The notes under the pieces: generated by a model | What the model was told of the DNA's origin: nothing | The model's database searches: none | What the model saw: only the letters and a program-made list of their open reading frames with translations | Shown here: piece by piece, positions 1 through 64,000 of the stretch | Numbering within the stretch: the first letter of the stretch is position 1 | Layout of the letters: every line of letters starts with the position of its first letter | Assembly: GCA_003278125.1 (NCBI GenBank) | Contig: QCGX01000001.1 | Span: 62,001 to 126,000 of the forward strand | DNA from: Pelagibacteraceae bacterium AG-390-C22 | Lineage (GTDB): Bacteria > Pseudomonadota > Alphaproteobacteria > Pelagibacterales > Pelagibacteraceae | Length of the DNA stretch: 64,000 nt | Direction of reading: 5' to 3' | Translations under genes and position numbers: made by a program

Positions 1-381
1 AATATAAAAAATGATTTCTTTATTAAAGGCGATTATGAAAAATTAATTGAAGTTTTTTCAAATATTATTGACAACAGTATAAAATATTCAGAAAAAAATA
101 AAAAGATTGAGGTTAATTGTGGGCAAGGTAACGGAAAAGTAATAGGAGACTCTTACACCGTGTCCATTAAAGATAACGGTATTGGGATTCCAACTGAGCA
201 ACTTCCGAGAATTACAGAAAGATTTTTTAGAGTTGATGCAGCTAAAAGTAAAAAAGTTGGTGGTACTGGACTTGGAATGGCGATCGTGAAGCACATTGTT
301 AATCAGCATAGAGGTGAGTTAGAAATAAAAAGTGAGGCTCAAAGTGGCACCGAAATAAAGGTTCATTTTTCTAAATTTTAG
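1..381 (+). CDS. phoR: Phosphate regulon sensor histidine kinase, C-terminal part (5' truncated by window edge)
   Basis: Frame open from base 1; HATPase motifs NIIDNSIKYS, DNGIGIP, GGTGLGMAIVKHI; upstream of pst genes. Confidence 0.8.
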   Translation, partial: NIKNDFFIKGDYEKLIEVFSNIIDNSIKYSEKNKKIEVNCGQGNGKVIGDSYTVSIKDNGIGIPTEQLPRITERFFRVDAAKSKKVGGTGLGMAIVKHIVNQHRGELEIKSEAQSGTEIKVHFSKF

Positions 382-444
382 CAAATATTAAAGTTTAATT
401 ATATTTTGTCTTGAGATAGACAGCAAAATAGGTAAAATTCTAGT

Positions 445-1056
445 ATGACTAGAATAACAAATTATATAATTCTGGTTTTATTAACTATAACATTTACAAC
501 TGTTAAGGCAGATGTAAACTTAATTGAGAAAACTTTACGTTCTCAACCTCTTACTGTTTTTGATCTTGGACTTTTAAGACTAAAAAACGATCTTGAGCTC
601 GCCAAAAACGATTTAGTTCTTGAAGTAGATAATAAAAATATATCTACAATTTATACTGAAGCTTTATTTTCTAGAAGAGACGATGGAATTCAATTAATTG
701 TGTCAACACCGATGAGCACTCATTTAAATGCTAACTCGTACATGGTGGACTCAATTAAATGTAGAAAAATTTTTGAAAAAATTAAAAATAATCTTTTAAA
801 AGGTCAAAACGAGAGCAATATGATTCACTCTAAAGCTGCATCTTATTTAACTGAAGTATTCACTGCTCCAACACAATGGAATGCTTGGAGATATGATAAA
901 GGTTTTACTCAAAAATTAGTTAACTTTGTACAACTAGAAGTTACATTAAAGCCAACTCAATCCTACGCAGTTAAGAATAAAGTAAGACCTTTTAGTTGCG
1001 GAGGGTCTTTAGCCTCTGAGTATCAACAAATCGAGATAACTAGAAAGTTCAACTAA
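445..1056 (+). CDS. Secreted hypothetical protein (N-terminal signal peptide) between phoR and pstS
   Basis: 203-aa ORF with hydrophobic N-terminus ending VKA-D; no family recognised. Confidence 0.75.
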   Translation: MTRITNYIILVLLTITFTTVKADVNLIEKTLRSQPLTVFDLGLLRLKNDLELAKNDLVLEVDNKNISTIYTEALFSRRDDGIQLIVSTPMSTHLNANSYMVDSIKCRKIFEKIKNNLLKGQNESNMIHSKAASYLTEVFTAPTQWNAWRYDKGFTQKLVNFVQLEVTLKPTQSYAVKNKVRPFSCGGSLASEYQQIEITRKFN

Positions 1057-1066
1057 AAAGTTATCA

Positions 1067-1095
1067 TTTTAACAAATTTGTAACACATCTGTAAT
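1067..1095 (+). promoter_or_regulatory. Tandem Pho-box-like repeats upstream of pstS
   Basis: TTTTAAC-AAAT-TTGTAAC-ACAT-CTGTAAT, 11-bp periodicity as in PhoB boxes (CTGTCAT-N4-CTGTCAC). Confidence 0.6.
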
Positions 1096-1163
1096 ATTTA
1101 AGAGTCCTTTAAATTCTATGAGTCCAATGTTTGTTAATTAATTAATAAATGAAAGGATAAACA

Positions 1164-2168
1164 ATGAGAAAACTATCAATCGCTTTAGCTTCATTAGTTG
1201 CAATGTTAGTTGTAACTTCTGCTCAAGCTAGAGATCAGATTAAAATCGTAGGTTCTTCAACTGTATTCCCTTATGCAACAATCGTTGCTGAAAGATTTGG
1301 TTCGTCTGGTAAATTTAAAACACCAGTAATCGAGTCAACAGGAACAGGTGGTGGAGCTAAATTATTCTGTGCTGGAGTTGGTACAGAGCACCCAGACATA
1401 ACAAATGCATCTAGAGCTATGAAGGCTAAAGAGTATGCGCTATGTCAAAAAAATGGTGTTGAAGAAATCGTAGAGATTACAGTTGGTAACGACGGAATAA
1501 CGTTAGCTTATTCTAAAGATGCTAAACCAGTAAACTTTACAAAAAAACAATTATGGGCAGCATTAGCAAAAGAAGTTGCTAAAGATGGTGCGTTAGTACC
1601 AAATCCATATAAAAATTGGAGTGATATCGACCCATCATTACCAAACTACCCTATCAAAGTTATGGTACCTCCAGGAACATCAGGAACAAGAGATGCTTGG
1701 AATTCATTAGTAATGAAAAAAGGTATCGATGATGCTTCTAAAAAAGCTGGCGCTAAATATAAAGCGTTAAGAGAAGATGGTGCGGTAATTGAGGTAGGTG
1801 AAAACGATTCACTTATTATTCAAAAATTAACTGCGGACAAAGAAATGTTCGGTTTCTTTGGTTTCAGTTATTTCTTAGCTGCAAAAGATAAATTGCAAGC
1901 TGCAAGCATTGAAGGTGGTCAACCAAGTCTATCTTCGATTCAAGATTACAGTTACGCAGTTGCAAGACCTTTATTCTTCTACGTGAAAAAAGCTCACGTG
2001 GGCGTTGTACCTGGCTTACATGAATTTGTAAAAGAGTTCACAAGTAAAAAAGCTATGGGTAAAAAAGGTTACTTAACTGATATCGGGCTAGTACCTCTAG
2101 ATGGCAAGTTATACAAAACATCTAGAACTAACGCTACGAAGTTAGTTAACATGCCTGCTAAGAAGTAG
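1164..2168 (+). CDS. pstS: Phosphate ABC transporter substrate-binding protein PstS
   Basis: Signal peptide, IKIVGSSTVFPYA, PPGTSGTRDAW motifs; followed by pstCAB. Confidence 0.95.
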   Translation: MRKLSIALASLVAMLVVTSAQARDQIKIVGSSTVFPYATIVAERFGSSGKFKTPVIESTGTGGGAKLFCAGVGTEHPDITNASRAMKAKEYALCQKNGVEEIVEITVGNDGITLAYSKDAKPVNFTKKQLWAALAKEVAKDGALVPNPYKNWSDIDPSLPNYPIKVMVPPGTSGTRDAWNSLVMKKGIDDASKKAGAKYKALREDGAVIEVGENDSLIIQKLTADKEMFGFFGFSYFLAAKDKLQAASIEGGQPSLSSIQDYSYAVARPLFFYVKKAHVGVVPGLHEFVKEFTSKKAMGKKGYLTDIGLVPLDGKLYKTSRTNATKLVNMPAKK

Positions 2169-2183
2169 TAGTATCAATTAAAC

Positions 2184-2210
2184 AAAAAGGGGGTATTTTA
2201 CCCCCTTTTT
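2184..2210 (+). terminator. Intrinsic terminator/attenuator hairpin between pstS and pstC
   Basis: AAAAAGGGGGTA-TTT-TACCCCCTTTTT perfect stem plus U-tract. Confidence 0.8.
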
Positions 2211-2227
2211 ATCCCTGGAAGCTCATT

Positions 2228-3604
2228 ATGAATTTAATACTTGTAACTTTTATTATTCTCTTAGCTTTCACAAGTTATTATTTCGGTAGAAAAAAAGCTC
2301 TAGTTATTCAATCATCACAAAGACTTACGGCATTACCAAAATTTTATGGATATTATTTAGCTGCTTGGTGTGCTGCACCAGCATTAATAATTTTTGCTCT
2401 TTGGTCAGTTTTTGAACCATCAATAGTTAAAACATTTATTTTACAAGATTACACTGATCAGAACTTAACTAAAAATGAGCTTCAGCTTATTTACACAAAG
2501 GTTAAAGCATTAGCCGCAGGAACTTACACGGGAAATATTACTAATTTTCTAGATGAGTCTGCTAATAAGTACATTCAATTAAAAGGAATAGCTAACAGCG
2601 CTAAAGTAGCAATTATTTTAGCAATTTTAATTTTCTCTCTGAGTTTTGCGTATAGATCTGTTCAGAAAAATGATCGAATGAGAGAACCAGTAGAAATTTT
2701 TCTTAAATGGGTGTTATTTGTTGCATCATTAGGCGCAGTTTTAGTTACAATCGGAATAGTTTTTTCACTTTTATTCGAAGCGATTAGGTTTTTTCAAGCA
2801 GTAAAAATCTTTGACTTTATATTCGGAACTCATTGGTATCCTGCTAAAACTTTTGTAAGAGATGGCCAACCAGATCCTGAATTAATGAAGGATGCTTTCG
2901 GAGCTGTGCCTTTATTTGCTGGAACTTTTTTTATTGCTTTTATTGCAATGTGTGTTGCCATCCCCATAGGTTTGCTGAGTGGGATATATCTATCTGAGTA
3001 TGCTGGAAGAGGCGTAAGAAAATATGCGAAACCTATTATTGAGATTTTAGCTGGTATTCCAACAGTGGTATATGGTTTTTTTGCAGCTTTAACCGTCGGT
3101 CCTTTTGTTAAAGAAATTGGTAACGCTATGGGTTTAGAAGTTTCAGCGGAGAGCGCTTTAGCTGCAGGAGCAGTTATGGGAGTAATGATAATTCCTTTTA
3201 TTTCAAGTCTAAGCGATGACGTTATGACGGCAGTACCTCAAAATTTAAGAGATGGGAGTTACGCAATGGGCGCAACAAAATCTGAAACTGTAAAAAAAGT
3301 AATTTTTCCAGCAGCCCTACCTGGTATCGTAGGTTCGATACTTTTAGCAGTATCGAGAGCGGTAGGAGAAACAATGATTGTTGTAATGGCCTCAGGACTA
3401 GCGGCTAATCTTACAATGAATCCCCTTGAATCAACTTCAACCATTACAGCGCAAATTGTAGTAATTTTAATTGGAGATCAACAATTTGGAGATCCAAAAA
3501 CTCAATCAGCTTTTGCATTAGGAATATCTTTATTTATAGTAACTTTACTCTTAAATGTAATCGCTCTTTCAGTTGTTAAAAAATATAGGGAAAAATATGA
3601 ATAG
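2228..3604 (+). CDS. pstC: Phosphate ABC transporter permease PstC (long form)
   Basis: Permease domain GIYLSEYAGRGVRKYAKPIIEILAGIPTVVYGFFA. Confidence 0.93.
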   Translation: MNLILVTFIILLAFTSYYFGRKKALVIQSSQRLTALPKFYGYYLAAWCAAPALIIFALWSVFEPSIVKTFILQDYTDQNLTKNELQLIYTKVKALAAGTYTGNITNFLDESANKYIQLKGIANSAKVAIILAILIFSLSFAYRSVQKNDRMREPVEIFLKWVLFVASLGAVLVTIGIVFSLLFEAIRFFQAVKIFDFIFGTHWYPAKTFVRDGQPDPELMKDAFGAVPLFAGTFFIAFIAMCVAIPIGLLSGIYLSEYAGRGVRKYAKPIIEILAGIPTVVYGFFAALTVGPFVKEIGNAMGLEVSAESALAAGAVMGVMIIPFISSLSDDVMTAVPQNLRDGSYAMGATKSETVKKVIFPAALPGIVGSILLAVSRAVGETMIVVMASGLAANLTMNPLESTSTITAQIVVILIGDQQFGDPKTQSAFALGISLFIVTLLLNVIALSVVKKYREKYE

Positions 3605-4868
3605 TTTTAAGAAAAATTTATTAAAAAAAAGATATAACGCTGAAAGAAGATTTCAATGGTATGGCAAAATAGCTATAGGATTAGCTTTAAGCTTTTTAGC
3701 AGTTTTTATGTTTCAGATATTTTCAAAAGGTTACTCAGCTTTCCAAAAAACTTGGATAGTAACAGAAGTTCATTATGATAAAGAATTACTTTTAATCGAT
3801 GCAGAAAGTCCATCAAAAGATGATTTAGAAAATGCAGACTACTATGATGTTGCTTACAAAGCTATGACCTCATTAGATCCTGGACTTCCTGAAGAAGAGG
3901 ATCGTCAATTGATACAAATGGTTTCGTATAAATATGAGGCAGAGGTTAAAGATCTACTTTTAAAAAATCCAGACTATCTAGGTAAAATAGTGCCCATAAA
4001 ATTAACAGCTTCTGATGATATTGATCAAGTTCATAAGGGAAATTATCCAAGAGATATCCCTGAAAAGAATAGAAGAGTAAATGATTATCAGCTGCAGATT
4101 TACGATATGCTTAATGAGAGAGGAGATATTTTATCAGAGTTTAACATTAGTTTTTTTACAAATCCTGACTCAAGAGAGGCAGAACTAGCAGGTATAGCTA
4201 GCTCGTTTATGGGAACAGTTTTTAGTATATTAGTGTGTTTAGCATTTTCATTTCCTGTTGCAGTGCTAGCTGCAATTTATCTCGAGGAATTTGCACCAAA
4301 AAATAAATTTACAGATTTTATAGAAGTAAACATTAACAATTTAGCAGCCGTTCCATCTATAGTATTTGGTTTGCTAGGTCTCGGTATTTTATTAGCAGTT
4401 TTTAATTTACCAAGATCGACACCACTTGTTGGAGGAATTACTCTGTCACTTATGACATTACCAACAATAATTATTGCTGCAAGAGCCTCTTTAAAAGCTG
4501 TTCCTCCAAGTATAAGAGAAGCTGCTTTAGCGATGGGTGCAAGCAATATGCAAACGACCATGCATCATACTGTGCCACTATCAATGCCTGGAACTTTATC
4601 TGGAACGATAATTGGCTTAGCTCAAGCTTTAGGAGAAACAGCTCCTTTAATTTTAATTGGAATGGTTGCTTTCGTGAATACAATTCCTGGCACGCCAGTT
4701 GATCCTGCTGCAAGTTTACCAGTACAGATATATATATGGTCAGAAAGTGCTGAGAGAGGTTTTGTTGAAAAAGTATCCGCATGTATTATGGTGCTTCTAG
4801 CTTTTTTAATTTTAATGAACTTGGCAGCTCAAATAGTTAGACACAAATTTGAAAAGAAATGGAGTTAA
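3597..4868 (+). CDS. pstA: Phosphate ABC transporter permease PstA (long form); track start 3573 is an alternative
   Basis: IYLEEFAPKNKFTDFIEVNINNLAAVPSIVFGLLGLG; internal ATG at 3597 overlaps the pstC stop. Confidence 0.92.
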   Translation: MNSFKKNLLKKRYNAERRFQWYGKIAIGLALSFLAVFMFQIFSKGYSAFQKTWIVTEVHYDKELLLIDAESPSKDDLENADYYDVAYKAMTSLDPGLPEEEDRQLIQMVSYKYEAEVKDLLLKNPDYLGKIVPIKLTASDDIDQVHKGNYPRDIPEKNRRVNDYQLQIYDMLNERGDILSEFNISFFTNPDSREAELAGIASSFMGTVFSILVCLAFSFPVAVLAAIYLEEFAPKNKFTDFIEVNINNLAAVPSIVFGLLGLGILLAVFNLPRSTPLVGGITLSLMTLPTIIIAARASLKAVPPSIREAALAMGASNMQTTMHHTVPLSMPGTLSGTIIGLAQALGETAPLILIGMVAFVNTIPGTPVDPAASLPVQIYIWSESAERGFVEKVSACIMVLLAFLILMNLAAQIVRHKFEKKWS

Positions 4869-5624
4869 ATGAGTAAAATAAAAGCGGAAAATGTAAATGT
4901 ATATTACGGATCTAAACAGGCATTATTTGATGTCTCTATAGATATAGCAGAAAAAGAAGTTACAGCTTTAATTGGGCCATCTGGGTGTGGAAAGTCTACT
5001 TTCTTAAGATGCTTGAACAGAATGAACGATGTTATAGATATTTGTAGAGTTGAAGGCAGTATTAAAATGGACAACCTAGAACTGAACTCAAGAAAATTAG
5101 ATGTTGTGAGACTTAGGGAAAACGTTGGTATGGTTTTTCAAAAACCCAATCCGTTCCCTAAAACAATTTATGAAAATGTAGCTTATGGGCCTACTATTCA
5201 CGGTATTGCACAGAGCAAAGAAGAAATGGATCAAATAGTTGAAACAAGTTTGAAAAAAGCTGCCCTGTGGAACGAAGTTAAAGATAGACTTGATGAAATC
5301 GGAACTGGTTTATCAGGCGGTCAACAGCAACGACTATGTATTGCAAGAGCTATATCTGTAAGCCCAGAAGTGATTCTTATGGACGAACCATGTTCAGCGC
5401 TTGACCCAATAGCAACAGCTCAAATTGAAGAACTTATTGATGATCTTAAAAAAGAGGTCACAATTGTAATAGTTACCCACTCAATGTCACAAGCAGCTAG
5501 GGTATCTCAAAAAACGGGTTTCTTTCATTTGGGAAAACTTATAGAATTTGGATCAACAGATAAAATATTTAAAAATCCTGACAAACAACAAACTCAGGAT
5601 TACATTACAGGGAGGTTTGGTTAA
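4869..5624 (+). CDS. pstB: Phosphate ABC transporter ATPase PstB
   Basis: Walker [10 protein letters not shown], signature [24 protein letters not shown]. Confidence 0.96.
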
Positions 5625-6304
5625 TGAGTGAAAAACCGCACATAGTAAAATCTTACGAAGAGCAACTTCAGTTGTTAAAAGATACAATAGCGAAAATGGG
5701 AGCGGGTGTTGAGAAACAGCTAGAAAACTCCATTCAATCTTTAGTTAAAAAAGATATTAGCTTAGCAGAAAAATCTATTAAAGATGACGAATTAATCGAT
5801 AAGTATGAATTAAATATAGAAGAGCAAGTTGTAAATTTGATTGCCTTAAGGCAACCTATGGCAATTGATTTAAGAGAGACAGTTGTTGCTTTAAAAGTTT
5901 CTTCAGACTTAGAGAGAATTGGTGATTTAGCAAAAAATATCTCAAAACGATTAACTATAATTGGAACTGATTTACCTAATGATATAACTAAAAATTTCGA
6001 AATAGCTGGTTTAAAAGCATCAAAACAAGTCAATGCAGTTTTAAATTCGTATTTACATAGAGCTAAAGATACAGCAGAAAATGTTTGGAATTCTGATGAA
6101 GAAATAGATCAAATTACTAATGCTAATATGGAAGCTGCAATAAAGCATTTAGAAAAAAATAAAAACGATATACAAAAAGTAACCCAACTACTTTTCATGC
6201 TTAAAAATATTGAGAGGATTGGAGATCATGCAACCAATATTGCAGAGCAAGTTTATTTTCTGATTACAGGAGATTATTTAGAGGGAGACCGACCAAAAGG
6301 ATAA
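5624..6304 (+). CDS. phoU: Phosphate transport regulator PhoU
   Basis: PhoU repeats (ERIGDLAKNI, ERIGDHATNIAEQV). Confidence 0.95.
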   Translation: MSEKPHIVKSYEEQLQLLKDTIAKMGAGVEKQLENSIQSLVKKDISLAEKSIKDDELIDKYELNIEEQVVNLIALRQPMAIDLRETVVALKVSSDLERIGDLAKNISKRLTIIGTDLPNDITKNFEIAGLKASKQVNAVLNSYLHRAKDTAENVWNSDEEIDQITNANMEAAIKHLEKNKNDIQKVTQLLFMLKNIERIGDHATNIAEQVYFLITGDYLEGDRPKG

Positions 6305-6987
6305 TGAGGGCAAATTTATTCATAGTTGAAGATGAAATGCCCATCGTAACTTTGCTTAAATACAATTTAGAAAAAGAGGGTCACAAAGTTGATTATGCAG
6401 TCAATGGAGAAGACGCTATTAGAAATATAAAGGAAAAAAATCCTGATTTAATTTTATTAGATTGGATGTTGCCAGATATCTCAGGTGTTGAAGTCTGTAA
6501 AAATTTGAAAAGAAGCAATCTTCACAAAAATATCCCAATCATTATGTTAACAGCCAAAGGTGAAGAGGAAGACAAACTGAAAGGATTTGAAACAGGAGCT
6601 GATGACTACGTAACTAAGCCATTCAGCCAAAAAGAACTTATTGCAAGAGTTAACGCTTTATTAAAGAGATCTAAACCAAGTGTTGCCGCTGATGTTGTAG
6701 TATTTGAGGATCTAAAAGTAGATAGAGTTCAACGAAGAGTTTATAGAGCAGATAAAGAAGTTATAGTTGGTCCTACAGAATTTAAACTAATTGATTTTTT
6801 AATAAAGAATCCAAAAAGAGTATATTCGCGTGAGCAACTTCTAAATTCTGTATGGGGAGATGATATTTATGTGGAGTCCAGAACTATAGATGTTCATATA
6901 AGAAGACTAAGAAAAGCAATAAATATTGATGGCAAGAAAGATCTTATCAGAACAGTAAGATCTGCTGGCTATTCCTTAGATTCTTGA
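6304..6987 (+). CDS. phoB: Phosphate regulon response regulator PhoB
   Basis: Receiver domain plus OmpR/PhoB winged helix (VESRTIDVHIRRLRKAI). Confidence 0.94.
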   Translation: MRANLFIVEDEMPIVTLLKYNLEKEGHKVDYAVNGEDAIRNIKEKNPDLILLDWMLPDISGVEVCKNLKRSNLHKNIPIIMLTAKGEEEDKLKGFETGADDYVTKPFSQKELIARVNALLKRSKPSVAADVVVFEDLKVDRVQRRVYRADKEVIVGPTEFKLIDFLIKNPKRVYSREQLLNSVWGDDIYVESRTIDVHIRRLRKAINIDGKKDLIRTVRSAGYSLDS

Positions 6988-7493
6988 AGATCTTTTGGCT
7001 TTATAAATGATATTAATTTTCCTTTAACTTTTGATAACTTCTTCCAATCATTGAAATTAAAACTTACTTCAGCAACCGCTGCAGTAGGAAATTTTCTTTT
7101 TAAATTTTCAAATTGATCAGAGTTTTCTTTAAGACAGATTCGATTTATGAGTTCACTAATTGAAGGTTCATGATTGATTAAAAGTAAAGTTTTATAATTA
7201 TCAACTGTTTGTTTTAAGATATGAATAATTTCATCCTCACTAGCATGATAAAGCGCTTTTTTTTTAATAATTTTCTTAAAACTGATTTTTTCTGACAATA
7301 TATTTAATGTTTGTATTGTCCTTTTAGAGGACGAGCAATAAACTAAATCAAATTTTAATTTCTTTTTAATAAAAAATTCACAAATTAATTTTGCTGAATT
7401 TACCCCTCTTTTATTCAATGGCCTGTCATGATCATCTAAATCTGGAAAATCCCAGCTAGATTTAGCGTGTCTCATCGCATATAATTTAAACAT
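6969..7493 (-). CDS. sixA: SixA-like phosphohistidine phosphatase
   Basis: RHAKSSWDFPDLDDHDRPLNKRG histidine phosphatase motif. Confidence 0.85.
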   Translation of the reverse strand: MFKLYAMRHAKSSWDFPDLDDHDRPLNKRGVNSAKLICEFFIKKKLKFDLVYCSSSKRTIQTLNILSEKISFKKIIKKKALYHASEDEIIHILKQTVDNYKTLLLINHEPSISELINRICLKENSDQFENLKRKFPTAAVAEVSFNFNDWKKLSKVKGKLISFIKPKDLQESKE

Positions 7494-7515
7494 ATTTTTA
7501 ATTTAACATTTATAT

Positions 7516-9642
7516 ATGTCGAAAGCATCATTTTCAGAAAACGCTAATATTAGCAATCAACTCATAAACAGAGAATTATCTTGGCTTCAGTTTAATGATC
7601 GTGTTTTAGAAGAGTCAAAAGATAAAACAAATCCTCTATTTGAAAGAGTAAAATTTTTATCAATCGCAGGTACAAATTTAGATGAATTTTTTATGGTAAG
7701 AGTCGCTGGACTTTTTAATCAAATTAAAGATGGTTTTGACGAATTAAGCGCAGATGGATTAACTGCAGAGGATCAATTAAACAGGGTCGTATTAAAAACT
7801 AAAGATCTATTAAAGAAGCAAAACGAAGCGTTCCTAGAGTTGAAAAAAGAGCTATCAAAAGAAAAAATTTTCATTCGAAAAATGTCAGAACTAAATAAGA
7901 AGGATCTTATGTATCTAAGAGAATATTTTCAGGAAACAATTTATCCTATAATAACACCTACTGCCATCGATCCATCACATCCCTTTCCTTTTATACCAAA
8001 TAAAGGCCAAGCAATCTTATTAAGAATGAGCAGAATTAAAAAAAAAAGAGAACTAAACGCAATTATAGTTATACCAAGAGCACTTCCAAAATTTATATCT
8101 CTAAAAAATTCTGAAACAATAAATGAATTTGTCACAATTGATGACGTAATTTGTAAATTTGCAAATGAAATATTTCCAGACCATAATATCGAGGCAAGTT
8201 TGCAGTTTAAAATAATTAGAGACAGCGAAATTGAAATAGATGATGAAGCTGCTGATCTTGTGAGATATTTTGAAAAAGCAATTAAGAAAAGAATAAGGGG
8301 AAACGTAGTTAAACTTGAAGTACTCACTAATTCAAATAAAAACCTTTTAAATTTTATTTCAAAAAAATTTAAAATGGACGAAGATCATATTTATGAGGTT
8401 GAAGGATTGGTTGGAATACAAGATATAGATGAAATTTGTAAAAAGAAAGATCCAAAGCTGAGATTTAAAAAGTTTAATCCTAGAGAAGTTGAAAGATTGA
8501 AGGAATTTGATGATAAATTTTTTTCAGCTATAAGAAGTAAAGATTTTGTTGTACACCACCCTTTTGAAACTTTTGATGTAGTAATTCAATTTTTAGAAGC
8601 TGCAGCAAAAGATCCCAAAGTTATCGGTATCAAACAAACTTTGTATCGAACCACACCTGACTCTCCTATCGTAAAAGCACTAAGTAGAGCAGCAGAAAAC
8701 GGAAAAGTTGTTACAGCCGTAATAGAAATAAAAGCTCGATTTGATGAGGAAGCTAATATTGAATTATCTAGGAAACTAGAGAAAGCTGGCGTTCAAATTG
8801 TTTACGGATTCGCAAAATACAAAACGCATGCAAAAGCAAGTTTAGTTTTAAGAAAAGAAGGAGCAAAAACGCGAAGCTATGTTCACTTAGGCACAGGAAA
8901 CTATCATCCAATTAACGCAAAAATTTATACTGACTTATCACTGTTTAGCTCTAATCAAGACTTGGCCAAAGATGTTGAAAAATTTTTCAATTATGTAACT
9001 GGTTATGCAAAACCCAAAAAATTGAATAAAATTTTTATGTCTCCATTAAATAGTAGGAATTTTTTTGAAGAAAAAATTGAAAATGAAATTGTAAATGCAA
9101 GTAAAGGAAAACCTGCAGAAATATGGGCAAAAATGAATTCTCTTGTAGACCCTGGAATTATTAAGAAATTTTATGAAGCTTCAAACGCAGGAGTAAAAAT
9201 AAACTTATCAGTACGAGGCGTATGCTGCTTAAGACCTGGAGTTAAAGGTCAATCTGAAAATATAAAAGTAAAAAGCCTTATTGGCAGATTTTTAGAACAC
9301 TCAAGAATTTATTGTTTTGCAAATGGTAATTCTATGCCTTCTCGAGAGAATCAGGTATATATTTCATCAGCAGATTTAATGCCTAGAAATTTAGATAGAA
9401 GAATTGAAATTATAATTCCGATAGAAAACAATACTGTGCATGAGCAAATTTTAGATCAAATTATGTTAGCCAACTTTAAAGATAAATCAGAAACATGGTA
9501 TTTAGATAGCTTAGGAAACTATAATAAAGAACAAGAAAAAGGCTTTTCCGCACATTCCTATTTCATGAAGAACCCAAGTTTATCAGGTCGTGGTAAGTCA
9601 ATTTTAAGAGCTAAACCTCAAAATTTAAGATTGGTAAAATGA
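7516..9642 (+). CDS. ppk: Polyphosphate kinase 1
   Basis: NRELSWLQFNDRVLEE; KTHAKASLVLRKEG; YVHLGTGNYHP. Confidence 0.96.
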   Translation: MSKASFSENANISNQLINRELSWLQFNDRVLEESKDKTNPLFERVKFLSIAGTNLDEFFMVRVAGLFNQIKDGFDELSADGLTAEDQLNRVVLKTKDLLKKQNEAFLELKKELSKEKIFIRKMSELNKKDLMYLREYFQETIYPIITPTAIDPSHPFPFIPNKGQAILLRMSRIKKKRELNAIIVIPRALPKFISLKNSETINEFVTIDDVICKFANEIFPDHNIEASLQFKIIRDSEIEIDDEAADLVRYFEKAIKKRIRGNVVKLEVLTNSNKNLLNFISKKFKMDEDHIYEVEGLVGIQDIDEICKKKDPKLRFKKFNPREVERLKEFDDKFFSAIRSKDFVVHHPFETFDVVIQFLEAAAKDPKVIGIKQTLYRTTPDSPIVKALSRAAENGKVVTAVIEIKARFDEEANIELSRKLEKAGVQIVYGFAKYKTHAKASLVLRKEGAKTRSYVHLGTGNYHPINAKIYTDLSLFSSNQDLAKDVEKFFNYVTGYAKPKKLNKIFMSPLNSRNFFEEKIENEIVNASKGKPAEIWAKMNSLVDPGIIKKFYEASNAGVKINLSVRGVCCLRPGVKGQSENIKVKSLIGRFLEHSRIYCFANGNSMPSRENQVYISSADLMPRNLDRRIEIIIPIENNTVHEQILDQIMLANFKDKSETWYLDSLGNYNKEQEKGFSAHSYFMKNPSLSGRGKSILRAKPQNLRLVK

Positions 9643-11144
9643 AACCAGAATTAAAAAATCTTTTTAAATTTCAGTCTAATAAAAAGTCTAAGCAAGCCAT
9701 AATAGATCTTGGATCAAATTCAATAAGAATGCTCATATACGATAATTTTAAAATTTCTCCAATTCCAGTTTTTAATGAAAAAGCAGTTTGCAAACTTGGA
9801 AAAAATCTAGATAAATCTAAAAAACTAAATCCTGATGGAATTAAAAGTTCTTTAAAAGTTCTAAATAGATTTAAAGAAATTTTAGATATTTCAGACGTTC
9901 AAGATTTAGAAATTATTGCTACAGCAGCTTTTAGAGAGGCCACTGATGCAAGTGAATTTTTAAGAGAAATTGAAAAAATATTTAATAAAAAACCACTAGT
10001 GTTATCTGGCGAGGAAGAAGCAAGAACATCAGCAAACGGTGTAATGGTAGGATTTGATGAAGTAGATGGACTTGTTGCAGATTTAGGAGGCGGAAGTTTA
10101 GAACTTGCCAGAGTTTCTAACAATCAAATTTTTGAAACAACCTCTTTACCTCTTGGAGTATTAAGACTTGAAAATAATCCTATTATAAAAAAAAGAAATT
10201 TGGGAAAATATGTTAGAAAATGTTTAAGAGATGAAAAATGGCTTTCTAAAAAGAAATTTAAAAATATATATTTGGTAGGAGGGACTTGGAGATCATTATT
10301 TAAATATCATCTCTTTAAAGAAAAACACCCATTACATATTTTGCATCAATATAAGCTCTCAAAAGATGCAGCAGTTAAATACTTAAACAGAATTTCAAAA
10401 TTTAATAAATCATCTTTGAAATCAATGGAATATATTACTAAATCTAGAACTCCCTATTTACCTTTTAGCTCTATAATACTTAACGAAATAATTGAAGTAG
10501 CAAGCCCCTCAAAAGTTATTTGCTCAATCAGTGGACTAAGAGAGGGGCATATGAATACAATTATAAACCAAGGAATGAGTGAGGATGAAATTTTCAAATT
10601 AAAAACTGATGGTATATCTTTTAAAAAAGGGGACTATGGAAAGAGTTTTGAGAAATATTTTAATTTTATTTCACCATTATTTGAAGACAACGAATATTTT
10701 AATCGAAGATTACTAACCTTGGCTTGTATCTTAAGTAAAATGGATTGGGGCCTAGGAGCTTTTCAAAAAGCAGAGTTAGTTTTTATGGAAGTGTTAAATA
10801 CTCCATTACTAAAACTAGAACATAGAGATAGAGTAAAAGTTGCATCAGCAAGTTTTTGGAGACATTGTGGTTTAAAATATAATCCGAATTATCAGTTTCT
10901 AACCTTACTAAATAACAAGGAGATTTTATCCTCAAAGCAAGTGGGATCTGCTTTAAGGTTAGCAGAGTCACTTACAAGCATGTCTTCGTTGTTGTTAGAT
11001 GAATTTAAAATTTATAAAAGAAATAAGACTATTTTTTTGAAAATACCTAAAAATCATAGTGATATAGTCTCAAAACAAGTAACTAAAAGACTTAAAAATC
11101 TAGCAGGAGAGATGAATGTCGACTCTAATATCATTTATTCTTGA
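9639..11144 (+). CDS. ppx: Exopolyphosphatase / Ppx-GppA family
   Basis: IDLGSNSIRMLIYD, LVADLGGGSLELARV; ATGA overlap with ppk. Confidence 0.9.
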   Translation: MKPELKNLFKFQSNKKSKQAIIDLGSNSIRMLIYDNFKISPIPVFNEKAVCKLGKNLDKSKKLNPDGIKSSLKVLNRFKEILDISDVQDLEIIATAAFREATDASEFLREIEKIFNKKPLVLSGEEEARTSANGVMVGFDEVDGLVADLGGGSLELARVSNNQIFETTSLPLGVLRLENNPIIKKRNLGKYVRKCLRDEKWLSKKKFKNIYLVGGTWRSLFKYHLFKEKHPLHILHQYKLSKDAAVKYLNRISKFNKSSLKSMEYITKSRTPYLPFSSIILNEIIEVASPSKVICSISGLREGHMNTIINQGMSEDEIFKLKTDGISFKKGDYGKSFEKYFNFISPLFEDNEYFNRRLLTLACILSKMDWGLGAFQKAELVFMEVLNTPLLKLEHRDRVKVASASFWRHCGLKYNPNYQFLTLLNNKEILSSKQVGSALRLAESLTSMSSLLLDEFKIYKRNKTIFLKIPKNHSDIVSKQVTKRLKNLAGEMNVDSNIIYS

Positions 11145-11237
11145 AAATTAATAAATCTTTAACTTAATTTAAATATTTTTTTAGCATTTTTATATTATTA
11201 AATGTTCATCAGTCTCCCGACTGTTTGTTAATTAATT

Positions 11238-11266
11238 AGCCCAAGGTATTAATATTACCTTGGGCT
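11238..11266. terminator. Perfect inverted repeat between convergent ppx and aqp
   Basis: AGCCCAAGGTA-TTAATAT-TACCTTGGGCT; no strong T-tract, so terminator role is tentative. Confidence 0.45.
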
Positions 11267-11275
11267 GCCCTCCAA

Positions 11276-11923
11276 CTATAAAAAAATTTTTCTAATTAAA
11301 TAGACAGCTAATATTCCACCAATAATTTCAGCAATGATATAACTAGGAGTATTTAAGTAATTTATTCCAGTAAATGTGTCTGTAAAAGTTCTTGCAATTG
11401 CTACCGCTGGATTTGCAAATGAAGTTGAAGAGGTAAACCAATAACCTGCTGTAATAAAAGTAGCAACTGATGAGGCGACTGCAAGTTTACCACTTTTTAA
11501 AGATCCGAATATCACAAAAATTAATCCAAAAGTTGCAATGATCTCAGCTGTAAAAATATTTATTCCAGGTCTAATCTTCTCTGATAGCTGTAACAAAGGA
11601 AGATCAAACATAAAATTAGCCAACATTACTCCTAACATGCAACCTAAGATTTGAGCTGAGATATAAATGATAATTAAATTTTTTTTAATCTTATTGGTAA
11701 AATACATTGCTAAAGTAACGACAGGATTGAAATGTGCTCCAGAGATATCACCGATTGAAGTAATCAGAACAAATAATCCTGCACCTGTAGCTAAAGTATT
11801 CGCTATTAACATTACAGCGACGTCATCAGTTAGATTTTGAGCCATAATACCTGAACCAACAATTATCATGACTAAAAAACAACTTCCTATAAATTCACCA
11901 ATAAATATTTTTTTACTTTTCAT
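11276..11923 (-). CDS. Aquaporin/aquaglyceroporin (MIP family), putative arsenite channel by context
   Basis: NPA-type motifs HFNPVVT and FANPAVA; overlaps arsC. Confidence 0.85.
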   Translation of the reverse strand: MKSKKIFIGEFIGSCFLVMIIVGSGIMAQNLTDDVAVMLIANTLATGAGLFVLITSIGDISGAHFNPVVTLAMYFTNKIKKNLIIIYISAQILGCMLGVMLANFMFDLPLLQLSEKIRPGINIFTAEIIATFGLIFVIFGSLKSGKLAVASSVATFITAGYWFTSSTSFANPAVAIARTFTDTFTGINYLNTPSYIIAEIIGGILAVYLIRKIFL

Positions 11924-12356
11924 TTTTTATCCAATTTTTAATTTTTTCATTAATTATATTATAAGTTTCTTCAGCTATTAAATTTATTTTATCTTTATTT
12001 TTAGTTTTTTTAAATTTTTCAACAGGGTCCTCAATATCCCAGTGTGTAATGGTCTTTTTTTTGGGCCATACAGGACAAACTTCTTTATTAGCGTTATTAC
12101 AAACTGTAATCACGTAATCAATATCAATATCATTTTTTAAAAATTCATCAAAATTTTTTGAATAATAAGTGTCTAAATTAAATTTTTTTCCTTCAAGATA
12201 CTCTTTAATGTAAGGATTGATTTTTCCTGAAGGATTACTTCCGGCACTAAATGCGATGAATTGATTTCGGTAATTTTTATTTACAATACTTTCTGCTATT
12301 ATGCTTCTCGCAGAGTTTCCAGTACAAACAAACAATATTGTTTTTGTTTTCCTCAT
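11913..12356 (-). CDS. arsC: Arsenate reductase, low-molecular-weight phosphatase type
   Basis: VCTGNSARSIIAE active-site loop; VITVCNNANKEVCPVWP. Confidence 0.88.
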   Translation of the reverse strand: MRKTKTILFVCTGNSARSIIAESIVNKNYRNQFIAFSAGSNPSGKINPYIKEYLEGKKFNLDTYYSKNFDEFLKNDIDIDYVITVCNNANKEVCPVWPKKKTITHWDIEDPVEKFKKTKNKDKINLIAEETYNIINEKIKNWIKNEK

Positions 12357-12382
12357 AAAAAATGTTTTGAAGTGTCCCGAAC

Positions 12383-12610
12383 TTAAGGAACCAAAATTTG
12401 ATAAAAACCAATAATAAATAATGGTATCTGTAACCCAAAATTAGTTAATATTGCTTTATCCTTAGAAATAAAACCTGCAATAGTCCAACCAACAACTCCA
12501 GCTCCATGAAACATTATATTTACTGGATACATATTCAAATTTGTTAATAAAATACCTGTAAGAACTAAAAAAGTACTTAACCATTTAAGGTATTTTTTAA
12601 TAAACTTCAT
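12383..12610 (-). CDS. Small hydrophobic membrane protein, first gene of the ars operon
   Basis: 75-aa ORF with predicted TM segments, 26 nt upstream of arsC. Confidence 0.6.
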   Translation of the reverse strand: MKFIKKYLKWLSTFLVLTGILLTNLNMYPVNIMFHGAGVVGWTIAGFISKDKAILTNFGLQIPLFIIGFYQILVP

Positions 12611-12615
12611 AGTTA

Positions 12616-12649
12616 ATTATATGATTGTAATGTTAAAGTTTTGTTAACC
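12616..12649 (-). promoter_or_regulatory. Candidate promoter with Pho-box-like repeat for the ars operon
   Basis: Minus strand GGTTAAC-AAAA-CTTTAAC, 10 bp, then TATAAT just upstream of the start codon. Confidence 0.35.
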
Positions 12650-12715
12650 AGATGAGGCTTTAACTTTTTTCTCGATAAACTCTGGAATCTCATCACCAAG
12701 ATCATCGTCTCTCTC
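12644..12715 (-). pseudogene. gcrA: Relic of a divergent gcrA 3' end
   Basis: Encodes ERDDDLGDEIPEFIEKKVKASSG-stop (in-frame stop at 12716-12718); intact GcrA ends EDDLGEEIPEFIEKKVKSAG. Confidence 0.8.
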
Positions 12716-12781
12716 CTATAATTATTGTTTACTAAGAATTTATTACAATTTAGAAGAGAAAGATACTTTGGTTAGAAATAG

Positions 12782-13828
12782 TTAACAGCTTTTAAAGGAC
12801 TTAGACATATTACTAATTAGATCAAAATATAAAGTTTTTCCTGGAGTTAAAGTGGCTCCCAATGGATCTAAAACACCAGTTTTAATATTCATATCTTTCG
12901 CTACTGCATTGATTATGTCAGGATTAAATTGAGGTTCAGAAAACACACAACTTACTTTGTCATGTTCAATTATTTCTCTGATTTCAGATAATTGTTCAGC
13001 TCCAGGCAATACATCTGTATTTACAGTAAAAGCTCCTAGAACATTTACATCAAATCTTTTTTCAAAATATTGATAGGCGTCATGGAAAACAATCGATTTA
13101 AAATCTTTATTTAACTCAGATTTAACTTTTTTTGTAAGTTTATCTAAATCTTTGAGTGCTTTTTTTAAGTTAGCTTTATATGTAGATGCGTTTTCTTGAT
13201 CATTTTCTATTAAATGCTCTGCCATTTCTTTTAAAATCACTTTTGCGTTCATTGGATCTAACCAGATGTGCGGATCATGTTCACCGTGAGCATGCTCATG
13301 GTGATCATCGTGTTTATCTTCTTTATGACCATGTTCTTTATGTTCGTCTTCTTTATGCTCGTCATGACCATGTTCATCGTGTTTATCTTCTTTATGACCA
13401 TGTTCTTTATGTTCGTCTTCTTTTTTATGCTCGTCGTGTCCATGATCATCATGTCCTTCAAATATGTTTCTTTCTCTAAATTCTAATTTATTTAATCCTT
13501 TAATTTCCATTAACTCTATTTTTTCAGCTTTTTTTGCTATTGAATTTAATGGTTTTTCTAAAAAACTTTCTAAGTCTTCACCAACCCAAAAAATTAAATC
13601 AGCATTTTGTAACATTTTTGCGTGAGATGGTTTCATTGCAAATCCGTGTGGTGAAGCATATCCATCTACTATTAAATCTGGTTTACCTACCCCATCCATC
13701 AAATAACTTGCTAATGAGTGTATAGGTTTTATTGATGCAACTACTTTGATTTCAGCTTTTGCTGGTGAGAAAATAATAAATAGAGATAATATTGATAATA
13801 TAAATGGTAATTTTTTAATGTTTTTCAT
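12782..13828 (-). CDS. znuA: Zinc ABC transporter substrate-binding protein ZnuA with His-rich loop
   Basis: IKPIHSLASYLMDGVG, HDPHIWLDPMNAKVI, VFSEPQFNP; His/Asp/Glu-rich insert. Confidence 0.93.
   Translation of the reverse strand: MKNIKKLPFILSILSLFIIFSPAKAEIKVVASIKPIHSLASYLMDGVGKPDLIVDGYASPHGFAMKPSHAKMLQNADLIFWVGEDLESFLEKPLNSIAKKAEKIELMEIKGLNKLEFRERNIFEGHDDHGHDEHKKEDEHKEHGHKEDKHDEHGHDEHKEDEHKEHGHKEDKHDDHHEHAHGEHDPHIWLDPMNAKVILKEMAEHLIENDQENASTYKANLKKALKDLDKLTKKVKSELNKDFKSIVFHDAYQYFEKRFDVNVLGAFTVNTDVLPGAEQLSEIREIIEHDKVSCVFSEPQFNPDIINAVAKDMNIKTGVLDPLGATLTPGKTLYFDLISNMSKSFKSC
13305..13445 (-). repeat. Tandem duplication (69-bp period) in the ZnuA His-rich loop
   Basis: Two near-identical units TCATCGTGTTTATCTTCTTTATGACCATGTTCTTTATG..., the second with one extra codon. 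Confidence 0.85.
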
Positions 13829-13847
13829 AATAATAGTATGTTAGAGT

Positions 13848-13879
13848 TGTTATAATATAACAGTATGTAATAATATAAC
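13848..13879. promoter_or_regulatory. Two Zur-box-like palindromes between znuA and znuC
   Basis: TGTTATAATATAACA (13848-13862) and GTAATAATATAAC (13867-13879). Confidence 0.6.
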
Positions 13880-13900
13880 GTTTTAGAGTCAATAGATAAA

Positions 13901-14647
13901 ATGAGCTTAAATCAAAATATTTTAGTAAAATTAAAACAAGCTGGTTTTCGTATAAACGGCAAATGGCTCGTTAAAGGAGTGTCATTACAAATTGAAAAGG
14001 GTAAAATAGTTACTCTTATTGGTCCTAATGGTTCTGGAAAAAGCACCACAGCTAAAATTGCTTTAGGAATTTATAAAAAAATCGATGGAGAAGTTGAGAA
14101 ATATACGAATAAAGTTGGATATGTTCCTCAAAAAATCTCAATTGATTGGACATTGCCACTTAGAGTGAATGATTTCATGGTACTAACTGAAAATCTCAAA
14201 GATGAAGCTATTAACGAAGCTTTATCTTTAACAGGTGTTATTCATCTTAAAGATAAAAATTTGGGCGACTTATCAGGCGGTGAGTTTCAAAGAGTATTGC
14301 TTGCAAGAGCTATTTCAAAAAAACCAGATCTTTTAGTACTTGATGAGCCAGTACAAGGAGTGGATTTTACTGGCGAAATTGCTCTATACGAACTTATAAA
14401 GAAAATTTCAGATGAATTGAATTGCGGAATCCTATTGATTTCTCATGACTTACATACTGTAATGAGTGCTACTGACCATGTTGTTTGCCTAAACGGTCAT
14501 GTCTGTTGTTCAGGCTCTCCATTAGATGTTGCAAAAAATAATGAATATAAAGCTTTATTTGGAGAACAAGCCTCTCAAATATTAACAAGATACAAACATA
14601 GTCATGATCATATTCATACGAGTGAAGGTGAAATAAAAAAAAATTAA
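13901..14647 (+). CDS. znuC: Zinc ABC transporter ATPase ZnuC
   Basis: GPNGSGKST, LSGGEFQRVLLARA; C-terminal His-rich tail. Confidence 0.92.
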   Translation: MSLNQNILVKLKQAGFRINGKWLVKGVSLQIEKGKIVTLIGPNGSGKSTTAKIALGIYKKIDGEVEKYTNKVGYVPQKISIDWTLPLRVNDFMVLTENLKDEAINEALSLTGVIHLKDKNLGDLSGGEFQRVLLARAISKKPDLLVLDEPVQGVDFTGEIALYELIKKISDELNCGILLISHDLHTVMSATDHVVCLNGHVCCSGSPLDVAKNNEYKALFGEQASQILTRYKHSHDHIHTSEGEIKKN

Positions 14648-15451
14648 ATGTTTGATGATTTTTTTATAAGAGCGTTAGTAGCTGGACTTGGTATTGCATT
14701 TGTAACTGGGCCTCTTGGATGTTTTGTTATATGGAGGCGATTATCATATTTTGGTGATACTCTTGCCCACTCTGCTTTACTTGGAGTTACACTAGCTTAT
14801 ACTTTGGAATTTAACATTGCTCTTTCAGTATTCATAATTTCATCTTTAATTGCATTAATTTTGATACAGCTTCAAAAAAGAACCAATCTACCAGGTGATG
14901 CTTTATTAGGACTCTTGGCTCATTCATCTTTAGCAGTTGGACTGGTTGTAATTGGTTTTTTAACATTCATAAGGTTCGATATCATGGGATTATTATTTGG
15001 GGATATATTAGCAGTTACAGCTGATGATTTATTAATTATATGGATAGGGGGGCCATTAATACTTTTAATTCTTAAATTGATTTGGAAACCTTTATTTGCA
15101 TCAACAGTAAACTACGAATTAGCAGAAGCCGAAGGTTTAAATCCTGATAGAGCTAAAGCTATATTTACTATTTTAATGGCTGGGATAATTGCTATTTCAA
15201 TTAAAATGGTTGGACTATTATTAATTACAGGAATGTTAATCATACCAGCTGCAATGGCACGAAATATTTCTTCAAGCCCTCAGAGTATGGTAATTTATTC
15301 AATACTTGGAGGTTTGTTGTCTGTAATTTTGGGTTTGTTTACTTCGTTACAGTTTAATACATCTTCAGGCCCATCAATCATTGCGGCTTCCTTGTTTTTA
15401 TTCATACTTTCATTAGTAAAAATTAAACAATCGATTAAATTGAAAAATTAA
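14648..15451 (+). CDS. znuB: Zinc ABC transporter permease ZnuB
   Basis: ABC-3 family: GDTLAHSALLGV, HSSLAVGLV. Confidence 0.93.
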   Translation: MFDDFFIRALVAGLGIAFVTGPLGCFVIWRRLSYFGDTLAHSALLGVTLAYTLEFNIALSVFIISSLIALILIQLQKRTNLPGDALLGLLAHSSLAVGLVVIGFLTFIRFDIMGLLFGDILAVTADDLLIIWIGGPLILLILKLIWKPLFASTVNYELAEAEGLNPDRAKAIFTILMAGIIAISIKMVGLLLITGMLIIPAAMARNISSSPQSMVIYSILGGLLSVILGLFTSLQFNTSSGPSIIAASLFLFILSLVKIKQSIKLKN

Positions 15452-15466
15452 TGAAGAATCAGTACA

Positions 15467-15868
15467 ATGACTAGAATGCATAAAGAAAACAATCTTTCCA
15501 AAAATCAACAAATAATTTTTGATTTAATTGATAGATCTCCAGAGCCCTTAAAGGCATATACGATACTTTATAATGTTCAGAAGAAAGGCATTAATGCTCC
15601 ACCACAAGTTTATCGAGCATTAGATAAATTAGTTGAGATAGGAAAAATTCATAAAATTGAAAGTAAAAATGCTTTTGTTGCATGTAAAAATTCTGATTGT
15701 GAAATTTCAAAAGCTACAGCGTTTTCAATTTGTGAAAGTTGTGAAGTGGTTGATGAAATTAGTGATGTTAAACTCTCAAAATATTTATCGAGTTTTAATC
15801 ATAAAAAAGGAATGAAGTTTAAAAGATTTAATTTAGAATTTTTTGGTCTTTGCAAAAAGTGCAAATAA
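15467..15868 (+). CDS. zur: Fur-family zinc uptake regulator Zur
   Basis: Fur winged helix, APPQVYRALDKLVEIGKIHKIES; CESC and CKKC motifs; downstream of znuCB. Confidence 0.88.
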   Translation: MTRMHKENNLSKNQQIIFDLIDRSPEPLKAYTILYNVQKKGINAPPQVYRALDKLVEIGKIHKIESKNAFVACKNSDCEISKATAFSICESCEVVDEISDVKLSKYLSSFNHKKGMKFKRFNLEFFGLCKKCK

Positions 15869-15869
15869 T

Positions 15870-16364
15870 CTAGCCTGCTGACTTTACTTTCTTTTCAATA
15901 AATTCTGGAATCTCCTCGCCCAGATCGTCTTCTTTTTGGTTTTTAGGCTGGAAGGCGTATAAAACATGAAGTTTACAATATGGAAAATCACTCTCAGGTT
16001 TTCTTCCACAAAAGTAAAACTTTTCTTCATTAGGGTGACCTATTGGCCATTTGCATGTTTCTTCCGTTAATTCTTCTAAAGATTTAGGATTTTCAGCTTC
16101 GAAATTTTTATCAAGTAAAATTGATTGAAATTTTGCTTTTCTAGACATTGGAGCAGGATTACGTCTCACAACCTGTTTGTTGTCTTTAGATCTAGAGGAG
16201 CTAGATTGCTTTGATGGAGCTCTAGCTTCTAAATTTAATCTGTGAGCTTTACCAATAACTGCGTTACGAGTTGTGTCACCTAGCATTTCAGCTATTTGAC
16301 TAGCCGTATGACCTTTTGACCAAAGTTCTTTTAATTTTTCAACTTTCTCGCTAGTCCAACCCAT
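15870..16364 (-). CDS. gcrA: Cell-cycle regulator GcrA
   Basis: N-terminus MGWTSEKVEKLKELWSKGHTASQIAEMLG. Confidence 0.93.
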   Translation of the reverse strand: MGWTSEKVEKLKELWSKGHTASQIAEMLGDTTRNAVIGKAHRLNLEARAPSKQSSSSRSKDNKQVVRRNPAPMSRKAKFQSILLDKNFEAENPKSLEELTEETCKWPIGHPNEEKFYFCGRKPESDFPYCKLHVLYAFQPKNQKEDDLGEEIPEFIEKKVKSAG

Positions 16365-16500
16365 TGTATACTTTTTCTATATTTAGTATTTTTATTATGA
16401 CTAAAACATTATGTTGTATTTTAAAACTTTAAAACGACTAAAAGCTGTTAATAGAATTAGTTTTACACAGTTTTTTTAATAAGGAGTTATAAGACTATCA

Positions 16501-17313
16501 ATGGTTGAAATTACAAAAAAATATAAAATTGGAAAGAGAAGATTTGGTTTAATTAACTGGGTTGGGGCTTGGACTTTGTATCAGAAAGAAGTTCTAAGAT
16601 TTTTAATTGTTTGGGCACAGACAATTTTTTCTCCATTAGTTTCATCATTACTTTTTTTAATGGTACTCTCTCTAGCCATCGGTAATGAGAGAGGGGAGGT
16701 TTTAGGGGTCCCTTTTATTACTTTTTTAGCTCCCGGCTTAATTGCAATGCAAGTAATTCAACAGGCTTTTTCTCACTCTTCTTCATCGTTTATGATTAGC
16801 AAGATACAAGGAAATATAGTTGATCTACTTTATGCACCTTTATCTGCTACGGAAGTGACAATTTCAGTTTCTTTAGCTGCTGTTACTAGAAGCCTTATGA
16901 TAGCAGCAGTCTCTATAGTAACTTTTTATTTTATTGTTGATTTGGAAATTAAAGATTTTTTTACTTTGATTTTGTTTATATTTTTATCTTCTTTTATTTT
17001 AGGAAATGTGGGAATTATTGCTGGTTTATGGGCAGAAAAATTCGATCATATGGCGACCGTGACAAATTTTGTAATTATTCCACTTTCTTTTTTATCAGGC
17101 ACATTTTATTCAATTGATAGACTACCTGGTTTTTTGCAAACTATTAGCAAGGCCAATCCCTTCTTTTATATGATTGATGGAATTAGATATAGTTTTATTG
17201 GTAGCTCAGATGGATCAATTAAGATTGGAATAACTTATTTAGCAATTTTAAGTTTTTTAAGCTGGTTAGTTACTTATATTTTATTTAAAAAAGGATATAA
17301 GATAAAATCATAA
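16501..17313 (+). CDS. ABC-2 type transporter permease
   Basis: Six-TM ABC-2 protein, FLSGTFYSIDRLP...NPFFYMIDGIRYSFIG. Confidence 0.85.
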   Translation: MVEITKKYKIGKRRFGLINWVGAWTLYQKEVLRFLIVWAQTIFSPLVSSLLFLMVLSLAIGNERGEVLGVPFITFLAPGLIAMQVIQQAFSHSSSSFMISKIQGNIVDLLYAPLSATEVTISVSLAAVTRSLMIAAVSIVTFYFIVDLEIKDFFTLILFIFLSSFILGNVGIIAGLWAEKFDHMATVTNFVIIPLSFLSGTFYSIDRLPGFLQTISKANPFFYMIDGIRYSFIGSSDGSIKIGITYLAILSFLSWLVTYILFKKGYKIKS

Positions 17314-17315
17314 AT

Positions 17316-18482
17316 ATGAGCGCAATATTAAATACTTATAATAGAAAAAAAATTTCATTCAAAAGAGGAAAAGGAAGCTTTTTATACGACACAAATGGGA
17401 AAAAATATTTAGATTTTGTTCAAGGTATAGCAGTAAATTGCTTAGGACATTCAAATGATTATTTAAATAAAGCTATACAAAAACAATCTAAAAAAGTGTG
17501 GCATGTTTCAAATGTATTTACAATTCCCGAACAAGAAAAATTAGCAAAAAGGCTTAAACAAAAAACTTTTGCAGACTACGTCGCTTTTCAAAATTCAGGA
17601 GCAGAAGCAACAGAGGCTGCAATAAAATTTGCTAGAAGATATTTTTATTCAAAGGGTAAACCAAAAAAAAATAGAATTATATGTATCAACAATAGTTTTC
17701 ATGGAAGAACTTTAGCAACTATTTTTGCTAGCAATAGTAAGAAAGCTACTGAAGGTTTTTATCCCAAAGTTGATGGATTTGATCATTTTAATTTTGGTGA
17801 CCACAAAGGATTAGAAAGAGCTATCACTAGTAGAACGGCAGCTATTATGGTCGAGACTATAATGGGTGAAGGAGGGATAAAGGTAATTCCTGATTACTGC
17901 TTAAAAGGATTAAGAAAATTGTGTAATAAAAAAAAGATACTATTAATACTAGATGAGGTTCAATGTGGAATAGGGAGAACCGGAAAGTTTCTAGCTTTTG
18001 AGCATGCTAAAATAAAACCTGATATTGTTCCTATAGCTAAAGGAATTGGAGGAGGTTTTCCAGTAGGAGCAGTATTAGTAAATAAAAAAGTTGCCTCTGG
18101 AATGAAACCCGGAACACACGGATCGACTTTTGGAGGAAATCCCTTAGCAATGAGCGTAGGTAATGCAGTCATTGATGTTTTATTTAGAAAAGGATTTTTA
18201 AATAATGTTAAAAAAAATGGGAAATATTTTCACGTTGAATTGAATAAAATCAAAAAAAAATATCCAAAAGTTATTAAAGAGGTTAGAGGTCAAGGATTAT
18301 TAGTTGGACTTGCATTAAAAAAAGATCAAACAGACTTTATAAAGAAATTATTACAAAAAAGATTGCTTACTGTCAAAGCATCAGAGAATGTTGTCAGACT
18401 TTTGCCTCCTTTAAACGTTACAAAAAAGGAAATTAATTTAGCATTAAAAATTCTGAATAATGTATGTGAGAACTACAAATGA
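17316..18482 (+). CDS. argD: Acetylornithine aminotransferase
   Basis: Class III aminotransferase motifs (NSGAEATEAAIKFAR, LDEVQCGIGRTG, GSTFGGNPLA). Confidence 0.92.
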   Translation: MSAILNTYNRKKISFKRGKGSFLYDTNGKKYLDFVQGIAVNCLGHSNDYLNKAIQKQSKKVWHVSNVFTIPEQEKLAKRLKQKTFADYVAFQNSGAEATEAAIKFARRYFYSKGKPKKNRIICINNSFHGRTLATIFASNSKKATEGFYPKVDGFDHFNFGDHKGLERAITSRTAAIMVETIMGEGGIKVIPDYCLKGLRKLCNKKKILLILDEVQCGIGRTGKFLAFEHAKIKPDIVPIAKGIGGGFPVGAVLVNKKVASGMKPGTHGSTFGGNPLAMSVGNAVIDVLFRKGFLNNVKKNGKYFHVELNKIKKKYPKVIKEVRGQGLLVGLALKKDQTDFIKKLLQKRLLTVKASENVVRLLPPLNVTKKEINLALKILNNVCENYK

Positions 18483-19405
18483 AAAACTTTATTAATATAT
18501 CTGATTTGTCTTCTAAAGAATTGAGAACAATTATAGAAGAAGCAAAATCTAGAAAATTAAATAGAAAAAATTTAAACAAATCTGCACCTGACGAAGATAA
18601 ACCTTTTGAAGGAAAATCGATGGCGATGATTTTTGAAAAACCTTCTACAAGAACAAGAATGTCTTTTGATATTGCCGTTAAACAACTTGGAGGATCTTCT
18701 ATTATATTAAATCCAGATGGTATTCATTATGGAAAAGGCGATGAAACTTTAAAGGATACTGCAAAAGTATTAACAGAGTACGTAGATATTGTTATGCTAA
18801 GAACATCTTCTCATAAAAATTTGGAAGAATTTGGAAAGCATTTAGATATTCCAATTATTAATGGACTTTCAGATCAAAGCCATCCTTGCCAGATTATGTC
18901 TGATATTCTTACTTTTGAGGAAACTAAAGGCTCAATTGAAGGCAAAACTATTTCTTGGTTGGGAGATGGCAATAATAACATGTCGAATTCTTTAATAGAG
19001 GCCGCAGGTAAATTTGGTTTTCAATTAAAAATTGGATGTCCTGGAAAATATGCGCCAAATAAAAAAATATTAAATTGGGCAAAAAAAAATAAAGTGAATC
19101 TTTTAGTAACAAAAAAACCTGAAGAGGCGGTCAAAGGCTCTGATTGTGTCATGACTGACAAATGGGTTTCAATGAATGATAAAGTTAACAAAAAAATAAA
19201 AAAGAAAAATTTAAAAAGTTATCAAGTTAATAAAAAGTTAATGCAAAAAGCAAAGTCAGATGCAATCTTCATGCATTGTTTGCCTGTAGGAAGAGGAGAA
19301 GAAGTTACCAATGATGTTATTGATGGAAAACAGTCTGTAGTTTGGAGACAAGCTTTAAATAGAGTCCACGCTCAAAAAAGTATAATTAACTGGTGTCTAG
19401 ATTAA
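18479..19405 (+). CDS. argF: Ornithine carbamoyltransferase
   Basis: FEKPSTRTRMSFD, HPCQIMSD, MHCLPVGRGEEV. Confidence 0.95.
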   Translation: MKNFINISDLSSKELRTIIEEAKSRKLNRKNLNKSAPDEDKPFEGKSMAMIFEKPSTRTRMSFDIAVKQLGGSSIILNPDGIHYGKGDETLKDTAKVLTEYVDIVMLRTSSHKNLEEFGKHLDIPIINGLSDQSHPCQIMSDILTFEETKGSIEGKTISWLGDGNNNMSNSLIEAAGKFGFQLKIGCPGKYAPNKKILNWAKKNKVNLLVTKKPEEAVKGSDCVMTDKWVSMNDKVNKKIKKKNLKSYQVNKKLMQKAKSDAIFMHCLPVGRGEEVTNDVIDGKQSVVWRQALNRVHAQKSIINWCLD

Positions 19406-19935
19406 GGTGTCGGAAGAGGTTTATCGCTTTTAGAGTTCATATATAAAATAACAGAAGCTCTATCTTTTTCTTTTTTTAAACCAGCGAATGCCATTTTTGT
19501 TCCTTTAATATGAGCAGAGGGTTTAATTAAGAACCCATTCATTTCTTCAAATGACCATTCTTTTCCATAAGCAGCTAAAGCTTTAGAATATTTATAACCG
19601 GAAGCAACACCAGTTTGTTTTCCTAAAATACTCCATAGATTTGGACCGATCATATTTTTTCCACCGGCAGCTATCATATGACAAGCGCTACATCTCTTAA
19701 AAACTTTTTCTCCATGTTCAACAGTTCCCATAGCCAATAATTCTTTAATTCCAACAGCTGCTTGCCCAGTGTTTGAAGCAGAAGCTAAAGTTGGCTCTAT
19801 TTTTTCTACCTTGTAAGCTGATTGTTGAGGTTTATCCGGAGTAAATATTATATCTGTAACTTTGTTAATACCAAAAACAACCACTACTGTAGCTAGGATT
19901 GCTGCTATAATTTTATTTAATTCAAAACCATCCAT
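19402..19935 (-). CDS. cycM: Membrane-anchored cytochrome c (CycM-like)
   Basis: N-terminal TM anchor; CSACH heme motif; GPNLW. Confidence 0.85.
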   Translation of the reverse strand: MDGFELNKIIAAILATVVVVFGINKVTDIIFTPDKPQQSAYKVEKIEPTLASASNTGQAAVGIKELLAMGTVEHGEKVFKRCSACHMIAAGGKNMIGPNLWSILGKQTGVASGYKYSKALAAYGKEWSFEEMNGFLIKPSAHIKGTKMAFAGLKKEKDRASVILYMNSKSDKPLPTP

Positions 19936-20006
19936 AAATTTGACAAATACTTAGTTGACATATAGCACGACTACATAAAAAATACTTAAAATTACTTAAT
20001 ATTTTT

Positions 20007-20023
20007 TGCGTCTTTGAGACGCA
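20007..20023 (+). promoter_or_regulatory. Stem-loop immediately upstream of kdsB start
   Basis: TGCGTCT-TTG-AGACGCA, 5 nt before ATG 20029. Confidence 0.5.
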
Positions 20024-20028
20024 CGACT

Positions 20029-20772
20029 ATGAATAAAATTGTAATAATAATACCCTCTAGGCTCAATGCCAGAAGATTACCCAACAAACCTTTGAAACTT
20101 ATAAACAATAAAGAGATGATTCTACATGTCTATGACTCAGCTGCTAGGTCAAGCGCTGGAGAAGTTTACGTAGCTACGCCAGATCAAAAAATAGTGGATA
20201 TTGTAAAAAACTTCGGGGGCAATGCAATCAAAACCTCTGACAATCATGAAACAGGTACAGATAGAATATTTGAGGTTTTTAAAGAAACATTAAATAGTGA
20301 ACCAAATATAATTATTAATTTACAGGGCGACATGCCTAACCTCGAGCCCCAGGCAATTTCTAATCTAGTTTCTTATATGAACAAAAATAAATGTGATATA
20401 GGAACTCTAGCAAGTGATTTTAGTTCTAAGATTGAGATTGACAATCCTAATATAGTTAAAGTTGCAGTAAAAGAAAAACTTTCAAATGATATATTTTTAA
20501 ATGCATTAGATTTTTTTAGAGTAAAAACCAATTCGACTTATAATTTATATCATCATATCGGTATTTACGCCTTTACTAGTAAAGCATTGATAAGGTATGT
20601 AAGTTTAAAAAGAACTAAACTTGAATTAGAAAGAAAACTGGAACAACTTAGAGCCTTGGAAAACAAGATGTCAATACATGTTGGTTATATAAAATCATCT
20701 CCTTTAAGTGTTGACACTGAAGAAGATCTAATCGAAGTTAAAAATTTGATGGAAAAAAATGAAAAAAATTAA
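20029..20772 (+). CDS. kdsB: 3-deoxy-manno-octulosonate cytidylyltransferase
   Basis: MNKIVIIIPSRLNARRLPNKPLK; track start TTG 20014 lies in a hairpin loop, ATG 20029 preferred. Confidence 0.93.
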   Translation: MNKIVIIIPSRLNARRLPNKPLKLINNKEMILHVYDSAARSSAGEVYVATPDQKIVDIVKNFGGNAIKTSDNHETGTDRIFEVFKETLNSEPNIIINLQGDMPNLEPQAISNLVSYMNKNKCDIGTLASDFSSKIEIDNPNIVKVAVKEKLSNDIFLNALDFFRVKTNSTYNLYHHIGIYAFTSKALIRYVSLKRTKLELERKLEQLRALENKMSIHVGYIKSSPLSVDTEEDLIEVKNLMEKNEKN

Positions 20773-21601
20773 AATTGCCATTCAAGGAGAGCTAGGGGCT
20801 TATTCTCATATCGCTGCTAATAATTTATTTAAAGATGCAGAAATTAAAACTTGCGCAACGTTTGAAGAAACTTTCAAAAAAGCTTATGAAGATGAAAGTT
20901 ATAAGATTATCATTCCAATAGAAAACTCTCTAGCTGGAAGAGTTGCTGATATACATTATCTATTACCAAAATATAAATTACAAATACATGGAGAATATTT
21001 CTTAAATGTTGAGCATAATTTACTTTGTAAACCAGATGCAGAAATTAATGATATAAAATTTGTTAGAAGTCATGCTCAAGCCATTGGACAATGTCAGAAA
21101 ATAATCCATAAAAATAAATTTCAACCTATTATTTCAGCTGACACAGCTGGGTCGGCTAAAGAGCTAGCTGAGGGAAATGATAAATCTATAGCAGCAATCG
21201 CATCAGACCTTTCAGCTAAAATTTATAAATTAAAAATTTTAGAAAAAAATATTGAAGATGAAAAAGGTAACGTTACTCGCTTTCTTATTATGGGAAAAAA
21301 TATTGAACAACCAGAATTTAGTAATAAAAAAAAATTTATAACTAGCTGTATTTTCAGAGTTAAAAGTGAACCTTCAGCACTTTATAAGTGTTTAGGAGGA
21401 TTTGCTACCAACCAAGTAAACTTAACCAAATTAGAAAGTTTTTCTGTTAAAAATACTTTTGATCAAGCAAATTTTTATTTAGATTTAGAAGGTCACCTAG
21501 ATGAGTCTGGAGTAAAAAAGGCAATGGAAGAACTTGGTTTTCATACAGTAACCTTACAGATTTTGGGTGTATATGAAGCCTCAACATTTAGGGAAAAATA
21601 G
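20759..21601 (+). CDS. pheA: Prephenate dehydratase
   Basis: GELGAYSHIAA; IPIENSLAGRV; ACT-type ESFSVKNTFDQANFYLDLEGH. Confidence 0.93.
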   Translation: MKKIKIAIQGELGAYSHIAANNLFKDAEIKTCATFEETFKKAYEDESYKIIIPIENSLAGRVADIHYLLPKYKLQIHGEYFLNVEHNLLCKPDAEINDIKFVRSHAQAIGQCQKIIHKNKFQPIISADTAGSAKELAEGNDKSIAAIASDLSAKIYKLKILEKNIEDEKGNVTRFLIMGKNIEQPEFSNKKKFITSCIFRVKSEPSALYKCLGGFATNQVNLTKLESFSVKNTFDQANFYLDLEGHLDESGVKKAMEELGFHTVTLQILGVYEASTFREK

Positions 21602-21659
21602 TCCACAAAACTTAAATCTAGTCTTGTAGTATTTAAATTGATCTTGATATACTCATATT

Positions 21660-21749
21660 GAGGTTGGCATCAGGTGGATGTTTCATAAACCCGGTCAGGT
21701 CTGAAAAGAAGCAGCCGTAGTGAAAATTATTCAGGTTGTTGCCTGCCTC
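21660..21749 (+). ncRNA. ffs: Bacterial small SRP RNA (4.5S)
   Basis: Conserved apical domain GGTCAGGTCTGAAAAGAAGCAGCC; paired ends GAGGTTGGCA / TGCCTGCCTC. Confidence 0.93.
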
Positions 21750-21755
21750 TACATA

Positions 21756-23441
21756 ATGACAAAAAATAAAATCTTAGCTCTTAAATATAGGCCTCAAGAA
21801 TTTAAAGACTTAATAGGTCAAGAAGTAATGTCTCAAACCATTACAAATGCCATTAAGATTGGCAAAACTCCTAATGCCTACCTTTTAACTGGGATAAGAG
21901 GAGTTGGAAAAACTACCACAGCCAGATTGATTGCCAAGGCTTTAAACTGCCAAAAAAATAGCGATGAAAAAATAAAATGTTCTAGTGAAAAATTTTGTCC
22001 TACTTGTGAAGAAATAATTAATTCAAATCATATAGATATTTTAGAGATGGATGCCGCTTCTAAAACTGGAATAGATGATATAAGAGAATTAATTGAAAAT
22101 TCAAAGTATAGCCCTACAAGCGCAAAGTATAAAATTTTTATAATCGATGAGGTCCATATGCTTTCCAAGCAAGCTTTTAATGGACTACTTAAAACATTAG
22201 AAGAACCACCACCTAGTTTAAAATTTATTTTAGCCACTACAGAAGTTAGAAAAATACCTGTAACTATTTTATCTCGTTGTCAAAGATTTGATCTTAAGAG
22301 AGTCAGTGTTGATAAACTTTGCACTCACTTGAAAAATATTTCGGCTAAAGAAAATGGTAAAATTTCTGAAGATTCAATTAAACTAATTGCAAAAACATCT
22401 GAAGGTTCAGTAAGAGACGCAGTATCGCTTTTAGATCGGGCTTTAATTTCTCAATCTATTAGCAAAAACAATTTAATAGAAGAAACAGATGTTCGAGAAA
22501 TGCTTGGTCTCGCAGATCGGAGTAAAATTATATCTTTATTTAAAGAAGTTTTAAGTGGGAAAGAGAAAGAAGCATTAAAATACCTAAGAGAATTAATCAA
22601 TGACGGGATCGATGCTAAAATTTTTCTAAACGATATTTTGGAAGTTCTCTATCTTTTTAGCAGAAGAATAAATCTAGGGCCTATTGAGAAAGATACAACA
22701 ATATCCGAAGCAGAAGTAAAAATGGTAGACGAATATTCAAAAAATATAGACATGCAGGATATAGGGTTATTTTGGCAACTTACAATTAAAACAATCGATG
22801 ATCTTAGAATAGTGGGAAATGAAAATTTAACATTAGAAATGTATATTATGCAATTAGTTCATCTTAATAGCATTGAGACTAAAAGAGAAATTTCTGTTCA
22901 AGGCATTGAAAATAACGATAGTATAAAACAAAAAAGTTTAGTTGGAGAGGATATAAGAGAAGAAAATTCAGAAACTAATTTATCAACTCAAGTTAAGAAT
23001 CAATTAAAAAATACAGATCAAATAAAAAAAAATCCAATAAAAAATTTATCTCCAGAAATTAGCAAAACTAAAATTGAAATTACAAGCTTTCAAGATTTGA
23101 TTGATCAAGCGAATAAAGAAAAAGAGGTTGAGCTCAAATTTGATTTAGAACGTAATGTCAAACTAGTTAGTTTTAATAAAGGAAAAATTGATATTAGTTT
23201 TAATGAAAGATTAAATAAAAGTTTTATTAAAAATCTTACTGAAAAACTATTGCTGTGGACAGGTGAAAGGTGGATTATATCTTTAAGCAAAAATAGTGAT
23301 GCTAAGAGTATATATGAAAAAAATATGGAAAAAAAATCTTCAAAATTAGAAGATTTTAAAAGGAGTGATATAGCAAAACAAATTGAAGAGGCATTTCCTG
23401 ATGCAAAACTTATAGATATCCAGGAGGAAAATAATGACTAA
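21756..23441 (+). CDS. dnaX: DNA polymerase III tau/gamma subunit
   Basis: MTKNKILALKYRPQEFKDLIGQE; GIRGVGKTTTARLIAKALNC; start corrected from 21720, which is inside SRP RNA. Confidence 0.95.
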   Translation: MTKNKILALKYRPQEFKDLIGQEVMSQTITNAIKIGKTPNAYLLTGIRGVGKTTTARLIAKALNCQKNSDEKIKCSSEKFCPTCEEIINSNHIDILEMDAASKTGIDDIRELIENSKYSPTSAKYKIFIIDEVHMLSKQAFNGLLKTLEEPPPSLKFILATTEVRKIPVTILSRCQRFDLKRVSVDKLCTHLKNISAKENGKISEDSIKLIAKTSEGSVRDAVSLLDRALISQSISKNNLIEETDVREMLGLADRSKIISLFKEVLSGKEKEALKYLRELINDGIDAKIFLNDILEVLYLFSRRINLGPIEKDTTISEAEVKMVDEYSKNIDMQDIGLFWQLTIKTIDDLRIVGNENLTLEMYIMQLVHLNSIETKREISVQGIENNDSIKQKSLVGEDIREENSETNLSTQVKNQLKNTDQIKKNPIKNLSPEISKTKIEITSFQDLIDQANKEKEVELKFDLERNVKLVSFNKGKIDISFNERLNKSFIKNLTEKLLLWTGERWIISLSKNSDAKSIYEKNMEKKSSKLEDFKRSDIAKQIEEAFPDAKLIDIQEENND

Positions 23442-23754
23442 TTTTTCCGATATGCTCTCAAAAGCAAAAGCTATGCAGGATAAAATGAAGGAGGCTCAAG
23501 AACAAATAAAAAAAATTGAAGTAGAAGGTGAAGCAGGCGGTAATTTAGTCAAAGTAGTCTTAACCGGTGAATATGAATTAAAATCAATCATAATTAGTGA
23601 AGAAGCAAAAACAGAAAGTCAGGAAATCATTAATGATTTAATTAAAGCTGCTTATAATAATGCAAAAGAAAATTTAAAAAAAAAATCTGCTGAAGAGCTT
23701 GCTAAAGTAACTGGAGGACTAGGTTTACCTTCCGATTTTAAACTACCTTTTTGA
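23434..23754 (+). CDS. ybaB: YbaB/EbfC nucleoid-associated protein
   Basis: 106-aa YbaB-like; between dnaX and recR. Confidence 0.93.
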   Translation: MTNFSDMLSKAKAMQDKMKEAQEQIKKIEVEGEAGGNLVKVVLTGEYELKSIIISEEAKTESQEIINDLIKAAYNNAKENLKKKSAEELAKVTGGLGLPSDFKLPF

Positions 23755-24359
23755 TGGACAATAATATTCCTGAAATAAACGAACTTATAAAACAATTTTC
23801 TAAACTTCCAGGTTTAGGACCTAAGTCAGCAAAGAGAATTATTTTAAAATTAATTAATAATAAAGACAGTATGGTAAAACCTTTGGCCAAGTCATTAGCC
23901 CAGGTATATAAAAATGTAGTACGTTGTGTTGATTGTGGAAATCTAAAAATAATGGATAAAATTTGCATATGCTCAACTAAAAATAGTTATGATAAAATCT
24001 GTGTAGTTGAGAATCTTGCAGATATGTGGGTTATCGACTCTGCGAATATTTATAAAGGTCATTTCCATATTTTAGGTGGAACTTTAAATTCAAGCGAAAA
24101 CTATGAGCAAAAAAATCTATTAATCGACTCTCTAGTTAAAAGGATAAAAAAAAACAATCTAAAAGAGGTGATTATTGCAACAAGTGCAACAGTTGAAGGA
24201 CAAACAACTGCTCATTATATCGAAGATACTATTAAAAACGGTAAAATTAAAATTACAAAATTAGCTCAAGGATTGCCAGTTGGTGGTGAAATCGAACAGC
24301 TTGATGACGGAACTTTATTCTCAGCTTTTAAGAATCGAGTGCCTGTTACAGGCAGCTAA
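23751..24359 (+). CDS. recR: Recombination protein RecR
   Basis: [12 protein letters not shown]; zinc finger CxxC; YHFHILGG-type [10 protein letters not shown]. Confidence 0.94.
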
Positions 24360-26524
24360 GCCGATGATTTTTTTTCTAGCCTTTTTTGATGTAAAAGAGG
24401 CTCAGTATATCCAGAAGGCTGAACTCTTCCTTTAAAAACTAAATCACAAGCAGCTGAAAAAGCTATCGAGTTATCAAAGTCATCTGACATTTTCGTATAT
24501 CCTGATCTTCCACTTCGAAAGTATGCTGGATCTTTTTCGTTTTGTTTGTCTACGATAGTAGCCATTTTTTTCATAACTTTCATCACTTGGTCTTTTGTGC
24601 AAATACCATGATGCAACCAATTAGCTATGTGTTGAGAAGATATTCTAAGCGTTGCTCTATCTTCCATTAAACCAATATTATTTATGTCTGGGACTTTAGA
24701 GCAACCTACTCCTTGATCAATCCATCTAACAACATAACCTAAAATACCTTGGGCATTATTTTCTAGCTCACGATTTATATCTTCAACTGACCAGTTTGGT
24801 CTATCAGCTTTTGGTATCTCTAAAAGATCTTCTAATTTTGCTTTTTTTCTTGATTTAATCTTTTCTTGTTCATTAAATACGCTTACTTTGTGATAGTGCA
24901 TGGAGTGTAGTGTTGCAGCTGTTGGAGATGGAACCCAAGCACAGTTAGCTCCTGATTTAGGATGCCCAATCTTTTGATCCATCATGTCTTTCATTTTATC
25001 TGGCATAGCCCACATGCCTTTTCCGATTTGAGCTTTTCCTGAAAAACCACAATCTAAACCTATATCAACATTCCAGTTTTCATAAGAATTTAACCAAGTA
25101 GATTTTTTCATTTCACCCTTGAAAATCATTGGGCCTATCTCGAATGAAGTATGCATTTCATCTCCAGTTCTGTCGAGGAAACCTGTGTTGATAAAAACAA
25201 TCCTATCTTTTACTTCTCTTATACATTCTTTTAAGTTGATCGTTGTTCTTCTCTCTTCATCCATTATACCAACTTTAATAGAAAATCTTTTTATTCCCAA
25301 AGCATCTTCTACTTTTTCAAATAAAATATTGGTAAAGGCTACTTCCTCTGGACCATGCATTTTTGGCTTAACAATATAAAAAGATTTTGTTCTCGAATTT
25401 TTTTTATTCTTAAAATCATGCATAGCGCATAGAGTAGAAATAAAGGCATCCATAATACCTTCAGGAATTTCAGATTCGTCCTTTAAAATAATCGAAGGGT
25501 TAGTCATTAAATGACCAACATTTCTATTTAATAGTAGAGCTCTTCCATGAAGTTGGATTTTTGATCCATCTTTACTAATATAATTTCTGTCAGGGTTTAG
25601 TTTACGAACAAATTTTTTTCCATTTTTTTCCATACTTGTTTTTAAATCACCCTTCATTAATCCAAGCCAATTTCTATAGCATTTAACCTTATCTTCCCCA
25701 TCTACTGCAGCTACAGAGTCCTCATTATCTATAATTGTAGATATAGCTGACTCAATAATAAAATCTGAAATATTTGCTTTATCATCTTTTCCAATCATAT
25801 TTTTTGGATCAATAATAATATCTATGTGTAGATTGTTATTTTTAAGTAATATTGAATGAGGTTTAGTTTTTTCTCCATTAAAACCAATAAATTGTTTTTT
25901 ATCTTTTATATAATTTTTTTTCTCTTCTATAAGCAATACTAAGTCACTTCCTTCAATTTGGATTTTAGAAATTTCTTTCCAACTACCATTGTTAAGAGGA
26001 AAGACTTGATCTAAAAATTCTCTTACGTAAGAAATTACTTTATTTGCTCTTTCTTTATTATGGTCTTTCCCTTTTTCTCCAGGAATTACATCAGTTCCGT
26101 ATAAAGCATCGTATAAACTTCCCCACCGAGCATTAGCTGCATTAAGTGCATATCTAGCATTATCTACTGGAACTACTAGCTGAGGTCCTGCGATGGAAGA
26201 AATTTCTTTATCTACATCAGAGGTGTTTATTTTAAAATCTTCTTTTTTATCAACAATATATGAAATAGATTTTAAAAAATTTATATATTTCTCCTTATTA
26301 AAATCTTTGTTCTCATCTTTTTTATGCCAATCATCAATTTTTTTTTGAATAGTTTCTCTTTTTTTAATTAATGATTTATTTATAGGAGCAAGTTCATGGA
26401 CGACTTTTCCAAAATTTTTCCAAAAATCCTCTGATTTGATATCTAAGCCTGGAATAGCTTCTTTGTTAATAAATTCAAATAATGTAGAATTTATTTTAAG
26501 GTCATTTTTATTAATATAATTCAT
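24356..26524 (-). CDS. glcB: Malate synthase G
   Basis: [50 protein letters not shown]. Confidence 0.96.
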
Positions 26525-26655
26525 AAATCACCAATCTTTTTACCCTATCTATGTTGGTTATTTAAAGTTAAATGTTAATTACTGTGACATTTTTTTAGAC
26601 AATTTGTTGACTTAATTGAGTTCTATCAATAGTAGAATTATATTATCTAATTATT

Positions 26656-27762
26656 ATGAAAAATTATTTAGAATTTGAAAAAGAAATCAAAGCTCTAGAA
26701 GAAGAAGTAGATAATCTTAAAAGTCCTTTTGGATCAGAAGGTATATCTGAAGTAGACACACAAAAGATTAAAACCACCCAAGAGGAAATTAATGAGAAGT
26801 TAAGAGAAACTTATTCTAATTTAAATAGTTGGCAAAAAACTTTAGTAGCCCGGCATGAAGACAGGCCTAAAGCAAATTTTTATATTAAAAAGATATTTCA
26901 AGAATTTACTTTATTATCAGGCGATAGATATTTCGGTGATGATAAATCTGTAATCGCTGGCTTTGGCTTAATAGATAAAAAATCAGTTTTAGTTATTGGT
27001 CAAGAAAAAGGTGAAGATTTAAATACAAGAATAGAAAGAAATTTTGGAATGATGCGTCCAGAAGGTTACAGGAAATGCATTAGATTAATGAAATTAGCTG
27101 ATCGATTCCAAATTCCAGTAGTAATCTTTGTTGATACACCGGGAGCATACCCAGGTATTGGTGCAGAACAAAGAGGTCAAGCATCCGCAATAGCTAATTC
27201 AATAGAATCTTCGATGGCCTTAACTGTTCCAAATATTTCAATTATTATTGGAGAAGGGGGATCAGGGGGCGCAATTGCTTTGGCCTCATCAAATAAAGTG
27301 ATTATGTTAGAAAATTCCATTTACTCAGTAATATCTCCAGAAGGTTGTGCTTCTATACTTTGGAGAGATCCGAGCAAATCTTTACAAGCAGCTGAGGCTA
27401 TGAAAATGACAGCTAAAGATTTATTAAATCTTGGAATTATCGATGAAATTATTCCTGAACCTCTTGGAGGAGCTCACAGAAATCCTGATGCAATAGCAGA
27501 TGATATTAGACATTCAATTATAAAAAATTTACGTAGCTTTGAAAACTTTTCAAAAGAAGAAGTATATGATCATAGAAAGGCAAAATTTTTAAAAATTGGA
27601 AGAGAGCGTGGTTTTAGCAAGTCATCCAGTTCAGATGAAGCAGGATTAAGTTATAAAGGATCAAACATTCAAAAAATTATAGGTCATATTGATAAAAATA
27701 AACTACTTTATATAGGTGTCGGACTAGTGTTTATTGCAGGTATAGTGTCAATTATTTATTAA
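26656..27762 (+). CDS. accA: Acetyl-CoA carboxylase carboxyltransferase subunit alpha with C-terminal TM extension
   Basis: FIDTPGAYPGIGAEQRGQ-like core; SPEGCASILWRDPSK; extra C-terminal LLYIGVGLVFIAGIVSIIY. Confidence 0.94.
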   Translation: MKNYLEFEKEIKALEEEVDNLKSPFGSEGISEVDTQKIKTTQEEINEKLRETYSNLNSWQKTLVARHEDRPKANFYIKKIFQEFTLLSGDRYFGDDKSVIAGFGLIDKKSVLVIGQEKGEDLNTRIERNFGMMRPEGYRKCIRLMKLADRFQIPVVIFVDTPGAYPGIGAEQRGQASAIANSIESSMALTVPNISIIIGEGGSGGAIALASSNKVIMLENSIYSVISPEGCASILWRDPSKSLQAAEAMKMTAKDLLNLGIIDEIIPEPLGGAHRNPDAIADDIRHSIIKNLRSFENFSKEEVYDHRKAKFLKIGRERGFSKSSSSDEAGLSYKGSNIQKIIGHIDKNKLLYIGVGLVFIAGIVSIIY

Positions 27763-27844
27763 TAACTGTTGCAAAAAAACAATTTTTTAGATTATTTTAA
27801 TCATCTATTGACATTCCAATGACAAATCTATTTAAGGATCTGGA

Positions 27845-27861
27845 GTTAGTATATTACTAAC
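27845..27861 (+). promoter_or_regulatory. Hairpin in cspA 5' UTR
   Basis: GTTAGTA-TAT-TACTAAC perfect stem. Confidence 0.4.
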
Positions 27862-27895
27862 TAAAGTTAATAACAAATAAGGAAAAGTAAATAAT

Positions 27896-28108
27896 ATGAG
27901 TACACTAAAAGGTAAAGTAAAGTGGTTCAATGGTACTAAAGGTTATGGTTTCATTGAAAGAGAAGACAAAGAAAAAGACGTGTTCGTTCATTCTTCAGCA
28001 GTTAGAGAAGCTGGTTTAAAATACTTAAACGAAGGTGATGAGTTAACGTTTGAAGTGGAGAATGGAGAAAAAGGTCCTTCCGCAGTTAAATTGCAGAAAA
28101 CATCTTAA
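27896..28108 (+). CDS. cspA: Cold-shock protein
   Basis: [30 protein letters not shown]. Confidence 0.95.
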
Positions 28109-28134
28109 ATCTTATTTCCAAAAACATAGATTAA

Positions 28135-28168
28135 CGGGACATAAAGCTTTAATTAGTTTTTTGTCCCG
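28135..28168 (+). terminator. Inverted repeat downstream of cspA
   Basis: CGGGACA ... TGTCCCG, 20-nt loop; terminator role tentative. Confidence 0.35.
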
Positions 28169-28214
28169 ATAATTTTCCTTGAAAAAGACACAATTATTTC
28201 TTAAATACAGATCA

Positions 28215-28289
28215 ATGATTATTAAAAATCAAATTCCTGTTCTTACATCTCATTCTCACAGAATGCACGCTAGGCTATTGCTTAGCTAA
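28215..28289 (+). CDS. Putative His-containing leader peptide MIIKNQIPVLTSHSHRMHARLLLS
   Basis: 24-codon ATG..TAA ORF, three His codons in six, two adjacent stem-loops, upstream of tRNA-His/hisS/hisZ/hisG. Confidence 0.4.
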   Translation: MIIKNQIPVLTSHSHRMHARLLLS

Positions 28290-28345
28290 ATCATTACATA
28301 TTTTAAAATACAAATTTACTAATAATTAATATAAAAAGGAGTTAT

Positions 28346-28422
28346 GCAGCAGTAGCTCAGTTGGTTAGAGCACTAGTTTGTGGAACTAGGGGTCGGTGGT
28401 TCGAATCCACCCTGCTGTACCA
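28346..28422 (+). tRNA. tRNA-His(GTG), encoded CCA, no G-1
   Basis: Cloverleaf: GCAGCAG acceptor, anticodon loop TTGTGGA, GGTGG-TTCGAAT-CCACC, CTGCTGT-A-CCA. Confidence 0.96.
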
Positions 28423-28426
28423 AAAA

Positions 28427-29761
28427 ATGACGAAAGATAAGAAAAACAAACCTTCAAAAGAACTTCCTTTAGGGTTTGTTGATAGACAAGAAAAAGAATT
28501 ACTAGTACGTGATTTTATAATTTCAAACATTAAAGAAGTTATGATCAAGTATGGTTTTCAGTATCTCGAAACTCCAAGTTTTGAGTATACGGATAGTATT
28601 GGAAAATTTTTACCTGACAAAGATAGGCCTGATGAAGGTGTTTTTTCTTTTCAGGATGAAAAAAAATGGTTATCTCTGAGATATGATTTAACAGCACCAT
28701 TAGCACGTTATGTTGCAAAAAATTATTTAGAGATTCCTAAACCTTTCAAAAGATATCAACTTGGGACAGTGTGGAGAAATGAAAAACCTGGACCAGGAAG
28801 ATTTAGAGAATTTTTACAATTCGATGCTGATTTTGTGGGAACTCAGAGCTTACGAGCTGATGCAGAGCTATGTGTAATGATATCAGAAATTTTAGAAAAA
28901 TGTGGACTAAGCAAAGAAGAGTATGTAATTAAAATTTCATCTAGAAAAATTACGGAAGAATTATTCAAAAAAATTAATTTAGATGACAATGAACAAAAAC
29001 TTACAGCCCTTAGAGCACTAGACAAAATAGATAGATTAGGCTGGACTGGTGTTAAACAACTGCTTGGCGAAGGAAGAAAAGATAAATCAGGAGATTTTAC
29101 CAAGGGAGCAAATTTAAACACATCTAATATCGAAACAATAGAAATAGAACTAAAGAAAAAATCAGCAGAATCTAATGATCTTTTGGAAATTTTTAAAATA
29201 TTTAAAGATTATAATTTTAATAATTTTGAGTTCGATCCATCGATTATTAGAGGCCTGGAGTATTACACTGGTCCAATATTTGAAGTAAATTTAAAATTTG
29301 ATGTAAAAAATAATAAAGGACAAGTTATTCAGTTCGGCTCCATCGGAGGAGGTGGGAGATATGACAATTTAGTAAACAACTTTGGAAATTACGATGCTCC
29401 AGCTACTGGTATTTCAATTGGTTTAGATCGATTAGTTTATGCCCTAATGCAGAAAAAAGAATTTAAAATCAAACAATCAAAACCTATTGTTATTTGTGTT
29501 TTCGATAAAAACTCAATGAAAGAATATATTAAATTGCAAACTATCCTAAGAGGATCAGGTATTAGTGCTGAAATTTATCCTGGAGAAAGTAAATTAAAGA
29601 AACAAATGGAATATGCAAATAAGATAAAATCTCCAGCAGTCATACTCTATGGAGAAGATGAGATAAAATCAGGAAAACCAACTTTAAGAGATTTAATTTC
29701 TGGTAAAGAAAAATCAATATCAATTAAAGAATTAGTAAATGAAATCAAAAAAATTATCTGA
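28427..29761 (+). CDS. hisS: Histidyl-tRNA synthetase
   Basis: Class II motifs WRNEKPGPGRFREFLQFDADFVG, RGLEYYTGPIFEV; start corrected from 28361, which is inside the tRNA. Confidence 0.93.
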   Translation: MTKDKKNKPSKELPLGFVDRQEKELLVRDFIISNIKEVMIKYGFQYLETPSFEYTDSIGKFLPDKDRPDEGVFSFQDEKKWLSLRYDLTAPLARYVAKNYLEIPKPFKRYQLGTVWRNEKPGPGRFREFLQFDADFVGTQSLRADAELCVMISEILEKCGLSKEEYVIKISSRKITEELFKKINLDDNEQKLTALRALDKIDRLGWTGVKQLLGEGRKDKSGDFTKGANLNTSNIETIEIELKKKSAESNDLLEIFKIFKDYNFNNFEFDPSIIRGLEYYTGPIFEVNLKFDVKNNKGQVIQFGSIGGGGRYDNLVNNFGNYDAPATGISIGLDRLVYALMQKKEFKIKQSKPIVICVFDKNSMKEYIKLQTILRGSGISAEIYPGESKLKKQMEYANKIKSPAVILYGEDEIKSGKPTLRDLISGKEKSISIKELVNEIKKII

Positions 29762-30776
29762 GCAAATCATTAAAACTTTTAAAAGCAATGGCTTTGTTTT
29801 ATCCGAGCCTGATGTCTTATTAGACTCAGAGTATATTATACAAAGATCTGGTGAAAATTTTAGAAAATCAATGCTTACTTTTGAAAATGAAGATGGGAAA
29901 ATAATGTGTCTTAGACCAGATCTTACAGTAGCATCTTGCATCAAGTTCTTAGAGAAAAAATCTAAATCTAAAATTTATTATTCTGGCCAAGCTTATAGAA
30001 GGTCAGATATAAAAGGTTCTGATTTAATTAATGATCAACTAGGCATTGAAATCTTAGGTTCAAAAAACCAACTTCAGGATGATTTTAAAATAATTAAAAC
30101 TATTTTAAATTCTGCTGAAAAAATAAAAAGTAAAAAAATTCAGATTAAAGTTAGTGATATAGGATTATTTAAAAAATTAATAAATTCTTTAGATATGCCA
30201 GAGAGATGGAAGCTAAGACTAATTAGACATTTTTGGCGCCCAACATATTTTGAAGAGTTGCTGGACAGGCTAGACAAAAACTCAGATATAGACTCTGATA
30301 CTTTTGATACAGATAAAAAAAGATTTTATGAAATGAAAAAAATGGAACAAAACAAAATTATAGCTGGTCGTTCTATTTCAGAGATTTTAAAAAGATTTGA
30401 TAAAAAGATTAAAGATCCAAGATCATTTAGCGAAGGTAAACAAATTGCTAAAATTATAAGATCTTTTCTTAAAATTAATTGCAAATTAACATTATTAGAT
30501 GAAAAACTATTAAATTTTGTTAAAAAAAATAATTTAAAGAAAAATATCTTTAAAGAATTTAAATCAATAAAAAATTTAAAAAAATTAAATCAAGAAGTTT
30601 ATTTTATTACTAACTTTGGAAGGAATATTGAATATTATACTGGTCTTGTATTTGAGGTTTTTGCTGGAAAAAAAGAAATTGCAAGAGGTGGCCGATACGA
30701 TGATCTACTTAAAAGTCTGGGAGCAAAGAAAAATATTCCAGCTGTTGGAGCAGCAATTAATTTAAACAACATATGA
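29739..30776 (+). CDS. hisZ: ATP phosphoribosyltransferase regulatory subunit HisZ (HisRS paralog)
   Basis: HisRS-like core (RPDLTVASC, YSGQAYRRSD, NIEYYTGLVFEV) next to short hisG. Confidence 0.85.
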   Translation: MKSKKLSEQIIKTFKSNGFVLSEPDVLLDSEYIIQRSGENFRKSMLTFENEDGKIMCLRPDLTVASCIKFLEKKSKSKIYYSGQAYRRSDIKGSDLINDQLGIEILGSKNQLQDDFKIIKTILNSAEKIKSKKIQIKVSDIGLFKKLINSLDMPERWKLRLIRHFWRPTYFEELLDRLDKNSDIDSDTFDTDKKRFYEMKKMEQNKIIAGRSISEILKRFDKKIKDPRSFSEGKQIAKIIRSFLKINCKLTLLDEKLLNFVKKNNLKKNIFKEFKSIKNLKKLNQEVYFITNFGRNIEYYTGLVFEVFAGKKEIARGGRYDDLLKSLGAKKNIPAVGAAINLNNI

Positions 30777-31450
30777 AAGATCTAATTACTATAGGATTAC
30801 CAAGCAAAGGAAGATTAAAAGAAAAAGCTGTAGCTTTTTTTAACAACAAAGGTTTAAAAGTTTTACAAGGCAACAAAGAAAGAAACTATTTTGCAAAGAT
30901 TGAGAATAAAACAAACCTAAAGATAATCTACTTACATGCAAAAGAAATTATTCAAAGATTAGGAGATGGAACTTTGGATATAGGAATATCAGGCTTAGAT
31001 CTATTAAACGAGTCTGAAAAAAATTTACAAGACAAAATAAGAATTAAAAAATATCTTGATTTTGGCAACGCCAATTTGGTTGTGGCTGTTCCAGAAGATT
31101 GGATAGATGTACAAACCGTTGCTGACTTGGAAGAAGTAGCTTTTGATATTAGATCAAAAAGAAACACAAGATTGAGAGTAGCAACAAAGTATCCAAATTT
31201 AACGAACAATTTTTTAATTTCTAAGGGTGTTACTCAATATAAGTTAATACCAAGCCTTGGTGCTACTGAAACCTATCCATTTATAGGTTCATCTGAAATT
31301 ATTACGGATATTACTTCTACGGGCAAAACTTTGGAGGATAATAATTTAAGAGTTTTAAAAGATGGATTAATTTTACAATCAACTGCTTGTTTATTTATTT
31401 CAAAAAAAAAGGCTGCAAATTTGCAGCCTTTTTTAAATTCTTTGGTTTGA
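30773..31450 (+). CDS. hisG: ATP phosphoribosyltransferase, short form
   Basis: GLPSKGRLKEKAV; LGDGTLDIGISGLDLL; 225 aa. Confidence 0.93.
   Translation: MKDLITIGLPSKGRLKEKAVAFFNNKGLKVLQGNKERNYFAKIENKTNLKIIYLHAKEIIQRLGDGTLDIGISGLDLLNESEKNLQDKIRIKKYLDFGNANLVVAVPEDWIDVQTVADLEEVAFDIRSKRNTRLRVATKYPNLTNNFLISKGVTQYKLIPSLGATETYPFIGSSEIITDITSTGKTLEDNNLRVLKDGLILQSTACLFISKKKAANLQPFLNSLV
31405..31434. terminator. Perfect palindromic bidirectional terminator inside hisG 3' coding end
   Basis: AAAAAAGGCTGCAAATTTGCAGCCTTTTTT. Confidence 0.8.
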
Positions 31451-31456
31451 AAAGAA

Positions 31457-33127
<1,671 letters not shown>

Positions 33128-33134
33128 TTAAATA

Positions 33135-33431
33135 TTATTTTTTTCCTTTTGAAATTCCCATTATGTCAGACTCTTTCATAATACTGTATTCTTTGCCGTC
33201 AATTTTAACTTCTGTGCCAGACCATTTTCCAAAGAGCACTACATCTCCCACTTTAACATCCATTGGAGTTAATTTGCCATCTTCATTTTTGGAACCAGGA
33301 CCTACAGCTACTACTTCACCTTCTTGGGGTTTTTCTTTTGCGGTGTCGGGAATAATTATTCCACCTGCAGTTTTTTCTTCACTGTCTAAAACTTTAATAA
33401 GCACACGATCGTGCAAGGGTCTAAATTTCAT
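33135..33431 (-). CDS. groS: Co-chaperonin GroES
   Basis: [13 protein letters not shown]; upstream of groL. Confidence 0.97.
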
Positions 33432-33462
33432 ACATATTCTCCTGTAATTTTTATGTAGGGCT

Positions 33463-33491
33463 GATATGGTGAGTTTTGTAAAGATTTCAAG
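33463..33491 (-). promoter_or_regulatory. Candidate RpoH (sigma32) promoter for groESL
   Basis: Minus strand CTTGAAA-N15-CCATATC; no CIRCE element seen. Confidence 0.45.
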
Positions 33492-33562
33492 AGGCGAAAA
33501 TCATTAAAAAAAAGGCTAAATTGCTATATTTTAAGAGATAAACTTAAGAGAGACAGTAAAAA

Positions 33563-34369
33563 TTGAGAAACTTAAATCACTTATCAGAGGTATTTCACTC
33601 TTATGACACTTACGTAATAGATTTATGGGGCGTGATGCACAATGGGATATCTTTAAACTCAAAAGCAATTGAAGTTGTTGAAAATTTGAGTGAAAGTTCA
33701 AAAAAAATTGTATTTTTATCTAATGCACCCAGACCTAGCTCTAAAGTTGTTGAATTTTTAAGAAGAATGAAAATGAAAGAGAAATATCTATCCAAAGTAA
33801 TAACATCTGGCGAAGCAGCAATGCAAGCAATTAACCAGAACAAATTTGGAAAAAATTTTTATCATCTTGGCCCATCTAGAGATCAATCAATATTTGAGAA
33901 AGTATTAGAAAACAAGACTTCTTTAGACAGATGTGATTTTATACTTTGCACGGGTCTCTTTGACGATCATGATGAAGATTTAGATTACTATATAGGTTTA
34001 CTTAAAAATTATACTTCTAAAAAACTAATATGTACAAATCCTGATTTAATTGTTCATAGAGGTAACACGGAAGAACTTTGCGCAGGATCAGTAGCAAAAA
34101 CTTTTGAGACTTTAGGAGGTAAAGTTATATATTATGGTAAACCATATAAGGAAATCTACGGAATGTGCTTTGATACAAGAGAAAAAGTTCTAGCTATAGG
34201 TGATAATTTGAGAACAGATATTAAAGGAGCTAATAATCTTAATATAGATAGTTTATTTATCTACAATGGCGTTCACAGAAATGAAATTAAAAATGATGAA
34301 GACCTTCCAGCTTTATTAAAAAGATATAATGTAAAAACTAATTTTTTTCAGAAAGAACTCAAATGGTAA
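33563..34369 (+). CDS. HAD-superfamily class IIA hydrolase (TIGR01459-like), TTG start
   Basis: VIDLWGVMHNG; FLSNAPRPSSKV; GDNLRTDIKGANN. Confidence 0.85.
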   Translation: MRNLNHLSEVFHSYDTYVIDLWGVMHNGISLNSKAIEVVENLSESSKKIVFLSNAPRPSSKVVEFLRRMKMKEKYLSKVITSGEAAMQAINQNKFGKNFYHLGPSRDQSIFEKVLENKTSLDRCDFILCTGLFDDHDEDLDYYIGLLKNYTSKKLICTNPDLIVHRGNTEELCAGSVAKTFETLGGKVIYYGKPYKEIYGMCFDTREKVLAIGDNLRTDIKGANNLNIDSLFIYNGVHRNEIKNDEDLPALLKRYNVKTNFFQKELKW

Positions 34370-34370
34370 A

Positions 34371-35285
34371 ATGAAAATTTATAATAATCTTATAATAAAT
34401 AGAAAACATCAGAATAGTGTAGTAGCTATTGGAAATTTTGATGGAATACATTTAGGTCACCAAAAGGTTCTTAATCGAGCGAGACAAAAAGCAAAAAAAA
34501 ATAGACTACCATTTGGAGTTATTACTTTTGAGCCTATGCCAGTAATGTTTTTCAATAAAAAAATTAAGAACCATCGTATTAATTCATTATTACAAAAAAA
34601 AACTCAGCTAAAAAAATTAAAATTAGATTTTTTAATAATAATAAATTTCAATAAGAAATTTTCAAAATTATCAGCAGAACAATTTATAAAAAGGATCATT
34701 TTCAAAAAGGTAAAATGTAAATTTTTATATGTCAGCAATAATTTTAAATTTGGTTTTAAAAGAAAAGGAAATATTCAAACTCTTAAAAAATATTCAAATT
34801 CATATAACTTTAAAACTATGATTACTCATCCTCTAACAAAAACAGCTAAGGTTATCTCATCAACAATTATAAGAAAAAAAATTTCTCAAGGAAAAATATA
34901 TGAAGTTAATAAGTTATTAAATCGAAATTGGTGTATTCAAGGAAAAGTTATTAAAGGCCATAGAAGAGGAAGAACAATTGGTTTTCCAACCTGTAATATA
35001 AATATTTCAGATTACGCAATGCCAAAACTTGGTGTTTATGGGGTCAAAGTAAATAATGCAAAATTTCAAAGAAAAGGTATTGCTAACATTGGTTACAGAC
35101 CAACATTTAATGGCCAAAATTTACTATTAGAAGTGAATATATTTGGAATTAACAAAAACTTATATAATAAAGTGATTAACGTTAATTTTATTAAATTTAT
35201 AAGGTCTGAAAAAAAATTTAAGGATCTTGAACAGTTAAAGAAACAAATAAAGGTTGATATAAATCGAGTTAAAAAAAATGTCTAA
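34371..35285 (+). CDS. ribF: Bifunctional riboflavin kinase/FAD synthetase
   Basis: GNFDGIHLGHQKVL; GRTIGFPTCNI; VYGVKV. Confidence 0.93.
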   Translation: MKIYNNLIINRKHQNSVVAIGNFDGIHLGHQKVLNRARQKAKKNRLPFGVITFEPMPVMFFNKKIKNHRINSLLQKKTQLKKLKLDFLIIINFNKKFSKLSAEQFIKRIIFKKVKCKFLYVSNNFKFGFKRKGNIQTLKKYSNSYNFKTMITHPLTKTAKVISSTIIRKKISQGKIYEVNKLLNRNWCIQGKVIKGHRRGRTIGFPTCNINISDYAMPKLGVYGVKVNNAKFQRKGIANIGYRPTFNGQNLLLEVNIFGINKNLYNKVINVNFIKFIRSEKKFKDLEQLKKQIKVDINRVKKNV

Positions 35286-38010
35286 AGATAATCTACAACT
35301 CCCAAAGACAGCTTTTTCAATGAAGGCAAGTTTACCTACAAAAGAACCTTTAATTTTGGAAAAATGGGAAAAAAATAAAATTTTTGAAAAATTAAGAAAA
35401 AGCTCAAAAGGAAAAGAAAAATTTATTCTACATGATGGACCTCCATATGCTAACGGCCATATACATATGGGAACTGCGCTCAATAAAATTTTAAAAGATA
35501 TGATAATACGTTTTCATCAAATGAATGAAAAAGACTCAGTCTATGTTCCTGGATGGGATTGTCACGGACTTCCAATAGAATGGAAAATTGAAGAAGAATA
35601 CAAAAAAAAGAAAAAAAATAAAGACGAGGTTCCAATTAAAGATTTTAGACAAGAGTGCAGAGAATTTGCTAAAAAGTGGATACAAGTTCATATAAAAGAA
35701 TTCAAAAGATTAGGAGTTGTTGGAGACTTTGAAAATTATTATTCAACAATGAGTAACGAAGCAGAAGCCCAAATTGTAAGAGAACTTGGAAAATTTCTTT
35801 TGGACGGAAGCTTATATCAAGGATTTAAACCTGTTTTATGGTCAACAGTTGAAAAAACAGCATTAGCTGATGCAGAAGTTGAATATAAAGATCATACCTC
35901 AAATACAATTTATGTGGCATTTAAAATAAAAGATACAAAAAAGGATTTTTTAAAAGAAGCTAGTATTATAATTTGGACAACAACACCTTGGACTATTCCT
36001 GCTAATAAGGCTTTAGCTTTTAATAGTACTATAGAATATTCATTAGTTGAGATCGAATCTTTAGAGTATTTTAAAGAAAAAAAAATAATTGTTGCTAGTA
36101 ACCTAGTTGACTCAATTATTAAGTCTTGTGGAATAAAAAGACATAAAGTTTTAAAAACTTTTAAAGGTTCTGAATTTCAAGGAACAATTTGTAGCCATCC
36201 TTTTTTAAAAATGAAATTTGAATACGATGTTCCCATGTTCGAAGCAGGATTTGTAGATCTTGAACAAGGAACTGGGATAGTACACTGTGCTCCTAGCCAT
36301 GGACCAGATGACTTTATTTTATGCTTAAAAAATAATATCAAATCAAGCTATACAGTTGATAATGCTGGGCTGTACACCAATGAGGTTCCCTATTTTACTA
36401 ATACACATATTTTTAAAGCTGACGACTTAGTTATAGAAAAGCTCAAGGAACAAAACAAATTACTCAAAAATGATAAATTACTTCATAGCTACCCTCACTC
36501 CTGGAGATCAAAAGCTCCTTTAATTTATAGAGCTACGCCACAATGGTTTATTTCTATGGAAAAAAATTCTTTAAGAAATAAAGCAATTAAAGCAATTAAT
36601 GATACAAATTTTTATCCTGAAAAAGGAAAAGATCGATTGCTTTCTATGATAGAAGGCAGACCAGATTGGTGTGTCTCAAGACAAAGAGTTTGGGGTGTTC
36701 CTTTACCAATTTTTATTAATAAAAAAACAAAGGAACCATTAAGAGATCAAAAAGTTATAGAAAGAATTGCAAAAATTTATGAAAAAGAAGGATCTGATTG
36801 TTGGTTTACGGATGATGCAAAAAAATTTTTAGGAGAGGATCATGATCATAAAGATTTTGAAAAACTAAATGATATTGTAGAAGTTTGGTTTGATAGCGGA
36901 TCAACTCACAGTTTTGTTTTAGAAAAAAGAAAAGATTTAAAGTGGCCTGCCGATATGTATCTTGAGGGCTCAGATCAACATAGAGGTTGGTTTCATTCAT
37001 CTTTGTTAGAGTCATGTGGCACTAGAGGCACAGCTCCTTTTAAAAGTATTTTATCACATGGATTTGTGGTTGATGGAAAAGGTCTAAAAATGTCAAAGTC
37101 ATCAGGAAATGTTATTTCCCCAGATGACATTCTTAAAAATTATGGCGCTGACATTTTAAGAGCTTGGGTGGCTTCATCAGATTATGCTGAAGACTTAAGA
37201 ATTGATAAAAATATTTTAGCTCAGCACGCGGAGTCTTATAGAAAAATTAGAAATACTTTTAGATTTATTCTAGGAAATATAAAAGATAATTTTGAAGAAG
37301 AAAAATTTTCATCATTAGATATTAAAAAATTTGACGAGTTAGAACAATATATTCTTCATAAAGTTTTTACTTTAGACTCCCTAGTCAAAGAAAATTTAAA
37401 TAATTATAACTTTCATAAACTATACAAAGAACTTTTAAATTTTTGTGCTTTAGATTTATCCTCATTTTATTTTGATATAAGGAAAGACACATTGTATTGC
37501 GACAGCATTACCTCTAATAAAAGAAGAAATTGTATAAAAGTTTTAAATATTATCCTAGAGTGTTTATTAAAATGGTTTGCTCCAATTTTTGTTTTTACCA
37601 CTGATGAAATTTATAGTTTAGTAAGTAAAGATAAAAAAAATATTCATGAATATACTTTCCCAAAAATTCCAAGCTCATGGAAAAATAAAATTTTAGACGA
37701 AAAATGGAGAGAATTATTCAAAATAAAAGAGGTAGCAAATATTGCAATCGAAGAAAAAAGGGCGAGCAAAGAAATTGGTTCAAGTTTAGAAGCTGACTTA
37801 AAAATTACTACAGATAGTAAAAAATTTAAGATACTAAAAGATATAAATCTTGCGGAATATTTTATAACTTCTAAAGCAGAAAAAATTGAAAGCAAAAACA
37901 AAGATGAATTAAGCATTAAAGTTATAAAATCCAAAGGGATCAAGTGCCCAAGATGTTGGAAAATTTTAGAAAAAAACTGTGATAGATGTGAAAAAGCTAC
38001 GAATGCCTGA
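35278..38010 (+). CDS. ileS: Isoleucyl-tRNA synthetase
   Basis: HDGPPYANGHIHMG; KMSKSSGN; C-terminal CPRCW zinc motif. Confidence 0.97.
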   Translation: MSKDNLQLPKTAFSMKASLPTKEPLILEKWEKNKIFEKLRKSSKGKEKFILHDGPPYANGHIHMGTALNKILKDMIIRFHQMNEKDSVYVPGWDCHGLPIEWKIEEEYKKKKKNKDEVPIKDFRQECREFAKKWIQVHIKEFKRLGVVGDFENYYSTMSNEAEAQIVRELGKFLLDGSLYQGFKPVLWSTVEKTALADAEVEYKDHTSNTIYVAFKIKDTKKDFLKEASIIIWTTTPWTIPANKALAFNSTIEYSLVEIESLEYFKEKKIIVASNLVDSIIKSCGIKRHKVLKTFKGSEFQGTICSHPFLKMKFEYDVPMFEAGFVDLEQGTGIVHCAPSHGPDDFILCLKNNIKSSYTVDNAGLYTNEVPYFTNTHIFKADDLVIEKLKEQNKLLKNDKLLHSYPHSWRSKAPLIYRATPQWFISMEKNSLRNKAIKAINDTNFYPEKGKDRLLSMIEGRPDWCVSRQRVWGVPLPIFINKKTKEPLRDQKVIERIAKIYEKEGSDCWFTDDAKKFLGEDHDHKDFEKLNDIVEVWFDSGSTHSFVLEKRKDLKWPADMYLEGSDQHRGWFHSSLLESCGTRGTAPFKSILSHGFVVDGKGLKMSKSSGNVISPDDILKNYGADILRAWVASSDYAEDLRIDKNILAQHAESYRKIRNTFRFILGNIKDNFEEEKFSSLDIKKFDELEQYILHKVFTLDSLVKENLNNYNFHKLYKELLNFCALDLSSFYFDIRKDTLYCDSITSNKRRNCIKVLNIILECLLKWFAPIFVFTTDEIYSLVSKDKKNIHEYTFPKIPSSWKNKILDEKWRELFKIKEVANIAIEEKRASKEIGSSLEADLKITTDSKKFKILKDINLAEYFITSKAEKIESKNKDELSIKVIKSKGIKCPRCWKILEKNCDRCEKATNA

Positions 38011-38524
38011 AGCAAATATAGACAAGAAATCTAACAAAAATTTTTTTTCTTCAATGTTAACAAAGAATTATTTTTTTTGTTTTTTAATAATTGTTTTAAG
38101 TTTTACTTTAGACAGAATATCAAAAATTAAAATAATTCAACATCAACTAACTAATAATAGCACTTATATAAATGATTTTATCAATTTCAATTTAGTATGG
38201 AATACTGGTGTAGGATTTGGTTTATTAAGCTCTAACTCAACAATATTTTATAATTCAATTACTGTACTTATAGGACTAGTCATTATTTTTTTATTCTATC
38301 TATTAACAAAATCTAAACTAGGAGATAAAATATTGTTTTCTCTTATAGCAGGAGGAGCATTAGGAAATTTTTATGATAGGTTAACGTATTATGCTGTGCC
38401 TGACTTTATAGACCTTCATTTTAAAAATTTTCACTGGTTTACTTTTAACTTGGCAGATATATTCATTACTGTTGGAATAGTTATGTTATTGGTTAAAGAA
38501 TTATTTATTAATGAAAAAAATTAA
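38003..38524 (+). CDS. lspA: Signal peptidase II (track start 37979)
   Basis: DRISK; GALGNFYDRLTYYAVPDFIDLHF; FNLADIFITVG. Confidence 0.92.
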   Translation: MPEANIDKKSNKNFFSSMLTKNYFFCFLIIVLSFTLDRISKIKIIQHQLTNNSTYINDFINFNLVWNTGVGFGLLSSNSTIFYNSITVLIGLVIIFLFYLLTKSKLGDKILFSLIAGGALGNFYDRLTYYAVPDFIDLHFKNFHWFTFNLADIFITVGIVMLLVKELFINEKN

Positions 38525-38822
38525 AAACATAATATTATATTTTATAGCTTTATTATTTTTGTATTCTTGTGGCACTGCATCTGATGTAGGTAAAACCCTA
38601 AGAAACGAAAAGATAAGAACAACAGATGAGTTTTTAGTTAAAAAAAGACAACCATTATCCTTACCACCAGATTATGAAGATTTGCCAGAGCCAGGCACTC
38701 AGAATTCAGATAAAAAAAATGAAGATGACATTAATAAGATTTTAAAAATCCCTAAAGAACAATCAAAAACCAAGAGCACATCGACTGTTGAACAATCCAT
38801 AATTAATGAAATTCGAAAGTGA
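38511..38822 (+). CDS. DUF3035/BamF-like lipoprotein
   Basis: Lipobox LYSC; short Pro-rich alphaproteobacterial lipoprotein next to lspA. Confidence 0.6.
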   Translation: MKKIKNIILYFIALLFLYSCGTASDVGKTLRNEKIRTTDEFLVKKRQPLSLPPDYEDLPEPGTQNSDKKNEDDINKILKIPKEQSKTKSTSTVEQSIINEIRK

Positions 38823-40036
38823 AAAATCAAAAAATAATTTATAAAAACAATATTCAAAAGAAGTACCTGAAATTAAGTTTGAATAAAAAGCTAAATAAAA
38901 AATATTCTGATGTTTTAAAAAATATAATTACTAATTTAGATACTAACAAAGACGCATTTCATTCATTAAGTAATAAATTTAAATTTAATTTTAAAAAAAA
39001 AGATCTTCATAAATTTAAAAAATTTCAAACTGTAGTCGTTATCGGTATGGGAGGATCAATACTTGGATCAGAAACATTATATTTTTTTTTAAAAGATAAA
39101 ATCAAAAAAAAATTTTTATTTTTCAATGATATTCAAGAGGATAAATTAAAAAAATTTAAAACAACATATGATTTAAAGAAAGTATTATTTATAGCAATAT
39201 CAAAATCAGGGAGCACAATAGAAACTTTATCTAATTTACTTTCGTTAAAAATAATTAAAAAAAATTCTAAAAATATAATTCTTATTTCTGAAAAATTTAA
39301 TAACCCCTTATATTTGTTATCTCAAAAATTGAAACTGCACCATATAGAACATAAAAACTATATTGGAGGTAGATATTCTGTCCTATCCGAAGTTGGGATG
39401 GTTCCAGCTTATCTAATGGGTTCAAATATTAAAAGAATAAGACAAAATTTACTAAATCATTTTAAAACTAAAAATAAAAAATTTTTAAAAGAAAGCTCAA
39501 TTACTTTAACAAATTTACTTCAAAATAATAAATTTAAAGATCTAATACTTTTTAATTATGCCCCTAAATTAGATAAATTTCTTTATTGGTATCAACAATT
39601 AATAGCTGAAAGTTTGGGGAAAAAAGGAAAGGGTTTTTTACCTTTAATTTCCACAGCTCCAAAAGATCATCATAGTCTTTTGCAACTTTATCTAGACGGT
39701 CCAAGAGATAAAATTTTTTATATTTTTAGCGAGGAGAGGTCTAATAGTAAAAAAATTAAAATAAAAAGATTCGATAAAAGAATAGATTTTTTAAAAAATA
39801 AAAGTCTACAACAAGTTAAAGATGCTCAAAAGAATGCATTTATTCAAGCTTTAAAAAAAAATAGTATTCCATTCAGAGAATTTAAAATTAAAAATTTTAG
39901 TGAAAATACACTTGGAGAATTTTTTTCTTACTTTATGTTAGAAACTGCTATTATAGGTAAATTGGCAAACATTGATCCTTTTAATCAGCCAGCTGTCCAA
40001 AAAGTCAAAATAGATACTAAAAAATTATTAGTCTAA
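38819..40036 (+). CDS. pgi: Glucose-6-phosphate isomerase
   Basis: VVIGMGGSILGSE; ISKSGSTIET; GTG start overlapping preceding stop. Confidence 0.85.
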   Translation: MKNQKIIYKNNIQKKYLKLSLNKKLNKKYSDVLKNIITNLDTNKDAFHSLSNKFKFNFKKKDLHKFKKFQTVVVIGMGGSILGSETLYFFLKDKIKKKFLFFNDIQEDKLKKFKTTYDLKKVLFIAISKSGSTIETLSNLLSLKIIKKNSKNIILISEKFNNPLYLLSQKLKLHHIEHKNYIGGRYSVLSEVGMVPAYLMGSNIKRIRQNLLNHFKTKNKKFLKESSITLTNLLQNNKFKDLILFNYAPKLDKFLYWYQQLIAESLGKKGKGFLPLISTAPKDHHSLLQLYLDGPRDKIFYIFSEERSNSKKIKIKRFDKRIDFLKNKSLQQVKDAQKNAFIQALKKNSIPFREFKIKNFSENTLGEFFSYFMLETAIIGKLANIDPFNQPAVQKVKIDTKKLLV

Positions 40037-40591
40037 AAATTTTGAAAAAATTATTTTTGAACGACCATATTCTTTATTAATTATAGGTTTTAAAAGTTTT
40101 GTAAAATTATCAGATGATCTTTTTTCTCTATGAATTATTATAATATGATTATTTTTATAAATTTTCTTTAATTTAATTAATTTCAATTCTTCTATAAAAC
40201 GATCGTCTGAAAAAGGAGGATCTAAAAAAAAGATATCAAATTTCTCAGGTTGCTTTTTATTTAAAAAATCTATTACTTTTCCGTTTATTATTTTTGCTTT
40301 ATCATTTATCGATAGAGTTAATAAATTTTTTTTTAAAATTTGAGCTACATTTCTATTTAGCTCTACAAAAGTAACCTTTTTTGCACCTCTAGAAATACAC
40401 TCTAGACCGAACGAACCTATTCCAGAATAAAGATCTAATATATTTGAGTTTTTAAGATTAATATTAAGTAAATTAGAGTGAGCAATAATATTAAAAATAT
40501 TTTCTTTAACTGAGTCCTTCAGAGGTCTAGTAGCAGCTGTCTTAATGAAGGCAACAGACTTTCCCTTGAGTTTTCCACTTATTATTCTCAT
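40028..40591 (-). CDS. rsmD: 16S rRNA (guanine966-N2)-methyltransferase
   Basis: MRIISGKLKGK; LDLYSGIGSFGLECISRGA; FLDPPF. Confidence 0.92.
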   Translation of the reverse strand: MRIISGKLKGKSVAFIKTAATRPLKDSVKENIFNIIAHSNLLNINLKNSNILDLYSGIGSFGLECISRGAKKVTFVELNRNVAQILKKNLLTLSINDKAKIINGKVIDFLNKKQPEKFDIFFLDPPFSDDRFIEELKLIKLKKIYKNNHIIIIHREKRSSDNFTKLLKPIINKEYGRSKIIFSKFLD

Positions 40592-40594
40592 TAT

Positions 40595-41860
40595 TTATTT
40601 TTGAATTACTCTCCAACCAATATCTTTTCTAAAGAAACCATTTTTCCAGTTTATTTTTCTTATAATTTTAAGAATATTTTTTCTTATATTTTCAAATACT
40701 TTTCCAGTTGAAGTTACATTTAAGACTCTACCTCCGTTAGAAAACAATTCATTGTCGACTAATTTTGTTCCTGCATGAAAAATAAATGAGTTTTTCTTAT
40801 AATTAAGTTTATTTAAATTTTTTATTCTTTTATTCTTTTTATATTTTCCAGGATATCCTTTAGAGCATAAAACGATAGTCATGCATTTTAATTTTTTCCA
40901 TTCGATATTAATCTTATTTAATTTATTAATAGAAGCATTATTTAAAATTTTTAATAAATCAGTACTTAATCTTGGAATAATTACTTGGCATTCTGGATCC
41001 CCCATCCTAACATTATACTCAATTAGATACGGTTCATTATTTTTAATCATTAAACCAACATATAAAAATCCTGTATAAGGTTTTTTTTTCTTTTTTAATG
41101 CCAATAAAGTAGGGTTTACAATTTTTTTAATAATTTTTTTTTCTAAATTTTTATTAATTATTGGCGCTGGAGAATAAGCGCCCATGCCACCAGTGTTTGG
41201 GCCAATATCTTTTTCTCCAACGCGCTTATGATCTTGTGCTGAGCCAAAGAACTTAAAACTTTTTTTATCTACAATTAAAAAATAACTAGCTTCCTCACCT
41301 TCTAAAAATTCCTCTAAAACTAATTTTTTTGAAGATTTAAATTTACCTTTAAATATTTCATTTGAAACACTTAAGATTTGTTTCTTATTTTTACATATTG
41401 TTACACCTTTTCCAGCAGCTAAACCATCAGCCTTTACTACTAAAGGAAATTTACTATTTTTAATAAAATTATTTACATCTTTTTTATTTTTGCATATTTT
41501 AAATGCTGCTGTTGGAATCTTATTTTTTTTACAAATAGATTTCATAAAGGCTTTAGAACCCTCTAATTTTGCAGCATATTTATTTGGACCAAAAACTTTG
41601 ATTTTATGCTTTGATAAAAAATCTACTAATCCTTTTACCAAAGGCTCTTCAGGTCCAATTATTACTAAATCTATTTTATTAAATTTAATAATTTTTAATA
41701 ATCTTTGAAAGTTGAGAAAATCGAGATCAATATTTTTAGCTATTTTTGCTGTTCCCGCGTTACCGGGTATACATATTATTTTTTTAGATAATTTAGATTC
41801 ATGTATTTTTTGACATAAAGCATGCTCTCTACCACCGCTTCCTATTAAAGCAATATTCAT
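40595..41860 (-). CDS. purD: Phosphoribosylamine-glycine ligase
   Basis: IGSGGREHAL; GPNTGGMGAYSPAP; NVRMGDPECQV. Confidence 0.96.
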   Translation of the reverse strand: MNIALIGSGGREHALCQKIHESKLSKKIICIPGNAGTAKIAKNIDLDFLNFQRLLKIIKFNKIDLVIIGPEEPLVKGLVDFLSKHKIKVFGPNKYAAKLEGSKAFMKSICKKNKIPTAAFKICKNKKDVNNFIKNSKFPLVVKADGLAAGKGVTICKNKKQILSVSNEIFKGKFKSSKKLVLEEFLEGEEASYFLIVDKKSFKFFGSAQDHKRVGEKDIGPNTGGMGAYSPAPIINKNLEKKIIKKIVNPTLLALKKKKKPYTGFLYVGLMIKNNEPYLIEYNVRMGDPECQVIIPRLSTDLLKILNNASINKLNKINIEWKKLKCMTIVLCSKGYPGKYKKNKRIKNLNKLNYKKNSFIFHAGTKLVDNELFSNGGRVLNVTSTGKVFENIRKNILKIIRKINWKNGFFRKDIGWRVIQK

Positions 41861-41893
41861 ATGAAAAGATATATTATATATAATTTATAATAG

Positions 41894-42094
41894 ATGAATA
41901 AAAAAAAGGCTAAACTTGTATATAAGCATAACAAATTTGACATTGTCGAAGATGGAAATTTTGTTATCTGCGCAGTTTCTGGAAAAGAGATACCTTTAAG
42001 TGAGCTAAGTTATTGGAATGTAGAATTACAAGAAGCGTATTATTCACCTTTAGAGGTTAAAAAGCGTTTTAAAATCTTAAGCAATAAAAAATAG
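41894..42094 (+). CDS. DUF2093-like protein
   Basis: 66-aa protein with IPLSELSYWNVELQEAYYSP. Confidence 0.75.
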   Translation: MNKKKAKLVYKHNKFDIVEDGNFVICAVSGKEIPLSELSYWNVELQEAYYSPLEVKKRFKILSNKK

Positions 42095-42096
42095 TT

Positions 42097-42954
42097 TTAT
42101 TTCCATCTGTCATGAGTCCAAATCCACTGATTTGGATTCTTCATTATCATGTTTTCTAGAACCTCATTTAGTTTTAAAGTAATTTCAGATTTGTTATTAA
42201 AATTTGATGTATTAATTGGTTCATATATTTTCATTTTAAAAGAGTCTTTATGCTCTCTTTCGATAAAGATAGGTACAACGCTCAAATTATATTTTAAAGA
42301 TAATTGAGCAGGAAGTGAAGTGGTGTGGGCTGTTTTACTAAAAAATTTAACTCGATCACCCTCACCTAATCGTTGATCAATCATTAAAGCTACACTGTAA
42401 CCCTTTTCTATATACTCGATACATTCTTTTATACCTGAACGTCCCTTTTTTATTTGTTTATTACACACATATTTTTTTCTTAAATATTCCATTAGCGGAT
42501 TTAAAAAAAAATTATTTAATGGTCTATAAATCGTTGCAAGATTAATTTTATTTTTAGTTATCTCCATTGACATAAGTTCAAAATTTGCAAAATGACCTGA
42601 TATAAAAATTACTGGCTTGTTACTATGATTTATTTCATCTAATATTTCTTTTCCTTCGATCTTAATATGCAAATTCTCTTTTCTAAATTTTTTTAAAAAC
42701 ATGTATTCAACAAATGTTTTTCCATAATTTGACCACATGTTAAGTTCTATCTCTTTCTTTTTTTGTTCAGAAATTTTATTAGAAAATATATTTAAATTTT
42801 TTTTAAGAGTGTCCCTAGATCTTATTAGAGGTCCGATTTTTTTGAAAATAAAAGAAAACAAAATTCGGCTTATTGAAAGACCCAATAACTTTATGATAAA
42901 GAAAAATAAATAAATAGCTAGTGACTCAAAAAAATACTTTATAATTTTAATCAT
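42097..42954 (-). CDS. lpxL: Lipid A lauroyl-type acyltransferase (HtrB/LpxL family)
   Basis: ISGHFANFELMS; MIDQRLGEGDRVKFF; adjacent to lpxK/waaA. Confidence 0.85.
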   Translation of the reverse strand: MIKIIKYFFESLAIYLFFFIIKLLGLSISRILFSFIFKKIGPLIRSRDTLKKNLNIFSNKISEQKKKEIELNMWSNYGKTFVEYMFLKKFRKENLHIKIEGKEILDEINHSNKPVIFISGHFANFELMSMEITKNKINLATIYRPLNNFFLNPLMEYLRKKYVCNKQIKKGRSGIKECIEYIEKGYSVALMIDQRLGEGDRVKFFSKTAHTTSLPAQLSLKYNLSVVPIFIEREHKDSFKMKIYEPINTSNFNNKSEITLKLNEVLENMIMKNPNQWIWTHDRWK

Positions 42955-43880
42955 AAATGTTTCAGCACCTCAGTAATAAACTTATTTTTTTCTTCAATTT
43001 TTAAATCTACTTTAAGATATCTTAAATCTTTAAAGCCATAATCCTTAACTCTGTAAAAATCTTTTTCAGTAGTTATAAGATCCAAATTATTGTTAACTGC
43101 ATCTTCAGTTATTTGTTCAATTTCTTTTTTTTTAAACTCATAATGATCTGGAAAAGAAATTTTTTTTTGCACATTTAAATTATATTTCGATAGTAACTTA
43201 AAAAAATTATTTGGATTTCCTATACCGGCAAAAGCAAAAAGTTTTTTACCTTTAAACTGCTCAATATTAATTGGTAGATACTCTGAGTAAAAAATCTTAA
43301 TATTTTTTGAAATATTTAAAATTTTTTCTTCAAAAATTTTATTTTTTTCACCATTTATTATTACAATTTGTGCTCTCTCCAAAGAGCTTAATCTTTCTCT
43401 CAATGGTCCTGCAGGGAATACTAAACCGTTTCCAATAAGTTGTCTGCTATTAAAGCAAATTATATTTAGAGTTTTTTTTATAGTATAGTCTTGAAAACCG
43501 TCATCTAAAATTCCTACATCAAAATTTTCTCTTTCTGCTTTTTCTATAGCAGCGACTCTGTTCTTGTTTAAGATTAAGGAATTAGTAATATTATTTATTA
43601 ACTTATGTTCATCTTCATGATCTTTATAATATTTTTTAATGATAGCAGGGTTCTTATTATTAGTTTTCAAAATATTAGCAATCATTATTGAAACAGGTGT
43701 TTTTCCTGTTCCTCCTACATAAATATTACCCACGCAGATAATTGGAATTTTAAATTTTTTAGGACTAATGAGAGACTTTCTTAAAGCAGTTAAAAAATAA
43801 AACAAAAGAGAAATTGGACTAAGTAAAATAGCTAGGATATTACTTCTACTCTCCCAAAATTTAGGCTTTAAAAATTTCAT
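42951..43880 (-). CDS. lpxK: Tetraacyldisaccharide 4'-kinase
   Basis: VGNIYVGGTGKTPV; DVGILDDGFQD; FPAGPLRE. Confidence 0.93.
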   Translation of the reverse strand: MKFLKPKFWESRSNILAILLSPISLLFYFLTALRKSLISPKKFKIPIICVGNIYVGGTGKTPVSIMIANILKTNNKNPAIIKKYYKDHEDEHKLINNITNSLILNKNRVAAIEKAERENFDVGILDDGFQDYTIKKTLNIICFNSRQLIGNGLVFPAGPLRERLSSLERAQIVIINGEKNKIFEEKILNISKNIKIFYSEYLPINIEQFKGKKLFAFAGIGNPNNFFKLLSKYNLNVQKKISFPDHYEFKKKEIEQITEDAVNNNLDLITTEKDFYRVKDYGFKDLRYLKVDLKIEEKNKFITEVLKHL

Positions 43881-45151
43881 TACATTAAGTATTTTTTTAT
43901 TTCTTTAGTAGTATTGCTCAATATCTTGTCCCCCATGTCATTAATACTATCAGTTATTTTATTTTTATTATTTTTTAATTCTTTTAAATCATTTGCTAGT
44001 TTTTCAGAAAGCTCAGCAACATTATTGATTTCTTCTGAAATTTTATAAGAGTTTAAAAGATCATAAATTTCTTTAAAATTATAAACATGCGGACCGTGAT
44101 ATATTTTGCATCCCAACTTAGCAGCTTCAATAGGATTTTGTCCTCCAACTTTCTGTAATTTTTTTATCATAGACTTACCCATAAAAACACTTTTAGAATA
44201 ATTATAAAATTTATGCAAAGATCCAAAAGAATTTATAATTATTATTTCATTCTTCTCTTCAATTAATTCTCTATCATTTAAAATTTGTGATGAAAGTTTA
44301 TAATTATTACATAATTTATTTATTTCATGTGATCTACTGATGTGCCTAGGAATTATAATAGTCATTAAATCCTTGTAAATTTTTTTTAAATTTAAATGAG
44401 TTTTAATAACAACAATTTCTTCACCTCTATGAGTACTGGCCGCACACCAAAGTTTTTTCTGTTTTAGAATCTCAAGATTTTTATCTATTAAATTATCTTT
44501 TATTATTTTTCCCGAGAATTTAATATTTCCAAGAAATTTTAAATTTTTTACATTTAGCTTTTTAAGGTTATTCTCTGAATCTTTACTAGAAGCTAAACAT
44601 AGATCAAAACTATTAAAAACTTCTTTTGCAAATGTAGGCACTAGCATCCACTTATTAAAGGTTTTTTTTGTTATCCTTCCATTTATTAAAGCTAAAGGAA
44701 TTTTCCTTTTTTTTATTTCAAAAATTAAATTAGGCCATATCTCTGAGTCCACGAATATTATTAAATTGGGTTGCCATTTATTTAAAAAACTTTTTATTAA
44801 AAAATTTACATCAATAGGAAAATATCTATGTTTAATATTTTTATAGTTATATAATTTCTTTGTGATAATATTTCCTGCACTTAAAGTTGTTGTAGTGACT
44901 AGAAACTCTACATCTTTTATTTCAGTATTTAATTTTTGAATAAGAGGCAATATGCTTTGTGTTTCTCCAATACTTGCTGCATGAAACCAAATAAGTTTTT
45001 TTTTATTATCTTTTTCAGGGAAAAAATTGGAAGAAAAAATTTTTTCTTTATATCTATAACGATCTTCTTTATTTAGTAGTTTTCTAAAGTAAATTAATAC
45101 TATTAAAATTGGGTAAAAGAAAAAAGTAAGAAATCTATAAATAAAAATCAT
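43880..45151 (-). CDS. waaA: Kdo transferase
   Basis: WFHAASIGET; ETQSILPLI; EIWPNLI; GGQNPIEAAKLG. Confidence 0.92.
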   Translation of the reverse strand: MIFIYRFLTFFFYPILIVLIYFRKLLNKEDRYRYKEKIFSSNFFPEKDNKKKLIWFHAASIGETQSILPLIQKLNTEIKDVEFLVTTTTLSAGNIITKKLYNYKNIKHRYFPIDVNFLIKSFLNKWQPNLIIFVDSEIWPNLIFEIKKRKIPLALINGRITKKTFNKWMLVPTFAKEVFNSFDLCLASSKDSENNLKKLNVKNLKFLGNIKFSGKIIKDNLIDKNLEILKQKKLWCAASTHRGEEIVVIKTHLNLKKIYKDLMTIIIPRHISRSHEINKLCNNYKLSSQILNDRELIEEKNEIIIINSFGSLHKFYNYSKSVFMGKSMIKKLQKVGGQNPIEAAKLGCKIYHGPHVYNFKEIYDLLNSYKISEEINNVAELSEKLANDLKELKNNKNKITDSINDMGDKILSNTTKEIKKYLM

Positions 45152-45156
45152 TAGGC

Positions 45157-46899
45157 TTACTTTAATTGTTTTTCATACAATGATTTATATTCTTTACAAT
45201 TGTTAATAAGAAAGTCATGATTACCTGAATTAATTATTTCTCCATTTTTTAAAACGAATATTTTTTTTGCTTTGTGTATTGTTGAAAGTCGATGAGCTAT
45301 AACTAGCGTTGTTTTATTTTTTGTAAGATTTATTATTGCATTTTGAACAATTTCTTCAGAATCAGCATCTAAGGATGAAGTTGCTTCATCCAAAAGAATT
45401 ATTGGAGATTTTTTTAGAATTGCTCTAGCTATAGATAGCCTTTGTTTCTGACCTCCTGAAAGCTTTGTTCCATTTTCTCCTACTAATGAGTCATAAGAAG
45501 ATGGGAGTTTATTGATAAATTCATCGGCTGCAGCAAATCTGCAAGCTTCCTCAATTTCATCTTGAGAAGCTGCAGAATTAGCATAAGCAATATTATTTTT
45601 AATAGTGTCATCAAATAAGATTACATCTTGACTAACTAGTGAAATGTTTTTTCTTAGAGAGCTAAGTGAAACTTTTTTTATTTCCTGATCATCTATCTTA
45701 ATATTTCCTTGTTGAGGATCATAAAATCTTGGAAGTAAATTCATTATTGTGCTTTTTCCTGCTCCACTATGACCCACAAAAGCTGTCATAGAACCGCCTT
45801 CTATTTCAAGATTTATATTTTTTATTGCTCTTTTGTCTGTCGACTCATACTTAAACCCGACATCTTTAAAAACTATATTACACTTTTCAATATTAAGTTG
45901 AGGCAAGCTTTTATCCTCTTTAATTTCTATTGATCTATCTATTATAGTTGAGATTCTTTTAAAAGCAGTTGCTCCTTGATAAGCAGTCATATTTATTGTC
46001 GCTAAAGACCTTATAGGCTGATAAGCTAACATCATTGCAGCAAGAAAAGAAAAAAAATTATTTACCTCAAGTTCACCTGCAGCAATTAGTTTACCTGAAA
46101 AAAATATAAATCCAGCTATCATAAAACCCGTCAATGTTTCCATTATTGGGGCAGCTCTAATTAAAACACTGTTAATTTTAATATTTTTTTCAACAAGTTT
46201 TTGAATTAAGCCACTTGCATTTTTACTTTCTTCTTCCTCTTTTTGATAAATTCTAATCATTTTAGAACCTTTTAAAATTTCTGATAAAAAAGTTGTTAGA
46301 TTTCCAGAAAGTTCACCCGCTTCTCCTACTGCTTTACCGATTCTTTTGCCTAAACTTTTTGCAAAAATGGCGGCAAGAGGCATCATGAGTATTGCAAACA
46401 AAGCTAATTTCCAATTTTGATAAAACATTAGTGAAACCAAGGCAATTATTGAAAAACTATCTTTCATTATATTCAACACCCCGGTGCTAACAAGGTTTTG
46501 GACCATATGGGCATCAAACATTATATTTGAAATATACTTTCCTGAGTGTCTGTTATCTAAAGTTTGAACATCAGTTGTTAAAATATTATTAGCTATTTTT
46601 TTTTGGATTTCACCAGCAACTTCTTGTGCCACCCTTATAATCGTCATCCTAGCAAAGTATAAACTGATACCTTTTGTTGAAAAAGCTAGAATGATTAAAA
46701 TTGGTATAAGCCAGGCTAATGTTCTGTCTTTTTCAATAAAAATTTTTTTTACCGCTGGGTCTAGTAACCAAGCTGTAGCTGAAGTACTTCCAGCAACAAT
46801 TAAAGACAATACCAAAGAAATTAAAATTTTACCTAAATGTTTTTTGACATATTCTTTATAAAGTCTTGTTAAATTTTCTTTTAGTTCTGGAAATTTCAT
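45157..46899 (-). CDS. msbA: ABC transporter, MsbA-like lipid A flippase
   Basis: Fused TMD-NBD, GHSGAGKST, LSGGQKQRLSIARA; next to waaA/lpxK. Confidence 0.92.
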   Translation of the reverse strand: MKFPELKENLTRLYKEYVKKHLGKILISLVLSLIVAGSTSATAWLLDPAVKKIFIEKDRTLAWLIPILIILAFSTKGISLYFARMTIIRVAQEVAGEIQKKIANNILTTDVQTLDNRHSGKYISNIMFDAHMVQNLVSTGVLNIMKDSFSIIALVSLMFYQNWKLALFAILMMPLAAIFAKSLGKRIGKAVGEAGELSGNLTTFLSEILKGSKMIRIYQKEEEESKNASGLIQKLVEKNIKINSVLIRAAPIMETLTGFMIAGFIFFSGKLIAAGELEVNNFFSFLAAMMLAYQPIRSLATINMTAYQGATAFKRISTIIDRSIEIKEDKSLPQLNIEKCNIVFKDVGFKYESTDKRAIKNINLEIEGGSMTAFVGHSGAGKSTIMNLLPRFYDPQQGNIKIDDQEIKKVSLSSLRKNISLVSQDVILFDDTIKNNIAYANSAASQDEIEEACRFAAADEFINKLPSSYDSLVGENGTKLSGGQKQRLSIARAILKKSPIILLDEATSSLDADSEEIVQNAIINLTKNKTTLVIAHRLSTIHKAKKIFVLKNGEIINSGNHDFLINNCKEYKSLYEKQLK

Positions 46900-47784
46900 T
46901 TATAAATTAATTGAGCAAATACCTAAAAATAGTATTAATCCAGAAATATTATTAAATTTAAAAGCAGATAAGCAATCTTCTGGTTTGTTTTTATTAAACT
47001 TTTTAATTTGGTAAACTAAACTTAAAATAAATAACAACAGTAACCCCGTAAAAAAATTTATTTTGAGCATATCTTTAAACAAGTATATTAATATTAAAGA
47101 AGTTAAAAAATAAGACGTACCAACAAAAAGTTTAATATTTTTTTTAAATTTAATCGATGTTGATCTTACACCAATAATTTCGTCATCTGTCATATCTTGA
47201 ACCCCGTAAATCGTGTCATAGCCCAATGTCCAAAATATGGCTGATATATAAAGTATAATTATTTCGTAAGAAACGTTATTATTTATAGCTGTCCAGGCCA
47301 TTATAATTCCCCAATTGAAAGTTAAACCTAGAAATAATTGAGGCCAATAAGTTATTCTTTTCATAAATGGATAAGAAAAAGCTAAAATCATTGATCCTAA
47401 CCCAAGCATTATTGTTAAAAAATTAAATTGAATTAGAATTAAAAAAGCCAGAGTGCATAAACTTACAATATAAAAAAAAGATTTTTTTACAGATATTTTG
47501 CCAGCTGGAATAGGTCTTAGTTTTGTTCTTTGAACTTTTTTATCAAGATCTTTATCGACAATATCGTTAAATATACATCCAGCACTTCGCATTAAAACAG
47601 AACCCAAAAAGAAAAGAAGTGAGTAATATAAAAAAGTATATAGATCTTGACTTAAATTGTAAGCATAGGCTAAACCCCAAGAACTCGGCCAGAATAAAAG
47701 CATAAAACCTATTGGTTTATTCAATCTAGTTAAATCAATAAATATTTTTAAATGTTCCATGAAAATATGACTTGTAAATATCAA
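46900..47784 (-). CDS. ubiA: 4-hydroxybenzoate polyprenyltransferase
   Basis: NDIVDKDLDKKVQRTKLRPIPAG; YDTIYGVQDMTDD. Confidence 0.92.
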   Translation of the reverse strand: MIFTSHIFMEHLKIFIDLTRLNKPIGFMLLFWPSSWGLAYAYNLSQDLYTFLYYSLLFFLGSVLMRSAGCIFNDIVDKDLDKKVQRTKLRPIPAGKISVKKSFFYIVSLCTLAFLILIQFNFLTIMLGLGSMILAFSYPFMKRITYWPQLFLGLTFNWGIIMAWTAINNNVSYEIIILYISAIFWTLGYDTIYGVQDMTDDEIIGVRSTSIKFKKNIKLFVGTSYFLTSLILIYLFKDMLKINFFTGLLLLFILSLVYQIKKFNKNKPEDCLSAFKFNNISGLILFLGICSINL

Positions 47785-47814
47785 ACACTATCTACATAAT
47801 CAATTTGATTCGAT

Positions 47815-48225
47815 ATGGACATAGATTACACAGTAGCAGCATTAATGTTCCCGGCTATTCCTTTAATGATGACTATGTATAGCAACAGATTTCATACATT
47901 GAGTGCCCTTATAAGACAAATACATGATCAGTATACTTTTGAAAAAAAAGTTCCTCCTGAATGGGAAAATCAACTTCATGTTTTAAACAAAAGAACTAAC
48001 ATACTTAAATATGTGATGGGGTTTGCTGCTTTTGGATTTCTTTTTAACATGTCCACAGTATTAATGCTTTATGTAAACACCCTGCAGGTTGCACGATTAA
48101 ATTTTGCTGCCTGCTGTATTTGTATGATAATTTCAATCTTCTTATTTTTACAAGAAATAAGACTTTCAAATCAGGCTTTAAAATTTCATTTAAGCGACAT
48201 GGAGTCAATGAAGAGAGATTTATAA
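47815..48225 (+). CDS. DUF2721 family membrane protein
   Basis: MFPAIPLMMTMYSNRFHTLSALIRQ; LSNQALKFHL. Confidence 0.75.
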   Translation: MDIDYTVAALMFPAIPLMMTMYSNRFHTLSALIRQIHDQYTFEKKVPPEWENQLHVLNKRTNILKYVMGFAAFGFLFNMSTVLMLYVNTLQVARLNFAACCICMIISIFLFLQEIRLSNQALKFHLSDMESMKRDL

Positions 48226-48227
48226 TT

Positions 48228-48491
48228 TTATTTTTTTTCTAGGAGATTTTTTTTATATAACGATATACCATTATTTAACTTGTGCTTGTAAGACTCCTTG
48301 AAAGTTTCTAATTGCCAGCCTTTCATTCTTTTGATTATTTCTTCTAAATTTTTTGACTTCCATTCATCAGTGGAATTTTCACTTTTCCATATTTTTTTTT
48401 CATCGTTTGTTCTTGCACATCCATAGCAATAACCAGTCACAGGATCAGTTTTGCAAATACTTATACAAGGAGAAATTACTTTATTTTCCAT
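48228..48491 (-). CDS. DUF1289 family protein
   Basis: PCISICKTDPVTGYCYGCARTNDE. Confidence 0.85.
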   Translation of the reverse strand: MENKVISPCISICKTDPVTGYCYGCARTNDEKKIWKSENSTDEWKSKNLEEIIKRMKGWQLETFKESYKHKLNNGISLYKKNLLEKK

Positions 48492-49465
48492 TAGGGAATT
48501 AATATAGCTGGACCTGTCAATTTTCTAGACTCCAAATCTATATGAGCTTGTTTTGCTTCGCTTAATTTATACTCTTTAAATATTTTAATTTTAATCATTC
48601 CAAATTTAATTTTTTCAAAAATTTCATCAGCTCCTTTTTGAATTTCATTTCTATTTGTGAAGTAATGTCCAATAGTTGGTCTTGTTAAGAAAAGACTTTT
48701 AGATTGAATATCTTTAGGAACGTTTACTGGATCTAAAGGTCCTGAGGCATTTCCAAAACTTACCATCATACCTCTTGGTTTTAAGCATTCAATTGATCCT
48801 TTAAATGTGTTTTTTCCAACGCCATCAAAAACAGCTGAGACACCATTATTATTAGTTAATTTCATAACTTCTTTTGTAAAATCATCTTTTGAATAATTAA
48901 TAACATTCTCGTATCCATTAGCTTTTGCAATTTCAATTTTTTCATTTGAACCAACTGTGCCAATGACTTTAGCTCCAATACTTTTAGCCCATTGAGCAAA
49001 TATTTGACCAACACCACCAGCTGCAGCGTGAAATAAAATAGTTTCATTAGCTTTAAGTTTATAAGTTTTAGTTAATAAATAGTTAGTTGTTAAACCCTTA
49101 GTCATTAATGTTGCAGCTAATTTATGTGAAATCCATTCGGGAATTTTTACTGCAATTTTTGCTGGAATTATTCTTTGCTCTGAGTAAGCTCCTAAAGGCA
49201 TGGAGGCATAAGCAATATTATCACCTTTATTAAATTCGGTAACATTTGAACCAACTTCATTAACCTTTCCAGCAGCTTCTAATCCAATCCCGCTCGGTAA
49301 AGGCAAAGGATACAAGCCCGATCTATGATAAGTATCTATATAATTCAATCCTATTGCATGATTGATAACTTTTATTTCATCTGGTCCCGGTGATTTTACA
49401 TCGACATCTTGAAGTTCTAAAACTTCTGGTCCACCATTTTTTTTAATAATTATCGATTTAGACAT
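48491..49465 (-). CDS. qor: NADPH:quinone oxidoreductase (zinc-less MDR family)
   Basis: GLNYIDTYHRSGLYPLPLPSGIGLEAAG; HAAAGGVGQIFAQWAK. Confidence 0.88.
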   Translation of the reverse strand: MSKSIIIKKNGGPEVLELQDVDVKSPGPDEIKVINHAIGLNYIDTYHRSGLYPLPLPSGIGLEAAGKVNEVGSNVTEFNKGDNIAYASMPLGAYSEQRIIPAKIAVKIPEWISHKLAATLMTKGLTTNYLLTKTYKLKANETILFHAAAGGVGQIFAQWAKSIGAKVIGTVGSNEKIEIAKANGYENVINYSKDDFTKEVMKLTNNNGVSAVFDGVGKNTFKGSIECLKPRGMMVSFGNASGPLDPVNVPKDIQSKSLFLTRPTIGHYFTNRNEIQKGADEIFEKIKFGMIKIKIFKEYKLSEAKQAHIDLESRKLTGPAILIP

Positions 49466-49488
49466 TTTAAAGAAACGTACTTGAAGTT

Positions 49489-50331
49489 TTAATATTTAGC
49501 AAATGTTCCATTATTATAGTCTTGAATAGCCTCAAGTATTTCAGCTTTAGTATTCATGACGAATGGACCACCTCTGGCGATTGGTTCACCAATTGGTTTG
49601 CCAGCAATAAAAAGAAATTCAGTTTTTTTATTTGCCTTTACTGTAAGTTTATTTCCTCTTCCAAGTAAAATTAAATTAGAGTCACTGGTTTTATTGTGTT
49701 CTTTTTCTCCGATTTGTAGTTGTCCTTTTAGTAAATAAATAAAAGAGTTATGTCCCTCTGGTATCTCACATTTAAATTCTTTCTTCTCATTTAAAACAAT
49801 GTGAAAATAAATTGGTTCTACATTGTGATTTGTTTGAGGACCCTCAGCCTTTTCATATTTTCCAGCTATAACTTTCACTGTTTTTTCACTATCCTTATGA
49901 ACACCAAGCTCATTATTCTTAATATAAAGATATTCTGGTTTATTTTTTTTTAGTTTTGCAGGCATGTTAATCCACAACTGAAAACCTAATAGTTTTCCTT
50001 CAGTCATTGATGGCATCTCAGAATGGATTATACCTCTTCCAGTTTTCATCCATTGAACGTCTCCTGGCGCCATCTTTCCTTTAGAACCAGTACTATCTTT
50101 ATGCTCAAATTCTCCTTGCAACATATAAGTTACAGTTTCTATTCCTCTGTGAGGATGAGGAGGAAAGCCAGCCACATAATCCTCTTTATTTTCAGATCCA
50201 AATTCATCAAGCATTAAAAAAGGGTCTATATAATCTGCTTCTGGTGTTCCGATGCTTCTTTTTAATTTAACCCCAGCCCCATCAGAGGCGTTAAGTGCTT
50301 TAATAATTTTTTTTACTTCAACCTGTGTCAT
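49489..50331 (-). CDS. Pirin family protein
   Basis: PHPHRGIETVTYMLQGEFEHKDS; GRGIIHSEMP. Confidence 0.92.
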   Translation of the reverse strand: MTQVEVKKIIKALNASDGAGVKLKRSIGTPEADYIDPFLMLDEFGSENKEDYVAGFPPHPHRGIETVTYMLQGEFEHKDSTGSKGKMAPGDVQWMKTGRGIIHSEMPSMTEGKLLGFQLWINMPAKLKKNKPEYLYIKNNELGVHKDSEKTVKVIAGKYEKAEGPQTNHNVEPIYFHIVLNEKKEFKCEIPEGHNSFIYLLKGQLQIGEKEHNKTSDSNLILLGRGNKLTVKANKKTEFLFIAGKPIGEPIARGGPFVMNTKAEILEAIQDYNNGTFAKY

Positions 50332-50346
50332 AACAAATAATAACTT

Positions 50347-51006
50347 TTAAATTATCTCTAGTAACTGCGTTAAATTGTTTATTTGATTTTTAGGTTTAAA
50401 ATCTAAATTATCAAAAACAGCATTATTTCTATTTACCCAAACTGAATTATAACCATAATTTCCAGCACCAGAAACATCCCATGTATTGGCGCTTAAAAAT
50501 GTAACTTCTTCAGGCTTAATTTCATATTTTTTTAAAGGTAAATCATAAACCTTAGAATCTGGTTTATAAACTTTAACAGACTCAATAGAGAATAAGTCGT
50601 TAAATAAATTTTTTAAATTATTACTTTTTACTAATTCCTCTAAAAGAGCAGGGGTTCCATTTGATAGTATAGCAAGTTTAAAGTTTTTTTTTTTTAAATT
50701 TTCTAAAACATTTTTAACTTCAGGATATGGAGATAAAACTTTATAGAGGTTTAACAAATCATTTTTCATACCCATATCAATTCCAAAAACTTTCATCGAT
50801 TTTTCTAAGCTATCTTCTGTAACTTGCCAAAAATCTTTATGTCTTTTCATTAAACTTCTAAGCCAAGTATATTCTAGCTGTGTTGTTCTCCAGAAGTTAG
50901 CAAATCCCTCCCACTTATCTCCAATTTTATCTTTACATTTTTCAGCTGCAGAATTTACATCAAATAATGTACCATAAGCATCAAAAATTATAGATTTAGT
51001 TTTCAT
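50347..51006 (-). CDS. (S)-2-haloacid dehalogenase type II HAD hydrolase
   Basis: IIFDAYGTLFDV; WRTTQLEYTWLRSLM; LSNGTPALLE. Confidence 0.88.
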   Translation of the reverse strand: MKTKSIIFDAYGTLFDVNSAAEKCKDKIGDKWEGFANFWRTTQLEYTWLRSLMKRHKDFWQVTEDSLEKSMKVFGIDMGMKNDLLNLYKVLSPYPEVKNVLENLKKKNFKLAILSNGTPALLEELVKSNNLKNLFNDLFSIESVKVYKPDSKVYDLPLKKYEIKPEEVTFLSANTWDVSGAGNYGYNSVWVNRNNAVFDNLDFKPKNQINNLTQLLEII

Positions 51007-51248
51007 TTTTTGTTGTGAGACCCGTCACATAGTGGAGGATCCTCAGTTTGCTTACAAGTGCAGAAGAAAACTTTTTTTGTTTGATCAGCTTTATAAGTGA
51101 TTGGTCCAAATTTTGATCCATTATGTGATCCGTCACAAAATGGTTGTTTAGAACTTTTTCCACAACTACACCAATAATAAGATTTACCTTCAATTACATC
51201 TATTCCAATTGGTGTGTCGTCAGCTCTTTCTCCTTTTTGCATGACCAT
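51003..51248 (-). CDS. CDGSH iron-sulfur domain protein (two CDGSH motifs)
   Basis: CSCGKSSKQPFCDGSH and CTCKQTEDPPLCDGSH. Confidence 0.92.
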   Translation of the reverse strand: MVMQKGERADDTPIGIDVIEGKSYYWCSCGKSSKQPFCDGSHNGSKFGPITYKADQTKKVFFCTCKQTEDPPLCDGSHNKK

Positions 51249-51298
51249 TCCTTTCTTTTATAATTAATTAAAAACTGTTTTTATTGTATATAAAGTAT

Positions 51299-52009
51299 AT
51301 GAGCAACATAAGATTATATCACCCTAATAGTATAGTTGAAAATACTACTTCTCTATTGTCAAAAGAACACACTCACTATGTAGCTAATGTTATGAGATTG
51401 AAACGTGGTTCAAATATAAACTTTTTTAATAAAGAGGGAGAGTGGGTTAGTGAAATAGTTTTTTTAGAAAAAGATAGAATTGAGGTTAAGTTTTTAAATA
51501 GAGTAAAAAAGTCAACACAAACATCAAGTATGGAGCTAGCAATTTGTTTAGTTAAAAAAAATCCTATGGAGATAATTTTACAAAAAGCTACGGAATTGGG
51601 AGTGGTTAAAATTACTCCTATTATATCCGAACGCACTGAAGTTAAAGAATTAAATTTTGAAAGAGCTAAAAAGATAGTTATTGAAGCTACGGAGCAGTCA
51701 AATCAATTAAGCCCACCTGAAATATCAAATATAACTAAACTTAAAGATTTTATTAATAATCTAAACGAAACCAGTAAGCTTTTTTTTGCTGATATAAATT
51801 CCAAGGAAAGATTAAAAAATGAAGATATAAAAGGTGACAATTTTAAAACGATACTTATAGGCCCAGAAGGAGATTTCACACCAAATGAGAGAAAAATGAT
51901 TTTAGAAAATAAAAATACAATTTCTTTTTCTCTTTCAAAAAATATTTTAAAAACTGAAACTGCCACAATTTCTGCACTATCGTTAGTAAGTTACTCTAAT
52001 GACTTATAG
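51299..52009 (+). CDS. rsmE: 16S rRNA m3U1498 methyltransferase (track start 51284)
   Basis: HYVANVMRLKRG; QKATELGVVKITPI; IGPEGDFTPNE. Confidence 0.9.
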   Translation: MSNIRLYHPNSIVENTTSLLSKEHTHYVANVMRLKRGSNINFFNKEGEWVSEIVFLEKDRIEVKFLNRVKKSTQTSSMELAICLVKKNPMEIILQKATELGVVKITPIISERTEVKELNFERAKKIVIEATEQSNQLSPPEISNITKLKDFINNLNETSKLFFADINSKERLKNEDIKGDNFKTILIGPEGDFTPNERKMILENKNTISFSLSKNILKTETATISALSLVSYSNDL

Positions 52010-52588
52010 AATTTTGTTAATTATCTTTAAAGATTCTTCGATATTATCGTGATGAGTAATACGACTAGAATATTTTCCATTCTTTAATAAAATAATTGGT
52101 GAGCTATGATCTACTGTATAGCTGCCATCTTCTGAGAATATCTTTTCACTTTTTATACCCCATGATTTTGAGAGAAGAAATATTTTTTCTGACTCTCCTG
52201 TTATCCCAATAATTTTATTTTCAAACGAACTTAAATAATTTTTCATTACCTCTGGAGTATCTCTTTTTGGATCAATGCTAATAAAAAATATTTTTAAGTT
52301 TTTTTTTTCTTTTTCCAACTCATTTAAGATATAAGTCAATTTATTTAGAGTCATTGGACAAACATCTGGGCAATTCGTAAATCCAAAAAAGAGAGCAGTA
52401 GCTTGGCCCTCAAAAGACTTTTCAGTAATAACATTATTGTTTACATCTTTAAGAGAAAATGAAGACCCAGTAATCGATGCGACATATTCATCTTTTTTAT
52501 CTTGAACTGATAAAATTATTGGTAACATGATAAATAAAAAGATAACTAAACAACCAACTAGAATTGATATTGATGTTTTTATTTTCAT
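52004..52588 (-). CDS. SCO1/SenC copper chaperone
   Basis: FFGFTNCPDVCPMTL; SIDPKRDTPEVM; YTVDHSS. Confidence 0.92.
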   Translation of the reverse strand: MKIKTSISILVGCLVIFLFIMLPIILSVQDKKDEYVASITGSSFSLKDVNNNVITEKSFEGQATALFFGFTNCPDVCPMTLNKLTYILNELEKEKKNLKIFFISIDPKRDTPEVMKNYLSSFENKIIGITGESEKIFLLSKSWGIKSEKIFSEDGSYTVDHSSPIILLKNGKYSSRITHHDNIEESLKIINKIL

Positions 52589-52608
52589 TAATGCTATAGT
52601 TAATCATT

Positions 52609-53292
52609 ATGTCTAAAATTATAAAGAAAATATTTGGCGCACTTGTCGAAAAACCTTGGGAAGGAAATCAAGTAAATATCGACAATCAACATGTCGGCAG
52701 TACATTTAAGGGAGTTTCTTCTTATGTATCAGCTGTGATTGTAATTTTTGGAGTTAGCACAGTACTCTTTAGCCTTATAGTTACTGCCTATCTTTATTCT
52801 ATTCCAGGAGGCCAAGATACAATGTTTCTTTTTAAACCAAATTTGTTTTGGTTTAATAGTTTTGTTCTAATTTTAGTAGCTTATATTTTTAGAAAAATTA
52901 CAAAAGATTTAGAAAATAAAAGAACATCAAAAATAAAAAGAAACCTAATTCAAGTTGGCGCACTAAGTTATCTATTTTTGTTAGGACAAATATTATTGTG
53001 GTTTCAATTAATGGAAGATGGAAAATTTGTTTCTACCAACTCATATTTTACTTCTTTTTATTTTTTTACAGCTCTTCATGGACTTCATCTTCTTGGAGGG
53101 TTATTCTTTTGGGGAAAAGTTTGTTCTCAAATTCTTAAATTAGACGAAAAAAAAATTTTAGATGAAAAGAATAAAGTAGAAGCTTTATCTCTTTATTGGA
53201 TGTTTTTACTAATTATTTGGTTAGTATTTTTTTTAGTTGTTTACGTCTTTAATGATGCAGTTATTGCTTGGTGCAAGGAATTAATTTCTTAA
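52609..53292 (+). CDS. Heme-copper oxidase subunit III family protein (first of two)
   Basis: Multi-TM, TALHGLHLLGGLFFWG; EALSLYWMFLLIIWLVFFLVVY. Confidence 0.8.
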   Translation: MSKIIKKIFGALVEKPWEGNQVNIDNQHVGSTFKGVSSYVSAVIVIFGVSTVLFSLIVTAYLYSIPGGQDTMFLFKPNLFWFNSFVLILVAYIFRKITKDLENKRTSKIKRNLIQVGALSYLFLLGQILLWFQLMEDGKFVSTNSYFTSFYFFTALHGLHLLGGLFFWGKVCSQILKLDEKKILDEKNKVEALSLYWMFLLIIWLVFFLVVYVFNDAVIAWCKELIS

Positions 53293-53300
53293 AACTGAAC

Positions 53301-53492
53301 TTAAAGAAATAGTACCAGTATTGATCCCAAGAGAGCAATTATTACTAATAAAAAATAAATAGACCTTAGATATTTTTTGATTTCGGGTTTTTTTTCTTTT
53401 TTTGAGAAACCACCTGCTCCTAATGATATAACAATAAAAAATAGGAACACTAAAGAAAGTATAGTTATTAAAATTCCCAGTTTTCCAATCAT
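53301..53492 (-). CDS. Small twin-TM membrane protein
   Basis: 63-aa ORF with two hydrophobic helices between cox genes. Confidence 0.45.
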   Translation of the reverse strand: MIGKLGILITILSLVFLFFIVISLGAGGFSKKEKKPEIKKYLRSIYFLLVIIALLGSILVLFL

Positions 53493-53569
53493 TTTTTGTA
53501 ATTGTATAACCCTTTTAAGACATTTTGTCCCTAGGTTAAAGCGACCTTTTCTTTTATAAGTTTGGTTGT

Positions 53570-54457
53570 ATGTTTACAGGTCTCCTATTTTTAGCAGTGA
53601 TAATTGGGTCAATCGTTTTTCACATTTGGACTCCATGGTGGTGGACTGACATCGCCTCTAATTGGAGCGCAATGGATGATACTATAATTTTAAGTTTTTG
53701 GATTGGCGGTGGAGTATTCATTTTAGTTTGCCTTTTCATGGTCTATTGTATTTTTAGATACCAATATAAAGAAGGACGTAGATCAGAATATAAGCCTGAA
53801 GATAAAAAATTAGAAAAAGGACTAACTTGGTTGACTACGATTGGTGTTGTAGCTCTTCTGGCTCCTGGACTTGTTGTATGGAATAATTACATACGAGTAC
53901 CCGACAATGCTATTCAAGTAGAAGTGATGGCATGGCAGTGGGGTTGGAAATATAGATTACCAGGACAAGATGGAAAACTTGGAGCTTCTAACAACAGAAT
54001 AATTAGTGATGATAATCCTTACGGATTAAATATTGATGATCCAAATGGAAAAGATGACGTTTTTGTTGAAAGCAACGAATTGCATTTATTAAAAGATAGA
54101 CCTGTTAAAATTTTATTAAGATCGATTGATGTATTGCATAATTTCTATGTTCCGCAGTTTAGATCAAAAATGGATGCAGTTCCTGGAACTATTACTTATT
54201 ATTGGTTTGAGCCTAATAAAAATGGAGAGTATGAGGTTTTATGTGCCGAGTACTGCGGTGTTGCTCATTATGCCATGAGAGGAAAAGTTGTGGTAGAAGA
54301 CGAAGAAAGTTATAACAAATGGTTGTTAGAGCAAGAAACTTTTTCTAGCTTTACAGCTAAAAATAGAAATAATAAATTAAATAAGAAAAAATTTGTTAAG
54401 ATTAACAATTTATCAAGCAATAAAAATAGTATATTAAAGGAACAAGATGTCAGATGA
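53570..54457 (+). CDS. ctaC: Cytochrome c oxidase subunit II
   Basis: CuA motif CAEYCGVAHYAM; VMAWQWGWKY. Confidence 0.94.
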   Translation: MFTGLLFLAVIIGSIVFHIWTPWWWTDIASNWSAMDDTIILSFWIGGGVFILVCLFMVYCIFRYQYKEGRRSEYKPEDKKLEKGLTWLTTIGVVALLAPGLVVWNNYIRVPDNAIQVEVMAWQWGWKYRLPGQDGKLGASNNRIISDDNPYGLNIDDPNGKDDVFVESNELHLLKDRPVKILLRSIDVLHNFYVPQFRSKMDAVPGTITYYWFEPNKNGEYEVLCAEYCGVAHYAMRGKVVVEDEESYNKWLLEQETFSSFTAKNRNNKLNKKKFVKINNLSSNKNSILKEQDVR

Positions 54458-56285
54458 ACTAAATATAAACAAAAAGAGAAAAAACCAGATAAAAACAAAA
54501 TCTTCTGCTGCTTCAGGTAGAGGAGAAACAGATATCGATTACGTTAGGCCCGCAGAATTACCCGAACAAGACCTTTATCATGGACATAGTTTTATAACTA
54601 AATGGATTTTTTGTCAGGATGCTAAAGTTATAGGGGTTCAGTATACTCTTACTGCAGTATTCACTGGAGTAGTCGGTTTAATTTTATCTTGGATGATGCG
54701 TATGCAACTTGGTTTTCCAGATTTATTTCCTTTTTTAACTGCAGAAACATATTATCAAATGGTAACAATGCATGGAATGATAATGGTAGTGTATTTATTA
54801 ACTGCTTTGTTTCTCGGAGGATTTGGCAATTACTTAATACCTCTAATGGTTGGAGCAAGGGACATGGTGTTTCCTTACGTAAACATGATAAGTTTTTGGA
54901 TGTTTTTTGTAGCTGTTGTGGTTTTGATGGCTAGCTTCTTTGTACCAGGAGGACCAACAGGATCAGGTTGGACTTTATATCCACCTCAAGCAATTTTAGA
55001 AGGTACTCCAGGTTCAGGTTATGGAATTCTGTTAATGCTAATATCTTTATCATTATTTGTAATTGGTTTTACCATGGGAGGTTTGAACTATGTAATTACT
55101 ATTTTACAGGCAAGAACTAGAGGAATGAGCTTGATGAGAATGCCCTTAACTATTTGGGGAATTTTTACTGCAACTGTTTTGGCTTTATTAGCTTTCCCAG
55201 CTTTGCTCGTTAGTTCAATTATGATGACATTAGATAAAGTTTTAGAAACAAGTTTTTTTATGCCAACTATTATTAAAGCAGGTGAGGCACTTTCTTACGA
55301 TGGTGGTAGCCCTATACTTTTCCAACACTTGTTTTGGTTTTTTGGTCATCCTGAAGTTTACATCGTTGCATTACCTGCTTTTGGAATTGTCTCTGACCTG
55401 ATTTCAGTACACTCTAGAAAAAATATTTTTGGATACAGGATGATGGTTTGGGCAATTGTTGGAATTGGTGCACTAAGCTTTTTTGTATGGGCTCACCATA
55501 TGTATGTAAGCGGTATGAGTCCTTGGTTTGGTTTCTTTTTTGCAACTACTACACTTATTATAGCTGTACCCACCGCTTTGAAGGTCTACAACTGGATACT
55601 TACACTTTGGAGAGGAAATATTAGAATAAATACTGTGATGCTTTTCTGTCTAGGTTTTATAGTCACTTTTGTAAATGGAGGTATAACAGGTATTTTCTTA
55701 GGAAATGTTGCTGTAGACGTTCCATTGTCTGACACCTATTTCGTAATCGCTCACTTTCATATGGTAATGGGAATAGCTCCTCTTATGGTAATTTTTGGAG
55801 CCATTTATCATTGGTTTCCTTTAGTTACTGGAAGACTAATGGATGAAAAATTGGGTAAATGGCATTTTTGGGTAACCTTTTTAGGCGCTTACTCTATTTA
55901 TTTTCCAATGCACTATTTAGGTTTCATTGGTGTACCAAGAAGATACTTTGAAATGTATGACAGTCCATACATGACTTCAGCTGTAGGAATGAATGAATTT
56001 ATAAGTGTTGCAGCTTTTATAGTGGGAGCGGCTCAATTTATCTTCTTTTACAATCTTGTAAAAAGCTTGAGATTAGGCAAGCCAGCGGGCAAGAACCCAT
56101 GGAAAGCTAATTCTCTAGAATGGCTTACACCTGATGTTCCTCCTACACATGGTAACTGGGGTGAAAAACTTCCGGTAGTTCACAGATGGGCATATGATTA
56201 TGGTGTACCCGGAGCAAAAGAAGACTATATTCCTCAAACAACTGCACCAAGTGAAGTTAAAGATGCAGAAGTAGAAAAAACTTAA
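54447..56285 (+). CDS. ctaD: Cytochrome c oxidase subunit I
   Basis: TMHGMIMVV; WFFGHPEVYIVALPAFG; HFHMVMG. Confidence 0.97.
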   Translation: MSDELNINKKRKNQIKTKSSAASGRGETDIDYVRPAELPEQDLYHGHSFITKWIFCQDAKVIGVQYTLTAVFTGVVGLILSWMMRMQLGFPDLFPFLTAETYYQMVTMHGMIMVVYLLTALFLGGFGNYLIPLMVGARDMVFPYVNMISFWMFFVAVVVLMASFFVPGGPTGSGWTLYPPQAILEGTPGSGYGILLMLISLSLFVIGFTMGGLNYVITILQARTRGMSLMRMPLTIWGIFTATVLALLAFPALLVSSIMMTLDKVLETSFFMPTIIKAGEALSYDGGSPILFQHLFWFFGHPEVYIVALPAFGIVSDLISVHSRKNIFGYRMMVWAIVGIGALSFFVWAHHMYVSGMSPWFGFFFATTTLIIAVPTALKVYNWILTLWRGNIRINTVMLFCLGFIVTFVNGGITGIFLGNVAVDVPLSDTYFVIAHFHMVMGIAPLMVIFGAIYHWFPLVTGRLMDEKLGKWHFWVTFLGAYSIYFPMHYLGFIGVPRRYFEMYDSPYMTSAVGMNEFISVAAFIVGAAQFIFFYNLVKSLRLGKPAGKNPWKANSLEWLTPDVPPTHGNWGEKLPVVHRWAYDYGVPGAKEDYIPQTTAPSEVKDAEVEKT

Positions 56286-56295
56286 TACAAGGAAC

Positions 56296-57003
56296 ATGTC
56301 AGATCTAAATTTAGATAAATTGCCAGGCGGTTTCAAAGGCATGTCTGAAGATATAGGCTCAGATCAAACTACCTTTAAAGGAGTAAACTGGGGCAAGGCA
56401 ATGATGTGGATTTTTTTGCTGAGCGATACTTTTGTCTTTAGCTGTTTTTTGGTTGCTTATATGAAAGTGAGAGCTTCTGTAGTTGAACCATGGCCGTATC
56501 CTAGTGAAGTATTTGCTTTAGAAATGATGGGAGTTCCAGTTCCACTCTTATTAATTGCTATCATGACCTTTGTGTTGATTACTAGCAGCGGAACTATGGC
56601 ACTAGCAGTTAAATATGGTTATGAAAAAAACAGAAAGATGTGCGGATGGTTTGTTTTGTTGACTGCTATAGGAGGACTTACTTTTGTTGGTATGCAAGCA
56701 TTTGAATGGTCGAAACTAATATTTCATGATGGTGTAAGACCTTGGGCAAATCCTTTTGGTGCTGAGCAGTTTGGTGCTTTCTTTTTCATGATAACAGGTT
56801 TTCATGGAACTCACGTTTCAATTGGTGTTATCTTTTTGTTTATTTTTGCAAGAAAGGTTTTTAGAGGAGATTTTGATACTGGTAGAAGAGGGTATTTTAC
56901 CACAATGAAATCAGACTATGTAGCAATAGAAATACTAGGTCTTTACTGGCATTTTGTAGATTTAGTATGGGTATTTATATTTGCTTTCTTTTATTTATGG
57001 TAA
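56296..57003 (+). CDS. ctaE: Cytochrome c oxidase subunit III (second)
   Basis: ITGFHGTHVSIGVIFL; ILGLYWHFVDLVWVFIF. Confidence 0.93.
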   Translation: MSDLNLDKLPGGFKGMSEDIGSDQTTFKGVNWGKAMMWIFLLSDTFVFSCFLVAYMKVRASVVEPWPYPSEVFALEMMGVPVPLLLIAIMTFVLITSSGTMALAVKYGYEKNRKMCGWFVLLTAIGGLTFVGMQAFEWSKLIFHDGVRPWANPFGAEQFGAFFFMITGFHGTHVSIGVIFLFIFARKVFRGDFDTGRRGYFTTMKSDYVAIEILGLYWHFVDLVWVFIFAFFYLW

Positions 57004-57011
57004 ACTAAACT

Positions 57012-57347
57012 ATGGCTGAAGCGAAAAAAGAACAAACAACTACACACAAAATAGGCATATATCTTTGGATATGGGGGCTATTATTTGTTTTAAGTTTTTT
57101 TTCTTACATGGTCGATTGGTATAATTTTCAAGGTTTATTGAGATGGTCATTAATTTTATTTTTTATGTTCCTTAAAGCTGGTTTGATAATGGCCTTCTTT
57201 ATGCACTTGTTTTGGGAAAGATATGCTTTGGTAAATGTACTTTTATGGCCAATGACCGCAATAGCTTGTTTTGTTGGCTTAATGGTAGCAGAAGGAAAGT
57301 ATACAGTATTTTCAAGATTATTTTATTTTTTTGTGGGGGGAGCTTAA
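57012..57347 (+). CDS. Cytochrome c oxidase subunit IV-like protein
   Basis: Three TM, FLKAGLIMAFFMHLFWER. Confidence 0.8.
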   Translation: MAEAKKEQTTTHKIGIYLWIWGLLFVLSFFSYMVDWYNFQGLLRWSLILFFMFLKAGLIMAFFMHLFWERYALVNVLLWPMTAIACFVGLMVAEGKYTVFSRLFYFFVGGA

Positions 57348-57351
57348 TTCT

Positions 57352-57615
57352 ATGGGTGGTTATAATATAGTTGCTGGATTTTTAATATTCTTTTTTCTTT
57401 TTGTTTATTTTGTTTGGTTTGGCACTTCATTAAAAATTGAAAGTGATAAAGATAAGAAAGATGATATTAAAATGAATCCTTACGACCAAATACCTGTACA
57501 TAGAAAATTAATCGATAAAAAGAATAAAAAAGTAGGAATTTTTGATTTGGGCAATCATATTTTAATTATAGGAATGATACTGATAACAATATTCATTTCT
57601 TTAAATGTGGGATAG
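57352..57615 (+). CDS. Small membrane protein of the cox cluster, unknown function (track start 57331)
   Basis: MGGYNIVAGFLIFFFLFVYFVWFG; two hydrophobic segments; between subunit IV-like gene and ctaB. Confidence 0.6.
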   Translation: MGGYNIVAGFLIFFFLFVYFVWFGTSLKIESDKDKKDDIKMNPYDQIPVHRKLIDKKNKKVGIFDLGNHILIIGMILITIFISLNVG

Positions 57616-57617
57616 TT

Positions 57618-58556
57618 TTGTCGCAAAACATACTTAAAAATAAATCTTCTCAGATAGACCTTAGCGTTTATATAAAATCTTTTTTACTGCTCATGAAACC
57701 AAGAGTAATGTCTCTTGTTTTGTTTACAGCTATGGTTGGTTTATTAGTTGCCCCAGTTACAGTTTCTTTTACAACAGCTTCATTGTCTTTGTTGGCTGTA
57801 GCTATAGGCTCAGGAGCTGCAGGGGCATTAAATATGTGGTACGAATCCGATGTAGATGCGCTTATGAGCAGAACATGCTTAAGACCTATACCAACTGGTA
57901 AAATTAAAAGGGAGCAAGCACTATTGTTTGGAATTATTCTTTCATTTATTTCAATAGTAATGCTTTATCTTTCTTCAAATTTAATCTCTGCACTTCTATT
58001 AGCAGCAACCATAAGTTTTTACTTTTTCATTTATACTATTTGGTTAAAAAGAAAAACTGCACAAAATATTGTAATTGGTGGCGCTGCAGGCGCACTCCCT
58101 CCAGTAATAGGCTGGGCTGTTGCAATGAATAATATTTCTTTAGAGCCAATAGTAATGTTTTTAATAATATTTATTTGGACCCCATCCCATTTTTGGGCTT
58201 TAAGTTTATATAAATTTAAAGATTATGAAAAAGCTAAGATTCCTATGCTACCGATTACTGCAGGAATTGAAAAAACAAAGCTTAATATTCTTGTTTATGC
58301 TTTCCTCATGTTGCCAGTTGTTATTGCTCCGTTTTTTATTGGATTTGGTAGTGTAATTTATTTGGTTTTATCTTTAGGAATGACAACTTACTATATACAA
58401 TTATGCTACTTACTATTCAAAACTAAGGCAGTTTCTAAATCAAATTTAATAGCCAGAAAAGTATTTGTATATTCAATATTTTATTTATTTTTTTTGTTTC
58501 TATTTATTCTTTTTGATAATTTGTTTAAATTAAATGAAATAATGAGCTTTTTCTAA
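57618..58556 (+). CDS. ctaB: Protoheme IX farnesyltransferase
   Basis: LLLMKPRVMSLVLFTAMVGL; NMWYESDVDALMSRTCLRPIPTG. Confidence 0.95.
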   Translation: MSQNILKNKSSQIDLSVYIKSFLLLMKPRVMSLVLFTAMVGLLVAPVTVSFTTASLSLLAVAIGSGAAGALNMWYESDVDALMSRTCLRPIPTGKIKREQALLFGIILSFISIVMLYLSSNLISALLLAATISFYFFIYTIWLKRKTAQNIVIGGAAGALPPVIGWAVAMNNISLEPIVMFLIIFIWTPSHFWALSLYKFKDYEKAKIPMLPITAGIEKTKLNILVYAFLMLPVVIAPFFIGFGSVIYLVLSLGMTTYYIQLCYLLFKTKAVSKSNLIARKVFVYSIFYLFFLFLFILFDNLFKLNEIMSFF

Positions 58557-58610
58557 AACAAATTAATTAATATCAATTTTTGTTTATTTTCTATATTTTA
58601 GAAGAATCAA

Positions 58611-59987
58611 ATGAACTATTTTAGTACTAGAGATAAATCTTTAAAATTTAGTTTTAAAGATATTTTCCTAAGAGGTTTAGCTCCGGGAGGCGGCTTATTT
58701 TTACCTAGCGAAATAAAAAAGTTTAATCGAGCTGAATTAAATGATTTGAACACGTTAAGCTATAAAGAATTAGCCACAGAAATTATATTCAATTTTTGTA
58801 AAGACGAAGTTAGTAAAAATGAATTAAAATCTTTAATACAAAAATCATATAATAACTTTAAAAATGAAGAGGTTGTTAATTTAAAAAAGTTAGGTGATAT
58901 CAATCTTCTTGAGCTTTACAATGGGCCAACATTAGCTTTTAAAGATATCGCGATGCAAGTTATTGGAAATTTATATGAACATTTAAAAGTGGCAAAAGGA
59001 AAATCTGTGAATATAGTTGTCGCCACTTCAGGCGATACTGGATCAGCAGCAATAGCCGCTTTAAATAATAGAGAAAATATAAATTTGTTTGTTTTACATC
59101 CACACAATAAAATTTCGAGCACTCAAAGAAAAATAATGACAACTATTGGTGGTTCAAATATTTATAATATTGCTGTTAGAGGTTCTTTTGATGACTGTCA
59201 AAAAATAGTAAAAGAACTTTTCAATGATGATAATTTCAGATTAAAAATTAACATGTCCGGAGTAAATTCAATTAATTGGTCAAGAATTGTTTGTCAGATT
59301 GTTTATTATTTTTATTCATATTTTAGGTTAAAAAAAAATAATATTAGCTTCTCGGTTCCTACAGGAAACTTCGGAGATGTTTATGCTGGGTATATTGCAA
59401 AAAAAATGGGACTTCCAATTAATAAATTAATCGTGGCAACTAATGAGAACGATATATTAGAAAGAGTAATAAGTACGGGTAAATATAAACCTGAAAAAGT
59501 GAAACCATCAATTTCTCCAAGTATGGATATTCAAGTTGCTAGTAATTTTGAAAGATTACTTTTTTATGTTGTAGGTCAGGATGATAAAAAGGTTAGTTTA
59601 TTGATGGATAATCTAACTAAAAAAGGTTTTTTTAAATTAGATCAAAATGAAATCCAGGAAATCAAAAAAGATTTTGAAGCGGTAAAGATTGATGATGAAA
59701 CAACACGATTGATCATTAAGAATATAAATGATGAATTTAAATTTATTATTGATCCACATACTGCTACTGGGATTGGGGCCGCTAGAAAAGTTAAGGGAAT
59801 AGAAAATATTGTTGTTATTGGAACAGCTCATCCTTTTAAATTTAGTGATACAGTTCAAAGCGCAACTGGAATAAATTTAGAAGCGCCACCACATTTAAAA
59901 ATGAACATAGATAAAAAAGAAAAATTTGATATTATAAAAAATTCTAACTCTGAAGCTAAAGATTATATTTTAAGTAAATTATTATGA
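58611..59987 (+). CDS. thrC: Threonine synthase
   Basis: LAPGGGLFLP; GPTLAFKDIAMQ; ATSGDTGSAAIAA; VPTGNFGDVYAGYIAKKMGLP. Confidence 0.95.
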   Translation: MNYFSTRDKSLKFSFKDIFLRGLAPGGGLFLPSEIKKFNRAELNDLNTLSYKELATEIIFNFCKDEVSKNELKSLIQKSYNNFKNEEVVNLKKLGDINLLELYNGPTLAFKDIAMQVIGNLYEHLKVAKGKSVNIVVATSGDTGSAAIAALNNRENINLFVLHPHNKISSTQRKIMTTIGGSNIYNIAVRGSFDDCQKIVKELFNDDNFRLKINMSGVNSINWSRIVCQIVYYFYSYFRLKKNNISFSVPTGNFGDVYAGYIAKKMGLPINKLIVATNENDILERVISTGKYKPEKVKPSISPSMDIQVASNFERLLFYVVGQDDKKVSLLMDNLTKKGFFKLDQNEIQEIKKDFEAVKIDDETTRLIIKNINDEFKFIIDPHTATGIGAARKVKGIENIVVIGTAHPFKFSDTVQSATGINLEAPPHLKMNIDKKEKFDIIKNSNSEAKDYILSKLL

Positions 59988-60472
59988 AAATAAAAGTAGG
60001 CGATAAGTTACCTAGAGCAGAATTATTTTATCTTGATCAAAGCAATGATGCCAAAAAGATTGATATTTTAGATCTATGTAAAAATGATAAGGCTATCATT
60101 TTAGGTATGCCAGGAGCATTTACAAAAACATGTTCTACAATTCACTTACCTGGATACATAAAAAATTATGACTTAGCCTTAAAAAAAGGGGTCTCAAAAA
60201 TTTTATGTATTTCCGTAAATGATCCAAACGTTATGAAAGCATGGGGAGAAAATCAAAATACTGGAAATAAAATCTTCATGGTCGGCGATCCATTTCTTCA
60301 ATTCACAAAAGCTATCGGAGCTGAAGTAGATAAGTCTGAAAAAGGACTTGGAGTTAGGTCAAATAGATACACTATGCTTGTAGAAAATGGACAGGTAAAA
60401 AAAGTAGAGGAAGAAAAAGAGACGGCCTCTTGCGAATTATCTGCAGCTGAGAATTTTTTAAACTCTATTTAG
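59984..60472 (+). CDS. Peroxiredoxin, Prx5/AhpE-like
   Basis: GMPGAFTKTCSTIHLPGY; SVNDPNVMKAW. Confidence 0.9.
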   Translation: MKIKVGDKLPRAELFYLDQSNDAKKIDILDLCKNDKAIILGMPGAFTKTCSTIHLPGYIKNYDLALKKGVSKILCISVNDPNVMKAWGENQNTGNKIFMVGDPFLQFTKAIGAEVDKSEKGLGVRSNRYTMLVENGQVKKVEEEKETASCELSAAENFLNSI

Positions 60473-60890
60473 TTTCAGAAACTGCCAGCTCATCAACAAG
60501 ATTGTTATATTTATTTCCTGCGTGAGCTTTAACCCATTTCCAATTGACTTTATGTTTTCGGCAAGAATTATCTAATTTAACCCAAAGGTCTTTATTTTTA
60601 ACTGGTTTTCTATTTGAGCTTTTCCAATTGTTCAATTTCCACTTTTTTATCCATTCTGTAATTCCATCTTTTACATACTTAGAGTCGGTATAGATTGTTA
60701 TTTCGGACTTTTTTTCAATTTTTTTTAAAGCCATTATTGGTGCCATTAATTCCATTCTATTATTGGTCGTTTTTTTTTCACTGCCTGAAATGCCAGTTTG
60801 ATTTGTATTACCATCTATAATAATTGCAGCCCATCCACCTTTTCCTGGATTTCCAGAACATGCACCATCAGTATAAATTTTAATTTTCAT
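60465..60890 (-). CDS. rnhA: Ribonuclease HI
   Basis: IYTDGACSGNPGKGGWAAII; NNRMELMAPIMAL; VKAHAGNKYN. Confidence 0.95.
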   Translation of the reverse strand: MKIKIYTDGACSGNPGKGGWAAIIIDGNTNQTGISGSEKKTTNNRMELMAPIMALKKIEKKSEITIYTDSKYVKDGITEWIKKWKLNNWKSSNRKPVKNKDLWVKLDNSCRKHKVNWKWVKAHAGNKYNNLVDELAVSETK

Positions 60891-61858
60891 TAAAAGAAAT
60901 AATCCTCAAAGTTTTTAGAATTTTTATGAAATTCTAACCTTTTTAAATACTCAATGGGGTCTTTTACTTTTACAATTGCACCCTCCACAGTATTCAATGC
61001 ATCAAAAACTCTAGTTAGCAAGAATCTCAAAGCTGCTCCTTGAGATAAAACTTTTATATTGGCTTTTTCATCATCAGTTAGTTTTCTTACTGAACTATAT
61101 CCATCAATAAAGTTTTTAGCCTTTGTTACGTTAAAACTTAAATTTTTTTGCATTCCATCAAAACATAATGCGTTAAAACAAATTGCAATTTCAAATGCAT
61201 AAAAATCTTCGCAGGAAAAATAAAAATCTATTAGTCCACTAAATTTATTATCTTTAAAGAAAATATTATCGTTAAATAAATCAGCATGTATTATGCCTTT
61301 CGGCAGATCATTAGGCCAGTTTTTTTCAACATCAATAAGATTAGACTCGATTAGTTGTGGAAGATCTTGATGAATTTTTGAGCATTCTTTTTTAACTGAA
61401 TTAAATAATTTTCTCCATGAATTAATAGATAAATCATTTTTTCTTTTTATTTTGAAGTTTTTTGTAATTTCATGCATTCTGGCTACTTCAGTGCCAACAG
61501 AGCTACAATTTTCTGGAGAGAGAATTTTTTTTGCTTTACCTTCTAGAAAAGTTACAATCATAAGTTTTTTTCCATTATAATTACTGATAGCTTGATTTTG
61601 TTTATTTATAATTGGAATAGGACACTTAACTCCAGCTTTATTCAGACCAGCCATTAATTCAGAGAAGAAAGGAAGATCTTCGGATTTAACTCTTTTCTCA
61701 TAAATTGTAAGAATATATTTTTTATTATCTACCAGTAAAAAATAGTTAGTATTTTCTATACCTTCTTGAATTCCTTTTGAAGAATTTAATTTACCAATAG
61801 AATAATTTGATAGAATCTCTTCAATATTTTCTTTATCAAATTTTGTATATACAGCCAT
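60890..61858 (-). CDS. thrB: Homoserine kinase
   Basis: APH-like fold, GIIHADLFNDNIFF; GIENTNYFL. Confidence 0.9.
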   Translation of the reverse strand: MAVYTKFDKENIEEILSNYSIGKLNSSKGIQEGIENTNYFLLVDNKKYILTIYEKRVKSEDLPFFSELMAGLNKAGVKCPIPIINKQNQAISNYNGKKLMIVTFLEGKAKKILSPENCSSVGTEVARMHEITKNFKIKRKNDLSINSWRKLFNSVKKECSKIHQDLPQLIESNLIDVEKNWPNDLPKGIIHADLFNDNIFFKDNKFSGLIDFYFSCEDFYAFEIAICFNALCFDGMQKNLSFNVTKAKNFIDGYSSVRKLTDDEKANIKVLSQGAALRFLLTRVFDALNTVEGAIVKVKDPIEYLKRLEFHKNSKNFEDYFF

Positions 61859-62803
61859 TTAGTTTAATTCTTTAGGCAGCTTGAAAACTACTTTCTCTTC
61901 AGCAACTGTTATCTCTTCAATAGTTACCAAATAATCTTTCTTTATCTTTTTGATCAAATTTTGCACTAGTTCTTCTGGGGCTGAAGCTCCGGAAGATATA
62001 CCAATTATTTTTGAATTAGCAATGTCCAAAAAAGGAATTTCTTTTTCAGAGTGCATTAGTAATGAGTTTTTACATCCTGCTTTTTTTGCCACCTCAACTA
62101 ATCTGGCGGAGTTTGAAGAATTTCTGCTTCCAATAATAAAAAACATGTCACATTTTGATGCTATTTTTTTCACAGCTTTTTGACGATTAGTAGTTGCATA
62201 ACATATATCCTCTTTTATTGGACCTTTAATATTTGGAAATTTCTTTTTCAAATGTTCTATAATCTCAGCAGTATCATCTATCGATAAAGTTGTCTGAGTT
62301 ATATAGGCCATCGGTTTAGTAAATTTTTTATCGTTTAAAGATTTTGCATCATTAATTGTTTCAACTAGTGTTATGGATCCTTTTGGTAATTGTCCCATAG
62401 TCCCTATAACTTCAGGATGGTTGTTATGACCTACAAGAATAATATCATATCCTTTTTTAAAAAGTTGTTCAGATTCTCTATGAACTTTTGACACCAACGG
62501 ACAAGTTGCATCTACATAAGAAAGTTTTTTAAATTTTGCTTCTTCTGGCACAGTTTTTGGTACACCGTGAGCAGAAAAGACTACTGGTCTAGTATTATCT
62601 TTGATATCGGACAATTCATTTACAAATACAGCTCCTTTTTTTTTTAAATCTTCAACCACTTGTTTATTGTGAACTATTTCATGTCTCACATAAACTGGAG
62701 AACCATATTTATCTATTGATCTATCAACTATTTCTATAGCTCTTTTAACGCCTGCACAAAAACCTCGTGGAGATGCTAAATAAATTTTAAGTTCTTTTTT
62801 CAT
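61859..62803 (-). CDS. ispH: 4-hydroxy-3-methylbut-2-enyl diphosphate reductase
   Basis: PRGFCAGVKRAIEIVD; VFSAHGVP; VDATCPLVSKVH. Confidence 0.96.
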   Translation of the reverse strand: MKKELKIYLASPRGFCAGVKRAIEIVDRSIDKYGSPVYVRHEIVHNKQVVEDLKKKGAVFVNELSDIKDNTRPVVFSAHGVPKTVPEEAKFKKLSYVDATCPLVSKVHRESEQLFKKGYDIILVGHNNHPEVIGTMGQLPKGSITLVETINDAKSLNDKKFTKPMAYITQTTLSIDDTAEIIEHLKKKFPNIKGPIKEDICYATTNRQKAVKKIASKCDMFFIIGSRNSSNSARLVEVAKKAGCKNSLLMHSEKEIPFLDIANSKIIGISSGASAPEELVQNLIKKIKKDYLVTIEEITVAEEKVVFKLPKELN

Positions 62804-63692
62804 TTTTTTCTAAAAGGTATTCAAGCAATATATGCGGAAAAGTAAGTGACGCCAAACCAATAAATATCACCTTATAAATGGCCTCATCAAGCTTATAAAA
62901 ATTATTTAAAAAATATATTGCCAATAAAAATATTAATCCTGTGACAAAAGTTAAAGGAATTGCTCTATTTATAAATTTTTTTAGCCCTGCTTTGAAAGAT
63001 TTATCTAGCTCAAAAATTAGCGTAATAGAATGTCTTACCGAATGAAGAAAACAAAAATAAAGGGTGAAAGCCAAAATGGGCGTTAAGAAAAAGTTTAATA
63101 TAATTAGTGATGAAAAATCCATAATCATAATTCCTTTTAAGTTAGTATTTTTTTTATTTGAAATGTATAAAGATGATAAAAAACTTAAGCATAATAGAAT
63201 TATTAAAAATTGGTCGTTAAAAATAGCAGACTCAAAAACATTAAAATTTAAAATTCTAAATATTTCATTTGTAGCGTTCCTTTGTAATAATAATGGAGTT
63301 AAGATTACAGATGACCCTTTTAAAAAAAATAAACATTCTGATATTAAAAATTTTCTTCTAAAAGAGAATACTGTATCCTCTTTTCCAAAATGATAAGCTG
63401 CAACAACTAAAAACAAAAATAAAACAATATTTGGAAGAATCAACCACAATACTATTATCAAAAGAGAAATTAATATATAAGCAAGATAAAAAGAAATAGT
63501 AGATTTATAACCAAAAAATTTCAAAAGTTTTTTTCCTTTAATATTATCTAACGCTCCATGGGAAATTCCTAAAATTAATATTAAGAACAAACAAAGTATT
63601 ATTGGTTCAAAATTTAACATAAGATAAAATGGACTTATCAAAATACATAAATTGAAGAATATTACTGAGTGATTAAAATTTATTTTTTCCAT
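62787..63692 (-). CDS. blh: Brp/Blh-type beta-carotene 15,15'-dioxygenase
   Basis: Polytopic; His motifs GISHGALD, AAYHFGKED, LHSVRHS, FPHILLEY; overlaps ispH. Confidence 0.8.
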   Translation of the reverse strand: MEKINFNHSVIFFNLCILISPFYLMLNFEPIILCLFLILILGISHGALDNIKGKKLLKFFGYKSTISFYLAYILISLLIIVLWLILPNIVLFLFLVVAAYHFGKEDTVFSFRRKFLISECLFFLKGSSVILTPLLLQRNATNEIFRILNFNVFESAIFNDQFLIILLCLSFLSSLYISNKKNTNLKGIMIMDFSSLIILNFFLTPILAFTLYFCFLHSVRHSITLIFELDKSFKAGLKKFINRAIPLTFVTGLIFLLAIYFLNNFYKLDEAIYKVIFIGLASLTFPHILLEYLLEKNEKRT

Positions 63693-64000
63693 TAGTTAAA
63701 TAGCGCCTTTATAAAAATTAACTTAGGCATTTTGCTTATAATATTAATATCTTCTAAGATATTACTTTTGTTAGATAAAAATTTAATAATTGTATTCGGG
63801 GAAGCTTTAAACATATCGAAGAATATCTTTGGCATTTTTTCTGGATGACTTTCTAAAACTTTTAGAAATACTTTATCTAAAAACTGATATTTTTTTCCAA
63901 AATTGAATGTTTTTAGTTTTTCAATTTCATCAATATTATTTACAATATGTTTACTATGCTCTTGAATATTCAAAAAAGTATATCCTGTGCTTAATCTAGT
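63692..64000 (-). CDS. crtY: Lycopene beta-cyclase C-terminus (truncated by window edge)
   Basis: Frame open to 64000, extended translation TRLSTGYTFLNIQEHSKHI; STGYTF motif and KVLESHPEKMPKIFFDMFKASPNTIIKFLS resemble CrtY C-terminus; adjacent to blh. Confidence 0.65.
   Translation of the reverse strand, partial: TRLSTGYTFLNIQEHSKHIVNNIDEIEKLKTFNFGKKYQFLDKVFLKVLESHPEKMPKIFFDMFKASPNTIIKFLSNKSNILEDINIISKMPKLIFIKALFN

Follow-up and report, generated by a model that had tools for sequence, protein, structure and literature searches.

Closest described systems

In Escherichia coli, the pheST leader (pheM) places an aminoacyl-tRNA synthetase under the control of a leader peptide; unlike the SAR11 element described here, it involves Phe, an intrinsic terminator and a controlled transcript without a tRNA gene. 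The enteric his operon leader (Rfam His_leader) likewise sets a short, His-codon-rich ORF and, after it, one or more RNA hairpins in front of histidine genes. In bacilli, a His leader peptide has been predicted before hisS* and hisZ (Naville and Gautheret 2010, PMC2965389), and candidate His attenuators are available from other Firmicutes (PMC9413887). Among alphaproteobacterial amino-acid leader ORFs, that of trpL in S. meliloti begins with an ATG coinciding with the RNA 5′ end (PMC7298713).

We analysed a 64,000-nucleotide stretch of the genome of Pelagibacteraceae bacterium AG-390-C22 (hereafter the window), and sequence comparison indicates that the element at 28215–28289, together with its hairpin, is a real His leader of a probably leaderless, single-hairpin kind. 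Compared with the enteric his leader, the SAR11 element appears leaderless, has one hairpin and a tRNA as first gene, and yielded no U-tract terminator or antiterminator; its His codons are scattered in SAR11 family 1, as opposed to seven consecutive ones in the enteric leader. The bacilli leader, compared here by description only, resembles it in preceding a histidyl-tRNA synthetase paralogue and hisZ, but belongs to Firmicutes, was detected via a U-tract terminator and is without a tRNA gene (PMC2965389). The trpL 5′ end lies at the ATG, and promoter spacing and the lack of an SD would suit a similar start in SAR11, but trpL differs in its Trp codons, in having a described terminator and antiterminator and in releasing a trans-acting RNA and peptide (PMC7298713). 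Searches of Rfam (His_leader, T-box or any other family) returned nothing relevant for the leader at gathering thresholds or at E-values up to 5, and a literature search of incomplete coverage found no report of a His leader in SAR11. An earlier survey of SAR11 RNAs listed intergenic regions after removal of those bearing tRNAs (PMC2704228), and the leader may have been overlooked for that reason.

Layout of the locus

The features of the locus are given in Table 1. The initial annotation had remarked on the large gap between cspA and the tRNA gene; the leader ORF does lie there, but the gap also holds the cspA-end hairpin and promoter P1. This hairpin is probably the cspA terminator, separating cspA from the leader unit. 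The downstream order tRNA-His-hisS-hisZ-hisG proposed in that annotation was recovered, with hisS and hisG above their NCBIfam cut-offs and hisZ as the best match for its gene, although below the curated cut-off. A gap of 5 nt separates the CCA from the hisS start, so tRNA processing would leave the hisS mRNA nearly without a 5′ leader. Within 28346–28429, the tRNA-His apparently lacks G-1 and carries A73 (GCAGCAG...CTGCTGTACCA), features described for most SAR11 (PMC3937112).

Table 1 Features of the leader unit and neighbouring genes (window coordinates).
Feature	Position	Strand	Remarks
cspA-type gene	27896–28108		upstream of leader unit
Hairpin at cspA end (CGGGACA...TGTCCCG)	28135–28168	+	read from sequence; kept in genus alignment
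Promoter P1, TTGAAA-17-TAAATA	28179–28207	+	TTG to ORF ATG, 36 nt
Leader ORF MIIKNQIPVLTSHSHRMHARLLLS (24 codons, then stop)	28215–28289	+	ATG, frame and His codons conserved
His codons CAT 28251, CAC 28257, CAC 28266	28251–28268	+	putative regulatory
Hairpin 1 (CATTCT-CAC-AGAATG)	28251–28265	+	optional
Hairpin 2 (GCTAGGC-TATT-GCTTAGC)	28269–28286	+	immediately 3′ of last His codon
TATAAA box	28330–28335	+	candidate -10 of second promoter P2 beside tRNA; without clear -35
tRNA-His (GTG)	28346–28422	+	first gene of unit; ARAGORN, Rfam tRNA
hisS, histidyl-tRNA synthetase	28427–29761	+	TIGR00442, 374 bits (cut-off 286.75); start 5 nt past tRNA
hisZ, regulatory subunit of ATP phosphoribosyltransferase	29739–30776	+	NF008953, 283 bits (under curated cut-off 384)
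hisG, ATP phosphoribosyltransferase, first enzyme of His synthesis	30773–31450	+	TIGR00070, 180.8 bits (cut-off 75.75)

Conservation of the leader ORF and its His codons

The ORF and the three His codons were present where the initial annotation had placed them. The named relatives retrieved by HisS belong to the Pelagibacteraceae (SAR11), and a genus-level alignment of 142 loci provided 116 distinct segments from ATG to tRNA. The ATG occupies the aligned column in 115 of these, the exception (L002) being a different tRNA locus of the window's own genome, and the His codons at 28251, 28257 and 28266 are kept in 137, 133 and 138 of 139 genus-level loci, respectively. In the 107 distinct loci in which a strict pattern recognised the His core, the distance from ATG to core is 33, 36 or 39 nt, a multiple of three in every case, and the variable N-terminal part between them contains no in-frame stop (0/107), while the other two frames carry stops in 99 and 67 loci. 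Single-base codon changes in the core are synonymous in 71 cases and non-synonymous in 33, with ~21% synonymous expected; these coding counts are drawn from related sequences and cannot be treated as independent, although relatedness leaves the contrast between frames unexplained. The C-terminal HARLLLS of the peptide is well conserved within the genus. Translation of the leader ORF is thus supported by its pattern of conservation, and the comparative coding signal and His codons together provide the cognate-codon leader ORF that is expected of a ribosome-mediated attenuator.

Across the family, we took from 166 distinct upstream regions the longest ATG ORF with a stop 30–110 nt before the tRNA, irrespective of its content. 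Such an ORF was found in all 166, with a mean of 3.13 His codons and at least three in 151, compared with a mean of 0.23 in dinucleotide shuffles, in which at least three His codons occurred in 1.1 of 166 regions on average and in 3 at most; the His-rich ORF is therefore not due to chance. The arrangement of His residues varies by genus (HSHRMHARLLLS, NAKHHFAHARLLLS, THRYHPHAERALS, NHTHHHTHAKHGLGN, THRHHFHAGC, AKHRHINHAG, STHRLCFHSL), and apart from His the peptide is almost wholly changed between genera. A second SAR11 family (family 2) has His leaders in 20 of 20 loci, without a tRNA-His between leader and hisS; these peptides have only 11 residues (MIVFTHHHIHI, MFKFKHHHYHI, MLIIKHHHSHI, MINKLIHHYHI and similar), and we count them as an independent form that speaks for a His leader. 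The initial annotation would have given up the leader had His codons and stems proved unconserved in relatives; instead, conservation of the ORF, its His codons and the second stem extends from the genus through the family to family 2. A limited test of 28 loci from other alphaproteobacteria with a simple ORF filter revealed no convincing His-rich leader, and no other leaders were seen before trpE, ilvB and pheS in the window's own genome.

Within genus g4, loci L153–L156 and L185–L191 differ from L168–L174 and L216–L231 in hisS type and in tRNA-His sequence. The g4 hisS types are ~73–75%, 54% and 45% identical to the window hisS and all stand behind the same kind of leader, and pairs of tRNA-His and hisS may have been swapped while the leader stayed in place. 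In four loci (L170, L172, L228 and L229), ARAGORN detected no tRNA-His in the space separating leader and hisS, where a tRNA-like sequence containing TTTGTGG possibly represents an aberrant tRNA-His.

Promoters and the probable 5′ end of the transcript

A TTGNW motif lies 33–39 nt before the ATG in 155 of 166 distinct loci (at 35–36 nt in 129 of them), compared with 1–13 of 166 in control windows of the same width, and in family 2 TTGA occurs 35–36 nt upstream of the ATG in all 20 loci. A -35 element at ~36 nt from the ATG places the transcript 5′ end at or beside the ATG, so that the ORF is most likely leaderless. SD-like 4-mers precede the leader ATG in just 4 of 166 loci, bearing out the earlier remark that there is no strong SD, which a leaderless start, itself probable from promoter spacing, would account for. 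Upstream of ilvB (L342), we observed TTGACG-17-TAGATT with the ilvB ATG a few nt further on, and ilvB in this genome likewise looks leaderless.

A TATAAN/GATAAN box starts 12–20 nt before the tRNA in 164 of 166 distinct loci, in support of the earlier caveat that the tRNA may have a promoter of its own. P2 beside the tRNA would probably give a basal supply.

Hairpins beside the His codons

Both stems described in the initial annotation are present in the window, but only the second is general. Hairpin 1 differs in its arms among the genera that have it (CATTCT/AGAATG, CACTCT/AGAGTG and TGCAAAA/TTTTGCA), and other genera are without it. We therefore rejected it as the key element, given its absence from many relatives and the synonymous TCT-to-TCG/TCA changes that break its closing pair.

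Hairpin 2 was found in 166 of 166 loci when searched with a list of arm types, and its arms change consistently (GCTARGC/GCTTRGC, GCTGGC/GCTAGC, ATAGCC/GGCTAT, GCAAGC/GCTTGC, ATGGCT/GGCCAT and TGGCT/AGCCA). A search open to any stem (5 pairs or more) next to the last His codon succeeded in 159 of 166 loci, with a further His codon inside the loop in 6 of the 7 misses, and strong stems occupy the hairpin 2 site in 157 of 166 loci, compared with 0–7 of 166 at control offsets. A CAY codon stands directly before the 5′ arm in 157 of 166 loci; in L113 the stem is mismatched and the adjoining His codon is lost. The mean predicted energy is about -9 kcal/mol (162 loci), and the window's hairpin 2 is single copy in its own genome. 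Changes within the window's genus are mostly G-U/A-U swaps, with strong covariation only between genera. In family 2, an unrelated hairpin of 9–11 pairs begins immediately past the stop codon. Loci of this family (L192–L211) also have a conserved AACNACCCC stretch past the leader hairpin and then T-rich sequence that is not joined to the hairpin; the AACNACCCC stretch is possibly a Rho site.

No terminator-like site was detected on the + strand, the tail of hairpin 2 having mostly 3–4 T in 8 nt, in line with the earlier caveat that a clear U-tract is missing. A pairing of hairpin 2 with the 5′ region of tRNA-His (GCUAUUGCU with AGCAGUAGC), noticed by eye in the window, was discarded, because loci with a different loop or a different type of tRNA-His do not retain it.

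Folding and proposed mechanism

The rest of the leader was folded in 15 representatives of both families with an assumed ribosome footprint (13 nt, counted from the A-site codon). In both families, the leader hairpin folds with the ribosome at the first His codon and disappears when the ribosome is at the stop codon; a ribosome at the last His codon abolishes the hairpin in family 1 and leaves a shorter stem or a different structure in family 2. Masking these footprints toggled hairpin 2 only, and no conserved competing antiterminator was found at any of the three ribosome positions. The leader thus seems to work like a His leader and to have the sensor of an attenuator, but a strict reading of the attenuator proposed in the initial annotation is not supported, with neither a U-tract terminator nor an antiterminator pairing found.

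The explanation we consider best, with a probability of roughly 0.75, is that the histidine leader acts in cis through a single hairpin that switches. Transcription from P1 would begin on or beside the ATG, and a ribosome would translate the leaderless ORF, as codon-level conservation suggests; its speed over the CAY codons would report the level of charged tRNA-His. Ribosome position would then decide the state of hairpin 2: a wait at the first His codon would leave it folded, and a ribosome at the stop codon (both families) or, in family 1, at the last His codon would mask it. Hairpin 2 would in turn set P1 read-through into tRNA-His-hisS-hisZ-hisG. Either sign is possible: stalling of the ribosome on the last His codon could mask a transcription-stopping hairpin, or a stall at early His codons could let an activating hairpin form. 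A tRNA is cut out of its transcript during processing and, because the tRNA lies between leader and hisS, excision would separate the leader from the hisS mRNA, making transcription the likely level of control. The probable P2 would bypass the leader, and we count this against the best explanation. With no U-tract and no conserved antiterminator, no known device accounts for how the hairpin would act on transcription. We tentatively propose, at somewhat less than even odds, a minimal attenuator of streamlined genomes, comprising a leaderless His ORF and one hairpin without a terminator/antiterminator pair, in which ribosome position alone would fold or mask the hairpin and so tie a tRNA gene's transcription, along with that of the synthetase and the pathway entry enzyme, to the charging state of its own tRNA.

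Alternative explanations

Several of these observations would also suit a textbook his-type attenuator, in which hairpin 2 is an intrinsic terminator, a stalled ribosome blocks it via an antiterminator or by direct masking, and His shortage leads to read-through: the last His codon abuts hairpin 2 in 157 of 166 loci, 138 of 139 genus-level loci retain the third His codon, and the 5′ arm would lie under a ribosome at the last one. We nevertheless find this doubtful, given a tail with mostly 3–4 T in 8 nt, the lack of a conserved antiterminator and a hairpin that is free to form when stalls occur at early His codons or at most family 2 His codons. The missing intrinsic terminator speaks for a version in which Rho acts on the unpaired, G-poor stretch joining hairpin 2 to the tRNA, with the hairpin or the ribosome shielding it; this stretch is almost without G in the window, and the conserved AACNACCCC stretch follows the family 2 hairpin, but the family 1 stretch is C-poor and a promoter explains it as well, and we regard the involvement of Rho as unlikely.

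The leader peptide or a short leader RNA could instead act in trans, as peTrpL/rnTrpL do in S. meliloti, with control of the downstream genes being secondary. A leaderless ORF as in trpL (PMC7298713) and the well-kept C-terminal HARLLLS in the genus agree with this, but a peptide that is almost wholly changed between genera except for His, and that has 11 residues only in family 2, renders it improbable. Least credible is a non-coding origin, in which the conserved blocks are only DNA sites (a palindromic operator) and tRNA promoter elements: the hairpin arms are indeed palindromic and a conserved box lies near the tRNA, but frame-keeping indels, the lack of in-frame stops, His codons kept despite sequence change and the second family all weigh against it, and the coding signature of the genus-level loci already contradicts it.

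Implications for SAR11

SAR11 rank among the most abundant marine bacteria, and the general view is that their regulation is sparse. The cis-acting histidine leader favoured here probably lets the cell sense histidine shortage through ribosome movement. Conservation of such an amino-acid-specific leader in two families of the order would mean that SAR11 sense their histidine supply and that the charging of a tRNA can feed back on its own gene.
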